A stretch of 38,581 bases of DNA from Chlorobiota bacterium (GTDB lineage Bacteria; Bacteroidota; Ignavibacteria; Ignavibacteriales; Melioribacteraceae), in the NCBI GenBank assembly GCA_013151245.1, contig JAADIR010000011.1:1-38581 (forward strand), given 5' to 3'. The translations under genes were made by a program, and so were the position numbers. This document shows positions 1 through 38,581 of the stretch, piece after piece. Under the pieces are notes generated by a model. It did not search any database, was not told the DNA's origin, and saw only the letters and a program-made list of their open reading frames with translations. The first letter of the stretch is position 1; each line of letters opens with the position of its first letter.

Positions 1-88
1 CGCGGTCTTTCTCGCTTCGGAAAAAGCCGCTTACGTTACCGGAACAACAATTCAAGTTGACGGCGGAGAAACAAAATCTTTGTTGTGA
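1..88 (+). CDS. Short-chain dehydrogenase/reductase, C-terminal fragment
   Basis: This is the last 28 codons (reading frame from base 2, TGA at 86-88) of a gene that begins outside the window. The peptide contains YVTGTTIQVDGG, the C-terminal signature of classical NAD(P)-dependent SDR enzymes such as FabG (pattern VTGxxxxVDGG). The Rossmann nucleotide motif and the catalytic Tyr-Lys pair lie upstream and cannot be seen, so the substrate is unknown. It could be FabG itself or any SDR paralogue. It is too short to appear in the ORF track. Confidence 0.75.
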   Translation, partial: AVFLASEKAAYVTGTTIQVDGGETKSLL

Positions 89-118
89 AAAAGGACTAAT
101 CTCGATAGATTGCTAGTT

Positions 119-182
119 CTAACATTTTTGCTTTAAAGCAAAAATATTAGCGTGAATTTTTGCTTATAGGCAAAAATGTTAG
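119..182. repeat. Two overlapping AT-rich hairpins sharing one arm sequence
   Basis: CTAACATTTTTGC (119-131) is perfectly complementary to GCAAAAATGTTAG (170-182). Inside lie GCAAAAATATTAG (138-150) and ATTTTTGC (156-163). The four arms can therefore form either two local hairpins (119-150 and 156-177) or one long-range stem. There is no clean U-run after the first hairpin. It may act as a terminator for the dehydrogenase or be a small palindromic repeat. Confidence 0.7.
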
Positions 183-269
183 AGTTACGTTTTAACGAGA
201 ATTATAGTAAAATTGCTCTCCGATAAACATTTGACAATCTAAATCAAATCTGTTTTCAACAATTTTTCC

Positions 270-300
270 TTTGAGAATTTGCAACCTTTCTCTATATTTC
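270..300 (+). promoter_or_regulatory. Bacteroidetes-type promoter match for the 327 gene
   Basis: TTTG at 270-273 is followed after exactly 19 nt by TATATTTC at 293-300, against the Bacteroidetes consensus TTTG-N19-TAnnTTTG (one mismatch). The gene's AGGAG ribosome binding site follows at 313-317 and the ATG at 327, implying a very short leader. The assignment rests on motif match and position only. Confidence 0.45.
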
Positions 301-326
301 CAAATTATATTTAGGAGAAAGACTGA

Positions 327-1148
327 ATGAAATATCGCGGTACGCTTGTTGTCATCTTTATTTTTTACAGTATGGCGGAGGTTTATTCGCAAGTCGGCGG
401 GCTTTCGGCTTCTAAATTATCCACATTAACGACTACAACGGTTCCGAACAGTTCGGTTGAATTCGAGCCGTCTATCGGAGTAGGATTTACCAGAAATATG
501 TGGAATAGCGACGGCGCTCTTGTTCCTATTTCCGCTGAGGATGATTCGATTTTTGTAGGCTCCAATTTGTTTTTCAGATTTACTTACGGCGTTTCCGAAC
601 GGCTTGAAATAGGAGCGACTGTTCCGTCCGACGTCAATTTCCTTTCGTTCGGAGCAAAGTATTTCATTCCTTTTGACGAAAAACTTTCTTTTGGAGTCGT
701 TGCGGGAGTAAACGCTCCGATTGGAAACGGCGGATATCGTGTTTTTAACAAATCTATTAACCATCTTGAATATGATCCGGCGTTGGCTTTCGGCGTTATA
801 GTTTCTTATTTATTTAATAAAGATTTTTCTCTGGACTTTGATACGCAATACCAATATCATCCGGGAGCGAAAGATGAAATATCTTTAAATGCATTTGATG
901 TTTTTGTAAACTCCGATTTAGGATATTATTTTGTAAACGGAATTCAGGGAATTATCGGAATTAATTATTCGGGATATTTTACCGGCGAAAATAACCTTGG
1001 TTCATACAGAGTAGCGATGAACGTCGGCGCAACAATTGAAAGAGCGAAGAATTTTATTTTGGTTTTTAGTTTCCCTTTCGATATCATTGGGAAAAATACA
1101 AATAGGTATTACGGATTTTCGCTAGCTTTAACAATAATGATAGATTAA
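327..1148 (+). CDS. Putative outer-membrane beta-barrel protein
   Basis: A 273-aa protein with an N-terminal signal peptide (hydrophobic core about residues 5-16, likely cleavage near SQVGG). The remainder is alternating polar and hydrophobic strands rich in Gly, Phe and Tyr (for example FFRFTYGVSERLEIGATV and FGVVAGVNAPIG). That pattern resembles bacterial outer-membrane transporter-like barrels of the phenol-degradation MetA-like type. I see no lipobox, enzyme motif or TonB box. The start is supported by AGGAG at 313-317, 9 nt upstream. The AI-2E permease starts 7 nt after its stop, so the two are probably co-transcribed. Substrate and exact family are not recognised; the barrel assignment is inference from composition and periodicity. 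Confidence 0.6.
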   Translation: MKYRGTLVVIFIFYSMAEVYSQVGGLSASKLSTLTTTTVPNSSVEFEPSIGVGFTRNMWNSDGALVPISAEDDSIFVGSNLFFRFTYGVSERLEIGATVPSDVNFLSFGAKYFIPFDEKLSFGVVAGVNAPIGNGGYRVFNKSINHLEYDPALAFGVIVSYLFNKDFSLDFDTQYQYHPGAKDEISLNAFDVFVNSDLGYYFVNGIQGIIGINYSGYFTGENNLGSYRVAMNVGATIERAKNFILVFSFPFDIIGKNTNRYYGFSLALTIMID

Positions 1149-1155
1149 ACTGTTT

Positions 1156-2214
1156 ATGCAAGAAATAAAAAAACACGGTAAAAATATTTATCAAGTCATC
1201 GCCTTGATTGTTGCGGCGGCGGTAGTTGTTTACTTCTCGCTGCTCTTTCTCGATATAATCATAATGCTCGTAATCTCTCTTCTTATCGCTATGATTTTGA
1301 ATCCGGTCGTCCGCTTTTTGGAATCGAATAATTTACCGCGCGGACTTGCGGTGATGCTGGTTTTTCTGTTGACCGCGTTCACAATTTTTATCGGTCTTTA
1401 CATTCTCATTCCCAAGATAATCGGGCAGTTCAACGCTTTGGCGCATACTTTTTCGAAAGATAAAATAAATATGATTCTGGGCGATTTTGAAACGACGCTG
1501 AAAGAAAATCTTCCTTTCATCGATACCGAAGGAATTTTAACGAGATTGTCCGACTTTGTATCGGGGTTGTTCGTGCAATCGATAAACAATCTCAGCAAAA
1601 TCGTTTCGAGCATTGTTTCGGTTATGGCAATTTCAATCATCGTTCCTTTTATGACATATTTCATCTTACGCGATAACGACAAAATCGTAAAAGGTATTTT
1701 GAACGTAATGCCGAACAAATATTTCGAGATGGTTTATTTGGTTATTTTCAAAATCAGAATTCAACTCGGAAGGTTTGTCCGCGGCTGGCTGCTCGACGCG
1801 GCAAGCGTGGGCATTTTAAGCGCGGTCGGTTTATCGATACTCGGCATTCAAAACTCAATTACAATCGGCATTATTGCGGGATTGGGACATTTGATTCCCT
1901 ATTTCGGTCCGATAATCGGCGGCATTCCGGCGATAATTATTTCGGTTACGCAGTTCGGAGATCTTTCGATGCTGCCGAGCATTATCGTGATGTTTTTGAT
2001 AGTTTACGCAATGGACAACGGTTTTATTCAGCCGAATGTTTTTTCAAAATCCACCGATATGCATCCTTTGATAATTATTATTTTGGTGCTTGCAGGCAGC
2101 CAAATTATGGGCGTTTTGGGGATGCTGCTCGCCGTTCCGATTGCAACGGTTGTGAGAACGGCGTCGAAAGAAATTTATCTCGGTTACAAAAATTATAAAA
2201 TACTTAAAATTTAA
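1156..2214 (+). CDS. AI-2E family (PerM/UPF0118) membrane transporter
   Basis: A 352-aa polytopic inner-membrane protein. The N-terminus carries two closely spaced hydrophobic segments (about residues 15-48) followed by NPVVRFLESNNLPRGLAV, typical of this family. A soluble region (about 95-140) precedes the C-terminal membrane domain with GLGHLIPYFGPIIGGIPAI and the late motif GVLGMLLAVPIATVV. These are hallmark segments of the AI-2E/PerM family, which includes TqsA, putative permeases and Na+/H+-linked members. Length matches the family (about 340-370 aa). No strong Shine-Dalgarno precedes the ATG, but it lies 7 nt after the previous stop, suggesting coupling. Family members export different things, so substrate is not predicted. 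Confidence 0.88.
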   Translation: MQEIKKHGKNIYQVIALIVAAAVVVYFSLLFLDIIIMLVISLLIAMILNPVVRFLESNNLPRGLAVMLVFLLTAFTIFIGLYILIPKIIGQFNALAHTFSKDKINMILGDFETTLKENLPFIDTEGILTRLSDFVSGLFVQSINNLSKIVSSIVSVMAISIIVPFMTYFILRDNDKIVKGILNVMPNKYFEMVYLVIFKIRIQLGRFVRGWLLDAASVGILSAVGLSILGIQNSITIGIIAGLGHLIPYFGPIIGGIPAIIISVTQFGDLSMLPSIIVMFLIVYAMDNGFIQPNVFSKSTDMHPLIIIILVLAGSQIMGVLGMLLAVPIATVVRTASKEIYLGYKNYKILKI

Positions 2215-2273
2215 ATGACAAACGTCCGGGAAAATCTTCTTTCGGGCAATTATCAAATTATTGAAGGACGTTT

Positions 2274-3671
2274 ATGAAAATTCAATTTATCGGCGCGGCA
2301 AAAACCGTTACCGGCTCAATGCACTTAATCGAAGTAAACGGAAAGAAGTTTTTACTCGACTGCGGGCTCTATCAAGGCAAAAGAAAAATCGCGTTTGAAA
2401 TCAACAGAACTTTTGAATATTTCGATCCCGGCGAAATCGATTTTGTTATTCTCTCCCACGCTCATATCGATCATTCGGGAAATCTTCCCACGCTTGTGCG
2501 GAAAGGATTCAAAGGAAATATTTATTCTACGTTTGCCACTAAAGACCTTTGCGCGGTGATGCTGCAAGACAGCGGACACATCCAGGAAAAAGACGTCGAG
2601 TGGGTTAACAGAAAAAGAATCAAACAGCATAAAAACCCGTTTGAACCGCTTTACACAGTTCACGACGCCGTTGAGACGCTCAATCATTTTGTGGGGATAA
2701 ATTATCACCGCGAATTTGAAATTACCGAAGGAATAAAGGTAACATTCTTCGACGCGGGACACATTCTCGGCTCGGCTTCAATTTTGCTGAAAATCACCGA
2801 AGAAGGGAAAACAACGCTGCTCGGATTCACGGGCGATTTGGGAAGACCGAATCTTGCAATTTTGAAAGACCCTGAAAAACTTCCCGACGTCGATTATCTG
2901 ATCACCGAATCGACTTACGGCGGAAGGAAACACGACAACCCGAAAGATTCGGAAGACGTTTTGGCGAGAGTCGTAAATAAAGCGGTTGAGAGAAAGGGGA
3001 AAATTATCATTCCAGCTTTCAGCGTGGGCAGAACGCAGGAATTAGTTTTTGCATTCAATAATATTTTTACCGATAAACGCGCCGAAGAAATTCCCGTTTA
3101 CGTCGATTCCCCTTTGTCGGTAAACGCAACCGAAGTCTTTCGCGTTCACCCCGAATGCTTTGACAACGAAACGGCGGAATACATCGTTCACAACCGCGAT
3201 CCGTTCGGTTTCAACAAACTTCATTATATCAGCGAAGTGGAAGATTCCAAACGACTGAACGAAATAGGCGGACCGATGATAATTATTTCCAGCAGCGGAA
3301 TGGTGGAAGCGGGACGCATTCTTCATCATTTGCGCAACAACATCGGAAATCCGAATAATATTATTTTAATGGTCGGCTATTCGGCGCAGCACACTTTGGG
3401 AAGAAGGTTGATAGAACGCGAACCGGTTGTGAAAATATTCGGCGAAGAATTTGAAGTGAAAGCGGAAGTGATTGTGATGAACTCTTTCAGCGCGCACGCG
3501 GACAAAGACGAACTTTTAAGTTACGCGGATAAGTTCGATAAAAGCCGGATGCAGAGAATTTTCATCGTTCACGGCGACGAAGATCAACAGAAAATTTTCT
3601 ACGGCAGATTGAAATCGATCGGATTTAAATACATTTCAATTCCTGAAAAAGGGGATGTTTTTGTAATTTAA
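2274..3671 (+). CDS. MBL-fold beta-CASP RNA metallo-hydrolase (CPSF/YSH1-like)
   Basis: A 465-aa cytoplasmic protein with all beta-CASP nuclease landmarks. These are HAHIDH zinc-binding motif 2 (residues 62-67), GHILGSAS (His163), TGDLGRP (Asp188), ESTYGGR, IPAFSVGRTQE (about 246-256), the SSSGMVEAGR segment (about 340-348), SFSAHAD (His408) and IVHGDED (His433). It is full length for the COG1236 bacterial branch, which is related to eukaryotic CPSF73/Ysh1 and is predicted to act on RNA. The ATG is preceded by AAGGA with 5 nt spacing. It lies 59 nt after the AI-2E gene on the same strand. The catalytic set is complete; the natural RNA substrate is unknown. Confidence 0.93.
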   Translation: MKIQFIGAAKTVTGSMHLIEVNGKKFLLDCGLYQGKRKIAFEINRTFEYFDPGEIDFVILSHAHIDHSGNLPTLVRKGFKGNIYSTFATKDLCAVMLQDSGHIQEKDVEWVNRKRIKQHKNPFEPLYTVHDAVETLNHFVGINYHREFEITEGIKVTFFDAGHILGSASILLKITEEGKTTLLGFTGDLGRPNLAILKDPEKLPDVDYLITESTYGGRKHDNPKDSEDVLARVVNKAVERKGKIIIPAFSVGRTQELVFAFNNIFTDKRAEEIPVYVDSPLSVNATEVFRVHPECFDNETAEYIVHNRDPFGFNKLHYISEVEDSKRLNEIGGPMIIISSSGMVEAGRILHHLRNNIGNPNNIILMVGYSAQHTLGRRLIEREPVVKIFGEEFEVKAEVIVMNSFSAHADKDELLSYADKFDKSRMQRIFIVHGDEDQQKIFYGRLKSIGFKYISIPEKGDVFVI

Positions 3672-3749
3672 GTTTATCGCAAATAACAGACTACCGTTAT
3701 CTTTTTTGCGCTTGAAATAATTTAGTTTTTCACACAACGGAAATAACTA

Positions 3750-5651
3750 TTGCGAAAAATTTCAAATTATATTTTATTGCTTTCTCTTCTGCCGACGGTT
3801 ATAGCCGGGCAAGGTTTGCGCGATAGTCTTTCTATTTTCAACGCGGGCGGAGATAATCTCGTCCGCTCGTCGTTTCAAAAATTGCTGAACACTTCCAATC
3901 TTATTTCAACGCTCAATTATAATTTTCAAACGGGGAAATGGAATGTCGGAGCGTCCGAGAATTACAAATCAACGGTAATTAGTTCGAGCATAAACACAAT
4001 TTCCGACGAGCATCTTTTTAACATTTCAGCCGCTTATACTTTTAAGCCTTATTTATCGGCGGGAGCGGCGGTGCGTCACTCGCTCTATTCCGGAGATAAA
4101 CGGTTGACGATAAACGAAACTTCCTTCTTAAATTCATTAATGTTCTTGAAATATACGCCGTTGAATGAAATCACAATTTCTCCTTTCGGCGGCTATTCAA
4201 TTAATAAGCAAGTCGGGGAAGAAGACTCGGGTCCGATGTACGGCGTCGAAGGAAACATAAACGGCTACATGATTGAAGACACAAAAATAAATTCTAGGCT
4301 AAAATTTATCAACGAAGATATTTCTCCGCGCCGAAATTTGATTCGACTTTTCCGAGCGAGCGCCGATAATAAAATCAAATCTTCTTTCAGAAATAATCTT
4401 GGAGTCTATTATTCTTTGAACAGAAAAGATTTTTATTTTGCCGCCGATTCTATTGTCGCCGATGAATTTAACGTGACGAATAATATTCAAGGTCGCGCCG
4501 AAACTAATTATTTTGTGGAAGACCGTTTTACAATGCGCGATAACTCGCCTTTTTCTCTGATGCTGAACGGAAGAGTGAGTCAAAAAAATGTTGACCGGAA
4601 TACGCGTTATGTTTCGCACGACAATATTACAACCTCTTCGTTCGATTCTGAGATTGACGAGTTTCGGCTTGATTTTCAGTCGGTTGTCGGATACAGGCAA
4701 ATCGATTACTTCGGTAGTTTCAAAATCGCTTATTCGGAAAGAGAAGAAAATCACAGCGCAAAACCGATTGAAGGCGCGAATGAAATTATTTTCGACGAGC
4801 GTCAGAGATTGGAAGAAAGCAAAAGTAATCGTTCGACATTCATCACTCTTGCGTTCGCCGGCGGTTACGATTTTTCCGATAAAGATCACTTTTCCGCCAG
4901 TCTTTTTCACCGTAAATTTATTTACGATACTCCGAGCATTGAAAATTTTGACGACCGGGACGAACTTCTCTCAACCGTCGCCATTTCTTATCTGCGGAAC
5001 ATAAATCCCTTCTTTGATCTTTTTGTGAGGCTCGACGGAAGTCAAAATCATATTGCTTATATATTTGCCGAGCGGAGCGCAAACAACAATAGGAACCGTT
5101 CATTAAGATTACAAGGAGGCGGAGTTTATCGCGGCATGAATGTCCTTTCGAAAAACAGCGCTGAAGTATCCGCCAACTACACGACCTATGATTTCGAAGA
5201 CTTAAATCCGAATTTGAAAAGTTTTTCCTACCGGCAGTTTGCCTTCAAGGATTCGTCCGTATTGAAGTTATTTCATAATTTGAATTTTGAAGCGCTCGGC
5301 TATTTGAAACTTTCGGAACAAGCGGATTTCAACTGGGCTGAATTCAGCGGCAAACCGGCTCGCTTTCTTGAAGAAATTTACATACAGCCAAGATTCAGCG
5401 CGACAGTTTTTCAAGCGTACGCGGCAATCGGAGTAAGATATTTTACATTGAAGACTTTCGGCTACACAAAAGAGAACGTAAAAACTAAACAGACAGATTA
5501 CAGAAGCGTCGGACCCCTTACTGAGATTAGGTATTACGCATTCGAAAGGTTGATGATCAATCTTTACGGTTATTACGAATTCATAAGAAACGAGAAGAAT
5601 ACAAATTCGGAGAGGGTTAATTTTTATTTAACGGTAAATTGGCTTTTATAA
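3750..5651 (+). CDS. Large putative outer-membrane beta-barrel protein
   Basis: A 633-aa protein starting at TTG. The start is chosen because a signal peptide follows at once (NYILLLSLLPTVIAGQG). The rest is a long run of amphipathic strands with aromatic residues at strand ends (such as NLISTLNYNFQTGKWNVGAS), and the C-terminus NFYLTVNWLL resembles a barrel's closing strand. I recognise no plug domain, TonB box, OmpA domain or enzyme motif, and no named family. The gene is 78 nt downstream of the metallo-hydrolase and co-directional with the RsbW-like gene. It may be a porin or an outer-membrane assembly or surface component. Only barrel-like secretion is supported by the sequence. Confidence 0.6.
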   Translation: MRKISNYILLLSLLPTVIAGQGLRDSLSIFNAGGDNLVRSSFQKLLNTSNLISTLNYNFQTGKWNVGASENYKSTVISSSINTISDEHLFNISAAYTFKPYLSAGAAVRHSLYSGDKRLTINETSFLNSLMFLKYTPLNEITISPFGGYSINKQVGEEDSGPMYGVEGNINGYMIEDTKINSRLKFINEDISPRRNLIRLFRASADNKIKSSFRNNLGVYYSLNRKDFYFAADSIVADEFNVTNNIQGRAETNYFVEDRFTMRDNSPFSLMLNGRVSQKNVDRNTRYVSHDNITTSSFDSEIDEFRLDFQSVVGYRQIDYFGSFKIAYSEREENHSAKPIEGANEIIFDERQRLEESKSNRSTFITLAFAGGYDFSDKDHFSASLFHRKFIYDTPSIENFDDRDELLSTVAISYLRNINPFFDLFVRLDGSQNHIAYIFAERSANNNRNRSLRLQGGGVYRGMNVLSKNSAEVSANYTTYDFEDLNPNLKSFSYRQFAFKDSSVLKLFHNLNFEALGYLKLSEQADFNWAEFSGKPARFLEEIYIQPRFSATVFQAYAAIGVRYFTLKTFGYTKENVKTKQTDYRSVGPLTEIRYYAFERLMINLYGYYEFIRNEKNTNSERVNFYLTVNWLL

Positions 5652-5711
5652 TTTTTTATTAATTTATCTTAACTTATATTTAAAGCTGAATTTGAACAGT
5701 TTCCCAGAAGG

Positions 5712-6122
5712 ATGAAAAAGAAAACATTTGTTAAAAAAATAAAGAGCGACCCCGATTTAATGCCGGAGGTCGAAGAATTCGTAATGCGGCACGCCGCGGG
5801 ATGCGGATTTAACGACGAACAGTTGAACAGGTTAGCTTTGTCGGTAGCCGAGGCGGTCTCAAATTCGATAGTTCACGGAAATAAACTCGACGTCAATAAG
5901 AATGTTACGGTTGTTGTTTTTTGGGACGATGAATATTTTACCGTTTCATTTAAAGACGAAGGAACCGGTTTTAACCCGCAGAACGTTCCCAACCCGACTT
6001 TCCCAGAAAATATTTTGAAAGATCACGGTCGCGGAATTCATATTATGAAATCTTTTGTGGACAACGTTGAGTATAATTTTTCGGACGAAGGAACCGAACT
6101 TATTCTTAAAGTGAAAAGATAA
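5712..6122 (+). CDS. RsbW/SpoIIAB-type serine kinase, anti-sigma regulatory factor (orphan)
   Basis: A 136-aa GHKL ATPase (HATPase_c_2). It carries the N box SVAEAVSNSIVHGNK (Glu47, Asn51), the G1 box DEGTGF (82-87) and the G2 box DHGRGIHIMKSF (about 104-114), so ATP binding looks intact. Such proteins bind a sigma factor or response partner and phosphorylate a STAS antagonist. No STAS, sigma or phosphatase gene lies beside it; the nearest STAS gene is about 12 kb away in the signalling block. The AGAAGG stretch abuts the ATG with almost no spacing, so the start is less certain than the domain. It could partner the distant STAS protein or an unlinked one. Confidence 0.85.
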   Translation: MKKKTFVKKIKSDPDLMPEVEEFVMRHAAGCGFNDEQLNRLALSVAEAVSNSIVHGNKLDVNKNVTVVVFWDDEYFTVSFKDEGTGFNPQNVPNPTFPENILKDHGRGIHIMKSFVDNVEYNFSDEGTELILKVKR

Positions 6123-6164
6123 AATAAAGACTTTCTTGCTTGAAAAGGAAAGTTAAAACTTCTT

Positions 6165-7016
6165 TCATTCCGTTTTGCTTATTAGCTTTTTATTCCGCTT
6201 AATTCTTTTTTTATTTCCCCCGTTTTTATAATCAATAAAGACGTCCGGTTGCAACACGCCGAACTTATCGAAGCAAATTCTAATAGTCGTTAATATCGTT
6301 AGAACCACGCTTAATATCGTGCTCGTCACTATTGCGATCATAATCACAATTTGATATTTAATAGCGGTCTCCGGACTTGCGCCTCCAAGAAGAACGCCCG
6401 TCATCATTCCCGGAAGCGCGACGATTCCCATCGTAGCCATTGCGGCGAGCGTAGGCTGTAACGCGAGCCGGACGCTATCTCTGAAATATGGCAAAAGCGC
6501 TTCGTAAAGAGTCGCGCCCAACGACAATTTATACAAATATTCTTTCGATTCTTTTCTGATGTTTTTGTAAAAGGCGCTGATTCCAACGATATTTCCGCGG
6601 AGAGAATTGCCGAGAAGCATTCCGCCGAGAACGATCAGATATCTTGCGTCGAAAACGTTTTCTATCGGAATGACGACAATATTTAAATAAAAAATCACGA
6701 TAAAAGTCGCGAAGGAAAAGGAGATAAAAACCGGAGCGAATATTTTCCCGGTTTTTATCTCGGAACTTTTTACCGCAGAATAAACGGCGGTTAAAATCAT
6801 AACCGTAAGCCATAAAAGGTTGATTATCGCGTTGTTCCATTCGAAAAGATACTTAAGGAAAAAACCGATCAGAATTAGCTGAACCGACATTCTCGCGACG
6901 GAATAGAAAAGAGACTTGATTAAGTTGAAGCCGAAAATCAAACTCAACGCCGCCGGCAAAGCGAGCAAGATAAACGTTAAAGCCAGCGAAAAAATTGAAA
7001 TATCTATTGTAGCCAT
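6165..7016 (-). CDS. fetB: ABC transporter permease FetB (YbbM family)
   Basis: A 283-aa polytopic inner-membrane permease of the UPF0014/FetB family. It contains the family's most conserved stretch, QPTLAAMATMGIVALPGMMTG (about residues 187-207), followed by VLLGGASPETAIKYQI. FetAB in E. coli is described as an iron exporter that helps resist oxidative stress; that role is transferred by homology. The ATG at 7014-7016 overlaps the end of fetA by 13 nt, indicating translational coupling. The C-terminus is lysine-rich. A decayed copy of its 3' half lies at 11671-11949. Substrate in this organism is inferred, not shown. Confidence 0.88.
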   Translation of the reverse strand: MATIDISIFSLALTFILLALPAALSLIFGFNLIKSLFYSVARMSVQLILIGFFLKYLFEWNNAIINLLWLTVMILTAVYSAVKSSEIKTGKIFAPVFISFSFATFIVIFYLNIVVIPIENVFDARYLIVLGGMLLGNSLRGNIVGISAFYKNIRKESKEYLYKLSLGATLYEALLPYFRDSVRLALQPTLAAMATMGIVALPGMMTGVLLGGASPETAIKYQIVIMIAIVTSTILSVVLTILTTIRICFDKFGVLQPDVFIDYKNGGNKKRIKRNKKLISKTE

Positions 7017-7642
7017 TTTTTCTCGTCCAAGTTAAAAATTTTAATAGTGGGATTTTCAAGCCAAACCGGATCGTGCGAATTGATCAAGCAAGTGTATTCG
7101 TTGTTGTTTGCAAAGTAATCTGCGACTTTCTTTTTTAGCGCCTCGTCTAACGCCGAAGTAATTTCGTCGAGGAGAAAGACGTTTCTCTTAAGTAAGATTG
7201 CGATAATAATCGCCAATCTTTGTTTTTCGCCGCCGGATAAATCCTCGATGTTTTTGTCGTTTACGTCGGGCGGAAGATCGAAGAAATTCGTTAAATCATT
7301 TAAACGTTTTTCGCTGAAGCCCAAACCGGCGTTCGCTTTTAGCGCGAATACGGAAGCGAGCGACTCTTTGATTTTTCCGCTTCCCAAACTTACGCTTTGA
7401 TCGATATACGCAATGTTTTCTCGAACGTTCCATACGTTTTTTTCATCAACCGGTTTACCGTCAAAAAATACTTTTCCTTTTTCCGGCGTCGTAAAGCCGA
7501 GTAAAAGAGAAAAAAGCGAGCTTTTGCCGGAACCGGATTTTCCGAAAATCACAACCTTCTCGCCCCGCCCGATTTCCAAGGAAAGGTTTTCGATTACTTT
7601 AACCCCGCCGTAATTTATATGAATATTTTCAAATTTTATCAC
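7004..7642 (-). CDS. fetA: ABC transporter ATP-binding protein FetA (YbbL family)
   Basis: A 212-aa ATPase with Walker A GKSGSGKSS (34-42), Q-loop Gln82, signature LSGGEKQR (135-142), Walker B VFLLDE (155-160) and switch His190. It is a complete single nucleotide-binding domain, short as expected for FetA/YbbL. The start is GTG at 7640-7642, which gives the usual MIKFENI beta-strand before Walker A. The gene starts 15 nt after the ArsA-like gene and overlaps fetB by 13 nt, so arsA-like, fetA and fetB probably form one transcript. It powers the FetB permease at the inner membrane. Confidence 0.9.
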   Translation of the reverse strand: MIKFENIHINYGGVKVIENLSLEIGRGEKVVIFGKSGSGKSSLFSLLLGFTTPEKGKVFFDGKPVDEKNVWNVRENIAYIDQSVSLGSGKIKESLASVFALKANAGLGFSEKRLNDLTNFFDLPPDVNDKNIEDLSGGEKQRLAIIIAILLKRNVFLLDEITSALDEALKKKVADYFANNNEYTCLINSHDPVWLENPTIKIFNLDEKKWLQ

Positions 7643-7657
7643 AATTCAAACATGCCT

Positions 7658-8560
7658 TTAAGAAATGGTAAACGAATCAAGAGTTCTCAAATATGATTCC
7701 AGCGAGCTTAAGCCCAGTAAGGGCGTATCGCTTTGCGGGAATATTTGTAAATTATTGTAACTGAAATTCTTTTCGATTTCGGAAACGTCAAAACCGTCGC
7801 CGTATTTATTAATGATGAGATTGTCCGCCGATAAGTTAAAACTATCTAACCGGTCAACAATCAACTTCGATTCCGAGAAGGATAATTTATCCGGATTCAA
7901 AACAATATTTAGCGAGGTTTTCTCTTTATCTTCAAACACAGCTTCAACATTTCTGTAATCTTCTATCTGTTGTTCCAATTTATTTAAGATTTTATCGCGT
8001 TCAATTTCTTTGCTTCCGACTTTTACTTTTGTAATAATTTTTCTTTTTTCAATTATTTTATTTCTCAGTTCCTGCAATTTTTGAAGCCACAACAGAGACA
8101 ACTTCGGAAGCCCGAGGAACTTTAAAGTTAAAGCTGTCGGCGGCATATCAAAGATGATGAGATCCTTGTCGGTAAATTTTTTTCTAATTTCTTTATAAGC
8201 TAAAAGTAAAGCGTACTCTTCAATTCCGGGGGAGTATTTAATTATATCAAAATAATTTTCCAAATTAAACGCCGTTAAATAGGAATAAGATCTTTTAATC
8301 TGAAAGTGAACGTCGGAAAGGTATTTATCTATCCAATAGTCAATATCTACTTCCTTTACCGCAAGATTTTCTTTAACCTTAACGGGTTTTTCCGTGAATT
8401 GAATATTAAAAATATCCGATTGATTGTGAGCCGGGTCCATCGAAACAAGCAGAACCTTTTTCCCGGCGTCGGATAAATAAATTGAAGTTAAAGCGGACGA
8501 GGTTGATTTGCCGACGCCGCCTTTCCCTAGGAAGAATAGATTTTTAGTTTTTAAATTCAT
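7658..8560 (-). CDS. ArsA/GET3-family ATPase
   Basis: A 300-aa soluble ATPase with a deviant P-loop LGKGGVGKST (11-20), switch I DPAHNQSD (42-49) and switch II FDMPPTALTL (about 137-147): the ArsA/GET3/SIMIBI arrangement. There is one ATPase domain, not the two of plasmid ArsA, and no CxxC or arsenite-binding cysteine pattern is visible. A literal arsenite pump is therefore doubtful and a chaperone-like or metal-delivery role is possible. The ORF track starts at 8626, but the extra 22 residues are encoded by an intergenic AT repeat, so I chose the internal ATG (MNLKTKN) just before the P-loop strand. It leads fetA by 15 nt. Confidence 0.82.
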   Translation of the reverse strand: MNLKTKNLFFLGKGGVGKSTSSALTSIYLSDAGKKVLLVSMDPAHNQSDIFNIQFTEKPVKVKENLAVKEVDIDYWIDKYLSDVHFQIKRSYSYLTAFNLENYFDIIKYSPGIEEYALLLAYKEIRKKFTDKDLIIFDMPPTALTLKFLGLPKLSLLWLQKLQELRNKIIEKRKIITKVKVGSKEIERDKILNKLEQQIEDYRNVEAVFEDKEKTSLNIVLNPDKLSFSESKLIVDRLDSFNLSADNLIINKYGDGFDVSEIEKNFSYNNLQIFPQSDTPLLGLSSLESYLRTLDSFTIS

Positions 8561-8576
8561 AGCGCGGTAAACCGCA

Positions 8577-8612
8577 ATTGATAATTGATAATGGAAAATG
8601 TATAATTGGAAT
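8577..8612. repeat. AATTGATAATGGA-type AT-rich intergenic repeat
   Basis: This stretch upstream of the ArsA-like gene reads as repeated AATTGATAAT units. It resembles the AATTGAGAATGGATAATT repeats near 24147, 24392 (reverse) and 32612. Translated in frame it creates the spurious N-terminal extension of the ArsA-like ORF. Confidence 0.5.
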
Positions 8613-8725
8613 TTTGAGCATAACAATTAATGTTTCGGTTTGACTGATTGAATTTCTCATTCATTCCATCATCCATTCATTCATTCTTAAATTAGTTTTC
8701 AAAATTTCTTTACTTAAAAAACAAC

Positions 8726-8772
8726 TTGTCTCGATTTATCCCGATGCTTTTTATCGGGGTGTTTTTCCGAAA
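8726..8772. repeat. CCCGAT...ATCGGG hairpin region between two minus-strand genes
   Basis: A short inverted repeat CCCGAT/ATCGGG with an AT-rich loop sits between the 98-aa gene and the ArsA-like gene. Just upstream (about 8657-8687) there is a run of CATTC-like units. On the coding (minus) strand the hairpin is not followed by an immediate U-run, so it is not a convincing terminator. The 259-nt gap suggests the ArsA-like gene may have its own promoter. Confidence 0.4.
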
Positions 8773-8819
8773 ACGGAATGTTCCATTTATCGGGAAGGAT
8801 TTAACTTGTAATACTATAT

Positions 8820-9116
8820 TTAAATCACGTCAAACGCCGAAAGTAAATCGGAGAGCGGACTTTCGGCGACGTCAACTTTATTTAGCATTATTCTAAAATG
8901 CTTTTCCATTTCCGGCAGCAGATCAAGCGTAATCTGCATTGGCGGCGAGGGAAAGCCGACGAACGCGCCTAGTACAAGCAGCCCGAAAATATTTTCCATT
9001 TCGCCGTATTCGTATTCCAAAGTTTCTACCGCCATATTCCGAGTCGCTTCGCCGTAAGCGTTCCAGCCGTTTTTAATTTTTCCTTTAACTTTACTTAGAA
9101 AATTTTTTTCATCCAT
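8820..9116 (-). CDS. Conserved-looking 98-aa protein of unknown function
   Basis: A 98-aa product with a basic, charged N-terminus, one moderately hydrophobic central segment (IFGLLVLGAFVGFPSPP, about residues 43-59) and an acidic amphipathic C-terminal half. I do not recognise the family. The ATG lies inside the last codons of the 154-aa membrane gene (8-nt overlap), which strongly suggests a translated, coupled gene. It may be a small membrane-associated partner of the 154-aa protein. No catalytic motif is visible. Confidence 0.6.
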   Translation of the reverse strand: MDEKNFLSKVKGKIKNGWNAYGEATRNMAVETLEYEYGEMENIFGLLVLGAFVGFPSPPMQITLDLLPEMEKHFRIMLNKVDVAESPLSDLLSAFDVI

Positions 9117-9573
9117 TTTCGTTTGCCGTATTTTTGTTTATCCTGAAAAGTTTTTTCTCGAATCTGATTTTATTTGCCGAAGGGAAAAAATAGTAAGCCG
9201 AGTAGATTGATAAAAATGCAACAATAATAATGTAAATTTGATCTACGTCAAGAAACAAAGAAACAAATAAGAGATAAGGGGAAACCAAAGCGATCGAAAT
9301 GGTATTTTTTTCAAAAGCGATAAAATCGTTTGTCGGAACGGATTTTAGGTTTTTAACTTTATTAACAAACCAAGTTCTGTAAAAAACGGGCAGACCTACG
9401 CTGAATAAAGCCGCAAAAGAAGCGACAGCTATTGCGGCTATTTTAGAAACCTGAATTCCAAAACCATACCCGAAATATTTTACTAAATATAAAACCCCTA
9501 TTAAAAAGAGCGCGGGCAAAAGTTTTAAAAGATATAAATTCAGCAATTCCTTTTTGATATTGTTATTAGCCAT
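9109..9573 (-). CDS. Four-helix membrane protein of unknown function (154 aa)
   Basis: A 154-aa protein with four predicted transmembrane segments (about residues 15-33, 42-66, 92-109 and 111-130) and a short basic C-terminal tail. The start is well supported by GGAGGG 4 nt before the ATG. No family is recognised. It lies 75 nt downstream of cstA and overlaps the 98-aa gene by 8 nt, so cstA, this gene and the 98-aa gene may be co-transcribed. A role with CstA is possible but rests only on position. Confidence 0.62.
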   Translation of the reverse strand: MANNNIKKELLNLYLLKLLPALFLIGVLYLVKYFGYGFGIQVSKIAAIAVASFAALFSVGLPVFYRTWFVNKVKNLKSVPTNDFIAFEKNTISIALVSPYLLFVSLFLDVDQIYIIIVAFLSIYSAYYFFPSANKIRFEKKLFRINKNTANENG

Positions 9574-9648
9574 TTTCCCTCCGGAAGATTAGCGTAAAAA
9601 AAACGATCCGCAAACGCTAACGTTGCGTTCCGGTTAATAATAAACAAT

Positions 9649-11382
9649 TTAAGATGAACTTGCAGACCCCCGCAAATCCGAATTATCCTTCATTGAAGTT
9701 TTTATGAATTTCATAAATCCTTCGACGGCTACCCAAAGCATTGATATTATAATAATCAAATTAATAACTTGAAGTAAAATATTATTTGCGGCTCCAAAGT
9801 GAATTTGATTTTCAACCGCCGCCCAAAACGAGACGACGAGCATAAAAACCGCAGGCGCTGCGCTAATCAACCATCCCCATTTTACTCTTCCCTTTAGATA
9901 AACCGTAACGACAATCAAAGCGAGAGCCGCCAGCGTTTGATTAGTCGCTCCGAACAAAGGCCACAAAGCCAGAGCGCCTTTTCCGTTTGCGCCGGATGAA
10001 AAAATAAGAACCATCGCAGCTAATACGACAAAGCCGGTTGAAACATACTTGTTTCTGAAAGTTTTCGGAAAAGTTTCGGTAATAAGATATCTTTGAATAC
10101 GCGTTGCGGTATCGAGCGTCGTTCCGGCAAAGGATGCGACGAACACGCCCATTATTGCAACGCCGATGGTTTTCGGAATTCCGAGAGCTCCAAGCATATT
10201 AGCGGAACCGACGACAAATGCGCCGACTTTTGAACCTAAACCCTTCGCAGCCGCCCATGATGCGTAGTGGTGCGTCCAAGCTTCAGTTCCCAATAATGTA
10301 TGTCCGCCTACCGTTAAACCCATTCCGATTCCGGCGGTAGTTGCAATAATTACCAAAGTAGCGAGAGCGCCTTCCATCAACATTGAGCCGTATCCGACAA
10401 AAAGAGAATCGGATTCCTTGCGAACTTGTTTCGAAGAAGTTCCCGAAGAAACCAAAGCGTGAAATCCGGAAATAGCGCCGCAAGCAATTGTTATGAACAA
10501 GAAGGGCCAGAGCGGCGGCGTTCCGGTCGGATGCATTTGAACGGCGGGAGCGACGATATGAAGATTTCCGCTCAGAGCCGCAAATATTACTCCCAACACA
10601 AGCGCAGTCATTGCAATAATTAACTCGTGCGAATTAATATAATCGCGGGGCTGCAAAAGTTTGGTAACCGGCAGCACTGAAGCAATGAACGCATAAATTA
10701 AAAGAATAATCGACCAGAGCGCGATTGAAGATAATCCGAACATTGACGGCAATGAAATCGGAAGATAAACTCCCGCCACAACTGTGATATACATTGCAAC
10801 AACGGCGATGATTGACCATTTCAAAAGATTAGCGCCTTTGTTGTAAACCAAATAACCGAGATACATTGCAATGGGAATTTCCATCCAAACGGGAAACACC
10901 GCCGCCGGATACATTTGGAAAATAACGGCGATTACCAAACCGAAAATTGCAACGATAATCCATAATTCAAGGAATACTATAAAAAAGAAAAAGTATTTTG
11001 TTCGAGCGTTAATATATTTGGAGGTATATTCCGAAATAGATTTCCCCTCGTTTCTCATAGAAATTATCAGCGAACCGAAATCATGCGCCGCGCCCATTGC
11101 AATTGAACCGACAAACACCCAAATCAGAGCCGGAGCCCAGCCCCATATAACGGCAATTGCCGGACCTACAATGGGACCGGTTCCCGCAATTGAAGCAAAG
11201 TGGTGACCGAAAATCACTTCTTTTTTCGTCGGCACAAAATCCACGTCGTCTTCAAATTCAACCGACGGAACTTTATTCTTGTCATTTAAAGCGAATATCT
11301 TATTACCGATAAATTTACCGTAAACCTGATACATAATCACGTATCCGAGGAAGGTTAAAACCATTATTAATAAAGCTTCCAT
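9649..11382 (-). CDS. cstA: Carbon starvation protein CstA family transporter
   Basis: A 577-aa polytopic inner-membrane protein with the CstA N-terminal signatures GHHFASIAGTGPIVGPAIA and WGWAPALIWVFVGSIAMGA, then SEYTSKYI. Conserved mid-protein segments FHALVSSGTSSKQ and SFAGTTLDTATRIQRY follow. In E. coli, CstA and BtsT import peptides or pyruvate. This copy is shorter than E. coli CstA (about 700 aa) but has the complete core, as in the shorter CstA class. AAGG lies near the ATG. The hydrophobic small-protein genes follow on the same strand. Substrate (pyruvate versus peptides) cannot be decided. Confidence 0.92.
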   Translation of the reverse strand: MEALLIMVLTFLGYVIMYQVYGKFIGNKIFALNDKNKVPSVEFEDDVDFVPTKKEVIFGHHFASIAGTGPIVGPAIAVIWGWAPALIWVFVGSIAMGAAHDFGSLIISMRNEGKSISEYTSKYINARTKYFFFFIVFLELWIIVAIFGLVIAVIFQMYPAAVFPVWMEIPIAMYLGYLVYNKGANLLKWSIIAVVAMYITVVAGVYLPISLPSMFGLSSIALWSIILLIYAFIASVLPVTKLLQPRDYINSHELIIAMTALVLGVIFAALSGNLHIVAPAVQMHPTGTPPLWPFLFITIACGAISGFHALVSSGTSSKQVRKESDSLFVGYGSMLMEGALATLVIIATTAGIGMGLTVGGHTLLGTEAWTHHYASWAAAKGLGSKVGAFVVGSANMLGALGIPKTIGVAIMGVFVASFAGTTLDTATRIQRYLITETFPKTFRNKYVSTGFVVLAAMVLIFSSGANGKGALALWPLFGATNQTLAALALIVVTVYLKGRVKWGWLISAAPAVFMLVVSFWAAVENQIHFGAANNILLQVINLIIIISMLWVAVEGFMKFIKTSMKDNSDLRGSASSS

Positions 11383-11592
11383 AACAAAACCTTAAGATTT
11401 AGTTAATAGAATAATTATTTCAATGTTTATAATATTGAAGGAGGAAATCTGCGGGATTTTTTTTTGAAATAATTTTTTGAATACAGAAATTGTAATGAAT
11501 TGATGAATAATTACACGAAGGCAAGTAATTCTATTTGATAGGTTAAAAAGTATATCCATAACGCAACATATAAAAATATTTTTTTAAATTAA

Positions 11593-11629
11593 AATTTTCA
11601 AGCCCTTGCGAAAAACCCTTTTGAAAATT
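11593..11629. repeat. Imperfect stem-loop near the fetB remnant
   Basis: AATTTTCAA (11593-11601) is the reverse complement of TTGAAAATT (11621-11629), with a 19-nt loop. It lies between cstA's start and the decayed fetB 3' end. No poly-T tail follows, so a terminator role is weakly supported. Confidence 0.35.
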
Positions 11630-11670
11630 GAAGAACGGAAATTACGAAAAGGGATACATCTTTAATTTTT

Positions 11671-11949
11671 TTAATCTCTGTTTTTACGCGCGCCGTTATT
11701 AACAAAAACATCCAACCGTAATACTTCCCTTTTCTTAAAACAAATTCGCACAATCAGAAGAATTGCAAACACAACGCTTGTTATTGCGCTCGCAACAATA
11801 GCGATCATAATCATTATTTTGCATTTGATTGCCGTTTCGGGGCTTGCGCCGCCGAGTAGAACGCCGGTCATCGGCGACTATTCCCATTGTCGTCATCGCT
11901 GCGAGAGCGGGCTGTAGCGCAATAAAATAAGGAAGCAGCGCTTCGTATT
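11671..11949 (-). pseudogene. fetB: Decayed second fetB copy (3' part only)
   Basis: Two reading frames together match residues from Tyr171 to near the end of the intact FetB at 6165-7016. YEALLPYF, LQPALAAMTTMGIVA and, in another frame, MTGVLLGGASPETAIK all align. The first part lacks about five residues (RDSVR in the intact copy). An approximately 11-nt deletion just before MTGVLL removes the LPG turn and shifts the frame. No N-terminal 170 residues and no adjacent fetA are present. The ORF-track entries 11671-11871 and 11735-12058 are pieces of this remnant. It is a clear relic of a duplicated or separately acquired fetAB locus. Confidence 0.88.
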
Positions 11950-12058
11950 GCAAAGAAGCCCTCTCGATAAGACGTAAGAGGGGGGAGGTAAGAAACGTGG
12001 AAAGGGAAAAGGATAAAAGGGAAATGATTGCAGTCTTAAGAATAAATAGATTTAGCAT

Positions 12059-12423
12059 TAAAAATATTATCGGTTTTTAAGATAAAACAACCGAACAAAC
12101 TTCTGACTAATGAACAAGTTATTGAATATCTTTCATTATAGCTTTATAAAATAACCTTCGTTGTGCTCTATAAATCAGACAATTATGATGTGTAGCGGCA
12201 ATTTCTCCCTTTTCTAAAATCCTTCCCCTTATTTTACAATAAGTTACAGCTTTTAAGTGTTAAACTCAGGAAAATAATCGCGGATAATTATTCTTTTGCG
12301 TTCAATGTTTATTTTCTTTGCGCCCTTTGCGTGAAACTGTTTCTCGCAAGGCGCGCAAAGTTTTATAGCTTGACAATTTTGTTAGAAATATAATTTTTAT
12401 TGAAATTATTTTAGACGGCAGTA
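12059..12423. other. Non-coding gap with one strong hairpin
   Basis: No plausible gene is seen here. It contains a hairpin at 12316-12360: CTTTGCGCCCTTTGCG pairs in 14 of 16 positions with CGCAAGGCGCGCAAAG across a 13-nt loop. The stem is short CTTTGCG-like repeats. The rest is AT-rich with no recognised motif. The lysoplasmalogenase gene ends just to the right (minus strand), so the hairpin could help end that transcript. Confidence 0.5.
12316..12360. repeat. CTTTGCG inverted repeat
   Basis: A 16-bp arm pair (14 matches) with a 13-nt loop made of CTTTGCG-like units. It lies 64 nt beyond the stop codon of the minus-strand lysoplasmalogenase gene. It has no strong U-run on the minus strand. 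It may be a mobile palindromic repeat or a 3' end structure. Confidence 0.55.
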
Positions 12424-13041
12424 TCAATTCAAAACAACGCTTACCGCAAACAGAAGCTGGGCGGCGTAATAAGTCGGGAGAATAATTAATTGCGCAAACT
12501 TGAATTTTTTAACGAACTTATTCCACGCAAGAACCGAATCGGAAATTGTGAAAAGAATTGCGGCTAAAAAGATTATCGGGGAATTATCATTGCCGGATGT
12601 GAAAAATAAATTAGCCGCGCTCCAAAGCATAAGGGAAATCACGGTTACGTAAACGGCAATAGGAATAACCATTTTTGATTTCAAGGATTTTTTAATAATC
12701 AAAAAATAGCTTCCGGTCAAAAGAAAAATAGGAACGGCGCTCAAAAAAATGAAATTTTCCGTTTCGTTTAAGAACGCGATAAAATAAAAAACGTGCGAAA
12801 CCAAAAACGCCGCAACGCCGTATAAAAATCTTTTTTCGGAAAGCAAAAACAAATCGCCCGCCAAAGAAAAGAAAAGCGCCGCCATTATAAAAAATCTGTA
12901 ATCTGAATTAAAATCAAAAATCAATAAAAACAAAAGAAGAGAGAAGACCGGAATCCCTTTTGTTATTTTGTAAAGAACGGCGGCGCCGGTTTGAGCGGCA
13001 TAAACCGCGATTGCGGAGAGAATTATGTAAATAAAAATCAT
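12424..13041 (-). CDS. Lysoplasmalogenase (YhhN/TMEM86 family)
   Basis: A 205-aa protein with about eight transmembrane segments. It shows YhhN-family signatures: FFSLAGDLFLL (about residues 57-67), the FLVSHVFYF segment, and the C-terminal AILFTISDSVLAWNKF and TYYAAQLLFA. TMEM86/YhhN proteins hydrolyse the vinyl-ether bond of lysoplasmalogen in the membrane; activity here is inferred. The ATG overlaps the stop of the PDZ-phosphatase gene as ATGA (4 nt), so the two are translationally coupled. That coupling is unusual and suggests membrane-lipid status is tied to the phosphatase signal. Family assignment is good; the substrate is not proven. Confidence 0.8.
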   Translation of the reverse strand: MIFIYIILSAIAVYAAQTGAAVLYKITKGIPVFSLLLFLLIFDFNSDYRFFIMAALFFSLAGDLFLLSEKRFLYGVAAFLVSHVFYFIAFLNETENFIFLSAVPIFLLTGSYFLIIKKSLKSKMVIPIAVYVTVISLMLWSAANLFFTSGNDNSPIIFLAAILFTISDSVLAWNKFVKKFKFAQLIILPTYYAAQLLFAVSVVLN

Positions 13042-15596
13042 TGTCCCAAATACTTCACTAAAACTAATGTAATGTCGTCGCTCTGCTGATCCGATTGGCG
13101 AAAGTCGTAAAGCGCGTCGAGGATTTTTTGATTTATTATCTCGACGTTCTTCTCTTTGTTTTCTTTCAATATTGTTTTCAAAGGTTCAACGCCGAATAAC
13201 TCGCCGTTCGGCGAAATGTCTTCGGTAATGCCGTCGGAATAGAAAGCGAATAAATTGTCGGAATCCAGCGGAATTTCAATCTGTTCCAGAGTCGAATCAA
13301 AAACTTTTCCACGCTCAAGCCCAACGCCCAAACCTTTCGGCACAAATGTTTCGGCGCGATTGCCGGATATCTGGATTAACGGCGTATGCCCGGCGCGGCA
13401 AAAGAGGAGCGTGCGTTTCGTTAGATCGAAAAGTCCCACCGAAACGGTGATGAACCAGTTCCTTTCAATTTCGCTGAAGATTTTTTTGTTTACCTCAATC
13501 AAAACTTCGCGCGGGTCGGCGGCTTTTTCGGCGAAGAGGCGCATCATTGTCTGCAGCTTTGTCATATAGTAAGACGCCGCAAGCCCTTTGCCCGAAACGT
13601 CTCCGACGATTACGAAAAATTTATCGTCCGCAATTTTTATAATGTCGTAATAATCGCCTCCAACTTGGAGAGCCGGAATCATCGTTCCGGAAATTTCCAT
13701 TTGCGGAAAAATCGGAATTTCTTTCGGGAGAAGACTGCGCTGAATTTTTTTCGCGTTCTCAAGGTCTCTGTCCATTTTTACTTTTTCCGATTCCGATTCG
13801 TACAAACGGGCGTTTTCTATTGAAACCGCTATCTGATTTGCCACCGCCGACAAAAGCTCCAAATCCTTTCCGGCAAATTGCGACCCGGAATGTTTCAACC
13901 CGAATAAAACAAGTCCGATAACTTTTGATTTAATTAAAAGAGGAATGATTGTGAAAATCTCTTGTTTCTTTAGTTCGCCCGATATGGCGGGAAAAACCGT
14001 TTCGAAATCGTTTTGGTCGATAGCCGGAAGTTGTTTCAGTTTTTTCTTCTTATCGACAAAACGGAGTATTCTCATCTGATAATTTTTGAAGGATAATTTT
14101 TCGCCGTTGTAGCCGACGGAAAAATATGATCTGCATTCATTGCTGTTGCCGCTGCGGAGAACAAGTCCGGCTTTCTGAAGTCTCAGCGAATCGATGAATA
14201 TTTTTTTAATCGAATCGAGAATCGGATCGAGTTTTACTATTGTCGATACGTCGCGGCTGAATTTCACAAGAACTTCCTGAAAGGCAAACTGTTCGGGGTA
14301 AAACCTGCGCGTAAGGAGATCCTGAAATTTATCTTTTGTCGATTGAAAGACGAGCGCAAAACCGATAAAAATAATCGCCGCGAAAATTCCCTGATAATCG
14401 GAGCTGATTGCCTGACTGATTGACTGACCTAAAAAATAGATCAGAAAAAAATAAATTCCGGCAATTGAAAGAGTCGCCGTTCCATAGATAATTGTATTTT
14501 TGAAAACGTCGCTAACGTCCATCAGCGAATATTTAAATACCGAATAACCGAACGAAATAGGAACAAAAGTAATTAAAACAATCGGCAAAAAATATTCGGG
14601 CGAATTGAAAATTGCCGCGCGCGGAAGCGTGTTGGCGACAATCAGAAAATAAGCCAGCGCGCCCAAACCGAGCATATACCCAACGAGAATAATAAAAATT
14701 GAATTTCTTTCGCGCTTGGTTTTTAATTTGCTGTAACTTTTAAACAATGCAATTATGCCGGTAATGTTTCCGGCAATTCCCAAAACGCTCATAACGGAGA
14801 GCAGCAACATCTTTTCATAAGTAAATGATTTTGCATCCCAAGCTTCAAAAAGGAGCGACAAAAGAAATAAAACCGTTGGAATTGCATAAAGAATTTTTAT
14901 CGTCCATTTGCGCGTAATGATTTTTCTTTCGAGCGGAAAAACCCAAAAGAAGTGGACGACAACGAAGGGCAAAAACGCAAAGCCGAAAAGTCTTAAAAGA
15001 ATAAGGAAATTCAGAATCGAATCCGGAATGTAATCGAGCTTCATAAAATCAATTGTATTGAACGGCAGCGATGTGTTAGTGAAAATCAACATCACGCCAA
15101 TAAAAAAGAAAAGCCGCTGCGTTCTTCCGTAAGGGTTTGCCGCAATAACCATTGTCGCTATTATCATCCAAATAAACGCAAACAAAGCAAACGCCAATCT
15201 GGTAATGTTAATCAGTTTCTTTACTTCCACTTTTGTTTCAATCGTTTGTCCGTTCCGCTCAATTGTATAAACGGCTGAATCTCCGGCGGCTACTTGATCG
15301 AGCACATAGGTTGCAACATAAGTGTTTTTTACGGGAACGCCGTTTATCGCCACAAGTTTATCGCCGTCCCTAACTCCGGCGTTCCAGGTAACTCCTTCGA
15401 ATTTGACAAAGTCGAAATATACTTCAAGAGTGTCGGGCGCAATTCTTTTTGGAATCCACAAGCATTCGTCGTTTGACGTAGGGAGGATTTCCACCAAACT
15501 ATAAATTATTCCCAAACCCAAAATGATTGAGAGAAGAGAAATAAAAAGGAAAATCCTTTTAATGTTTTGTTCTATGTAGAATTTAATTTTTTTCAC
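13038..15596 (-). CDS. Membrane PDZ-GAF-SpoIIE (PP2C) phosphatase
   Basis: An 852-aa sensor phosphatase. Order: N-terminal TM (about residues 13-35); a PDZ-like domain (about 50-125, AGVRDGDKLVAINGVPV), apparently outside the cytoplasm; a block of membrane helices (about 130-425); a GAF domain (about 450-600, with IIPLLIKSKVIGLVLFG); a coiled linker; then a SpoIIE/RsbU phosphatase. Metal-binding motifs are intact: GGDYYD (about 642), GDVSGKG (about 662), FYSDGITE (about 785) and SDDIT (about 837). Such enzymes dephosphorylate STAS antagonists. The start is GTG at 15594-15596. It is translationally coupled to the lysoplasmalogenase gene and lies 163 nt after a second phosphatase. The signal sensed by the PDZ domain is unknown. 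Confidence 0.9.
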   Translation of the reverse strand: MKKIKFYIEQNIKRIFLFISLLSIILGLGIIYSLVEILPTSNDECLWIPKRIAPDTLEVYFDFVKFEGVTWNAGVRDGDKLVAINGVPVKNTYVATYVLDQVAAGDSAVYTIERNGQTIETKVEVKKLINITRLAFALFAFIWMIIATMVIAANPYGRTQRLFFFIGVMLIFTNTSLPFNTIDFMKLDYIPDSILNFLILLRLFGFAFLPFVVVHFFWVFPLERKIITRKWTIKILYAIPTVLFLLSLLFEAWDAKSFTYEKMLLLSVMSVLGIAGNITGIIALFKSYSKLKTKRERNSIFIILVGYMLGLGALAYFLIVANTLPRAAIFNSPEYFLPIVLITFVPISFGYSVFKYSLMDVSDVFKNTIIYGTATLSIAGIYFFLIYFLGQSISQAISSDYQGIFAAIIFIGFALVFQSTKDKFQDLLTRRFYPEQFAFQEVLVKFSRDVSTIVKLDPILDSIKKIFIDSLRLQKAGLVLRSGNSNECRSYFSVGYNGEKLSFKNYQMRILRFVDKKKKLKQLPAIDQNDFETVFPAISGELKKQEIFTIIPLLIKSKVIGLVLFGLKHSGSQFAGKDLELLSAVANQIAVSIENARLYESESEKVKMDRDLENAKKIQRSLLPKEIPIFPQMEISGTMIPALQVGGDYYDIIKIADDKFFVIVGDVSGKGLAASYYMTKLQTMMRLFAEKAADPREVLIEVNKKIFSEIERNWFITVSVGLFDLTKRTLLFCRAGHTPLIQISGNRAETFVPKGLGVGLERGKVFDSTLEQIEIPLDSDNLFAFYSDGITEDISPNGELFGVEPLKTILKENKEKNVEIINQKILDALYDFRQSDQQSDDITLVLVKYLGQ

Positions 15597-15615
15597 TATT
15601 TATAATTTTTTATCA

Positions 15616-15707
15616 CGGTCATTGCCAAGGAGTCCCGATTCATCGGGACGACTGAAGTAATCTCTCATAGATTGCTTCATCCCTAAAAACCGGATTCGCA
15701 ATGACCG
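15616..15707. repeat. Multi-branched inverted-repeat element (GGTCATTGC family)
   Basis: CGGTCATTGC (15616-15625) pairs perfectly with GCAATGACCG (15698-15707). Inside are the hairpin GTCCCGAT/ATCGGGAC (15632-15649) and the hairpin GAAGTAATCT/AGATTGCTTC (15654-15678, one G:U). The result is a closed three-way-junction shape in the only gap between two phosphatase genes. A second, larger copy lies at 26664-26805. It resembles the widespread GTCATTGCGA-type intergenic repeats of many bacteria. Confidence 0.75.
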
Positions 15708-15759
15708 GATACTTTTATAATTATCTTCTTGTATGAGTTAAATTTCTCATGAATGTTCG

Positions 15760-17439
15760 CTATTTGATTTTCAATACAAGCGCGGTGATATCGTCGGATT
15801 GAACGGCTCCGACCGTATGTTTCATCACATCGTTCATTATTACGTTTAACAAATCGTCCGCCGTTTTATCGCAATTAGAGAGCGCAAGTTTTTCCAATCT
15901 TTCGTCGGAATATTCTTCAAAATTTACGTTCATCGCTTCGGTAATGCCGTCGGTGAACGCTACGAGAACGTCTCCGCTTTGCAGCTTAATCTCGGCGGCT
16001 TCATAAGGAATTATCGTCTGCATCACGCCGAGAATCATTCCTCCTTTTTTCAGATGTTCGATCTCTCCGTTTCTGCAGAGAAGAGGAGGATTGTGTCCGG
16101 CGTTTACATATTCAAGTTTCATCTCTTTCCGGTTGATAATGCCCCAGAAAAAAGTGATGAAGCTGCCGTCCGTTGTGTTTTCGGAGACCAAATCGTTTAT
16201 CAAGTTAGACGCTTTGTCAAGCGTAATGTTCTGTTTCCAAATTGATTTTAAGAACGCCTGAACGTTTGCCATCAGCAAAGCCGCTTGAACTCCTTTGCCC
16301 GAAACGTCGCCGATTGCAATCAATGTTCGGTCGGAATCGAGTTCTAAAATATCGTAATAATCTCCGCCGACTTGCTTTGCCGAGTTATTCACGGCGGCTA
16401 TTTTATATTCTTCATAAACGGGAATTTTATTCGGCAGCAGACTTTTTTGAATTTTCCGCGCGGTTTCAAGTTCTTTTTCCAGTTTTTCTTTTTCCAGAGC
16501 TTCTTCAAAGAGCAGAGCGTTTTCTATTGAAATTATCGCCAAACTTCCCAGCGACGAAACAAATTCGATATCCGATTTTAAGTACGGAAGTTTATTGCCG
16601 CGCGCGCCCAGCAATATCAAACCTTTTGTTTTATTTTTAATTCTCATCGGGAGAATAAGTTCAATCCCGACGTCCGCAATGCTTGGAAATATTTCCTTTA
16701 TTTCATCGCATGAAATCGGCGCGTCTATTTTTTCGAAAGGATTTTCATCCAGAAATTTCAGAACGTTTTCCTCGGGAAATTTCGAATCGAGAATTTGAGG
16801 TTTGTCCGCCGCGGCGGAAAGTATCGCATACTTCGAGACGAGCATTTGCCCGATAATTGAATAGACGAGAAGTTTGTTAACCGTGCCGACCTCAAGCGCT
16901 CCGCTGAATTCTTTGCTCAAATCGAAAAGAGCGCTGAGTCTGTTGACTTTGGAATCGAGCTCTTTGTTAATTGTTTTTATTTTTTCAACCGTTAAAGAAT
17001 TTTCGATTGCCGTTGCGCCCGTGTTTGCTATTGTTCCGATGAATTCCATATCCGATTCAGAGTAGGGCATGTTTGTTAATTTTGATCCGAGAGCGATAAT
17101 TCCAATTACGCCGTTGTGCGAAATAAGTTTTTGAGTATATACTAATTTATTATCCGCGAGAAACCTTTTCAGTCGTTCGGAAAGTTCGCCGTCGATTAAA
17201 CTTTCTTTTGGAAAATCATTTATTCTTTCGGATGGAATTCCTTTAACGAGCTTCGGTTCCAGAATTCCGTCGTTTCCTTTCATGGCAATAATTCCGCGCG
17301 TTGTAAGGAGCTTTCCGAAAAGGGTGAGTAGAATGTTATTTAACGTAAACCCTACGTCGAGACTTGAATTTATCAGGTTGCTGAAATCCACGAAAGCCGA
17401 GAAATTTCGTAAAGCCGCATTTTGGTCTGATAAATTCAT
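15760..17439 (-). CDS. Cytoplasmic double-GAF SpoIIE (PP2C) phosphatase, RsbU-like
   Basis: A 559-aa soluble protein with two GAF-like domains (about residues 8-150 and 165-320), separated by a coiled segment (EKIKTINKELDSKVNRLSA). A second coil leads into a SpoIIE phosphatase. Motifs GGDYYDI (about 356), GDVSGKGVQAA (about 376), NAGHNPP, FTDGITEAM (about 495) and SDDIT (about 547) are all intact. No membrane segment is visible, so it senses a cytoplasmic ligand or partner. It starts 2 nt after the stop of the RsbW-like gene, so the STAS, kinase and phosphatase genes form a tight set. Its expected substrate is the phosphorylated STAS protein encoded two genes upstream; this is inferred from context. 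Confidence 0.92.
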   Translation of the reverse strand: MNLSDQNAALRNFSAFVDFSNLINSSLDVGFTLNNILLTLFGKLLTTRGIIAMKGNDGILEPKLVKGIPSERINDFPKESLIDGELSERLKRFLADNKLVYTQKLISHNGVIGIIALGSKLTNMPYSESDMEFIGTIANTGATAIENSLTVEKIKTINKELDSKVNRLSALFDLSKEFSGALEVGTVNKLLVYSIIGQMLVSKYAILSAAADKPQILDSKFPEENVLKFLDENPFEKIDAPISCDEIKEIFPSIADVGIELILPMRIKNKTKGLILLGARGNKLPYLKSDIEFVSSLGSLAIISIENALLFEEALEKEKLEKELETARKIQKSLLPNKIPVYEEYKIAAVNNSAKQVGGDYYDILELDSDRTLIAIGDVSGKGVQAALLMANVQAFLKSIWKQNITLDKASNLINDLVSENTTDGSFITFFWGIINRKEMKLEYVNAGHNPPLLCRNGEIEHLKKGGMILGVMQTIIPYEAAEIKLQSGDVLVAFTDGITEAMNVNFEEYSDERLEKLALSNCDKTADDLLNVIMNDVMKHTVGAVQSDDITALVLKIK

Positions 17440-17441
17440 CG

Positions 17442-17873
17442 TTAAATATATTTAATGAGTTTAAGTTGATTTTGTCCGCCGGGGAGCGCGGAATATTTTA
17501 CTTTGTCCATCAATTCTTTCATCAGAAACATTCCCAATCCGCCGTGTTTTCTTTCTTTTACATATTTTTTCAAGTCCGGCGGCGGAACTGAACTCGGGTC
17601 GAAATGTATTCCGGAATCAACAATTGTGACTTCAAGTTTATCTTTGAAATATTTGACGTTAATATTTATATCCTCGGAAGGGGACGAACCGTACGCGTGT
17701 TTAATAATATTCGTACACGCTTCGTCAACCGATAAAATTATTTTATCGACTAAATCTTTTGGCAGCGACAACTCATCTGCAATGCCCGAAAGAAAGTTCC
17801 TTATTTCAATCAAATTTTCCGTGGAGCTTTTTACGGTGAGACGCCTGCTGAATATCGCTGATTTCTTATTCAA
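17442..17873 (-). CDS. RsbW/SpoIIAB-type anti-sigma serine kinase
   Basis: A 143-aa GHKL-fold protein. N box SVDEACTNIIKHAYG (Glu51, Asn55) and G2 box KHGGLGMFLMKE (109-120) are intact. G1 reads VDSGIHFDP (85-93), lacking the second glycine, as many RsbW proteins do. It is expected to phosphorylate the neighbouring STAS antagonist and to hold a target, classically a sigma factor. The start is TTG at 17871-17873, overlapping the STAS stop by 4 nt (TTGA), so the pair is translationally coupled and probably made in matched amounts. No SigB-type sigma gene is adjacent; only the ECF factor at 21613 lies in the same block. Confidence 0.9.
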   Translation of the reverse strand: MNKKSAIFSRRLTVKSSTENLIEIRNFLSGIADELSLPKDLVDKIILSVDEACTNIIKHAYGSSPSEDININVKYFKDKLEVTIVDSGIHFDPSSVPPPDLKKYVKERKHGGLGMFLMKELMDKVKYSALPGGQNQLKLIKYI

Positions 17874-18229
17874 TTCTTTCCTTGTTCGTTAAATTTTGCG
17901 AGCGCTTCTTTTTCATCTTTAAAAAACTCGTATAACATTGGAAATCCGAGCAGATCGAAGATGTTGTAAACAGATTCGGAGAGGTTGGTGAATTTAATAT
18001 CGCCGTTATTTTCTCTCATGGTTTCCACGTATGCCATAAAAACGCCCAAGCCGGCGCTGCTTATGTATTGAAGTTCCGTGAAACTAACGACAATATTGAA
18101 TTTTCCCTCTTCTATGAATTTGTTGAAAACGTTTTCCAATTGGGGAGCCGTGTGCGCGTCAAGATAACCGCTTAAATCAATTATGTTAACTTTGCCCTCT
18201 TCCCTCGTCTGAATAGTTAATTCAGCCAT
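17870..18229 (-). CDS. STAS-domain anti-sigma factor antagonist (SpoIIAA/RsbV-like)
   Basis: A 119-aa single STAS domain. The phosphorylation loop reads LQYISSAGLGVF, and alignment on the GLG places the acceptor at Ser58, the same position as in B. subtilis SpoIIAA. The SSAG form (in place of DSSG) is common in spirochaete and Bacteroidota antagonists. Unphosphorylated, it should bind the RsbW-type kinase encoded immediately downstream (4-nt overlap) and free its target. The ATG has GGAG 6 nt upstream. It lies 15 nt after a phosphatase gene. It is the only STAS gene in the window against three candidate phosphatases and two kinases. Confidence 0.93.
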   Translation of the reverse strand: MAELTIQTREEGKVNIIDLSGYLDAHTAPQLENVFNKFIEEGKFNIVVSFTELQYISSAGLGVFMAYVETMRENNGDIKFTNLSESVYNIFDLLGFPMLYEFFKDEKEALAKFNEQGKN

Positions 18230-18244
18230 TCAATACTCCATTAT

Positions 18245-20272
18245 TTATATCGATTTTTTCCATTTAATTAACACGTAAGTGATATCGTCATATTGAGAAC
18301 TCAAACGCGTATATTCCGATATTCCTTTCATAATACTGCTTGACAATTCCGCGACCGAAGCTCCGGGATTAACGAGTATAAACTCTTTTAATTTTTCAGT
18401 TCCAAGAAGATTAAGATTTTCATCATGCGCTTCGGTAACGCCGTCGGTAAAAAGAATTACAATATCGTTATTATTTAGTTGAAAATCCAATTCCTCAATC
18501 GATTCGTCGAAAATTCCGGTATAGTTTATTGCCAGCCCCAAACCTCCCGGCGCATATTCGGTAATTTCATTGCCGGAAAGTTTTAACATAGGCATGTGTC
18601 CCGCGCGGACAAATTTCATCTTTCCCGATTTCATATCCAGCAAACCGCAGCTTGCGGTAATAAAACTTTTTTTGTCTATTCGTCCTTTAAGAATATTATT
18701 GGTTTTTATTAAAAGGTCTTTGGGGGTCTCAGCCACGCTGACAAGCGAGCTGATTATTCCGCGCAGTTCCGCCATAATAAATGCTGCGGAAATTCCTTTG
18801 CCCGAAACGTCTGCAATTATAAAAAAGAACTTATCGTTGGGCAGAAGGAAGAAATCGTAATAATCGCCGCCGACTTCAAAAGCCGGAAGGAAACCGAACG
18901 CAACGTCAATATTTTTGTGTTTGGGCGATTCGGAAGGCACAATTTTATATTGCACTTCGCGCGCAACGTCAAGTTCCTTCTGCAGCCGTTCTTTCTCGAT
19001 TGATTTTTTAATCAACTCCGCATTCTCAAAAGCCACCGCAACGTAATCGGCAAACGCTTTGATCGATTGAATATCGTCGTCGTCAAAACCGAATTTCTCT
19101 TTTTTTGCAATGAACAAAAACCCGATTAAAGCGCCGTGAATTTTTATAGGCACAAAAGCGGCGGTATTGATTTGGTTAACCTGTTCAATTGCAACTTCCG
19201 TGAAATCGTCAATCGATTTATAATCGTCGGGAAGAATCATTCCGGTAATGCGGTCCGCTTCTTTAAAGCCGATGCCGTTTACCGATCTTATTTCCAAATC
19301 GTCAACGGTTTTTACCGCAAGCCAGGAAATATCGGAATTGCAGACTTTAACGGATAATGAAGTTACGGTTTTTAAAAGTTCTTCTTCGTCAAAGGCGCGC
19401 GTAATTAATTTGCTTAAATCAATTAAAGAGGAAACTTCCTCCGCTTTCCGGTCGAACGCCTCGGCGGTAGGAAGATGAAAAAGCGTCGTAAAAAAAATAA
19501 CCGAGAAATAAATTACGCCGTATAAATTTACCAGCAATAAATATGAAGGCAACGATTTTGCAAAACGCCCTAAAAGATTCATTGTAAAATCGGAATCCAT
19601 CGAAACGATTAATATCGCGGTAAAAAGGGAAAGAAGTAAAATTGAAAAGAAAAGAAGCGTAATTTTTTCTTTTTTGTTAAGAAACGCAATCCATGCCACG
19701 CGCAAGGAATTTATTGAAATTAAAATAATTGTGACTATGAAAAAAGCGGTTTCAACAAAAGAGAAAACGTCGCCGGAAAAAGAATTCATCGTCAAAGCAA
19801 ACATCGAGAGCATAAAAAAGAACAGCATTACATTAAAATAATTTCGCGGGTCTTTTTTCTGCTGCAATAAGAAAAGCGCTCTGAAACTTGCAAGCACAAA
19901 AGATGCGCTAAGAATAAAAATGAAACTTACCAGCGTAAAAATTATATTAATGATTAGCGAAGCCGAAGCGGTAAACCGAGTCCAATCGTCAACCGCGGCG
20001 TTGGCAATAGCGACCACGAAAATATTAAATGCAATAATAATTCCCGTGTTAAACGCAATCGACATCGGTTTTATTCTTTTTTCGGAAAGCGCGGCAATAA
20101 AATAAAGAAGCCAAAAATATGCCGTCAAAACAAATAAAACTTCATTGGCAATTAGAATTCCGGTTTTGTCGGTAAATTGAAAAACAATTCTGAAAAGAAA
20201 AAAAACAATCGATAAAACAACCGCATGTTCAAGCCGCTTATTGGCGGGCAAACTTCTAAATGGTATTTTCAT
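18245..20272 (-). CDS. Membrane GAF-SpoIIE (PP2C) phosphatase
   Basis: About 675 aa. An N-terminal membrane domain of roughly eight helices (about residues 15-260, 7TM-like) is followed by a GAF domain (about 280-425, ending AFADYVAVAFENAELI), a coiled linker (KERLQKELDVAREVQ) and a SpoIIE phosphatase. Motifs: GGDYYDF (about 465), ADVSGKG (about 485; Ala replaces the usual Gly but the Asp metal ligand is kept), RAGHMP, FTDGVTE (about 605) and DDIT (about 664). The ORF track uses TTG at 20281; I prefer the ATG three codons in, giving an 11-nt gap to the upstream gene. It links an integral-membrane signal to the STAS protein 15 nt downstream. Confidence 0.9.
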   Translation of the reverse strand: MKIPFRSLPANKRLEHAVVLSIVFFLFRIVFQFTDKTGILIANEVLFVLTAYFWLLYFIAALSEKRIKPMSIAFNTGIIIAFNIFVVAIANAAVDDWTRFTASASLIINIIFTLVSFIFILSASFVLASFRALFLLQQKKDPRNYFNVMLFFFMLSMFALTMNSFSGDVFSFVETAFFIVTIILISINSLRVAWIAFLNKKEKITLLFFSILLLSLFTAILIVSMDSDFTMNLLGRFAKSLPSYLLLVNLYGVIYFSVIFFTTLFHLPTAEAFDRKAEEVSSLIDLSKLITRAFDEEELLKTVTSLSVKVCNSDISWLAVKTVDDLEIRSVNGIGFKEADRITGMILPDDYKSIDDFTEVAIEQVNQINTAAFVPIKIHGALIGFLFIAKKEKFGFDDDDIQSIKAFADYVAVAFENAELIKKSIEKERLQKELDVAREVQYKIVPSESPKHKNIDVAFGFLPAFEVGGDYYDFFLLPNDKFFFIIADVSGKGISAAFIMAELRGIISSLVSVAETPKDLLIKTNNILKGRIDKKSFITASCGLLDMKSGKMKFVRAGHMPMLKLSGNEITEYAPGGLGLAINYTGIFDESIEELDFQLNNNDIVILFTDGVTEAHDENLNLLGTEKLKEFILVNPGASVAELSSSIMKGISEYTRLSSQYDDITYVLIKWKKSI

Positions 20273-20283
20273 TTGCTTCAAGA

Positions 20284-21504
20284 TTATTTCTCTTTATTGT
20301 TTTTTTTCGCGGGGGCGTTCTTCTTCCCCCACTTTTTTATTAATTCGTTCATTTTAGCGACCCACTCTGCGGAATCTTCTTTTTCGTAATTGCGCGAGAT
20401 GGAATCAATCAGAGAACCGATTCCTTCAAGGTCTGAAATATTTGAAAAGTTTGCAAAATTAAAATCTGAATTTAACATCTTTTCTAATTTGTGAAGTCCT
20501 TCCTCTGAAGTAATTGAAAACCGACTGTTTCCGTTTTCATGCCGTAAAGAGATTGTGTGGCTGCCGGAATTAATTGTTATTTGTATTTGTTTTACCATAT
20601 CGGTCGCGAGCTTCAAGTAATTTTGAAGCGAGTCTTCTTCCGCGGAAACGCGCGATTCATTAAAAACGATTTTTGAGTGCGTGGGAAGAATTTTATACCA
20701 TTCAATTCCAAGATTATTTGAATCTTTATGGTTGTCCGTTAAAACTTCCAAACTCACCCCTCCTTTTTCTCTGCTGTTTAACGTAACGGAAATTTCATTC
20801 CTCGCTTTATTATTACCGTTTGAATTTTTTACCTCGGCAACCACAACCGTATCGGGCGTCAGTATAAGAAACTTTTCAGGTTTATTCCGCATTGCGGTCA
20901 TCTCCGTCATATGTTTCCGGCGCAAATAACCGGGCGGAAATATCTCGTCGGTAAGCGACGGACGAATCTCGGATAAATATGAAAATAATTTTATTAAAGT
21001 CTTTTGACGGATAGAAACAAGCCGGGGACTAATTGCAAGTTCGTCTTCGTTTCCTTTTAAAATATTTTCGTTTAATTCTTTTCCGCATTCGTGAAGAACC
21101 TTGTCGATCGCTTTCTTTTCCGCTTCCGTTACTTGTAGATATTTCAGAAAGTTTTTATAACTTCCCAACTCTTCTTTATAATCAGCCGTTCGAATATTGT
21201 AGGAATAAACGCTGGGGCTTCTTTCCTGAATTTTTAATACTCTGTCATTTTTTCCGTTAACGGGAATTTGATTGTGCATCAGAAAATGAAAAACTTCTTC
21301 GTTTGTAAGCGGTTGACCGCCGAACAAAGGTTTGAAGTCAATCAATTCAAAGTTTGAGAGGAAAGTCGTTTTCTCATTAAGCAGAGAAGTAACGTTATTG
21401 TTTTTGAAGACGAACATCAAAATGATTGAAAGAGTTAGAGCGGAAATAAGAAGCAGGTTCTTTCTGAAAAATTCGACGGCAATATTTTTTTTTGTATCGG
21501 TCAT
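20284..21504 (-). CDS. Single-pass membrane protein of unknown family, candidate anti-sigma factor
   Basis: A 406-aa protein with a short basic cytoplasmic start, one transmembrane helix (about residues 15-31, LLLISALTLSIILMFVF) and a large, mostly hydrophilic remainder. It ends in a Lys/Asn-rich tail (GKKNAPAKKNNKEK). No zinc-binding HxxxCxxC anti-sigma motif, FecR motif or enzyme motif is visible, and I do not recognise the family. It lies 108 nt downstream of the ECF sigma gene and about 12 nt before a phosphatase gene. That is the usual place of an anti-sigma factor, hence the proposal. The predicted N-in topology leaves only about 15 residues in the cytoplasm, which argues against a classical sigma-binding domain. 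Confidence 0.6.
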   Translation of the reverse strand: MTDTKKNIAVEFFRKNLLLISALTLSIILMFVFKNNNVTSLLNEKTTFLSNFELIDFKPLFGGQPLTNEEVFHFLMHNQIPVNGKNDRVLKIQERSPSVYSYNIRTADYKEELGSYKNFLKYLQVTEAEKKAIDKVLHECGKELNENILKGNEDELAISPRLVSIRQKTLIKLFSYLSEIRPSLTDEIFPPGYLRRKHMTEMTAMRNKPEKFLILTPDTVVVAEVKNSNGNNKARNEISVTLNSREKGGVSLEVLTDNHKDSNNLGIEWYKILPTHSKIVFNESRVSAEEDSLQNYLKLATDMVKQIQITINSGSHTISLRHENGNSRFSITSEEGLHKLEKMLNSDFNFANFSNISDLEGIGSLIDSISRNYEKEDSAEWVAKMNELIKKWGKKNAPAKKNNKEK

Positions 21505-21612
21505 ATACTTTAGAATTGAAAACTTGTTTCGTTCCTTTTATCGTGAATAATAAATTCTTACGGCAATTATGCTAATTTCAAATCTTTCTTTTCTAATTTA
21601 CGGTTCGCCGCG

Positions 21613-22206
21613 TTATAAGTTCAATTCCTTTCTGTACGGTTCAAGTATTATCTTAAGACTTTCTCGCGCTCTGAAAATTCTTGATTTTACCGTTCCGACT
21701 TCGCATCCCAACTTCTCGGCTATTTCTTTGTAACTAAATCCGTCAATATCCCGTAAGACGAGCGGTTCTTTCAATTTTTCGGGCAGCTTTTCAATTGTTC
21801 TTCTTACAAGAGCGGGAATATCAATGCTGTCCGTTCGCATTGAAGAACTGTGATTGTATTCCGAATTTTTTATCGGAACGAAAATGCTCCGCACTTTCTT
21901 CTTCCGAAGATAATCGCGGCACTTGTTGACGGTAATTCTGTAAAGCCAAGTCGTAAATTTCGATTCGAACCGGAAATCTTTCATCTTATGAAATACGCTG
22001 ATGAAAACGTCCTGCGAAATATCGTCGATAAACTCAGTGTCGCCCAAAGTAAGATAGACTAGATTCCTCACTTTATCTTTGTGTTTAAAGACAAGCCTGG
22101 AATAAGCCTGATCGCTACCGTCATTAAACGCGCGGATCAACGCGTAATCTTCTTCTTCGCTTTGAGCTTTCAAATCCTTTATTTCATTATTTGAGTTATC
22201 GTTCAT
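21613..22206 (-). CDS. ECF-type RNA polymerase sigma factor
   Basis: A 197-aa sigma-70 family protein lacking regions 1 and 3. Region 2 spans about residues 35-102, with DDISQDVFISVFHKM and FTTWLYRITVNKCRDYLRKKK. Region 4 spans about 135-185, with LPEKLKEPLVLRDIDGFSYKE and GTVKSRIFRARESLK as the -35 recognition helix-turn-helix. Length and layout fit an RpoE-like group IV factor. An N-terminal acidic extension of about 25 residues precedes region 2. It heads a minus-strand block containing an unknown membrane protein and a partner-switch set, so it may be a controlled target or the activator of the block. The exact ECF group cannot be assigned from reading. Confidence 0.94.
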   Translation of the reverse strand: MNDNSNNEIKDLKAQSEEEDYALIRAFNDGSDQAYSRLVFKHKDKVRNLVYLTLGDTEFIDDISQDVFISVFHKMKDFRFESKFTTWLYRITVNKCRDYLRKKKVRSIFVPIKNSEYNHSSSMRTDSIDIPALVRRTIEKLPEKLKEPLVLRDIDGFSYKEIAEKLGCEVGTVKSRIFRARESLKIILEPYRKELNL

Positions 22207-22392
22207 CAGTTAGACGATTAGTTAAATCTCAAGTTCCATTTTATTTTTGTGAAATAAATAGTAAACCTAAAATATAATTATTTATTACTATAATTGTTAG
22301 AATCCTTTTTCCTTTTTCCTTTTTTATTTAGGAATTGGACGAGGATTATTACGTTAAACGTAGAAACGAAAAACGAAATTGCGGAATGTAGC

Positions 22393-22433
22393 GCAGATTG
22401 CTTAGTCCCGATTTATCGGGACGGGCAATCTGC
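22393..22433. repeat. Nested palindrome, GCAGATTGC family copy 1
   Basis: GCAGATTGC (22393-22401) and GCAATCTGC (22425-22433) form a perfect outer stem. GTCCCGAT and ATCGGGAC (22405-22422) form a perfect inner stem with a 2-nt loop. It matches the copy at 38218-38260, which has a paired change in the outer stem. Reduced versions lie at 32654-32673 and 38313-38344. Confidence 0.8.
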
Positions 22434-22451
22434 AGCTTAAACACGCCGTGC

Positions 22452-22483
22452 AAGAGGTAAGAAGGGAGAGGGAAGAGAATTGG
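22452..22483. repeat. Purine-rich AAGAGGTAAGAAGGGAGAGG repeat
   Basis: This purine tract is nearly repeated at 26556-26590 (AAGAGGTAAAAAGGGAGAGG), both followed by AATTGG. A looser match lies beside the fetB remnant near 11970-12015. No coding role is seen. Confidence 0.5.
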
Positions 22484-22552
22484 TAGCCGCAAGCTTCAGC
22501 TTGCGCGGCGCGTTGTTTTCACGACAAATCATCTTTCACAAATCGCCATTAA

Positions 22553-22741
22553 CCCCGCGCTTCAGCGCAGGGCAAGCGCAAAAACAACGCTCAAAAGAAA
22601 CCCCAAAGGCTTGCCTGCCGCAAGGCATGGGTGAAATTATTGTAATAACAGCGCCAAAAAAGTAAAACCCCGAAGGGGTGAAATTATTGTAACAACGACA
22701 TAACCCAAAATAAGCGAAACTGCGAAGCAGTGATATTATTG
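22553..22741 (+). repeat. Cluster of GAA-loop hairpins with constant ATTATTG tail
   Basis: At least three plus-strand units share a hairpin followed directly by TGA(A/T)ATTATTG. CCCC-GAA-GGGG precedes TGAAATTATTGTAA (22668-22692). ACTGC-GAA-GCAGT precedes GATATTATTG (22719-22741). A more irregular stem precedes TGAAATTATTGTAA at 22632-22645. The stem bases change in pairs while loop and tail stay constant. The pattern resembles REP-type repeats mobilised by RAYT transposases, but no such gene is in the window. Confidence 0.7.
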
Positions 22742-22805
22742 CCAATGAAGGCGACGAATAATGTCATTCCTACGGGGTTCTTTTTTTGTTTTCTTTCTTC
22801 ATATT

Positions 22806-22831
22806 TTACAATAATATCACTCCTTCGGAGT
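22806..22831 (-). repeat. Inverted copy of the GAA-loop hairpin repeat
   Basis: On the minus strand this reads ACTCC-GAA-GGAGT followed by GATATTATTGTAAAA. It is the same unit as the plus-strand cluster at 22553-22741, in opposite orientation. Facing units of this kind are typical of REP-like clusters. Confidence 0.75.
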
Positions 22832-23041
22832 TTGAAAAGATATTGTTCATTCGTCCTTCCGAGGAGGAGTCCGGCGGCTGCCGGACGACGACGCGGCAAT
22901 CTGCAAGTTTGTGTAGAAAATAGAACGCGGATTTTTTATGATAATTATGATTTTCACGGATTTCATCGTTAAACAAACCATTGCGAAAACCATCGCTTCA
23001 TAGTTAAACTCCAAAAGACGCTGCCCCGAAGACAAATATTT

Positions 23042-23076
23042 ACCAATGACCAATGACTAATGACCAATAACCAATC
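23042..23076. repeat. Five-copy 7-bp tandem repeat (ACCAATG)
   Basis: The units ACCAATG, ACCAATG, ACTAATG, ACCAATA and ACCAATC run head to tail for 35 bp, about 80 nt before the pta start codon. They might affect spacing in the pta promoter region or be a slippage-prone microsatellite. Confidence 0.7.
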
Positions 23077-23158
23077 AAAAAAATCATTTCCCAATCATAA
23101 AATTATCTCCAATTTGAATATATTAGAACAATCAAATTAAAATTTAAAAGGTGGAAAA

Positions 23159-24139
23159 ATGTCGGAATCAAATTTAATGTCCTCAATCAAAAGTAAAGCT
23201 TCCGGTTTGAACAGAACAATCGTTTTACCGGAATCTCACGACGACAGAGTGTTGCAAGCGGCTGAAAAGCTTTCGGGACAAGGCATTTGCAAAGTAATTA
23301 CATTGGGTAACGAAGAAAAAGTTCGCGAGTCCGCAGAAAGACTGGGCGTTAATCTTCAAGGCGTTAGAATTATCGATCCTGAGAAATCGGATAAACTGAG
23401 CGACTTCGCGAACATATTTTACAATTTGCGAAAGAGCAAAGGAATATCGATTGAAGACGCGCGCGAAACGATGAAAAAAGATTTGTTCTTCGGCGCCATG
23501 ATGGTTCGCGAAGGAATGGCGGACGGTTCGGTCGCGGGTTCTACGGCGGCTACGGGCGACGTTCTCCGCGCGGCGTTTCAATGCGTGGGAATGCCGGAAG
23601 GAATTTCGATTGTGTCAAGTTTCTTCTTAATGATTTTCCCGGAAAAAGTTTACAGCTTTGCAGATTGCGCGGTCGTTCCGAATCCCGACGCGGCGCAGCT
23701 TGCGGATATCGCGATTACTACAGCCGACAATCATAAAATTTTAACCGGAGAAGAACCTTACGTCGCAATGCTTTCCTTTTCAACCAAAGGAAGCGCAAAG
23801 CACGAGTTAATCGATAAAGTTCTCGAAGCGTTAAAAATAGCAAAAGAGAAACGCCCCGATTTGAATATCGACGGCGAACTGCAATTCGACGCGGCGATTG
23901 TTGAATCGGTAGGAAAACGAAAAGCGCCGGGAAGCGAAGTAGCCGGAAGAGCGAACGTTTTGGTATTCCCCGATTTACAAGCTGGAAATATCGGATACAA
24001 AATCGCGCAGCGTCTCGGCGGCGCGGAAGCAATAGGTCCTATTGTTCAAGGTTTGAAAAAACCGTTGTTCGATTTAAGCCGCGGCTGTTCGGTTGACGAT
24101 ATCGTCGGAACGTCCGCTATCGCCGCTTTAATGAGCTGA
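23159..24139 (+). CDS. pta: Phosphate acetyltransferase
   Basis: A 326-aa single-domain Pta of the PTA/PTB family. It begins with the usual core (IVLPESHDDRVLQAAEKL) and contains KDLFFGAMMVREGMADGSVAGS, SFFLMIFP, ADCAVVPNPDAAQLADIA, GELQFDAAIV and the C-terminal ANVLVFPDLQAGNIGYKI and LSRGCSVDDIV signatures. It converts acetyl-CoA and phosphate to acetyl phosphate and CoA. Full length for the short form, with no DRTGG regulatory domain. AAGGTGG lies about 5 nt before the ATG. It is monocistronic with a strong terminator at 24248-24275. No ackA gene is in the window, so its partner must be elsewhere or replaced. Confidence 0.96.
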   Translation: MSESNLMSSIKSKASGLNRTIVLPESHDDRVLQAAEKLSGQGICKVITLGNEEKVRESAERLGVNLQGVRIIDPEKSDKLSDFANIFYNLRKSKGISIEDARETMKKDLFFGAMMVREGMADGSVAGSTAATGDVLRAAFQCVGMPEGISIVSSFFLMIFPEKVYSFADCAVVPNPDAAQLADIAITTADNHKILTGEEPYVAMLSFSTKGSAKHELIDKVLEALKIAKEKRPDLNIDGELQFDAAIVESVGKRKAPGSEVAGRANVLVFPDLQAGNIGYKIAQRLGGAEAIGPIVQGLKKPLFDLSRGCSVDDIVGTSAIAALMS

Positions 24140-24146
24140 AAAGCAA

Positions 24147-24178
24147 TGTATAATTGAGAATTGAGAATGGATAATTTT
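24147..24178. repeat. AATTGAGAATGGATAATT repeat downstream of pta
   Basis: This stretch begins about 8 nt after the pta stop codon. It is near-identical to the repeat at 32612-32640 and, in reverse, to the sequence around 24392-24413, where it forms the end of the TerB-like gene. Confidence 0.55.
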
Positions 24179-24247
24179 TTCATTGTGCATTGTTTAAAAA
24201 ACGACGAATTCTTTTGACGTTAGATACATTCTCGATGATTTAATTAC

Positions 24248-24275
24248 CCCCGATATTTATATCGGGGATTTTTTT
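24248..24275 (+). terminator. Rho-independent terminator of pta
   Basis: CCCCGATA (24248-24255) pairs perfectly with TATCGGGG (24260-24267) across a TTTA loop, followed by A and seven T (24269-24275). It lies 108 nt beyond the pta stop. The reverse strand lacks a T-run, so it works for pta only. Confidence 0.85.
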
Positions 24276-24390
24276 AGGCGAAAACAAAAATTTGGTTTTA
24301 ATAGTTTGCCGTCAAAACGCAGAATGGAAAGTCTGCGCTACGCTGAATAATTATCCATCCGTCTTCGCTGCGCTACGCCGTGATAAATTC

Positions 24391-24855
24391 TCAATTATCC
24401 ATTTTCAATTGTTCTTTTGCTTTCATTTTCGCCGCTATCATATCTTTATGAGAAAGATGCAGATTATTCACGATTTTGTGAATGAAATAATCTTCGTAGG
24501 CGTGGAATTTTTTGTCAACGAAAATTAAACGCCAGAGGTTTTCGACAATTGCGTATTTTTGATCGCTGTCGAATTTTTCGTTTATGATATTTGTAAACTC
24601 GTAAATGCTTACGCTATTATTTATTTGCTCTTCTGCCAGCTTGATAAGTTCGTTCACTTCATCGTCGTTAAGATTAAAAGTCTTTTTCATTACGTTTATA
24701 ATTAAATCCTTTTCCTCCGACGCAAACTCATCGTCGGCGTAAGCCAGCTCCAAGAAGAGCGCGCATGTAGCTATCTGAAATTGTTTTTCATTATTTGGCG
24801 CGGAATAGTTTTCTTCTTCCTCGCCGCCGAAAATCATTTTAAGTAAATCCTTCAT
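24391..24855 (-). CDS. TerB-like protein (tellurite-resistance TerB domain)
   Basis: A 154-aa protein. The ORF track begins at 24939, but that extension overlaps the end of malQ. The internal ATG at 24853-24855 has GGAGGG 4 nt upstream and is chosen. After an acidic N-terminus (GGEEEENYSAPN) comes an all-helical TerB-type domain with ALFLELAYADDEFASEE and a second WRLIFVDKKFHAYEDYFI repeat. Such domains are linked to metal or membrane stress, but tellurite resistance itself is not implied. The last residues (KEQLKMDN and stop) are encoded by an intergenic AT repeat. It follows malQ by 19 nt, so is likely co-transcribed. Confidence 0.8.
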   Translation of the reverse strand: MKDLLKMIFGGEEEENYSAPNNEKQFQIATCALFLELAYADDEFASEEKDLIINVMKKTFNLNDDEVNELIKLAEEQINNSVSIYEFTNIINEKFDSDQKYAIVENLWRLIFVDKKFHAYEDYFIHKIVNNLHLSHKDMIAAKMKAKEQLKMDN

Positions 24856-24865
24856 TATTCCCTCC
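24856..24865 (-). promoter_or_regulatory. Strong ribosome binding site fixing the TerB-like start
   Basis: On the minus strand GGAGGG (24860-24865) lies 4 nt before the ATG at 24855. This is the basis for moving the start 28 codons into the ORF-track entry. Confidence 0.75.
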
Positions 24866-24874
24866 GCTTTAAAA

Positions 24875-26422
24875 TTAATTATCAAATACTCTAATTTCTT
24901 CTTCTTCGTCCGTTTCGTTTTTGTCTGAAGGGCGTTCATAAAGCAATGTCATCTTTTTATATTGCCCGGCGAGCGATTCGTTAATTTGATTCCACGTGAA
25001 ACGCCATTGCCAGTTGCCTCCGGCAGAACCGGGAAGATTCATTCTTGCTTCGCCGCCGAGATTCAGAATGTCCTGCATAGGAATAATTACAATGTTCGCC
25101 ACGGAAGCGTAAGCGGTTCTGACGAGTTGGTAAGTCATATCGTCGCCAAAGTAACCGAGATATTCCTGCGCCCATTCAAAAATTCCGGTATCGTTCTTCT
25201 TTTCATTTTCGAAAAAGCCGCGCGTTGTGTCGTTGTCGTGCGAGCCGGTGTAAACGACGCAGTTTTTCGAATAGTTGTGCGGCAAGAAATTTCTGTCGCC
25301 GTCCGGTCCGAAAGCGAACTGAAGAATTTTCATTCCGGGGAACTCAAAATCGTCGCGAAGTTTTTCAACGGATTTTGTAATCACTCCCAAATCTTCGGCG
25401 AGAATCGGAACGTCGCCCAGAGATTCTTTTATGGCGTTAAATAATTTATGTCCCGGCGCTTTTACCCAGCGTCCCGTTTCGGCTGTCGGCGCGTCGCCCG
25501 GAATTTCCCAATAAGCGTCGAATCCGCGGAAGTGGTCTATTCTTACAATGTCAACAAGCTCGTACATTTTGCTAAGGCGCTGTTTCCACCATTTGAAATT
25601 GTTCGCTTCCATTTTGTCCCATTTGTAAAGGGGATTTCCCCAAAGCTGTCCGGTGGGACTGAAATAATCGGGCGGCACGCCGGCTACGGTTTCGAGTTTG
25701 CCGTTTTCGTCAATCGTAAAAAGTTCTTTATTCGCCCAAAGATCCGCGCTGTCGTAAGCTATAAAAATCGGCAGATCGCCGATAATTTTTATTCCTTTTT
25801 CGTTGGCGTAATTTTTCACCGCGCTCCATTGTTTCGCGAAAATGAATTGGATGAAAATTTGATATTCTATTTTGTCGTTTAGTTTTTCTTTCCACTCCGC
25901 AAGCGCGTCCGGTTTTCTGAAAGCCAAATCTTCCGCCCAATCCGTCCAAATAACGCCGCCGTGGAATTCTTTTGCAGCCATAAAAAGCGCGAAATCTTCG
26001 AGCCAAAATTTGTTTTCTTCGCAGAAATTTCCGCAAATGTTTTCGACTGAATTTCCGGAAGTCTTGAAATTTTCGAACGCCTTTTTTAGCAGCGCGGTTT
26101 TGCTTTTAATTACTTCTCCGTATTCGATTTTTGTTTTGCTGAACGAGGGATAATCGGCAACGTCGCTTTCTGCGAGAAGGTTTTCTTCAATTAAAAGCTC
26201 GGGCGAAATAAGAAGCGGATTTCCCGCAAACGCAGAAAAACACTGATATGGAGAGTCTCCGTAGCCGGTCGGTCCCAAAGGAAAAACCTGCCAAAGCGTT
26301 TGACGGGCGTCGTTCATAAAATCAATAAATTTATATGCGTCCGGACCGAAGTCGCCGATTCCGAACTTACTTGGAATAGAAGTCGGGTGAAGTAAAATTC
26401 CCGCCGAGCGTTCAAATTTCAT
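24875..26422 (-). CDS. malQ: 4-alpha-glucanotransferase (GH77)
   Basis: A 515-aa cytoplasmic amylomaltase that transfers alpha-1,4-glucan segments and takes part in maltodextrin or glycogen turnover. It opens with ERSAGILLHPTSIPSKFGIGDFG and GPTGYGDSPYQ. The catalytic aspartate lies in VRIDHFRGFD (about residue 294), the acid/base glutamate in ILAEDLGVI (about 341), and the transition-state stabiliser in GSHDNDTTRG (about 396). This is the full GH77 set. The ORF track starts at 26452, but AGGAGA lies 6 nt upstream of the internal ATG at 26420-26422 (MKFERSAG), so that start is used. The acidic tail (DEEEEIR) is extra. The TerB-like gene follows 19 nt downstream. Confidence 0.95.
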   Translation of the reverse strand: MKFERSAGILLHPTSIPSKFGIGDFGPDAYKFIDFMNDARQTLWQVFPLGPTGYGDSPYQCFSAFAGNPLLISPELLIEENLLAESDVADYPSFSKTKIEYGEVIKSKTALLKKAFENFKTSGNSVENICGNFCEENKFWLEDFALFMAAKEFHGGVIWTDWAEDLAFRKPDALAEWKEKLNDKIEYQIFIQFIFAKQWSAVKNYANEKGIKIIGDLPIFIAYDSADLWANKELFTIDENGKLETVAGVPPDYFSPTGQLWGNPLYKWDKMEANNFKWWKQRLSKMYELVDIVRIDHFRGFDAYWEIPGDAPTAETGRWVKAPGHKLFNAIKESLGDVPILAEDLGVITKSVEKLRDDFEFPGMKILQFAFGPDGDRNFLPHNYSKNCVVYTGSHDNDTTRGFFENEKKNDTGIFEWAQEYLGYFGDDMTYQLVRTAYASVANIVIIPMQDILNLGGEARMNLPGSAGGNWQWRFTWNQINESLAGQYKKMTLLYERPSDKNETDEEEEIRVFDN

Positions 26423-26428
26423 ATAGTA

Positions 26429-26434
26429 TCTCCT
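26429..26434 (-). promoter_or_regulatory. Ribosome binding site deciding the malQ start
   Basis: AGGAGA on the minus strand, 6 nt before the ATG at 26422. The upstream in-frame start used in the ORF track would place this site inside the coding region. Confidence 0.8.
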
Positions 26435-26663
26435 AATTTTTACAATTAACAAATTTATCTAATTTTCAAGACTTATTTTTCGAAAAAGTTTGCGTGAGGG
26501 AATAATTTTTTTGGATGTCATCCCGAGCGAAGCAAAGGGATCCGCCGATCTGGGGAAGAGGTAAAAAGGGAGAGGTAAGAAAAAAATTGGATATTGCACG
26601 GTTTTTTGGTTATTCAGTTTGTTTAACAGATTACCACAGTCGTTCACGCACAATTGAAATTGA

Positions 26664-26805
26664 CGGTCATTGCGATTCCGACGAAGTCGGAAGAAGCAAT
26701 CTACCGAATTATGCACAGAGCCGGTTTTTTCTATTTAGGAATTACGCTGTTTGTTCGAAAGATCGCTTCACTCTCCCGACAAGTAGGGATCGTTCGCGAT
26801 TACCG
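26664..26805. repeat. Second branched inverted-repeat element (GGTCATTGC family)
   Basis: Outer arms CGGTCATTGC (26664-26673) and GCGATTACCG (26796-26805) pair at 8 of 10 positions. Inside are TTCCGAC-GAA-GTCGGAA (26676-26692), a stem GAAGCAATCT/AGATCGCTTC (26693-26702 with 26760-26769) whose loop is expanded to 57 nt, and a weaker TCCCGAC/GTAGGGA hairpin near 26774-26790. The architecture is that of the element at 15616-15707. Confidence 0.6.
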
Positions 26806-26996
26806 GCCTTTTTGCGATCGTAACTTTCACAGTTAATTCCAACTATCCAAAACATCCAAAATCATCCACTTTTTGCGATTGACAAATCTATCTGAAATTT
26901 ACGGACTTGTATCGCAAAAAAAATAGTTTGAAAATCGGATGTTTTAGACAAAAAACCAAATGTTTTTCGGGAGAATTATTTTTATTTAAAAATCTG

Positions 26997-27027
26997 TTTG
27001 CGTTAATTTCAAATATTGTTATTTTTG
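26997..27027 (+). promoter_or_regulatory. Bacteroidetes-type promoter match for nrdJ
   Basis: TTTG at 26997-27000, a 19-nt spacer and TATTTTTG at 27020-27027 match TTTG-N19-TAnnTTTG exactly. It implies transcription starting near 27034 and an AT-rich leader of about 200 nt before the ATG at 27235. The assignment rests on motif match only. Confidence 0.5.
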
Positions 27028-27234
27028 GAGTAACACCAAAGGGTAATAAAACAATTTGTTTACTAAAATAGTCTGAAAAAGTTAAATTGCTTTATTCTTT
27101 TTTTAGAAATTGCTTTTTAACAATCCCTTTCGATAATTGGAAAATAAAAATAAATAACGGTTAACCTATTTAAATTCAAACGGTTAGCGCGGAAATTGTA
27201 TTCTTTAAAAATTGATTAAGTCAGGAGCGGAAAT

Positions 27235-30200
27235 ATGAAAATAACTCGCCTGTTTACTACCGCGGGGGAAGACCCGTTATCATCCTTTACCTTTGTTAAG
27301 AGAAAATCCGAGATAAAAAACACAGACGGTTCGAGCGTATTTAAAATGGAAGACGTGATGGTTCCGTCGTCGTGGTCGCAAGTCGCTACCGATATCATCG
27401 CGCAAAAATATTTCAGAAAAGCGGGCGTTCCGAGATTGCTGAAAAAATTGAACGAGAAAAGCGTTCCGAAATGGCTGCAGCCGTCGGTCGCCGATCAGAA
27501 AAGATTGGAAGAACTTCCGCCTAAAGATCGCTATTCTTATGAGAACGATTCGCGGCAAGTGTTTCACAGACTGGCGGGAACTTGGACTTACTGGGGCTGG
27601 AAAGCCGGATACTTCGACACTGAAGAAGACGCCAAAGCATTTTACGACGAACTGAATTTTATGCTGGCAAATCAAATGGCTGCTCCGAATAGCCCGCAGT
27701 GGTTTAACACCGGTCTGCATTGGGCTTACGGAATTAACGGTCCTTCGCAAGGGCATTATTACGTCGATTATAAAACCGGCGAGTTAACGGAATCTAAAGA
27801 TTCATATTCTCACCCGCAGCCGCACGCATGTTTTATTCAAGGCGTTAGAGACGACTTGGTCAACGAAGGCGGAATAATGGATCTGTGGATGAGAGAAGCG
27901 CGCCTCTTCAAATACGGCTCGGGAACGGGAAGCAACTTTTCCGATATTCGCGGTCAAGGAGAACTTCTCAGCGGCGGAGGCAGATCGTCGGGGCTGATGT
28001 CGTTTTTAAAAATTGGCGACCGCGCGGCGGGCTCCATTAAATCCGGCGGAACTACGAGACGCGCCGCAAAGATGATAACGCTCGACGTCGATCATCCCGA
28101 TATCGAAGAATATATCAATTGGAAAAATGTTGAAGAACAAAAAGTAGCCGCTCTCGTTGCCGGCTCGAAATTGACCAATTTTCATCTGAACAGAATAATG
28201 AAATCTTGTTACGACGAGCATCCCGAAAACGACAGATTCAATAAAAAAGAAAATAAAAAATTGCGAGCCGCTATCCATGAAGCGAGAAAAGCGCAGATTC
28301 CGATGAATTATATCGACAGAGTTATTCATCTCGCAAAACAAGGCTTCAAATCAATTGAATTTCCCGAATACGACGTCGATTGGAATTCGGAAGCATACGC
28401 CACTGTTTCAGGTCAAAACTCGAATAATTCAATTCGCGTGACTAACGATTTTATGGAAGCGGTTCTTTCCGACGGCGATTGGAACCTTTTCTGGCGCACG
28501 GAAAAAGCGAAAGCGAAAAAAGAAGGACGTCTTCCCAAACCTTCCAAAACTTTGAAGGCAAAAGATTTATGGGAACAAGTCGGTTACGCGGCGTGGTCTT
28601 CCGCCGACCCGGGAATTCAATATCACACTACTATTAATGAATGGCACACGTGCCCGGAAAGCGGAGAAATCAAAGCGTCTAATCCGTGTTCCGAATATAT
28701 GTTCTTAGACGACACGGCTTGCAATTTGGCTTCGTTGAATCTTGTTAAGTTTTACGACGACGCAAAGCAGAAATTCAAAATCAGACAGTTCAGACACGCT
28801 ACAAAATTATGGACGCTCGTCCTCGAAATAAGCGTTCTGATGGCGCAGTTCCCGAGCAAATCGATGGCGCAGAACAGTTACGATTTCAGAACGCTCGGTC
28901 TCGGCTACGCCAACGTGGGCGCGCTTTTAATGCGGCAGGGAATTCCTTACGACAGCAAAGAAGCGACGGCTATCCTCGGCGCGGTTTCGGCTATTATGCA
29001 CATGACGGCTTACGCAGCGTCAGCCGAAATGGCGAAAGAGTTCGGAACGTTCGCCAAATATGAAGAAAATAAAACGCAGATGCTTCGCGTTCTTAGAAAC
29101 CACAGACGCGCCGCTTATAACGTGCCGAAAGAAGAATACGAAGAGCTTTCGGTTTTCCCGATGGGAATAAATCCTGAATATTGTCCCTCCGATTTGCTGA
29201 AAGCCGCAAAAGAATCTTCCGATCAAGCGGTGAACTTGGGCGAGCGTTACGGCTACAGAAACGCGCAGGTTACGGCTATCGCGCCCACCGGAACAATTGG
29301 GCTTTTGATGGACTGCGACACGACCGGAATTGAACCCGATTTTGCGCTGGTTAAATTCAAAAAATTAGCGGGCGGCGGTTATTTCAAAATTATTAATCAA
29401 TCTATTCCGCCGGCTTTGAGCAAACTCGGATACAATAAAGATCAGATTAACGAAATAGTAAAATACGCCAAAGGCGCCGGTTCGTTGGAAGGCTGTCCGC
29501 ATATAAACAGAGCGAGTTTGAAGGCGAAAGGATTTACCGAGGAGGTGATTAACAAGATTGAAGATTTGCTGCCTTCGGCTTTCGAAATTAGTTTCGTTTT
29601 CAATAAATATTCAATCGGCGAAGAATTTCTGCGCGACAAACTCAATATACCGCAGGCTTTGCTCGATAATTTCAAATTCGATTTGCTTGAATGGCTCGGC
29701 TTTACGAAAGAAGAAATCGAAGAAGCGAACGATTATATCTGCGGAACAATGACCGTTGAAAAGTCTCCGTTCCTCAAGCAGGAACATTACGCGGTTTTTG
29801 ATTGCGCCAACAAATGCGGAAAGAAGGGCGCGAGATATATTCGTCCCGAAGCCCACATTAACATGATGGCGGCGGCTCAGCCGTTTGTATCGGGCGCGAT
29901 TTCAAAAACGGTTAACTTCCCTTACGAAGCGACTATCGACGATATTCTCGACGCTTACATTAAATCTTGGAAATACGGTTTGAAGGCGAACGCGATTTAC
30001 AGAGACGGCTCGAAACTTTCGCAGCCGCTAAACAGCGTTTCCGACGAAGAGATCGAAGATATTCAAGAAGCGAAAGAAGATAACGACATCGTAAAAATTG
30101 CCGAGAAAATTATACACAGATATATTGCGAAGAGAAAAAGATTGCCCGACAGACGCGGAGGCTATACGCAAAAAGCAAAAATCAACGGACAGACCGTTTA

Positions 30201-30792
30201 CATCCGCACGGGCGAATATGAAAACAGACAGCTCGGCGAAATATTCCTCGATATGCACAAAGAAGGCGCGGCGTTCAGAAGTCTTTTGAACAATTTCGCG
30301 ATCGCTATTTCTCTCGGACTGCAGCACGGCGTTCCGTTGGAAGAATTCGTTGACGCGTTTGTATTTACCCGCTTCGAACCGAGCGGAATTGTTTCGGGCA
30401 ACAAACGAATTAAAATGGCGACTTCCGTAATCGATTACATTTTCCGCGAACTCGCGGTATCGTATCTCGGAAGAAACGATTTAGCGCACGTCGATCCCGA
30501 AGAAGAAATGCGCCATGAAGATTTCGATATTCACATGCCCGACAAAGATTACGAAAGCGAAGAAGTTATCAGCGAAAGAACCATCGAACGCCCGAAAATT
30601 AGTCTAAGCGAAAGCGTTAACGGGCATAACAAACTAAGAGAAGAAGTGGAACAACGGAACAAAGAAGTGGCGCTCGCGCGTCAGCGCGGTTACACGGGCG
30701 ATATTTGTCCCAACTGTCAAAGCATGACAATGGTTCGCAACGGCACTTGCCTTAAATGCGAAACTTGCGGCGAGACGACCGGATGCAGTTAA
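27235..30792 (+). CDS. nrdJ: Adenosylcobalamin-dependent (class II) ribonucleoside-diphosphate reductase
   Basis: A 1185-aa class II reductase that makes deoxyribonucleotides using a B12-derived thiyl radical, independent of oxygen. Substrate-barrel motifs include [10 protein letters not shown] (about 152-161), Cys199 in [21 protein letters not shown] and [11 protein letters not shown], with Asn483, Cys485 and Glu487 matching the catalytic NxCxE triad. The C-terminal part carries a TSCPD-like segment ([17 protein letters not shown]) and ends in a Cys-rich tail CPNCQ...[13 protein letters not shown] (about 1158-1184), typical of the long NrdJ form. AGGAG lies 7 nt before the ATG. A promoter match lies 200 nt upstream and a terminator 33 nt downstream, so it is monocistronic. 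The protein is intact, with no intein. Confidence 0.97.
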
Positions 30793-30824
30793 TATTTTGC
30801 GAGCATTTGTAATAATTCCAAATC

Positions 30825-30854
30825 GAGCCGGTTTTACTCCGGCTCTTTTTTTTT
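30825..30854 (+). terminator. Rho-independent terminator of nrdJ
   Basis: GAGCCGG (30825-30831) pairs perfectly with CCGGCTC (30839-30845) across a 7-nt loop, followed by nine T (30846-30854). It lies 33 nt after the nrdJ stop codon. Confidence 0.92.
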
Positions 30855-30877
30855 GCGTGAAACGGAAATAAAAAAAA

Positions 30878-31010
30878 ACGTGAAACGTAAAAACGAAAGA
30901 CGAAAACGCTCCGTTATTCCGAGCGAAGCGGTCAATCCGCGGGCAACATTTTCTTTGCTTCGAGAATAGATAGGAACGCGGATTTTTATGATTTGTTATG
31001 ATTTGCGCGG
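30878..31010. repeat. Mosaic of short intergenic repeats
   Basis: It contains ACGTGAAACGTAAAAACGAA (from 30878), close to 22351-22378, then a CCGAGCGAAGC module. It ends with GAACGCGGATTTTTATGATT (from 30974), close to 22923-22960. The same modules appear in the same order in the region before pta. Confidence 0.55.
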
Positions 31011-31076
31011 AAAGGTTCTTAAAAAAAAGTTATCTTTAAGTATTCAATATTTTCTCCATAGTTAGGGGACGCTTCA

Positions 31077-32627
31077 ATGATCAAACAAACCGAAATAACA
31101 ATACATCCGATAAATATCAAAAACGAAAAAAGAATACTTATCGAAGCCGCGAAAAAAATAGGCGTTTCCGAAAGCGAAATTACGGAAGTGAGAATACTTC
31201 GCCGTTCAATTGATTCGAGGAAAAAGCCCGTTTATCGTCTGCGCGTTGAAGTTTACGTCGGAGAAAAATTTATTCCTAAAAAGGAGTCGATGAAATTTAA
31301 GCCGCCGACGAATAAAAAAGCGGCGATTGTCGGAAGCGGTCCGGCGGGACTTTTCGCAGCGCTTCGTTTGCTTGAAGCGGGAATTAAACCGATAATTTTC
31401 GAAAGGGGAAAGGACGTTCAAGCAAGACGTCTTGATTTGAAAAAAATACAGCAAGAGCATTTCGTAAATCCCGATTCGAATTACTGCTTCGGCGAAGGAG
31501 GCGCGGGAACTTACAGCGACGGAAAACTTCACACGCGTTCCCACAAAAGAGGAAACGTAAAACGAATCTTAGAGATATTCGTCGAACACGGCGCGCAGCC
31601 GGAAATCGAAATCGACGCGCATCCTCACATCGGTTCGAACGTTCTTCCGAAAGTGGTTGAAAATATAAGAGAAACAATAATTGCAAACGGCGGCGAAATC
31701 CATTTCAATTCGAAAGTAACGGATTTGATAAAAAAGGATGATAGAATCATCGGCGTTAAAGTAAATGAAAAAGAGATTTTAACCGACGCAGTGATAATTG
31801 CGGCGGGACATTCGGCGCGGGACGTTTACCAAATGCTGCAAAACGCGGGAGCATTGTTGGAAGAAAAACCGTTTGCGTTGGGAGTAAGAATCGAACATCC
31901 GCAAAAATTAATTGATACGATTCAATATCACGGAGCGGAAAGAGGGGAATATCTTCCCGCGGCAAGCTACAATTTATCGTGCCAAGTGGATGGAAGAGGC
32001 GTTTATTCTTTTTGTATGTGTCCGGGCGGAATCATAATTCCCGCCGCTACTTCTCCCGATGAACTTGTGCTGAACGGAATGTCCCTTTCACGAAGAAATT
32101 CTCCTTTTGCGAATGCCGGATTAGTGGTTGAAGTTACTGAAAGAGATTGGCATAAATATAAGAAAAATAATGAATTAGCGTCGGTCGCTTATCAAGCTGA
32201 AGTTGAAAAAAATGCGTTTGAATTCGGCGGCGGAAATCAATCTGCTCCCGCTCAAAGAGTGACCGATTTTCTAAAAAGACGAACGTCGTCAACTTTACCG
32301 GAAACGTCGTATATTCCGGGAGCGCTATCTGCTCCGCTTCACGACTTGCTCCCTAAAGGGATTGCAAAACGTTTAGTTCGGAGCATATACGAATTCGATA
32401 AAAAAATGAAAGGATATTTAACCGGAGAAGCGCTTCTTTTGGCGGTTGAATCGAGAACAAGCGCTCCGATTCGAGTAGTTAGAGATTCGAAAAATTTAAT
32501 GTCGGTTTCGCTAAACGGACTTTTTCCGTCGGGAGAAGGTTCGGGTTACGCCGGCGGAATCGTATCTGCGGCGATAGACGGGAATAGAACGGCTGAAGCC
32601 TTGGCTCAATGGATAATTGAAAATTGA
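31077..32627 (+). CDS. FAD-dependent oxidoreductase of the COG2509 family
   Basis: A 516-aa flavoprotein. An N-terminal about 75-residue alpha/beta domain typical of this family precedes the dinucleotide-binding motif AAIVGSGPAGLFAALRL (82-98). The COG2509 signatures NYCFGEGGAGTYSDGKLHTR, IGSNVLPKVV, IIAAGHSARDVYQML and FALGVRIEHPQ follow, with SFCMCPGG and the C-terminal PSGEGSGYAGGIVSAAIDG flavin-binding segment. It is full length. The reaction of these proteins is not established; they are annotated only as uncharacterised FAD-dependent dehydrogenases. AGGGGA lies about 9 nt before the ATG. The final codons (WIIEN and stop) fall in an intergenic AT repeat. It faces tyrA and stands alone. 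Confidence 0.9.
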   Translation: MIKQTEITIHPINIKNEKRILIEAAKKIGVSESEITEVRILRRSIDSRKKPVYRLRVEVYVGEKFIPKKESMKFKPPTNKKAAIVGSGPAGLFAALRLLEAGIKPIIFERGKDVQARRLDLKKIQQEHFVNPDSNYCFGEGGAGTYSDGKLHTRSHKRGNVKRILEIFVEHGAQPEIEIDAHPHIGSNVLPKVVENIRETIIANGGEIHFNSKVTDLIKKDDRIIGVKVNEKEILTDAVIIAAGHSARDVYQMLQNAGALLEEKPFALGVRIEHPQKLIDTIQYHGAERGEYLPAASYNLSCQVDGRGVYSFCMCPGGIIIPAATSPDELVLNGMSLSRRNSPFANAGLVVEVTERDWHKYKKNNELASVAYQAEVEKNAFEFGGGNQSAPAQRVTDFLKRRTSSTLPETSYIPGALSAPLHDLLPKGIAKRLVRSIYEFDKKMKGYLTGEALLLAVESRTSAPIRVVRDSKNLMSVSLNGLFPSGEGSGYAGGIVSAAIDGNRTAEALAQWIIEN

Positions 32628-32640
32628 GAATGGATAATTA
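32612..32640. repeat. AATTGAGAATGGATAATT repeat overlapping a gene end
   Basis: GGATAATTGAAAATTGAGAA and what follows match the repeat at 24147-24178. The first half encodes the last codons and stop of the COG2509 oxidoreductase, so the repeat has replaced or fused with the gene's original 3' end. Confidence 0.6.
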
Positions 32641-32653
32641 TGCTTTTTGTATC

Positions 32654-32673
32654 GCGGATTGCTTGCAATCTGC
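32654..32673. repeat. Minimal GCAGATTGC-family palindrome
   Basis: GCGGATTGC-TT-GCAATCTGC: a nine-base-pair stem with one G:U and a 2-nt loop between the convergent oxidoreductase and tyrA genes. Reduced version of the family seen at 22393 and 38218. The position could serve both transcripts as an end structure, though no U-run follows. Confidence 0.6.
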
Positions 32674-32698
32674 AAATTGATTATCTAACAATAAAGAA

Positions 32699-33778
32699 TT
32701 AATACTTCGCTTTGAATCCGAGTCTTTCAACAAGATCTTTCGCAGCCGTTGCGTCTTTTTCAGAATCGAACGAAAGCCGGAAAGTTCCGCCGGTACCTTC
32801 TCGTATTTTAAGCAGTTCAATATCTTTGATGTTGATTCCCCGTTTGTAGAGCGTAGTTGAAATTTTACTCACCACTCCCGGCTCGTCTTTCACAAAAACG
32901 TAAATATCAAAAAGCGGCGAAAGAAAACCCTTGTTATTCTTCGGGACTTCGTCGCGTCTTATCCGCGCGTTTTCAAATTTTTTGCTCAGTTTATCAAGTT
33001 GGTTTTTGATCAGAATGTTTTTCACCGAATGGAGTTCTTCGATGTAGTTATCGAGCGAAGCTATAATTTTTTCTTTATTCTGTTGAATGACCGATTCCCA
33101 AATCGAAAACTCGCTCGAAGCGACTCGCGTCATATCGCGAAAACCGCCGGCGGCGAAATCGAGAAAATTTATTTTGCTTTCCTTCCGCGCCGCGTGATTG
33201 AGCAGCGAAACCGAAAGAAGTTGAGGAAGATGACTTACCGTGGCGACGATCTCGTCGTGAACAATCGGATTCAAAATTTTTATACGCGCGCCCATCGCTT
33301 GAATAAGAAGAAGAAGCGGATGCGCTTCGGGATGTTTGCGAATCGTTTCCGAAATAATATAAACGGAATTTTCAAACAAAAGCGGATCGGAATTTTCGTA
33401 ACCTCCGACTTCCTTTCCGGTCATCGGATGTCCACCGATGTAAGTTCCTTCGCAATTGAGCGAATCCCATTTTTTCTGAACGGGAGATTTAACGCCTGTA
33501 ACGTCGGTAACAATTATTCCGTCGTGCAAATTGGGCGCGATATTTTCGAGAGTGTAGAGCGTTAAATCTAGCGGAAGGCAGATGAAAATCAAATCCGCCG
33601 AAAAGACTTCGTCGATTCCGCCGAGACCCACGTCGATAGATTTATCTTGAATAGCGGCGTCGAGAATTTCCTTTTTGTCGAAAGCGGAGATTTCGAGATT
33701 GTATTTCGTCTGTTTCAACGCTTTGGCTATGGAGCCGCCGATAAGTCCGAGTCCGATTATCGAAACGCGTTCAATCAT
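32699..33778 (-). CDS. tyrA: Prephenate dehydrogenase with C-terminal ACT domain
   Basis: A 359-aa enzyme for tyrosine synthesis (prephenate to 4-hydroxyphenylpyruvate). The NAD(P)-binding motif SIIGLGLIGGSIAKAL starts near residue 6. Typical segments follow: IFICLPLDLT, DVTGVKSP, GGHPMTGKEVGGYENSDPLL and the helical dimer domain with VATVSHLPQLLS. Residues about 285-359 form an ACT domain (VFVKDEPGVVSKISTTLYKRGINI), suggesting amino-acid feedback control. The ORF track uses TTG at 33781; the ATG one codon later overlaps the aroF stop as TGATG and is preferred. It is translationally coupled to aroF and last in the mutS-lipoprotein-aroF-tyrA run. Arogenate specificity cannot be excluded. Confidence 0.94.
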   Translation of the reverse strand: MIERVSIIGLGLIGGSIAKALKQTKYNLEISAFDKKEILDAAIQDKSIDVGLGGIDEVFSADLIFICLPLDLTLYTLENIAPNLHDGIIVTDVTGVKSPVQKKWDSLNCEGTYIGGHPMTGKEVGGYENSDPLLFENSVYIISETIRKHPEAHPLLLLIQAMGARIKILNPIVHDEIVATVSHLPQLLSVSLLNHAARKESKINFLDFAAGGFRDMTRVASSEFSIWESVIQQNKEKIIASLDNYIEELHSVKNILIKNQLDKLSKKFENARIRRDEVPKNNKGFLSPLFDIYVFVKDEPGVVSKISTTLYKRGINIKDIELLKIREGTGGTFRLSFDSEKDATAAKDLVERLGFKAKY

Positions 33779-34794
33779 CAAGCAAATTCCTTGCCTATCG
33801 CTTTTGCTATCATTCTAAGTTCGTCCATTAAATCGAGATACTCATCCGGCAGCAACGCTTGCGGTCCGTCGGAAAGAGCTTTTTCCGGTTCGTTGTGAAT
33901 TTCAATCATCAGCCCGTCGGCTCCGGCGGCTACCGCGGCGCGAGCCATCGGGGGAACTTGACTACGTAATCCGGTAGCGTGCGAAGGATCGGCGAATATC
34001 GGCAAGTGACTTTTTTCGTGAACCACGGGAATCGCCGAAAGGTCGAACGTGTTTCTCGTCATTGTTTCAAACGTTCGAATTCCGCGCTCGCACAAAAAGA
34101 CTTCTTTATTTCCGTTGGCGAGAACGTATTCCGCCGACATCAAAAATTCTTCTATCCGCGCGGAAAGTCCGCGCTTTAACATCACGGGCGTTCTTGTTTT
34201 TCCGATTTCTTTCAACAGCGCGAAGTTCTGCATATTGCGCGCTCCTACTTGAAGTATATCGGCGTATTTCGTTAACGCGTCAATTTGGTCTATTTGAAGA
34301 ATTTCCGTTATTACAATCAAACCGAATTCGTCCGCCGCTTTGCGAATAAGTTTCAATCCTTCTTCGCCGAGTCCTTGAAACGAATAGGGCGAAGTGCGCG
34401 GTTTGTAAGCGCCGCCGCGTAAAATTTTCGCGCCCGATTTTGCCACCGTTTCCGCAAGCGTGAACATTTGATCTTCGTTTTCAATAGAGCAAGGTCCGGA
34501 GATCATATTTATTTTTTCGGAACTGATAACCACGTCCTTGATTGTTATTTGCGTGTCTTCGCGCTGGAAACTTCTGCTCGCCAATTTATACGGCGCGGTG
34601 ATGCGGTAAACGTCCGCCACGCCGTCCATGATTTTTATCTTTCTCGTGTCGAAATCGTGTTGAACGCCTATTGCGCCGAGAATTGTTCTCTGCCTTCCGT
34701 CGGAACGGTGAACGTCGAAACCGTAATCTTCAAGACGGTTCGTTATTTCAATTATCTGTTCTTCTGTCGCGTTTTTTTTTATTACAATAACCAA
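33778..34794 (-). CDS. aroF: 3-deoxy-7-phosphoheptulonate synthase (type I-beta, ferredoxin-like N-terminus)
   Basis: A 338-aa enzyme for the first shikimate step (PEP plus erythrose-4-phosphate). An N-terminal ferredoxin-like regulatory domain (about residues 1-70, ending IGVQHDF) is fused to a KDO8P-synthase-like barrel with MISGPCSIENEDQM, RGGAYKPRTSPYSFQGLG, VGARNMQNFALLKEIG, VMLKRG, FLCERGIRTFE and PIFADPSHATG. This is the Thermotoga-type arrangement. The ORF track starts at TTG 34806; I moved it four codons in, to the TTG at 34792-34794. GGAG lies 6 nt upstream of it, and the resulting MVIVIKK start matches the family. It starts 15 nt after the lipoprotein stop and overlaps tyrA. Confidence 0.95.
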   Translation of the reverse strand: MVIVIKKNATEEQIIEITNRLEDYGFDVHRSDGRQRTILGAIGVQHDFDTRKIKIMDGVADVYRITAPYKLASRSFQREDTQITIKDVVISSEKINMISGPCSIENEDQMFTLAETVAKSGAKILRGGAYKPRTSPYSFQGLGEEGLKLIRKAADEFGLIVITEILQIDQIDALTKYADILQVGARNMQNFALLKEIGKTRTPVMLKRGLSARIEEFLMSAEYVLANGNKEVFLCERGIRTFETMTRNTFDLSAIPVVHEKSHLPIFADPSHATGLRSQVPPMARAAVAAGADGLMIEIHNEPEKALSDGPQALLPDEYLDLMDELRMIAKAIGKEFA

Positions 34795-34800
34795 AACTAA

Positions 34801-34804
34801 CTCC
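34801..34804 (-). promoter_or_regulatory. Ribosome binding site deciding the aroF start
   Basis: GGAG on the minus strand lies 6 nt before TTG 34794. The upstream TTG 34806 would put GGAG inside the coding sequence. Confidence 0.6.
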
Positions 34805-34809
34805 AATTA

Positions 34810-35415
34810 TTAATCGTGAAATTTCTTTTCGCCCGCTTCAATTTTCATGCTCAAATGGTCTTCTTTTGTGGGAATTGCGCATGAATAAGCGGCGCTGTAC
34901 GCGCAATAGGGATTATACGCGTAATTAAAATCAATCGTGTAAACAAAATCGGGATTGTCGTTGTATTCAAAATCGAGATAGCGTCCGACTCCGTAAGTGG
35001 TTTCGTTCGTCGTTTCGTCGGTAAACCAAACGCCGTAATAAATTTCGCCGTCGCGTCCGAGGTTTTTGTAAACGTTCAACTTCTCGTCTTTTATTTTCAG
35101 ATATCCGAACTTAATCGCTTTTCTCTTTTCTCCTTTTGTGCCGTAAACCGTTATTGTGTCCTGTTCGGGATACAAGTAGAGTTTGCTTTTGAAAACAAAA
35201 TTCGTATCGACGTCGTAATATTTTAGCGGATGAAATTCTACTTTCTCTTTAAAATTGAAAGGGGAATTTTGCGCGAATTGCATCAGCGAATCTTTGTGCG
35301 CTCGGTAAGCTTCCACTTTCGCGACGTATTCCGATTCCGTTTTCGAGCAGGAAGCGATTGTTGCGACAACGAAAAGTAACGCGGCAAACGTCGTAAAAGA
35401 TTTTATTGTTTTCAT
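34810..35415 (-). CDS. DUF1684 family lipoprotein
   Basis: A 201-aa protein with a lipoprotein signal peptide (hydrophobic core about 9-19, lipobox IASC with Cys23). The mature part has the DUF1684 features: a KVEAYRAHKDSLM helix, SPFNF, the FTDETTNETTYGVGRYLDFEY strand region, and the near-terminal DFNYAYNPYCAYS motif followed by IEAGEKKF. It should be anchored in a membrane on the periplasmic side. DUF1684 proteins have no established biochemical role. It lies 11 nt after mutS and 15 nt before aroF, an odd place for an envelope protein. The start has AGGCGGA upstream. Confidence 0.88.
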   Translation of the reverse strand: MKTIKSFTTFAALLFVVATIASCSKTESEYVAKVEAYRAHKDSLMQFAQNSPFNFKEKVEFHPLKYYDVDTNFVFKSKLYLYPEQDTITVYGTKGEKRKAIKFGYLKIKDEKLNVYKNLGRDGEIYYGVWFTDETTNETTYGVGRYLDFEYNDNPDFVYTIDFNYAYNPYCAYSAAYSCAIPTKEDHLSMKIEAGEKKFHD

Positions 35416-35426
35416 TTTTTCCGCCT

Positions 35427-38030
35427 TTATTCCTTAACTTTTTTCTTTAAATCACTTAACTTATTCAAAGCTTCCAACGGAGTCAAATTATTTATCGGAA
35501 TTTCCGAAATCTCTTTTCTCAGTTCGTCGTCCTTAAATTCAAAAAGACTGAGTTGACCTTCTTCCGATTTTTGCTTTTGCATCCGTTCTATTTTCTTTTC
35601 GTAAGGCGTTAATTCTTTGTCTTCAAGATTGAAAAGAATCTCTTTCGCGCGATGAGTGATTGAAATCGGAAGTCCCGCCATTTGCGCCACTTGTATTCCG
35701 TAGCTGTGGTCTGCGCTTCCCGGGGAAACGCGGTGAAGGAAAATCACCTTGTCGTCGAATTCCCGCACTTCCACTTTGAAATTTTTGATTCTCGGAAAGA
35801 TCGACGCAAGTTCGTTCAACTCGTGATAGTGAGTGGCGAAAAGCGTTTTGGCTGCGACGCTCGGATTTTCGTGAAGGTATTCGGTTATCGCCCACGCGAT
35901 TGAAAGTCCGTCGAACGTGCTTGTGCCGCGCCCGATTTCGTCGAGCAAAATCAAACTTTTGTTTGTGGCGTTGTTGAGTATGTTCGCCGCTTCCTGCATT
36001 TCGACGAGAAATGTCGATTCGCCGGCGGCAATGTTGTCGCTTGCGCCGACGCGCGTGTATATTTTATCTACAATTCCCACGCTCGCTTCCTTTGCCGGAA
36101 TGAAAGAGCCGATTTGAGCGAGTAGAACTATCAATCCTACCTGCCGCAAGTAAACCGATTTGCCCGCCATGTTCGGACCGGTGATAATTAAAATTTGATT
36201 TTCTTCGTTCGAAATTCGGCTGTCGTTCGGAGTGAATTTTTCTCCCGGCGGAAGAATCCTTTCAACGACCGGATGTCTGCCTTCAACAATGTTGATCTCG
36301 TTCGATTCGTTAACTTCCGGCTTTACGTAATTATATTCTTCCGCGCTTTCGGCAAAAGAGACGAAACAATCGAGCATCGCAATCAGCGACGCGTTTTCTT
36401 GAATTTCAGTCGTCCGCTCCGCAATAGATTTACGCACGAAGTTGAATAGATTGTATTCAAGCTCTGCGATCTTTTCTTCCGCGTTCAGAATTTTGTCTTC
36501 GTATTTTTTCAATTCCGGCGTGATGTAACGTTCGCTATTTACGAGCGTTTGCTTGCGGATGTAATCGTCGGGAATTTTATCTTTATGCGCGTTGCTTATT
36601 TCAATGTAATAACCAAAGACCTTGTTGAAATTTACTTTTAGCGAAGGAATGTTCGCTCGTTCGCGTTCCGATTTTTGCAGATTAGCAATCCAATTTTTCG
36701 CGTTGCCGGAAATGTCGCGCAGTTCGTCAAGTTCTTTGTTGTAACCGCTTCTGATAATTCCGCCCTCGGTTATCGCCAGCGGCGGCTCTTCGGCAATCGC
36801 TTCTTCGATGAGGAAAATTAAATCTTCCAGCTCTTTGAGATTCTCGTTTATTTTCGAGATTGTAGGCGCTTCCGATTGGTCGAGAAGCTGCTTGATGAGC
36901 GAAATCTTTTTCAGCGACGTTTTGATATTTACCACTTCGCGCGGATTTGCTCTTCCGGTGCAGACTTTTGAAATCAACCGTTCCAAGTCTCCTATCTCTT
37001 TTAATTCGTCGCGCAGATTGTTCCGCAAAGTCTTTTTGTCGTAAAGTTCTTCGATAGATTCTTGGCGCTGCAAAATCGGTTCAAGTTTTCTCAAAGGAGC
37101 GGCAATCCATTTTTTCAAAAGCCGCCCGCCCATTGCCGTGTTCGTTTTATCGAGAATCGAAATTAGCGTTCCTTCGCGCCCGCCGCTTTGAATTGAAAAA
37201 GTAACTTCCAAATTTCTTTTCGTCGCGAAATCGAGCAGCATGTAATCGGACGGATTGTAAAGCCCGATTTTATTTATGTGAGTGAGATTTGTCTTTTGCG
37301 TTTCTTTTAAGTAATTCATAATTACGCCGGCGGCGATCAAACCGGTTCGCAAGTTTTCTATCCCGAAACCTTTTAGCGTTTTAACATTGAAATGGTTGAC
37401 GACAAGCTCTTTTGCGTAATCGTAGTGAAAAATCCATTCGTCCGCTTTTGTAATTCTTACTTCGGGAACGGTTTTTTCAATCACGCTTTGAAGCGACGCT
37501 TTTTGATTTTTAGAAATTATAATTTCCGCAGGATTGATAAGTCCGAACTGCTGCGGAAGATTTTGGATCGGCACTTCGTAAGCGAAAAACTCTCCGGTTG
37601 AAACGTCGCAGAACGAAAGTCCCGCCGAATCCGATTCAAGAAAAACGGCGAGAAGATAGTTGTTTTTTTTATGGTCTAAAAGTTTATCGCTGAAAGCAAC
37701 GCCGGGCGTAACGACTTCAACAACGTCCCGTTTGACAATACCTTTCGCGAACTTCGGGTTTTCCATTTGCTCGCAAATCGCAACTCTGTATCCGGCGCGG
37801 ACGAGCTTGGGAAGATAAGTATCGATAGCGTGATGCGGAAATCCCGCAAGGGGAACGAAAGCCGCTTTTCCGTTGGCGCGTTTGGTTAAAGTTATGCCGA
37901 GAACTTTGGACGCAAGTTTGGCGTCTTCGTCGAATGTTTCGAAGAAATCGCCCACCCTGAATAACAAAATCGTATCCGGGTGTTCGCTTTTAATCTTGAA
38001 ATATTGCGTCATTAAAGGCGTTTCTGCCAT
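35427..38030 (-). CDS. mutS: DNA mismatch repair protein MutS
   Basis: An 867-aa MutS. The N-terminal mismatch-binding domain has the F-x-E motif in FRVGDFFETF (Phe29, Glu31). The connector, lever and clamp domains follow (FGYYIEISNAHKDKIPDDYI), then the ATPase domain with Walker A TGPNMAGKSVYLRQ (about 615-628), STFLVEMQEAA, Walker B LILLDEIGRGTSTFDG and ATHYHEL. It ends near SLFEF and a short C-terminal tail. The ORF track uses GTG 38039; the ATG at 38028-38030 follows GGTGGAG closely and gives the normal MAETPLMTQYF start, so it is preferred. It recognises mismatches and recruits MutL; no mutL is in the window. It heads the run with the lipoprotein, aroF and tyrA. Confidence 0.97.
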   Translation of the reverse strand: MAETPLMTQYFKIKSEHPDTILLFRVGDFFETFDEDAKLASKVLGITLTKRANGKAAFVPLAGFPHHAIDTYLPKLVRAGYRVAICEQMENPKFAKGIVKRDVVEVVTPGVAFSDKLLDHKKNNYLLAVFLESDSAGLSFCDVSTGEFFAYEVPIQNLPQQFGLINPAEIIISKNQKASLQSVIEKTVPEVRITKADEWIFHYDYAKELVVNHFNVKTLKGFGIENLRTGLIAAGVIMNYLKETQKTNLTHINKIGLYNPSDYMLLDFATKRNLEVTFSIQSGGREGTLISILDKTNTAMGGRLLKKWIAAPLRKLEPILQRQESIEELYDKKTLRNNLRDELKEIGDLERLISKVCTGRANPREVVNIKTSLKKISLIKQLLDQSEAPTISKINENLKELEDLIFLIEEAIAEEPPLAITEGGIIRSGYNKELDELRDISGNAKNWIANLQKSERERANIPSLKVNFNKVFGYYIEISNAHKDKIPDDYIRKQTLVNSERYITPELKKYEDKILNAEEKIAELEYNLFNFVRKSIAERTTEIQENASLIAMLDCFVSFAESAEEYNYVKPEVNESNEINIVEGRHPVVERILPPGEKFTPNDSRISNEENQILIITGPNMAGKSVYLRQVGLIVLLAQIGSFIPAKEASVGIVDKIYTRVGASDNIAAGESTFLVEMQEAANILNNATNKSLILLDEIGRGTSTFDGLSIAWAITEYLHENPSVAAKTLFATHYHELNELASIFPRIKNFKVEVREFDDKVIFLHRVSPGSADHSYGIQVAQMAGLPISITHRAKEILFNLEDKELTPYEKKIERMQKQKSEEGQLSLFEFKDDELRKEISEIPINNLTPLEALNKLSDLKKKVKE

Positions 38031-38217
38031 AAACTCCACCGTTAAAGCGTTAAAAAAAACGAACTTAAAATATACCGGATTTGATTTCGAATAGCAATTT
38101 TGGGAATGTTACGAAAATGTTAAATGGTAGCCGCAGACTTTCCCAAAGGGACGCTGCGCGTATGTCTGCGTGCCGTATGTGGCAGAAACGCGGATGTTGT
38201 GCTGAACGTTTTTGTAG

Positions 38218-38260
38218 CACAGATTGATTAGTCCCGAAAAATCGGGACGGTCAATCTGTG
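38218..38260. repeat. Nested palindrome, GCAGATTGC family copy 2
   Basis: CACAGATTGA (38218-38227) pairs perfectly with TCAATCTGTG (38251-38260). Inside, GTCCCGA pairs with TCGGGAC. Relative to copy 1 (22393), C-G is replaced by A-T at the inner end of the outer stem on both arms: a compensatory change. Confidence 0.8.
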
Positions 38261-38312
38261 GCTTGATAAAGAGCAGAGAGTTTTTTCTCACGTTTCGCAC
38301 AGCATTTACGCT

Positions 38313-38344
38313 CGCAGATTGCCCGCTGCGCTAAGCAATCTGCG
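38313..38344. repeat. Simple palindrome, GCAGATTGC family copy 3
   Basis: CGCAGATTGC (38313-38322) and GCAATCTGCG (38335-38344) form a perfect 10-bp stem with a 12-nt loop. The inner GTCCCGAT hairpin of copies 1 and 2 is replaced by GCTGCGC-type sequence. Confidence 0.75.
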
Positions 38345-38442
38345 TTACTACCAGTTGCAATTCAAAAACAAACTCGTATAACTGTTTTAAATTATCCGTA
38401 AATAAAGTATATTTTTATGTTAGAAAAAATGGAGAAAAGATT

Positions 38443-38581
38443 ATGTATGAAACAAAGTTAAAAGAAATGGGAATCGAGTTAGAACTTCCCCCGAAACCTT
38501 TAGCGGCTTACGTTCCCGCGGTTAAGGTTGGGGATTTTGTTTTTACGTCGGGACAAATTCCGATGGAAAACGGCGAATTGA
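38443..38581 (+). CDS. RidA/YjgF-family protein (N-terminal part)
   Basis: The first 46 codons of a gene running off the window. The peptide contains ELPPKPLAAYVPAVKVGDFVFTSGQIP, the N-terminal pattern of the longer Rid-family proteins (PPKPxAAYVPAV, then the FTSGQ strand). Rid proteins are trimeric and many hydrolyse reactive enamine or imine intermediates from amino-acid metabolism. The conserved C-terminal Arg and Glu residues needed to judge activity are outside the window. GGAG (38431-38434) lies 8 nt before the ATG. It is too truncated for the ORF track. Confidence 0.85.
   Translation, partial: MYETKLKEMGIELELPPKPLAAYVPAVKVGDFVFTSGQIPMENGEL

What the first reader, a model, noticed from the sequence alone, without database searches (positions are those of the whole stretch)
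13038..22206. ECF sigma factor embedded with a three-phosphatase partner-switch block
The same strand carries, in order: an ECF sigma factor, an unknown membrane protein, a membrane GAF-SpoIIE phosphatase, a STAS antagonist, an RsbW-type kinase, a double-GAF SpoIIE phosphatase, and a PDZ-membrane-GAF-SpoIIE phosphatase with a lysoplasmalogenase. Three differently equipped phosphatases appear to converge on one STAS protein. Classical RsbU/V/W systems control a SigB-type sigma factor, and I see none. The ECF factor may be the output, directly or through the unknown membrane protein. Motifs are read directly; the wiring is inference.
Basis: partly seen in the sequence, partly recalled or inferred. 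Interest (0 to 1): 0.72.

Follow-up and report, generated by a model that had tools for sequence, protein, structure and literature searches.

The report
Sigma-driven partner-switch operon, beheaded anti-sigma
A whole order of environmental bacteria keeps a signalling operon in which a stress-type sigma factor appears to switch on its own operon, and in the branch studied here the protein that should restrain that sigma factor has lost exactly the part that grips it, so how the sigma factor is held in check has become an open, testable question.

Summary
In detail: the eight genes are there, in the stated order and strand. The block is not a local curiosity. sig-(membrane protein)-phosphatase-STAS-RsbW-phosphatase-phosphatase is conserved across the order Ignavibacteriales (sigma in 154 of 164 genomes).

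Three things change the reading. (1) The "unknown membrane protein" descends from the sigma factor's own anti-sigma factor. Orthologues in Ignavibacteriaceae and in outgroup orders carry an N-terminal anti-sigma domain (profile hits RsiW, RseA, MucA); the window's clade lost that domain once, and at least four lineages then lost the whole gene. (2) An ECF promoter, GGAAC-N16-CGTCTA, lies directly before sig in nearly every genome and is usually its only exact copy in the genome, so the sigma factor most likely transcribes its own operon. (3) In Ignavibacteriaceae the partner switch has its own promoter region and survives where sigma plus anti-sigma are lost.

The arrow is therefore probably reversed: sigma drives the switch. 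An RsbW takeover of the sigma factor, which would be new, is not excluded, but coevolution tests give it no support. No SigB-type factor is present. The switch's output remains unknown. Verdict: new variant of a known kind.

The parts
22213..22237 (-). ECF-type promoter GGAAC-N16-CGTC(TAA): -35 at 22237-22233, -10 at 22216-22213, 6 nt before the sig start codon
   Evidence: Upstream of sig in 124 of 134 genomes with at most one mismatch, 0 of 115 controls; usually the only exact copy in the genome
21613..22206 (-). ECF sigma factor (sig), 197 aa
   Evidence: Pfam Sigma70_r2 and r4_2; orthologue in 154 of 164 Ignavibacteriales genomes, one copy each
20284..21504 (-). Beheaded anti-sigma factor ('stub'): short basic N-terminus, one TM helix (about 17-35), poorly conserved periplasmic part; no anti-sigma domain
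   Evidence: Homologous, syntenic proteins with an N-terminal anti-sigma domain in Ignavibacteriaceae and outgroup orders; domain profile hits RsiW, RseA, MucA; model of the stub
18245..20281 (-). ph1: multi-TM, GAF, SpoIIE (PPM) phosphatase
   Evidence: Pfam SpoIIE and GAF_2; conserved position
17870..18229 (-). STAS anti-anti-sigma-type protein, candidate phospho-Ser58 (YISSAGLG in 120 of 121 orthologues)
   Evidence: Pfam STAS, TIGR00377 above cut-off; motif count
17442..17873 (-). RsbW-type serine kinase, HATPase_c_2
   Evidence: Pfam HATPase_c_2; N-box DEACTN conserved
15760..17439 (-). ph2: soluble GAF(-GAF)-SpoIIE phosphatase
   Evidence: Pfam SpoIIE and GAF
13038..15596 (-). ph3: PDZ, multi-TM, GAF, SpoIIE phosphatase
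   Evidence: Pfam SpoIIE, GAF_3, weak PDZ; conserved position
12424..13041 (-). YhhN/lysoplasmalogenase-family membrane protein; overlaps ph3 here but not part of the conserved core
   Evidence: Pfam YhhN; found in 4 of 40 related loci

Best explanation
This is an order-wide (Ignavibacteriales) signalling operon in which the ECF sigma factor is the transcriptional driver of a partner-switch module rather than its established output. Ancestrally the sigma factor formed an ordinary autoregulated pair with a membrane anti-sigma factor. A separately transcribed partner-switch module came to lie beside it. In the branch that holds the window the anti-sigma factor lost its sigma-binding domain once, the two units became one tightly packed operon behind the sigma factor's own promoter, and the remaining stub gene was later lost at least four times. 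Proposed working: a basal supply of sigma reads GGAAC-N16-CGTCTA, raising sigma and with it the whole switch (positive feedback); three phosphatases with different sensors (membrane, soluble GAF, PDZ-membrane) dephosphorylate STAS Ser58; unphosphorylated STAS captures the RsbW kinase; the freed client, not identified, is the output. Shown by sequence comparison: conserved block, promoter, identity of the stub, order of losses, operon packing. Inferred: that the sigma factor really uses this promoter, that the phosphatases act on this STAS, and that the output is not mainly the sigma factor.
For: Conserved block, tight packing (gaps about -4 to 25 nt in the window's family). ECF promoter before sig in 124/134 genomes with at most 1 mismatch versus 0/115 in a control region; strict motif usually unique in 3-5 Mb genomes. 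Outgroup orders have sigma plus classical anti-sigma and the same motif but no switch genes nearby. The anti-sigma domain is present in 55 of 55 Ignavibacteriaceae orthologues and 0 of 66 in the other two families, and the latter form one clade on the sigma tree (SH-aLRT 98.8). All 19 structural hits of the domain model are anti-sigma domains, though each with a weak E-value. In Ignavibacteriaceae the switch is set apart by a gap of about 209 nt with its own conserved elements and persists where sigma and anti-sigma are both gone (G050, G469, G472). In the window's clade no locus with the switch lacks sigma, while 10 lack only the stub, at least 4 losses. Sigma-stub coevolution is seen with the domain (partial 0.26, p 0.002) and not without it (0.05, p 0.24), and sigma-RsbW shows none anywhere.
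Against: A self-activating sigma factor with no inhibitor should lock on, which argues that something still restrains it, and RsbW is the obvious candidate in the operon. The coevolution test has low power (the known STAS-RsbW pair is detected only in Ignavibacteriaceae) and slow proteins share residual correlation. The motif search covered exact sites only, so further targets may exist. No transcription start was measured. A few genomes of the window's family have degenerate motifs (G007, G028).
Confidence: 0.52

Rival explanations
1. RsbW has taken over as the anti-sigma factor of an ECF sigma factor. The three phosphatases dephosphorylate STAS, STAS captures RsbW, and the freed sigma factor activates its own operon. 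The old anti-sigma factor then became dispensable, lost its sigma-binding domain and later the whole gene.
For: Sigma stays with the switch after losing its anti-sigma domain and, in 10 genomes, the whole stub gene; an autoregulated sigma factor needs a brake; RsbW is the only known anti-sigma-type protein in the operon.
Against: Sigma-RsbW has the lowest or near-lowest partial coevolution in every set; no conserved residue of RsbW switched at the branch where the domain was lost, and sigma shows only conservative changes; in Ignavibacteriaceae RsbW and the switch persist without sigma. [quoted passage not shown]
Confidence: 0.25
2. The stub still controls sigma or the switch indirectly: its periplasmic part senses a signal and acts through the membrane phosphatase ph1 encoded next to it, so the former anti-sigma factor has become a sensor subunit.
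For: Stub and ph1 show the strongest partial coevolution in the window's clade (0.46, p 0.0005) and a strong one in Ignavibacteriaceae (0.40); with ranks the membrane part of ph1 keeps it in the window's clade (0.29, p 0.002); adjacent, nearly touching genes.
Against: Both are fast-evolving proteins, which inflates such correlations; rank-based values in Ignavibacteriaceae are not significant (0.13, p 0.057); the stub was lost at least four times while ph1 stayed.
Confidence: 0.15
3. Frozen synteny: sigma and switch lie side by side without functional coupling.
For: In Ignavibacteriaceae they are separate transcription units and sigma plus anti-sigma can be lost alone.
Against: Retention across three families and 65 of 68 genera; fusion into one packed operon behind the sigma promoter in two families.
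Confidence: 0.06
4. A classical Rsb system for a SigB/SigF-type sigma factor encoded elsewhere in the genome.
For: RsbU/V/W-like parts are all present.
Against: Only two region-3 sigma factors in the genome, both RpoD-like.
Confidence: 0.02

Closest known systems
ECF sigma factor with class I membrane anti-sigma factor (RpoE-RseA, SigW-RsiW, AlgU-MucA)
   Same: ECF sigma followed by a single-TM membrane protein; ECF-type autoregulatory promoter; Ignavibacteriaceae and outgroup orthologues carry the anti-sigma domain
   Different: In the window's clade the sigma-binding domain is absent and the gene is dispensable; a partner-switch module is fused downstream
RsbU/RsbV/RsbW-SigB partner switching of Bacillus
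   Same: SpoIIE phosphatase, STAS with candidate phosphoserine, RsbW-type kinase in one operon
   Different: No SigB-type sigma factor; three differently equipped phosphatases; the linked sigma factor is ECF and its direct control by RsbW is unsupported
Bordetella btr locus: ECF BtrS, anti-sigma BtrA, switch BtrU/V/W (PMC7498569)
   Same: An ECF sigma factor, its anti-sigma factor and a partner switch encoded together
   Different: BtrA is a secreted anti-sigma factor, not a beheaded one; BtrU/W are thought to govern secretion; different gene order and unrelated lineage
EcfG-NepR-PhyR general stress response of Alphaproteobacteria (PMC8103513)
   Same: An ECF sigma factor under partner switching
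   Different: PhyR is a sigma-mimicking response regulator; no STAS, RsbW or SpoIIE proteins
Rhodobacter capsulatus RbaV/RbaW/RbaY (PMC3999984)
   Same: Rsb-type switch without a SigB factor
   Different: No linked ECF sigma factor; [quoted passage not shown]

Membership tests
ECF (group IV) sigma factor | Regions 2 and 4 only, no region 3 | tested here: met
   Sigma70_r2 and Sigma70_r4_2 only, 197 aa
ECF (group IV) sigma factor | Autoregulatory promoter of the GGAAC...CGTC type | tested here: met
   sequence only, no transcription assay
Class I membrane anti-sigma factor (window protein 21504-20284) | N-terminal cytoplasmic anti-sigma domain | tested here: not met
   Absent in the window and in all 66 orthologues of its two families, present in 55 of 55 Ignavibacteriaceae
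Class I membrane anti-sigma factor (window protein 21504-20284) | Descent from, and synteny with, such a factor | tested here: met
   Homologous over TM and proximal periplasmic part, same position next to sig; domain of relatives matches RsiW, RseA, MucA
Rsb/SigB partner-switching system | SpoIIE phosphatase, STAS antagonist with phosphoserine, RsbW kinase | tested here: met
   (motifs; no activity measured)
Rsb/SigB partner-switching system | Cognate SigB/SigF-type sigma factor with region 3 | tested here: not met
   Only two RpoD-like factors in the 93% complete genome
Rsb/SigB partner-switching system | RsbW binds the linked sigma factor | tested here: inconclusive
   No coevolution signal, low power; complexes could not be modelled here
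EcfG-NepR-PhyR system | NepR and PhyR proteins beside the ECF gene | tested here: not met
   No such domains in the block
Bordetella btr-type locus | Link to a type III secretion system | not tested
   None seen in the genes read around the block; the rest of the genome was not searched for it

The most novel reading that the evidence does not exclude
An RsbW-type kinase has replaced the lost anti-sigma domain and directly sequesters an ECF sigma factor, so that a STAS/SpoIIE partner switch controls an ECF sigma factor: a mode of control not found in the literature searched here, with the evolutionary intermediates (domain kept, domain lost, gene lost) still alive.
Probability: 0.25. Interest if true: 0.82.

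Novelty: new variant of a known kind. Interest (0 to 1): 0.62.

Why it matters
ECF sigma factors are normally defined by the anti-sigma factor beside them. Here a whole clade keeps the sigma factor and its promoter but has removed the sigma-binding domain, in surviving steps, after a partner-switch module was fused behind it. This makes two questions directly testable: how an autoregulated ECF sigma factor is restrained without its anti-sigma factor, and whether an RsbW-type kinase can control an ECF sigma factor. It also identifies the function-less membrane protein of these operons and warns that gene order alone may give the wrong direction of wiring.

Tried and rejected
Second sigma target: a strict promoter match lies 44 nt before a GntR-SpoIIE gene on contig C44. 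Orthologues showed that the conserved sequence there is better read as a TTGACA/TTGATT-N17-TATATT promoter with a palindrome ACTGTATA-N9-TATACAGT, a likely GntR operator, so it was dropped as evidence. The relaxed motif gives 21 sites in the genome, mostly inside genes, against 9 for the reversed control. Fold search with the stub model: no match. Rfam: nothing in 8-24 kb. SigB-type sigma elsewhere: none. Residue-level coevolution was not attempted (about 100 paired sets, too few). Partial-correlation tests were used only as weak evidence because fast and slow proteins group by rate. A Bacteroidota-type TTG-TAnnTTTG promoter in the Ignavibacteriaceae gap: not found.
Full report
What is there. 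The sigma factor has regions 2 and 4 only. The three SpoIIE proteins keep the PPM motifs; the STAS protein has S58 in YISSAGLG; the RsbW-type protein is a HATPase_c_2. The 406-aa membrane protein matches no Pfam or NCBIfam family. Genome-wide, only two sigma factors with region 3 exist and both are RpoD-like, so no SigB-type factor is seen (genome 93% complete). The genome has 12 SpoIIE proteins, several other RsbW-like proteins and at least six STAS proteins, so exclusive convergence on one STAS cannot be assumed.

How widely it is conserved. A homologue of the membrane protein was found in 52 of 58 relatives. Reading about 120 loci shows the order sig-(membrane protein)-ph1-STAS-RsbW-ph2-ph3 throughout three families of one order. 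Record titles of the nearest named genomes are Melioribacteraceae and other Ignavibacteriales; that the family holding the window is Melioribacteraceae and the domain-bearing family Ignavibacteriaceae is read from those titles. The sigma factor, one copy per genome, was found in 154 of 164 genomes of the order (107 of 109 of high quality). YhhN is an occasional neighbour (4 of 40 loci). Most relatives also carry a second STAS gene, transcribed away from sig and followed, where read, by purA and a histidine kinase; in the window's genome that unit lies on another contig.

The membrane protein is a beheaded anti-sigma factor. In Ignavibacteriaceae the same gene is longer (about 500-560 aa) and begins with a domain of the type LSAYxDGELSxxExxxxExxL. 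Outgroup orders have the sigma factor followed by a membrane protein with the same kind of domain and no switch genes nearby. A profile of these N-termini finds RsiW (E 9.5e-5), then RseA and MucA, as the best three of 177,635 solved-structure sequences; 18 of 20 members match zf-HC2 weakly; and all 19 Foldseek hits of its model are anti-sigma domains (each E-value is above 0.3, so the consistency rather than any one hit is the evidence). The domain is present in 55 of 55 Ignavibacteriaceae orthologues and in 0 of 66 of the other two families. Those two families form one clade on a rooted sigma tree (SH-aLRT 98.8), so one loss is enough. In ten intact loci of the window's family the gene is gone altogether and sig abuts ph1 (gaps 1-151 nt), at least four losses on the tree.

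The sigma factor most likely drives its own operon. Directly before sig lies GGAAC-N16-CGTCTAA, with at most one mismatch in 124 of 134 genomes against 0 of 115 in a control region. In 14 genomes of 3-5 Mb the strict motif usually occurs once, at this place. The outgroups share it. In the window it spans 22237-22213, 6 nt before the start codon. Genes of the block are tightly packed in the window's family. In Ignavibacteriaceae, by contrast, sig and the anti-sigma gene overlap by 4 nt, and about 209 nt with conserved elements of their own and an excess of terminator-like hairpins separate them from ph1: two units there, one here.

Direction of wiring. In Ignavibacteriaceae three genomes have lost sigma and anti-sigma together and kept the switch (G050 and G469, both near complete, and G472, 78% complete), so the switch has a use without this sigma factor. 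In the window's clade no locus with the switch lacks sigma, while the stub is lost repeatedly (these counts are not independent of phylogeny). Distance-matrix partial correlations give sigma-stub coevolution where the domain exists (0.26, p 0.002) and not where it is lost (0.05, p 0.24); STAS-RsbW, a control, is detected in Ignavibacteriaceae (0.46-0.48) but not in the window's clade; sigma-RsbW is at or near the bottom in every set. RsbW has no conserved residue that switched between the two groups (0 of 47), sigma 8 of 90, all conservative. These tests are weak but all point away from RsbW having newly acquired the sigma factor. I therefore favour sigma as driver of the switch (0.52), with RsbW takeover as the main rival (0.25).

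Relation to known systems. ECF regulation by partner switching is known for EcfG-NepR-PhyR (PMC8103513), and the Bordetella btr locus has an ECF factor, its anti-sigma factor and BtrU/V/W together, with BtrU/W assigned to secretion control (PMC7498569). RsbW proteins were used as negative controls in an ECF/anti-sigma coevolution study as never described to interact with ECFs (PMC7406223). No paper in the held library joins Ignavibacteria, sigma factors and partner switching; most subscription papers, and the ECF reclassification paper, are not held, so this is not proof of novelty. The parts are known kinds; the beheaded anti-sigma factor in a sigma-driven partner-switch operon is a new variant.

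Limits. Everything rests on sequence comparison. No transcription, phosphorylation or binding was measured; complexes could not be modelled; weak promoter targets elsewhere are not excluded; the output of the switch is unknown.

Noticed in passing
window 22206-22237: The sig start codon lies 6 nt after the CGTC -10 element, and at a similar short distance in most relatives, so mRNA from this promoter would be nearly leaderless, or the true start is further in.
   Followed up: partly
L139 6328-9395 (G000 contig C254); L133 5743-8728: A second STAS protein (FMNSSGLG or FMNSTGLG in 119 of 119) forms a unit with purA and a membrane histidine kinase, usually divergent from sig but separated from it in the window's genome.
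   Followed up: partly
L161 434-1459 and 1501-1527 (G000 contig C44): A GntR-HTH fused to a SpoIIE phosphatase, with a conserved palindrome ACTGTATA-N9-TATACAGT in its promoter in four genomes; it mimics an ECF site.
   Followed up: yes
Ignavibacteriaceae loci, gap between the anti-sigma gene and ph1, e.g. L294, L062: A strongly conserved element ATCCT-N9-CCGTTTAT followed by TTTACA-N17-TAATTT-like sequence, probably the switch's own promoter with an unknown activator site.
   Followed up: partly
f1 loci, 100-200 nt upstream of sig (e.g. L034, L043, L066): A further conserved stretch (ATAATTATATT ... AAGTTATTGAATC ... TGTAAAAATAAAG) between sig and the divergent STAS gene, not assigned.
   Followed up: no
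L149 2-4470 (G000 contig C4): A second partner-switch cluster with SpoIIE proteins (one 7TMR-DISM-like), a STAS and an RsbW-like protein.
   Followed up: no
window 5712-6122 (+): A lone RsbW-like ATPase next to an outer-membrane-type protein gene.
   Followed up: no
window 7658-9573 (-): An ArsA-type ATPase followed by a small protein with a weak cory-CC-star match and a small membrane protein without Pfam match.
   Followed up: no
window 22400-22960: About 0.9 kb upstream of sig rich in hairpins and repeats (inverted pair 22717-22741/22809-22833), where relatives have the divergent STAS gene; probably the rearrangement site.
   Followed up: partly
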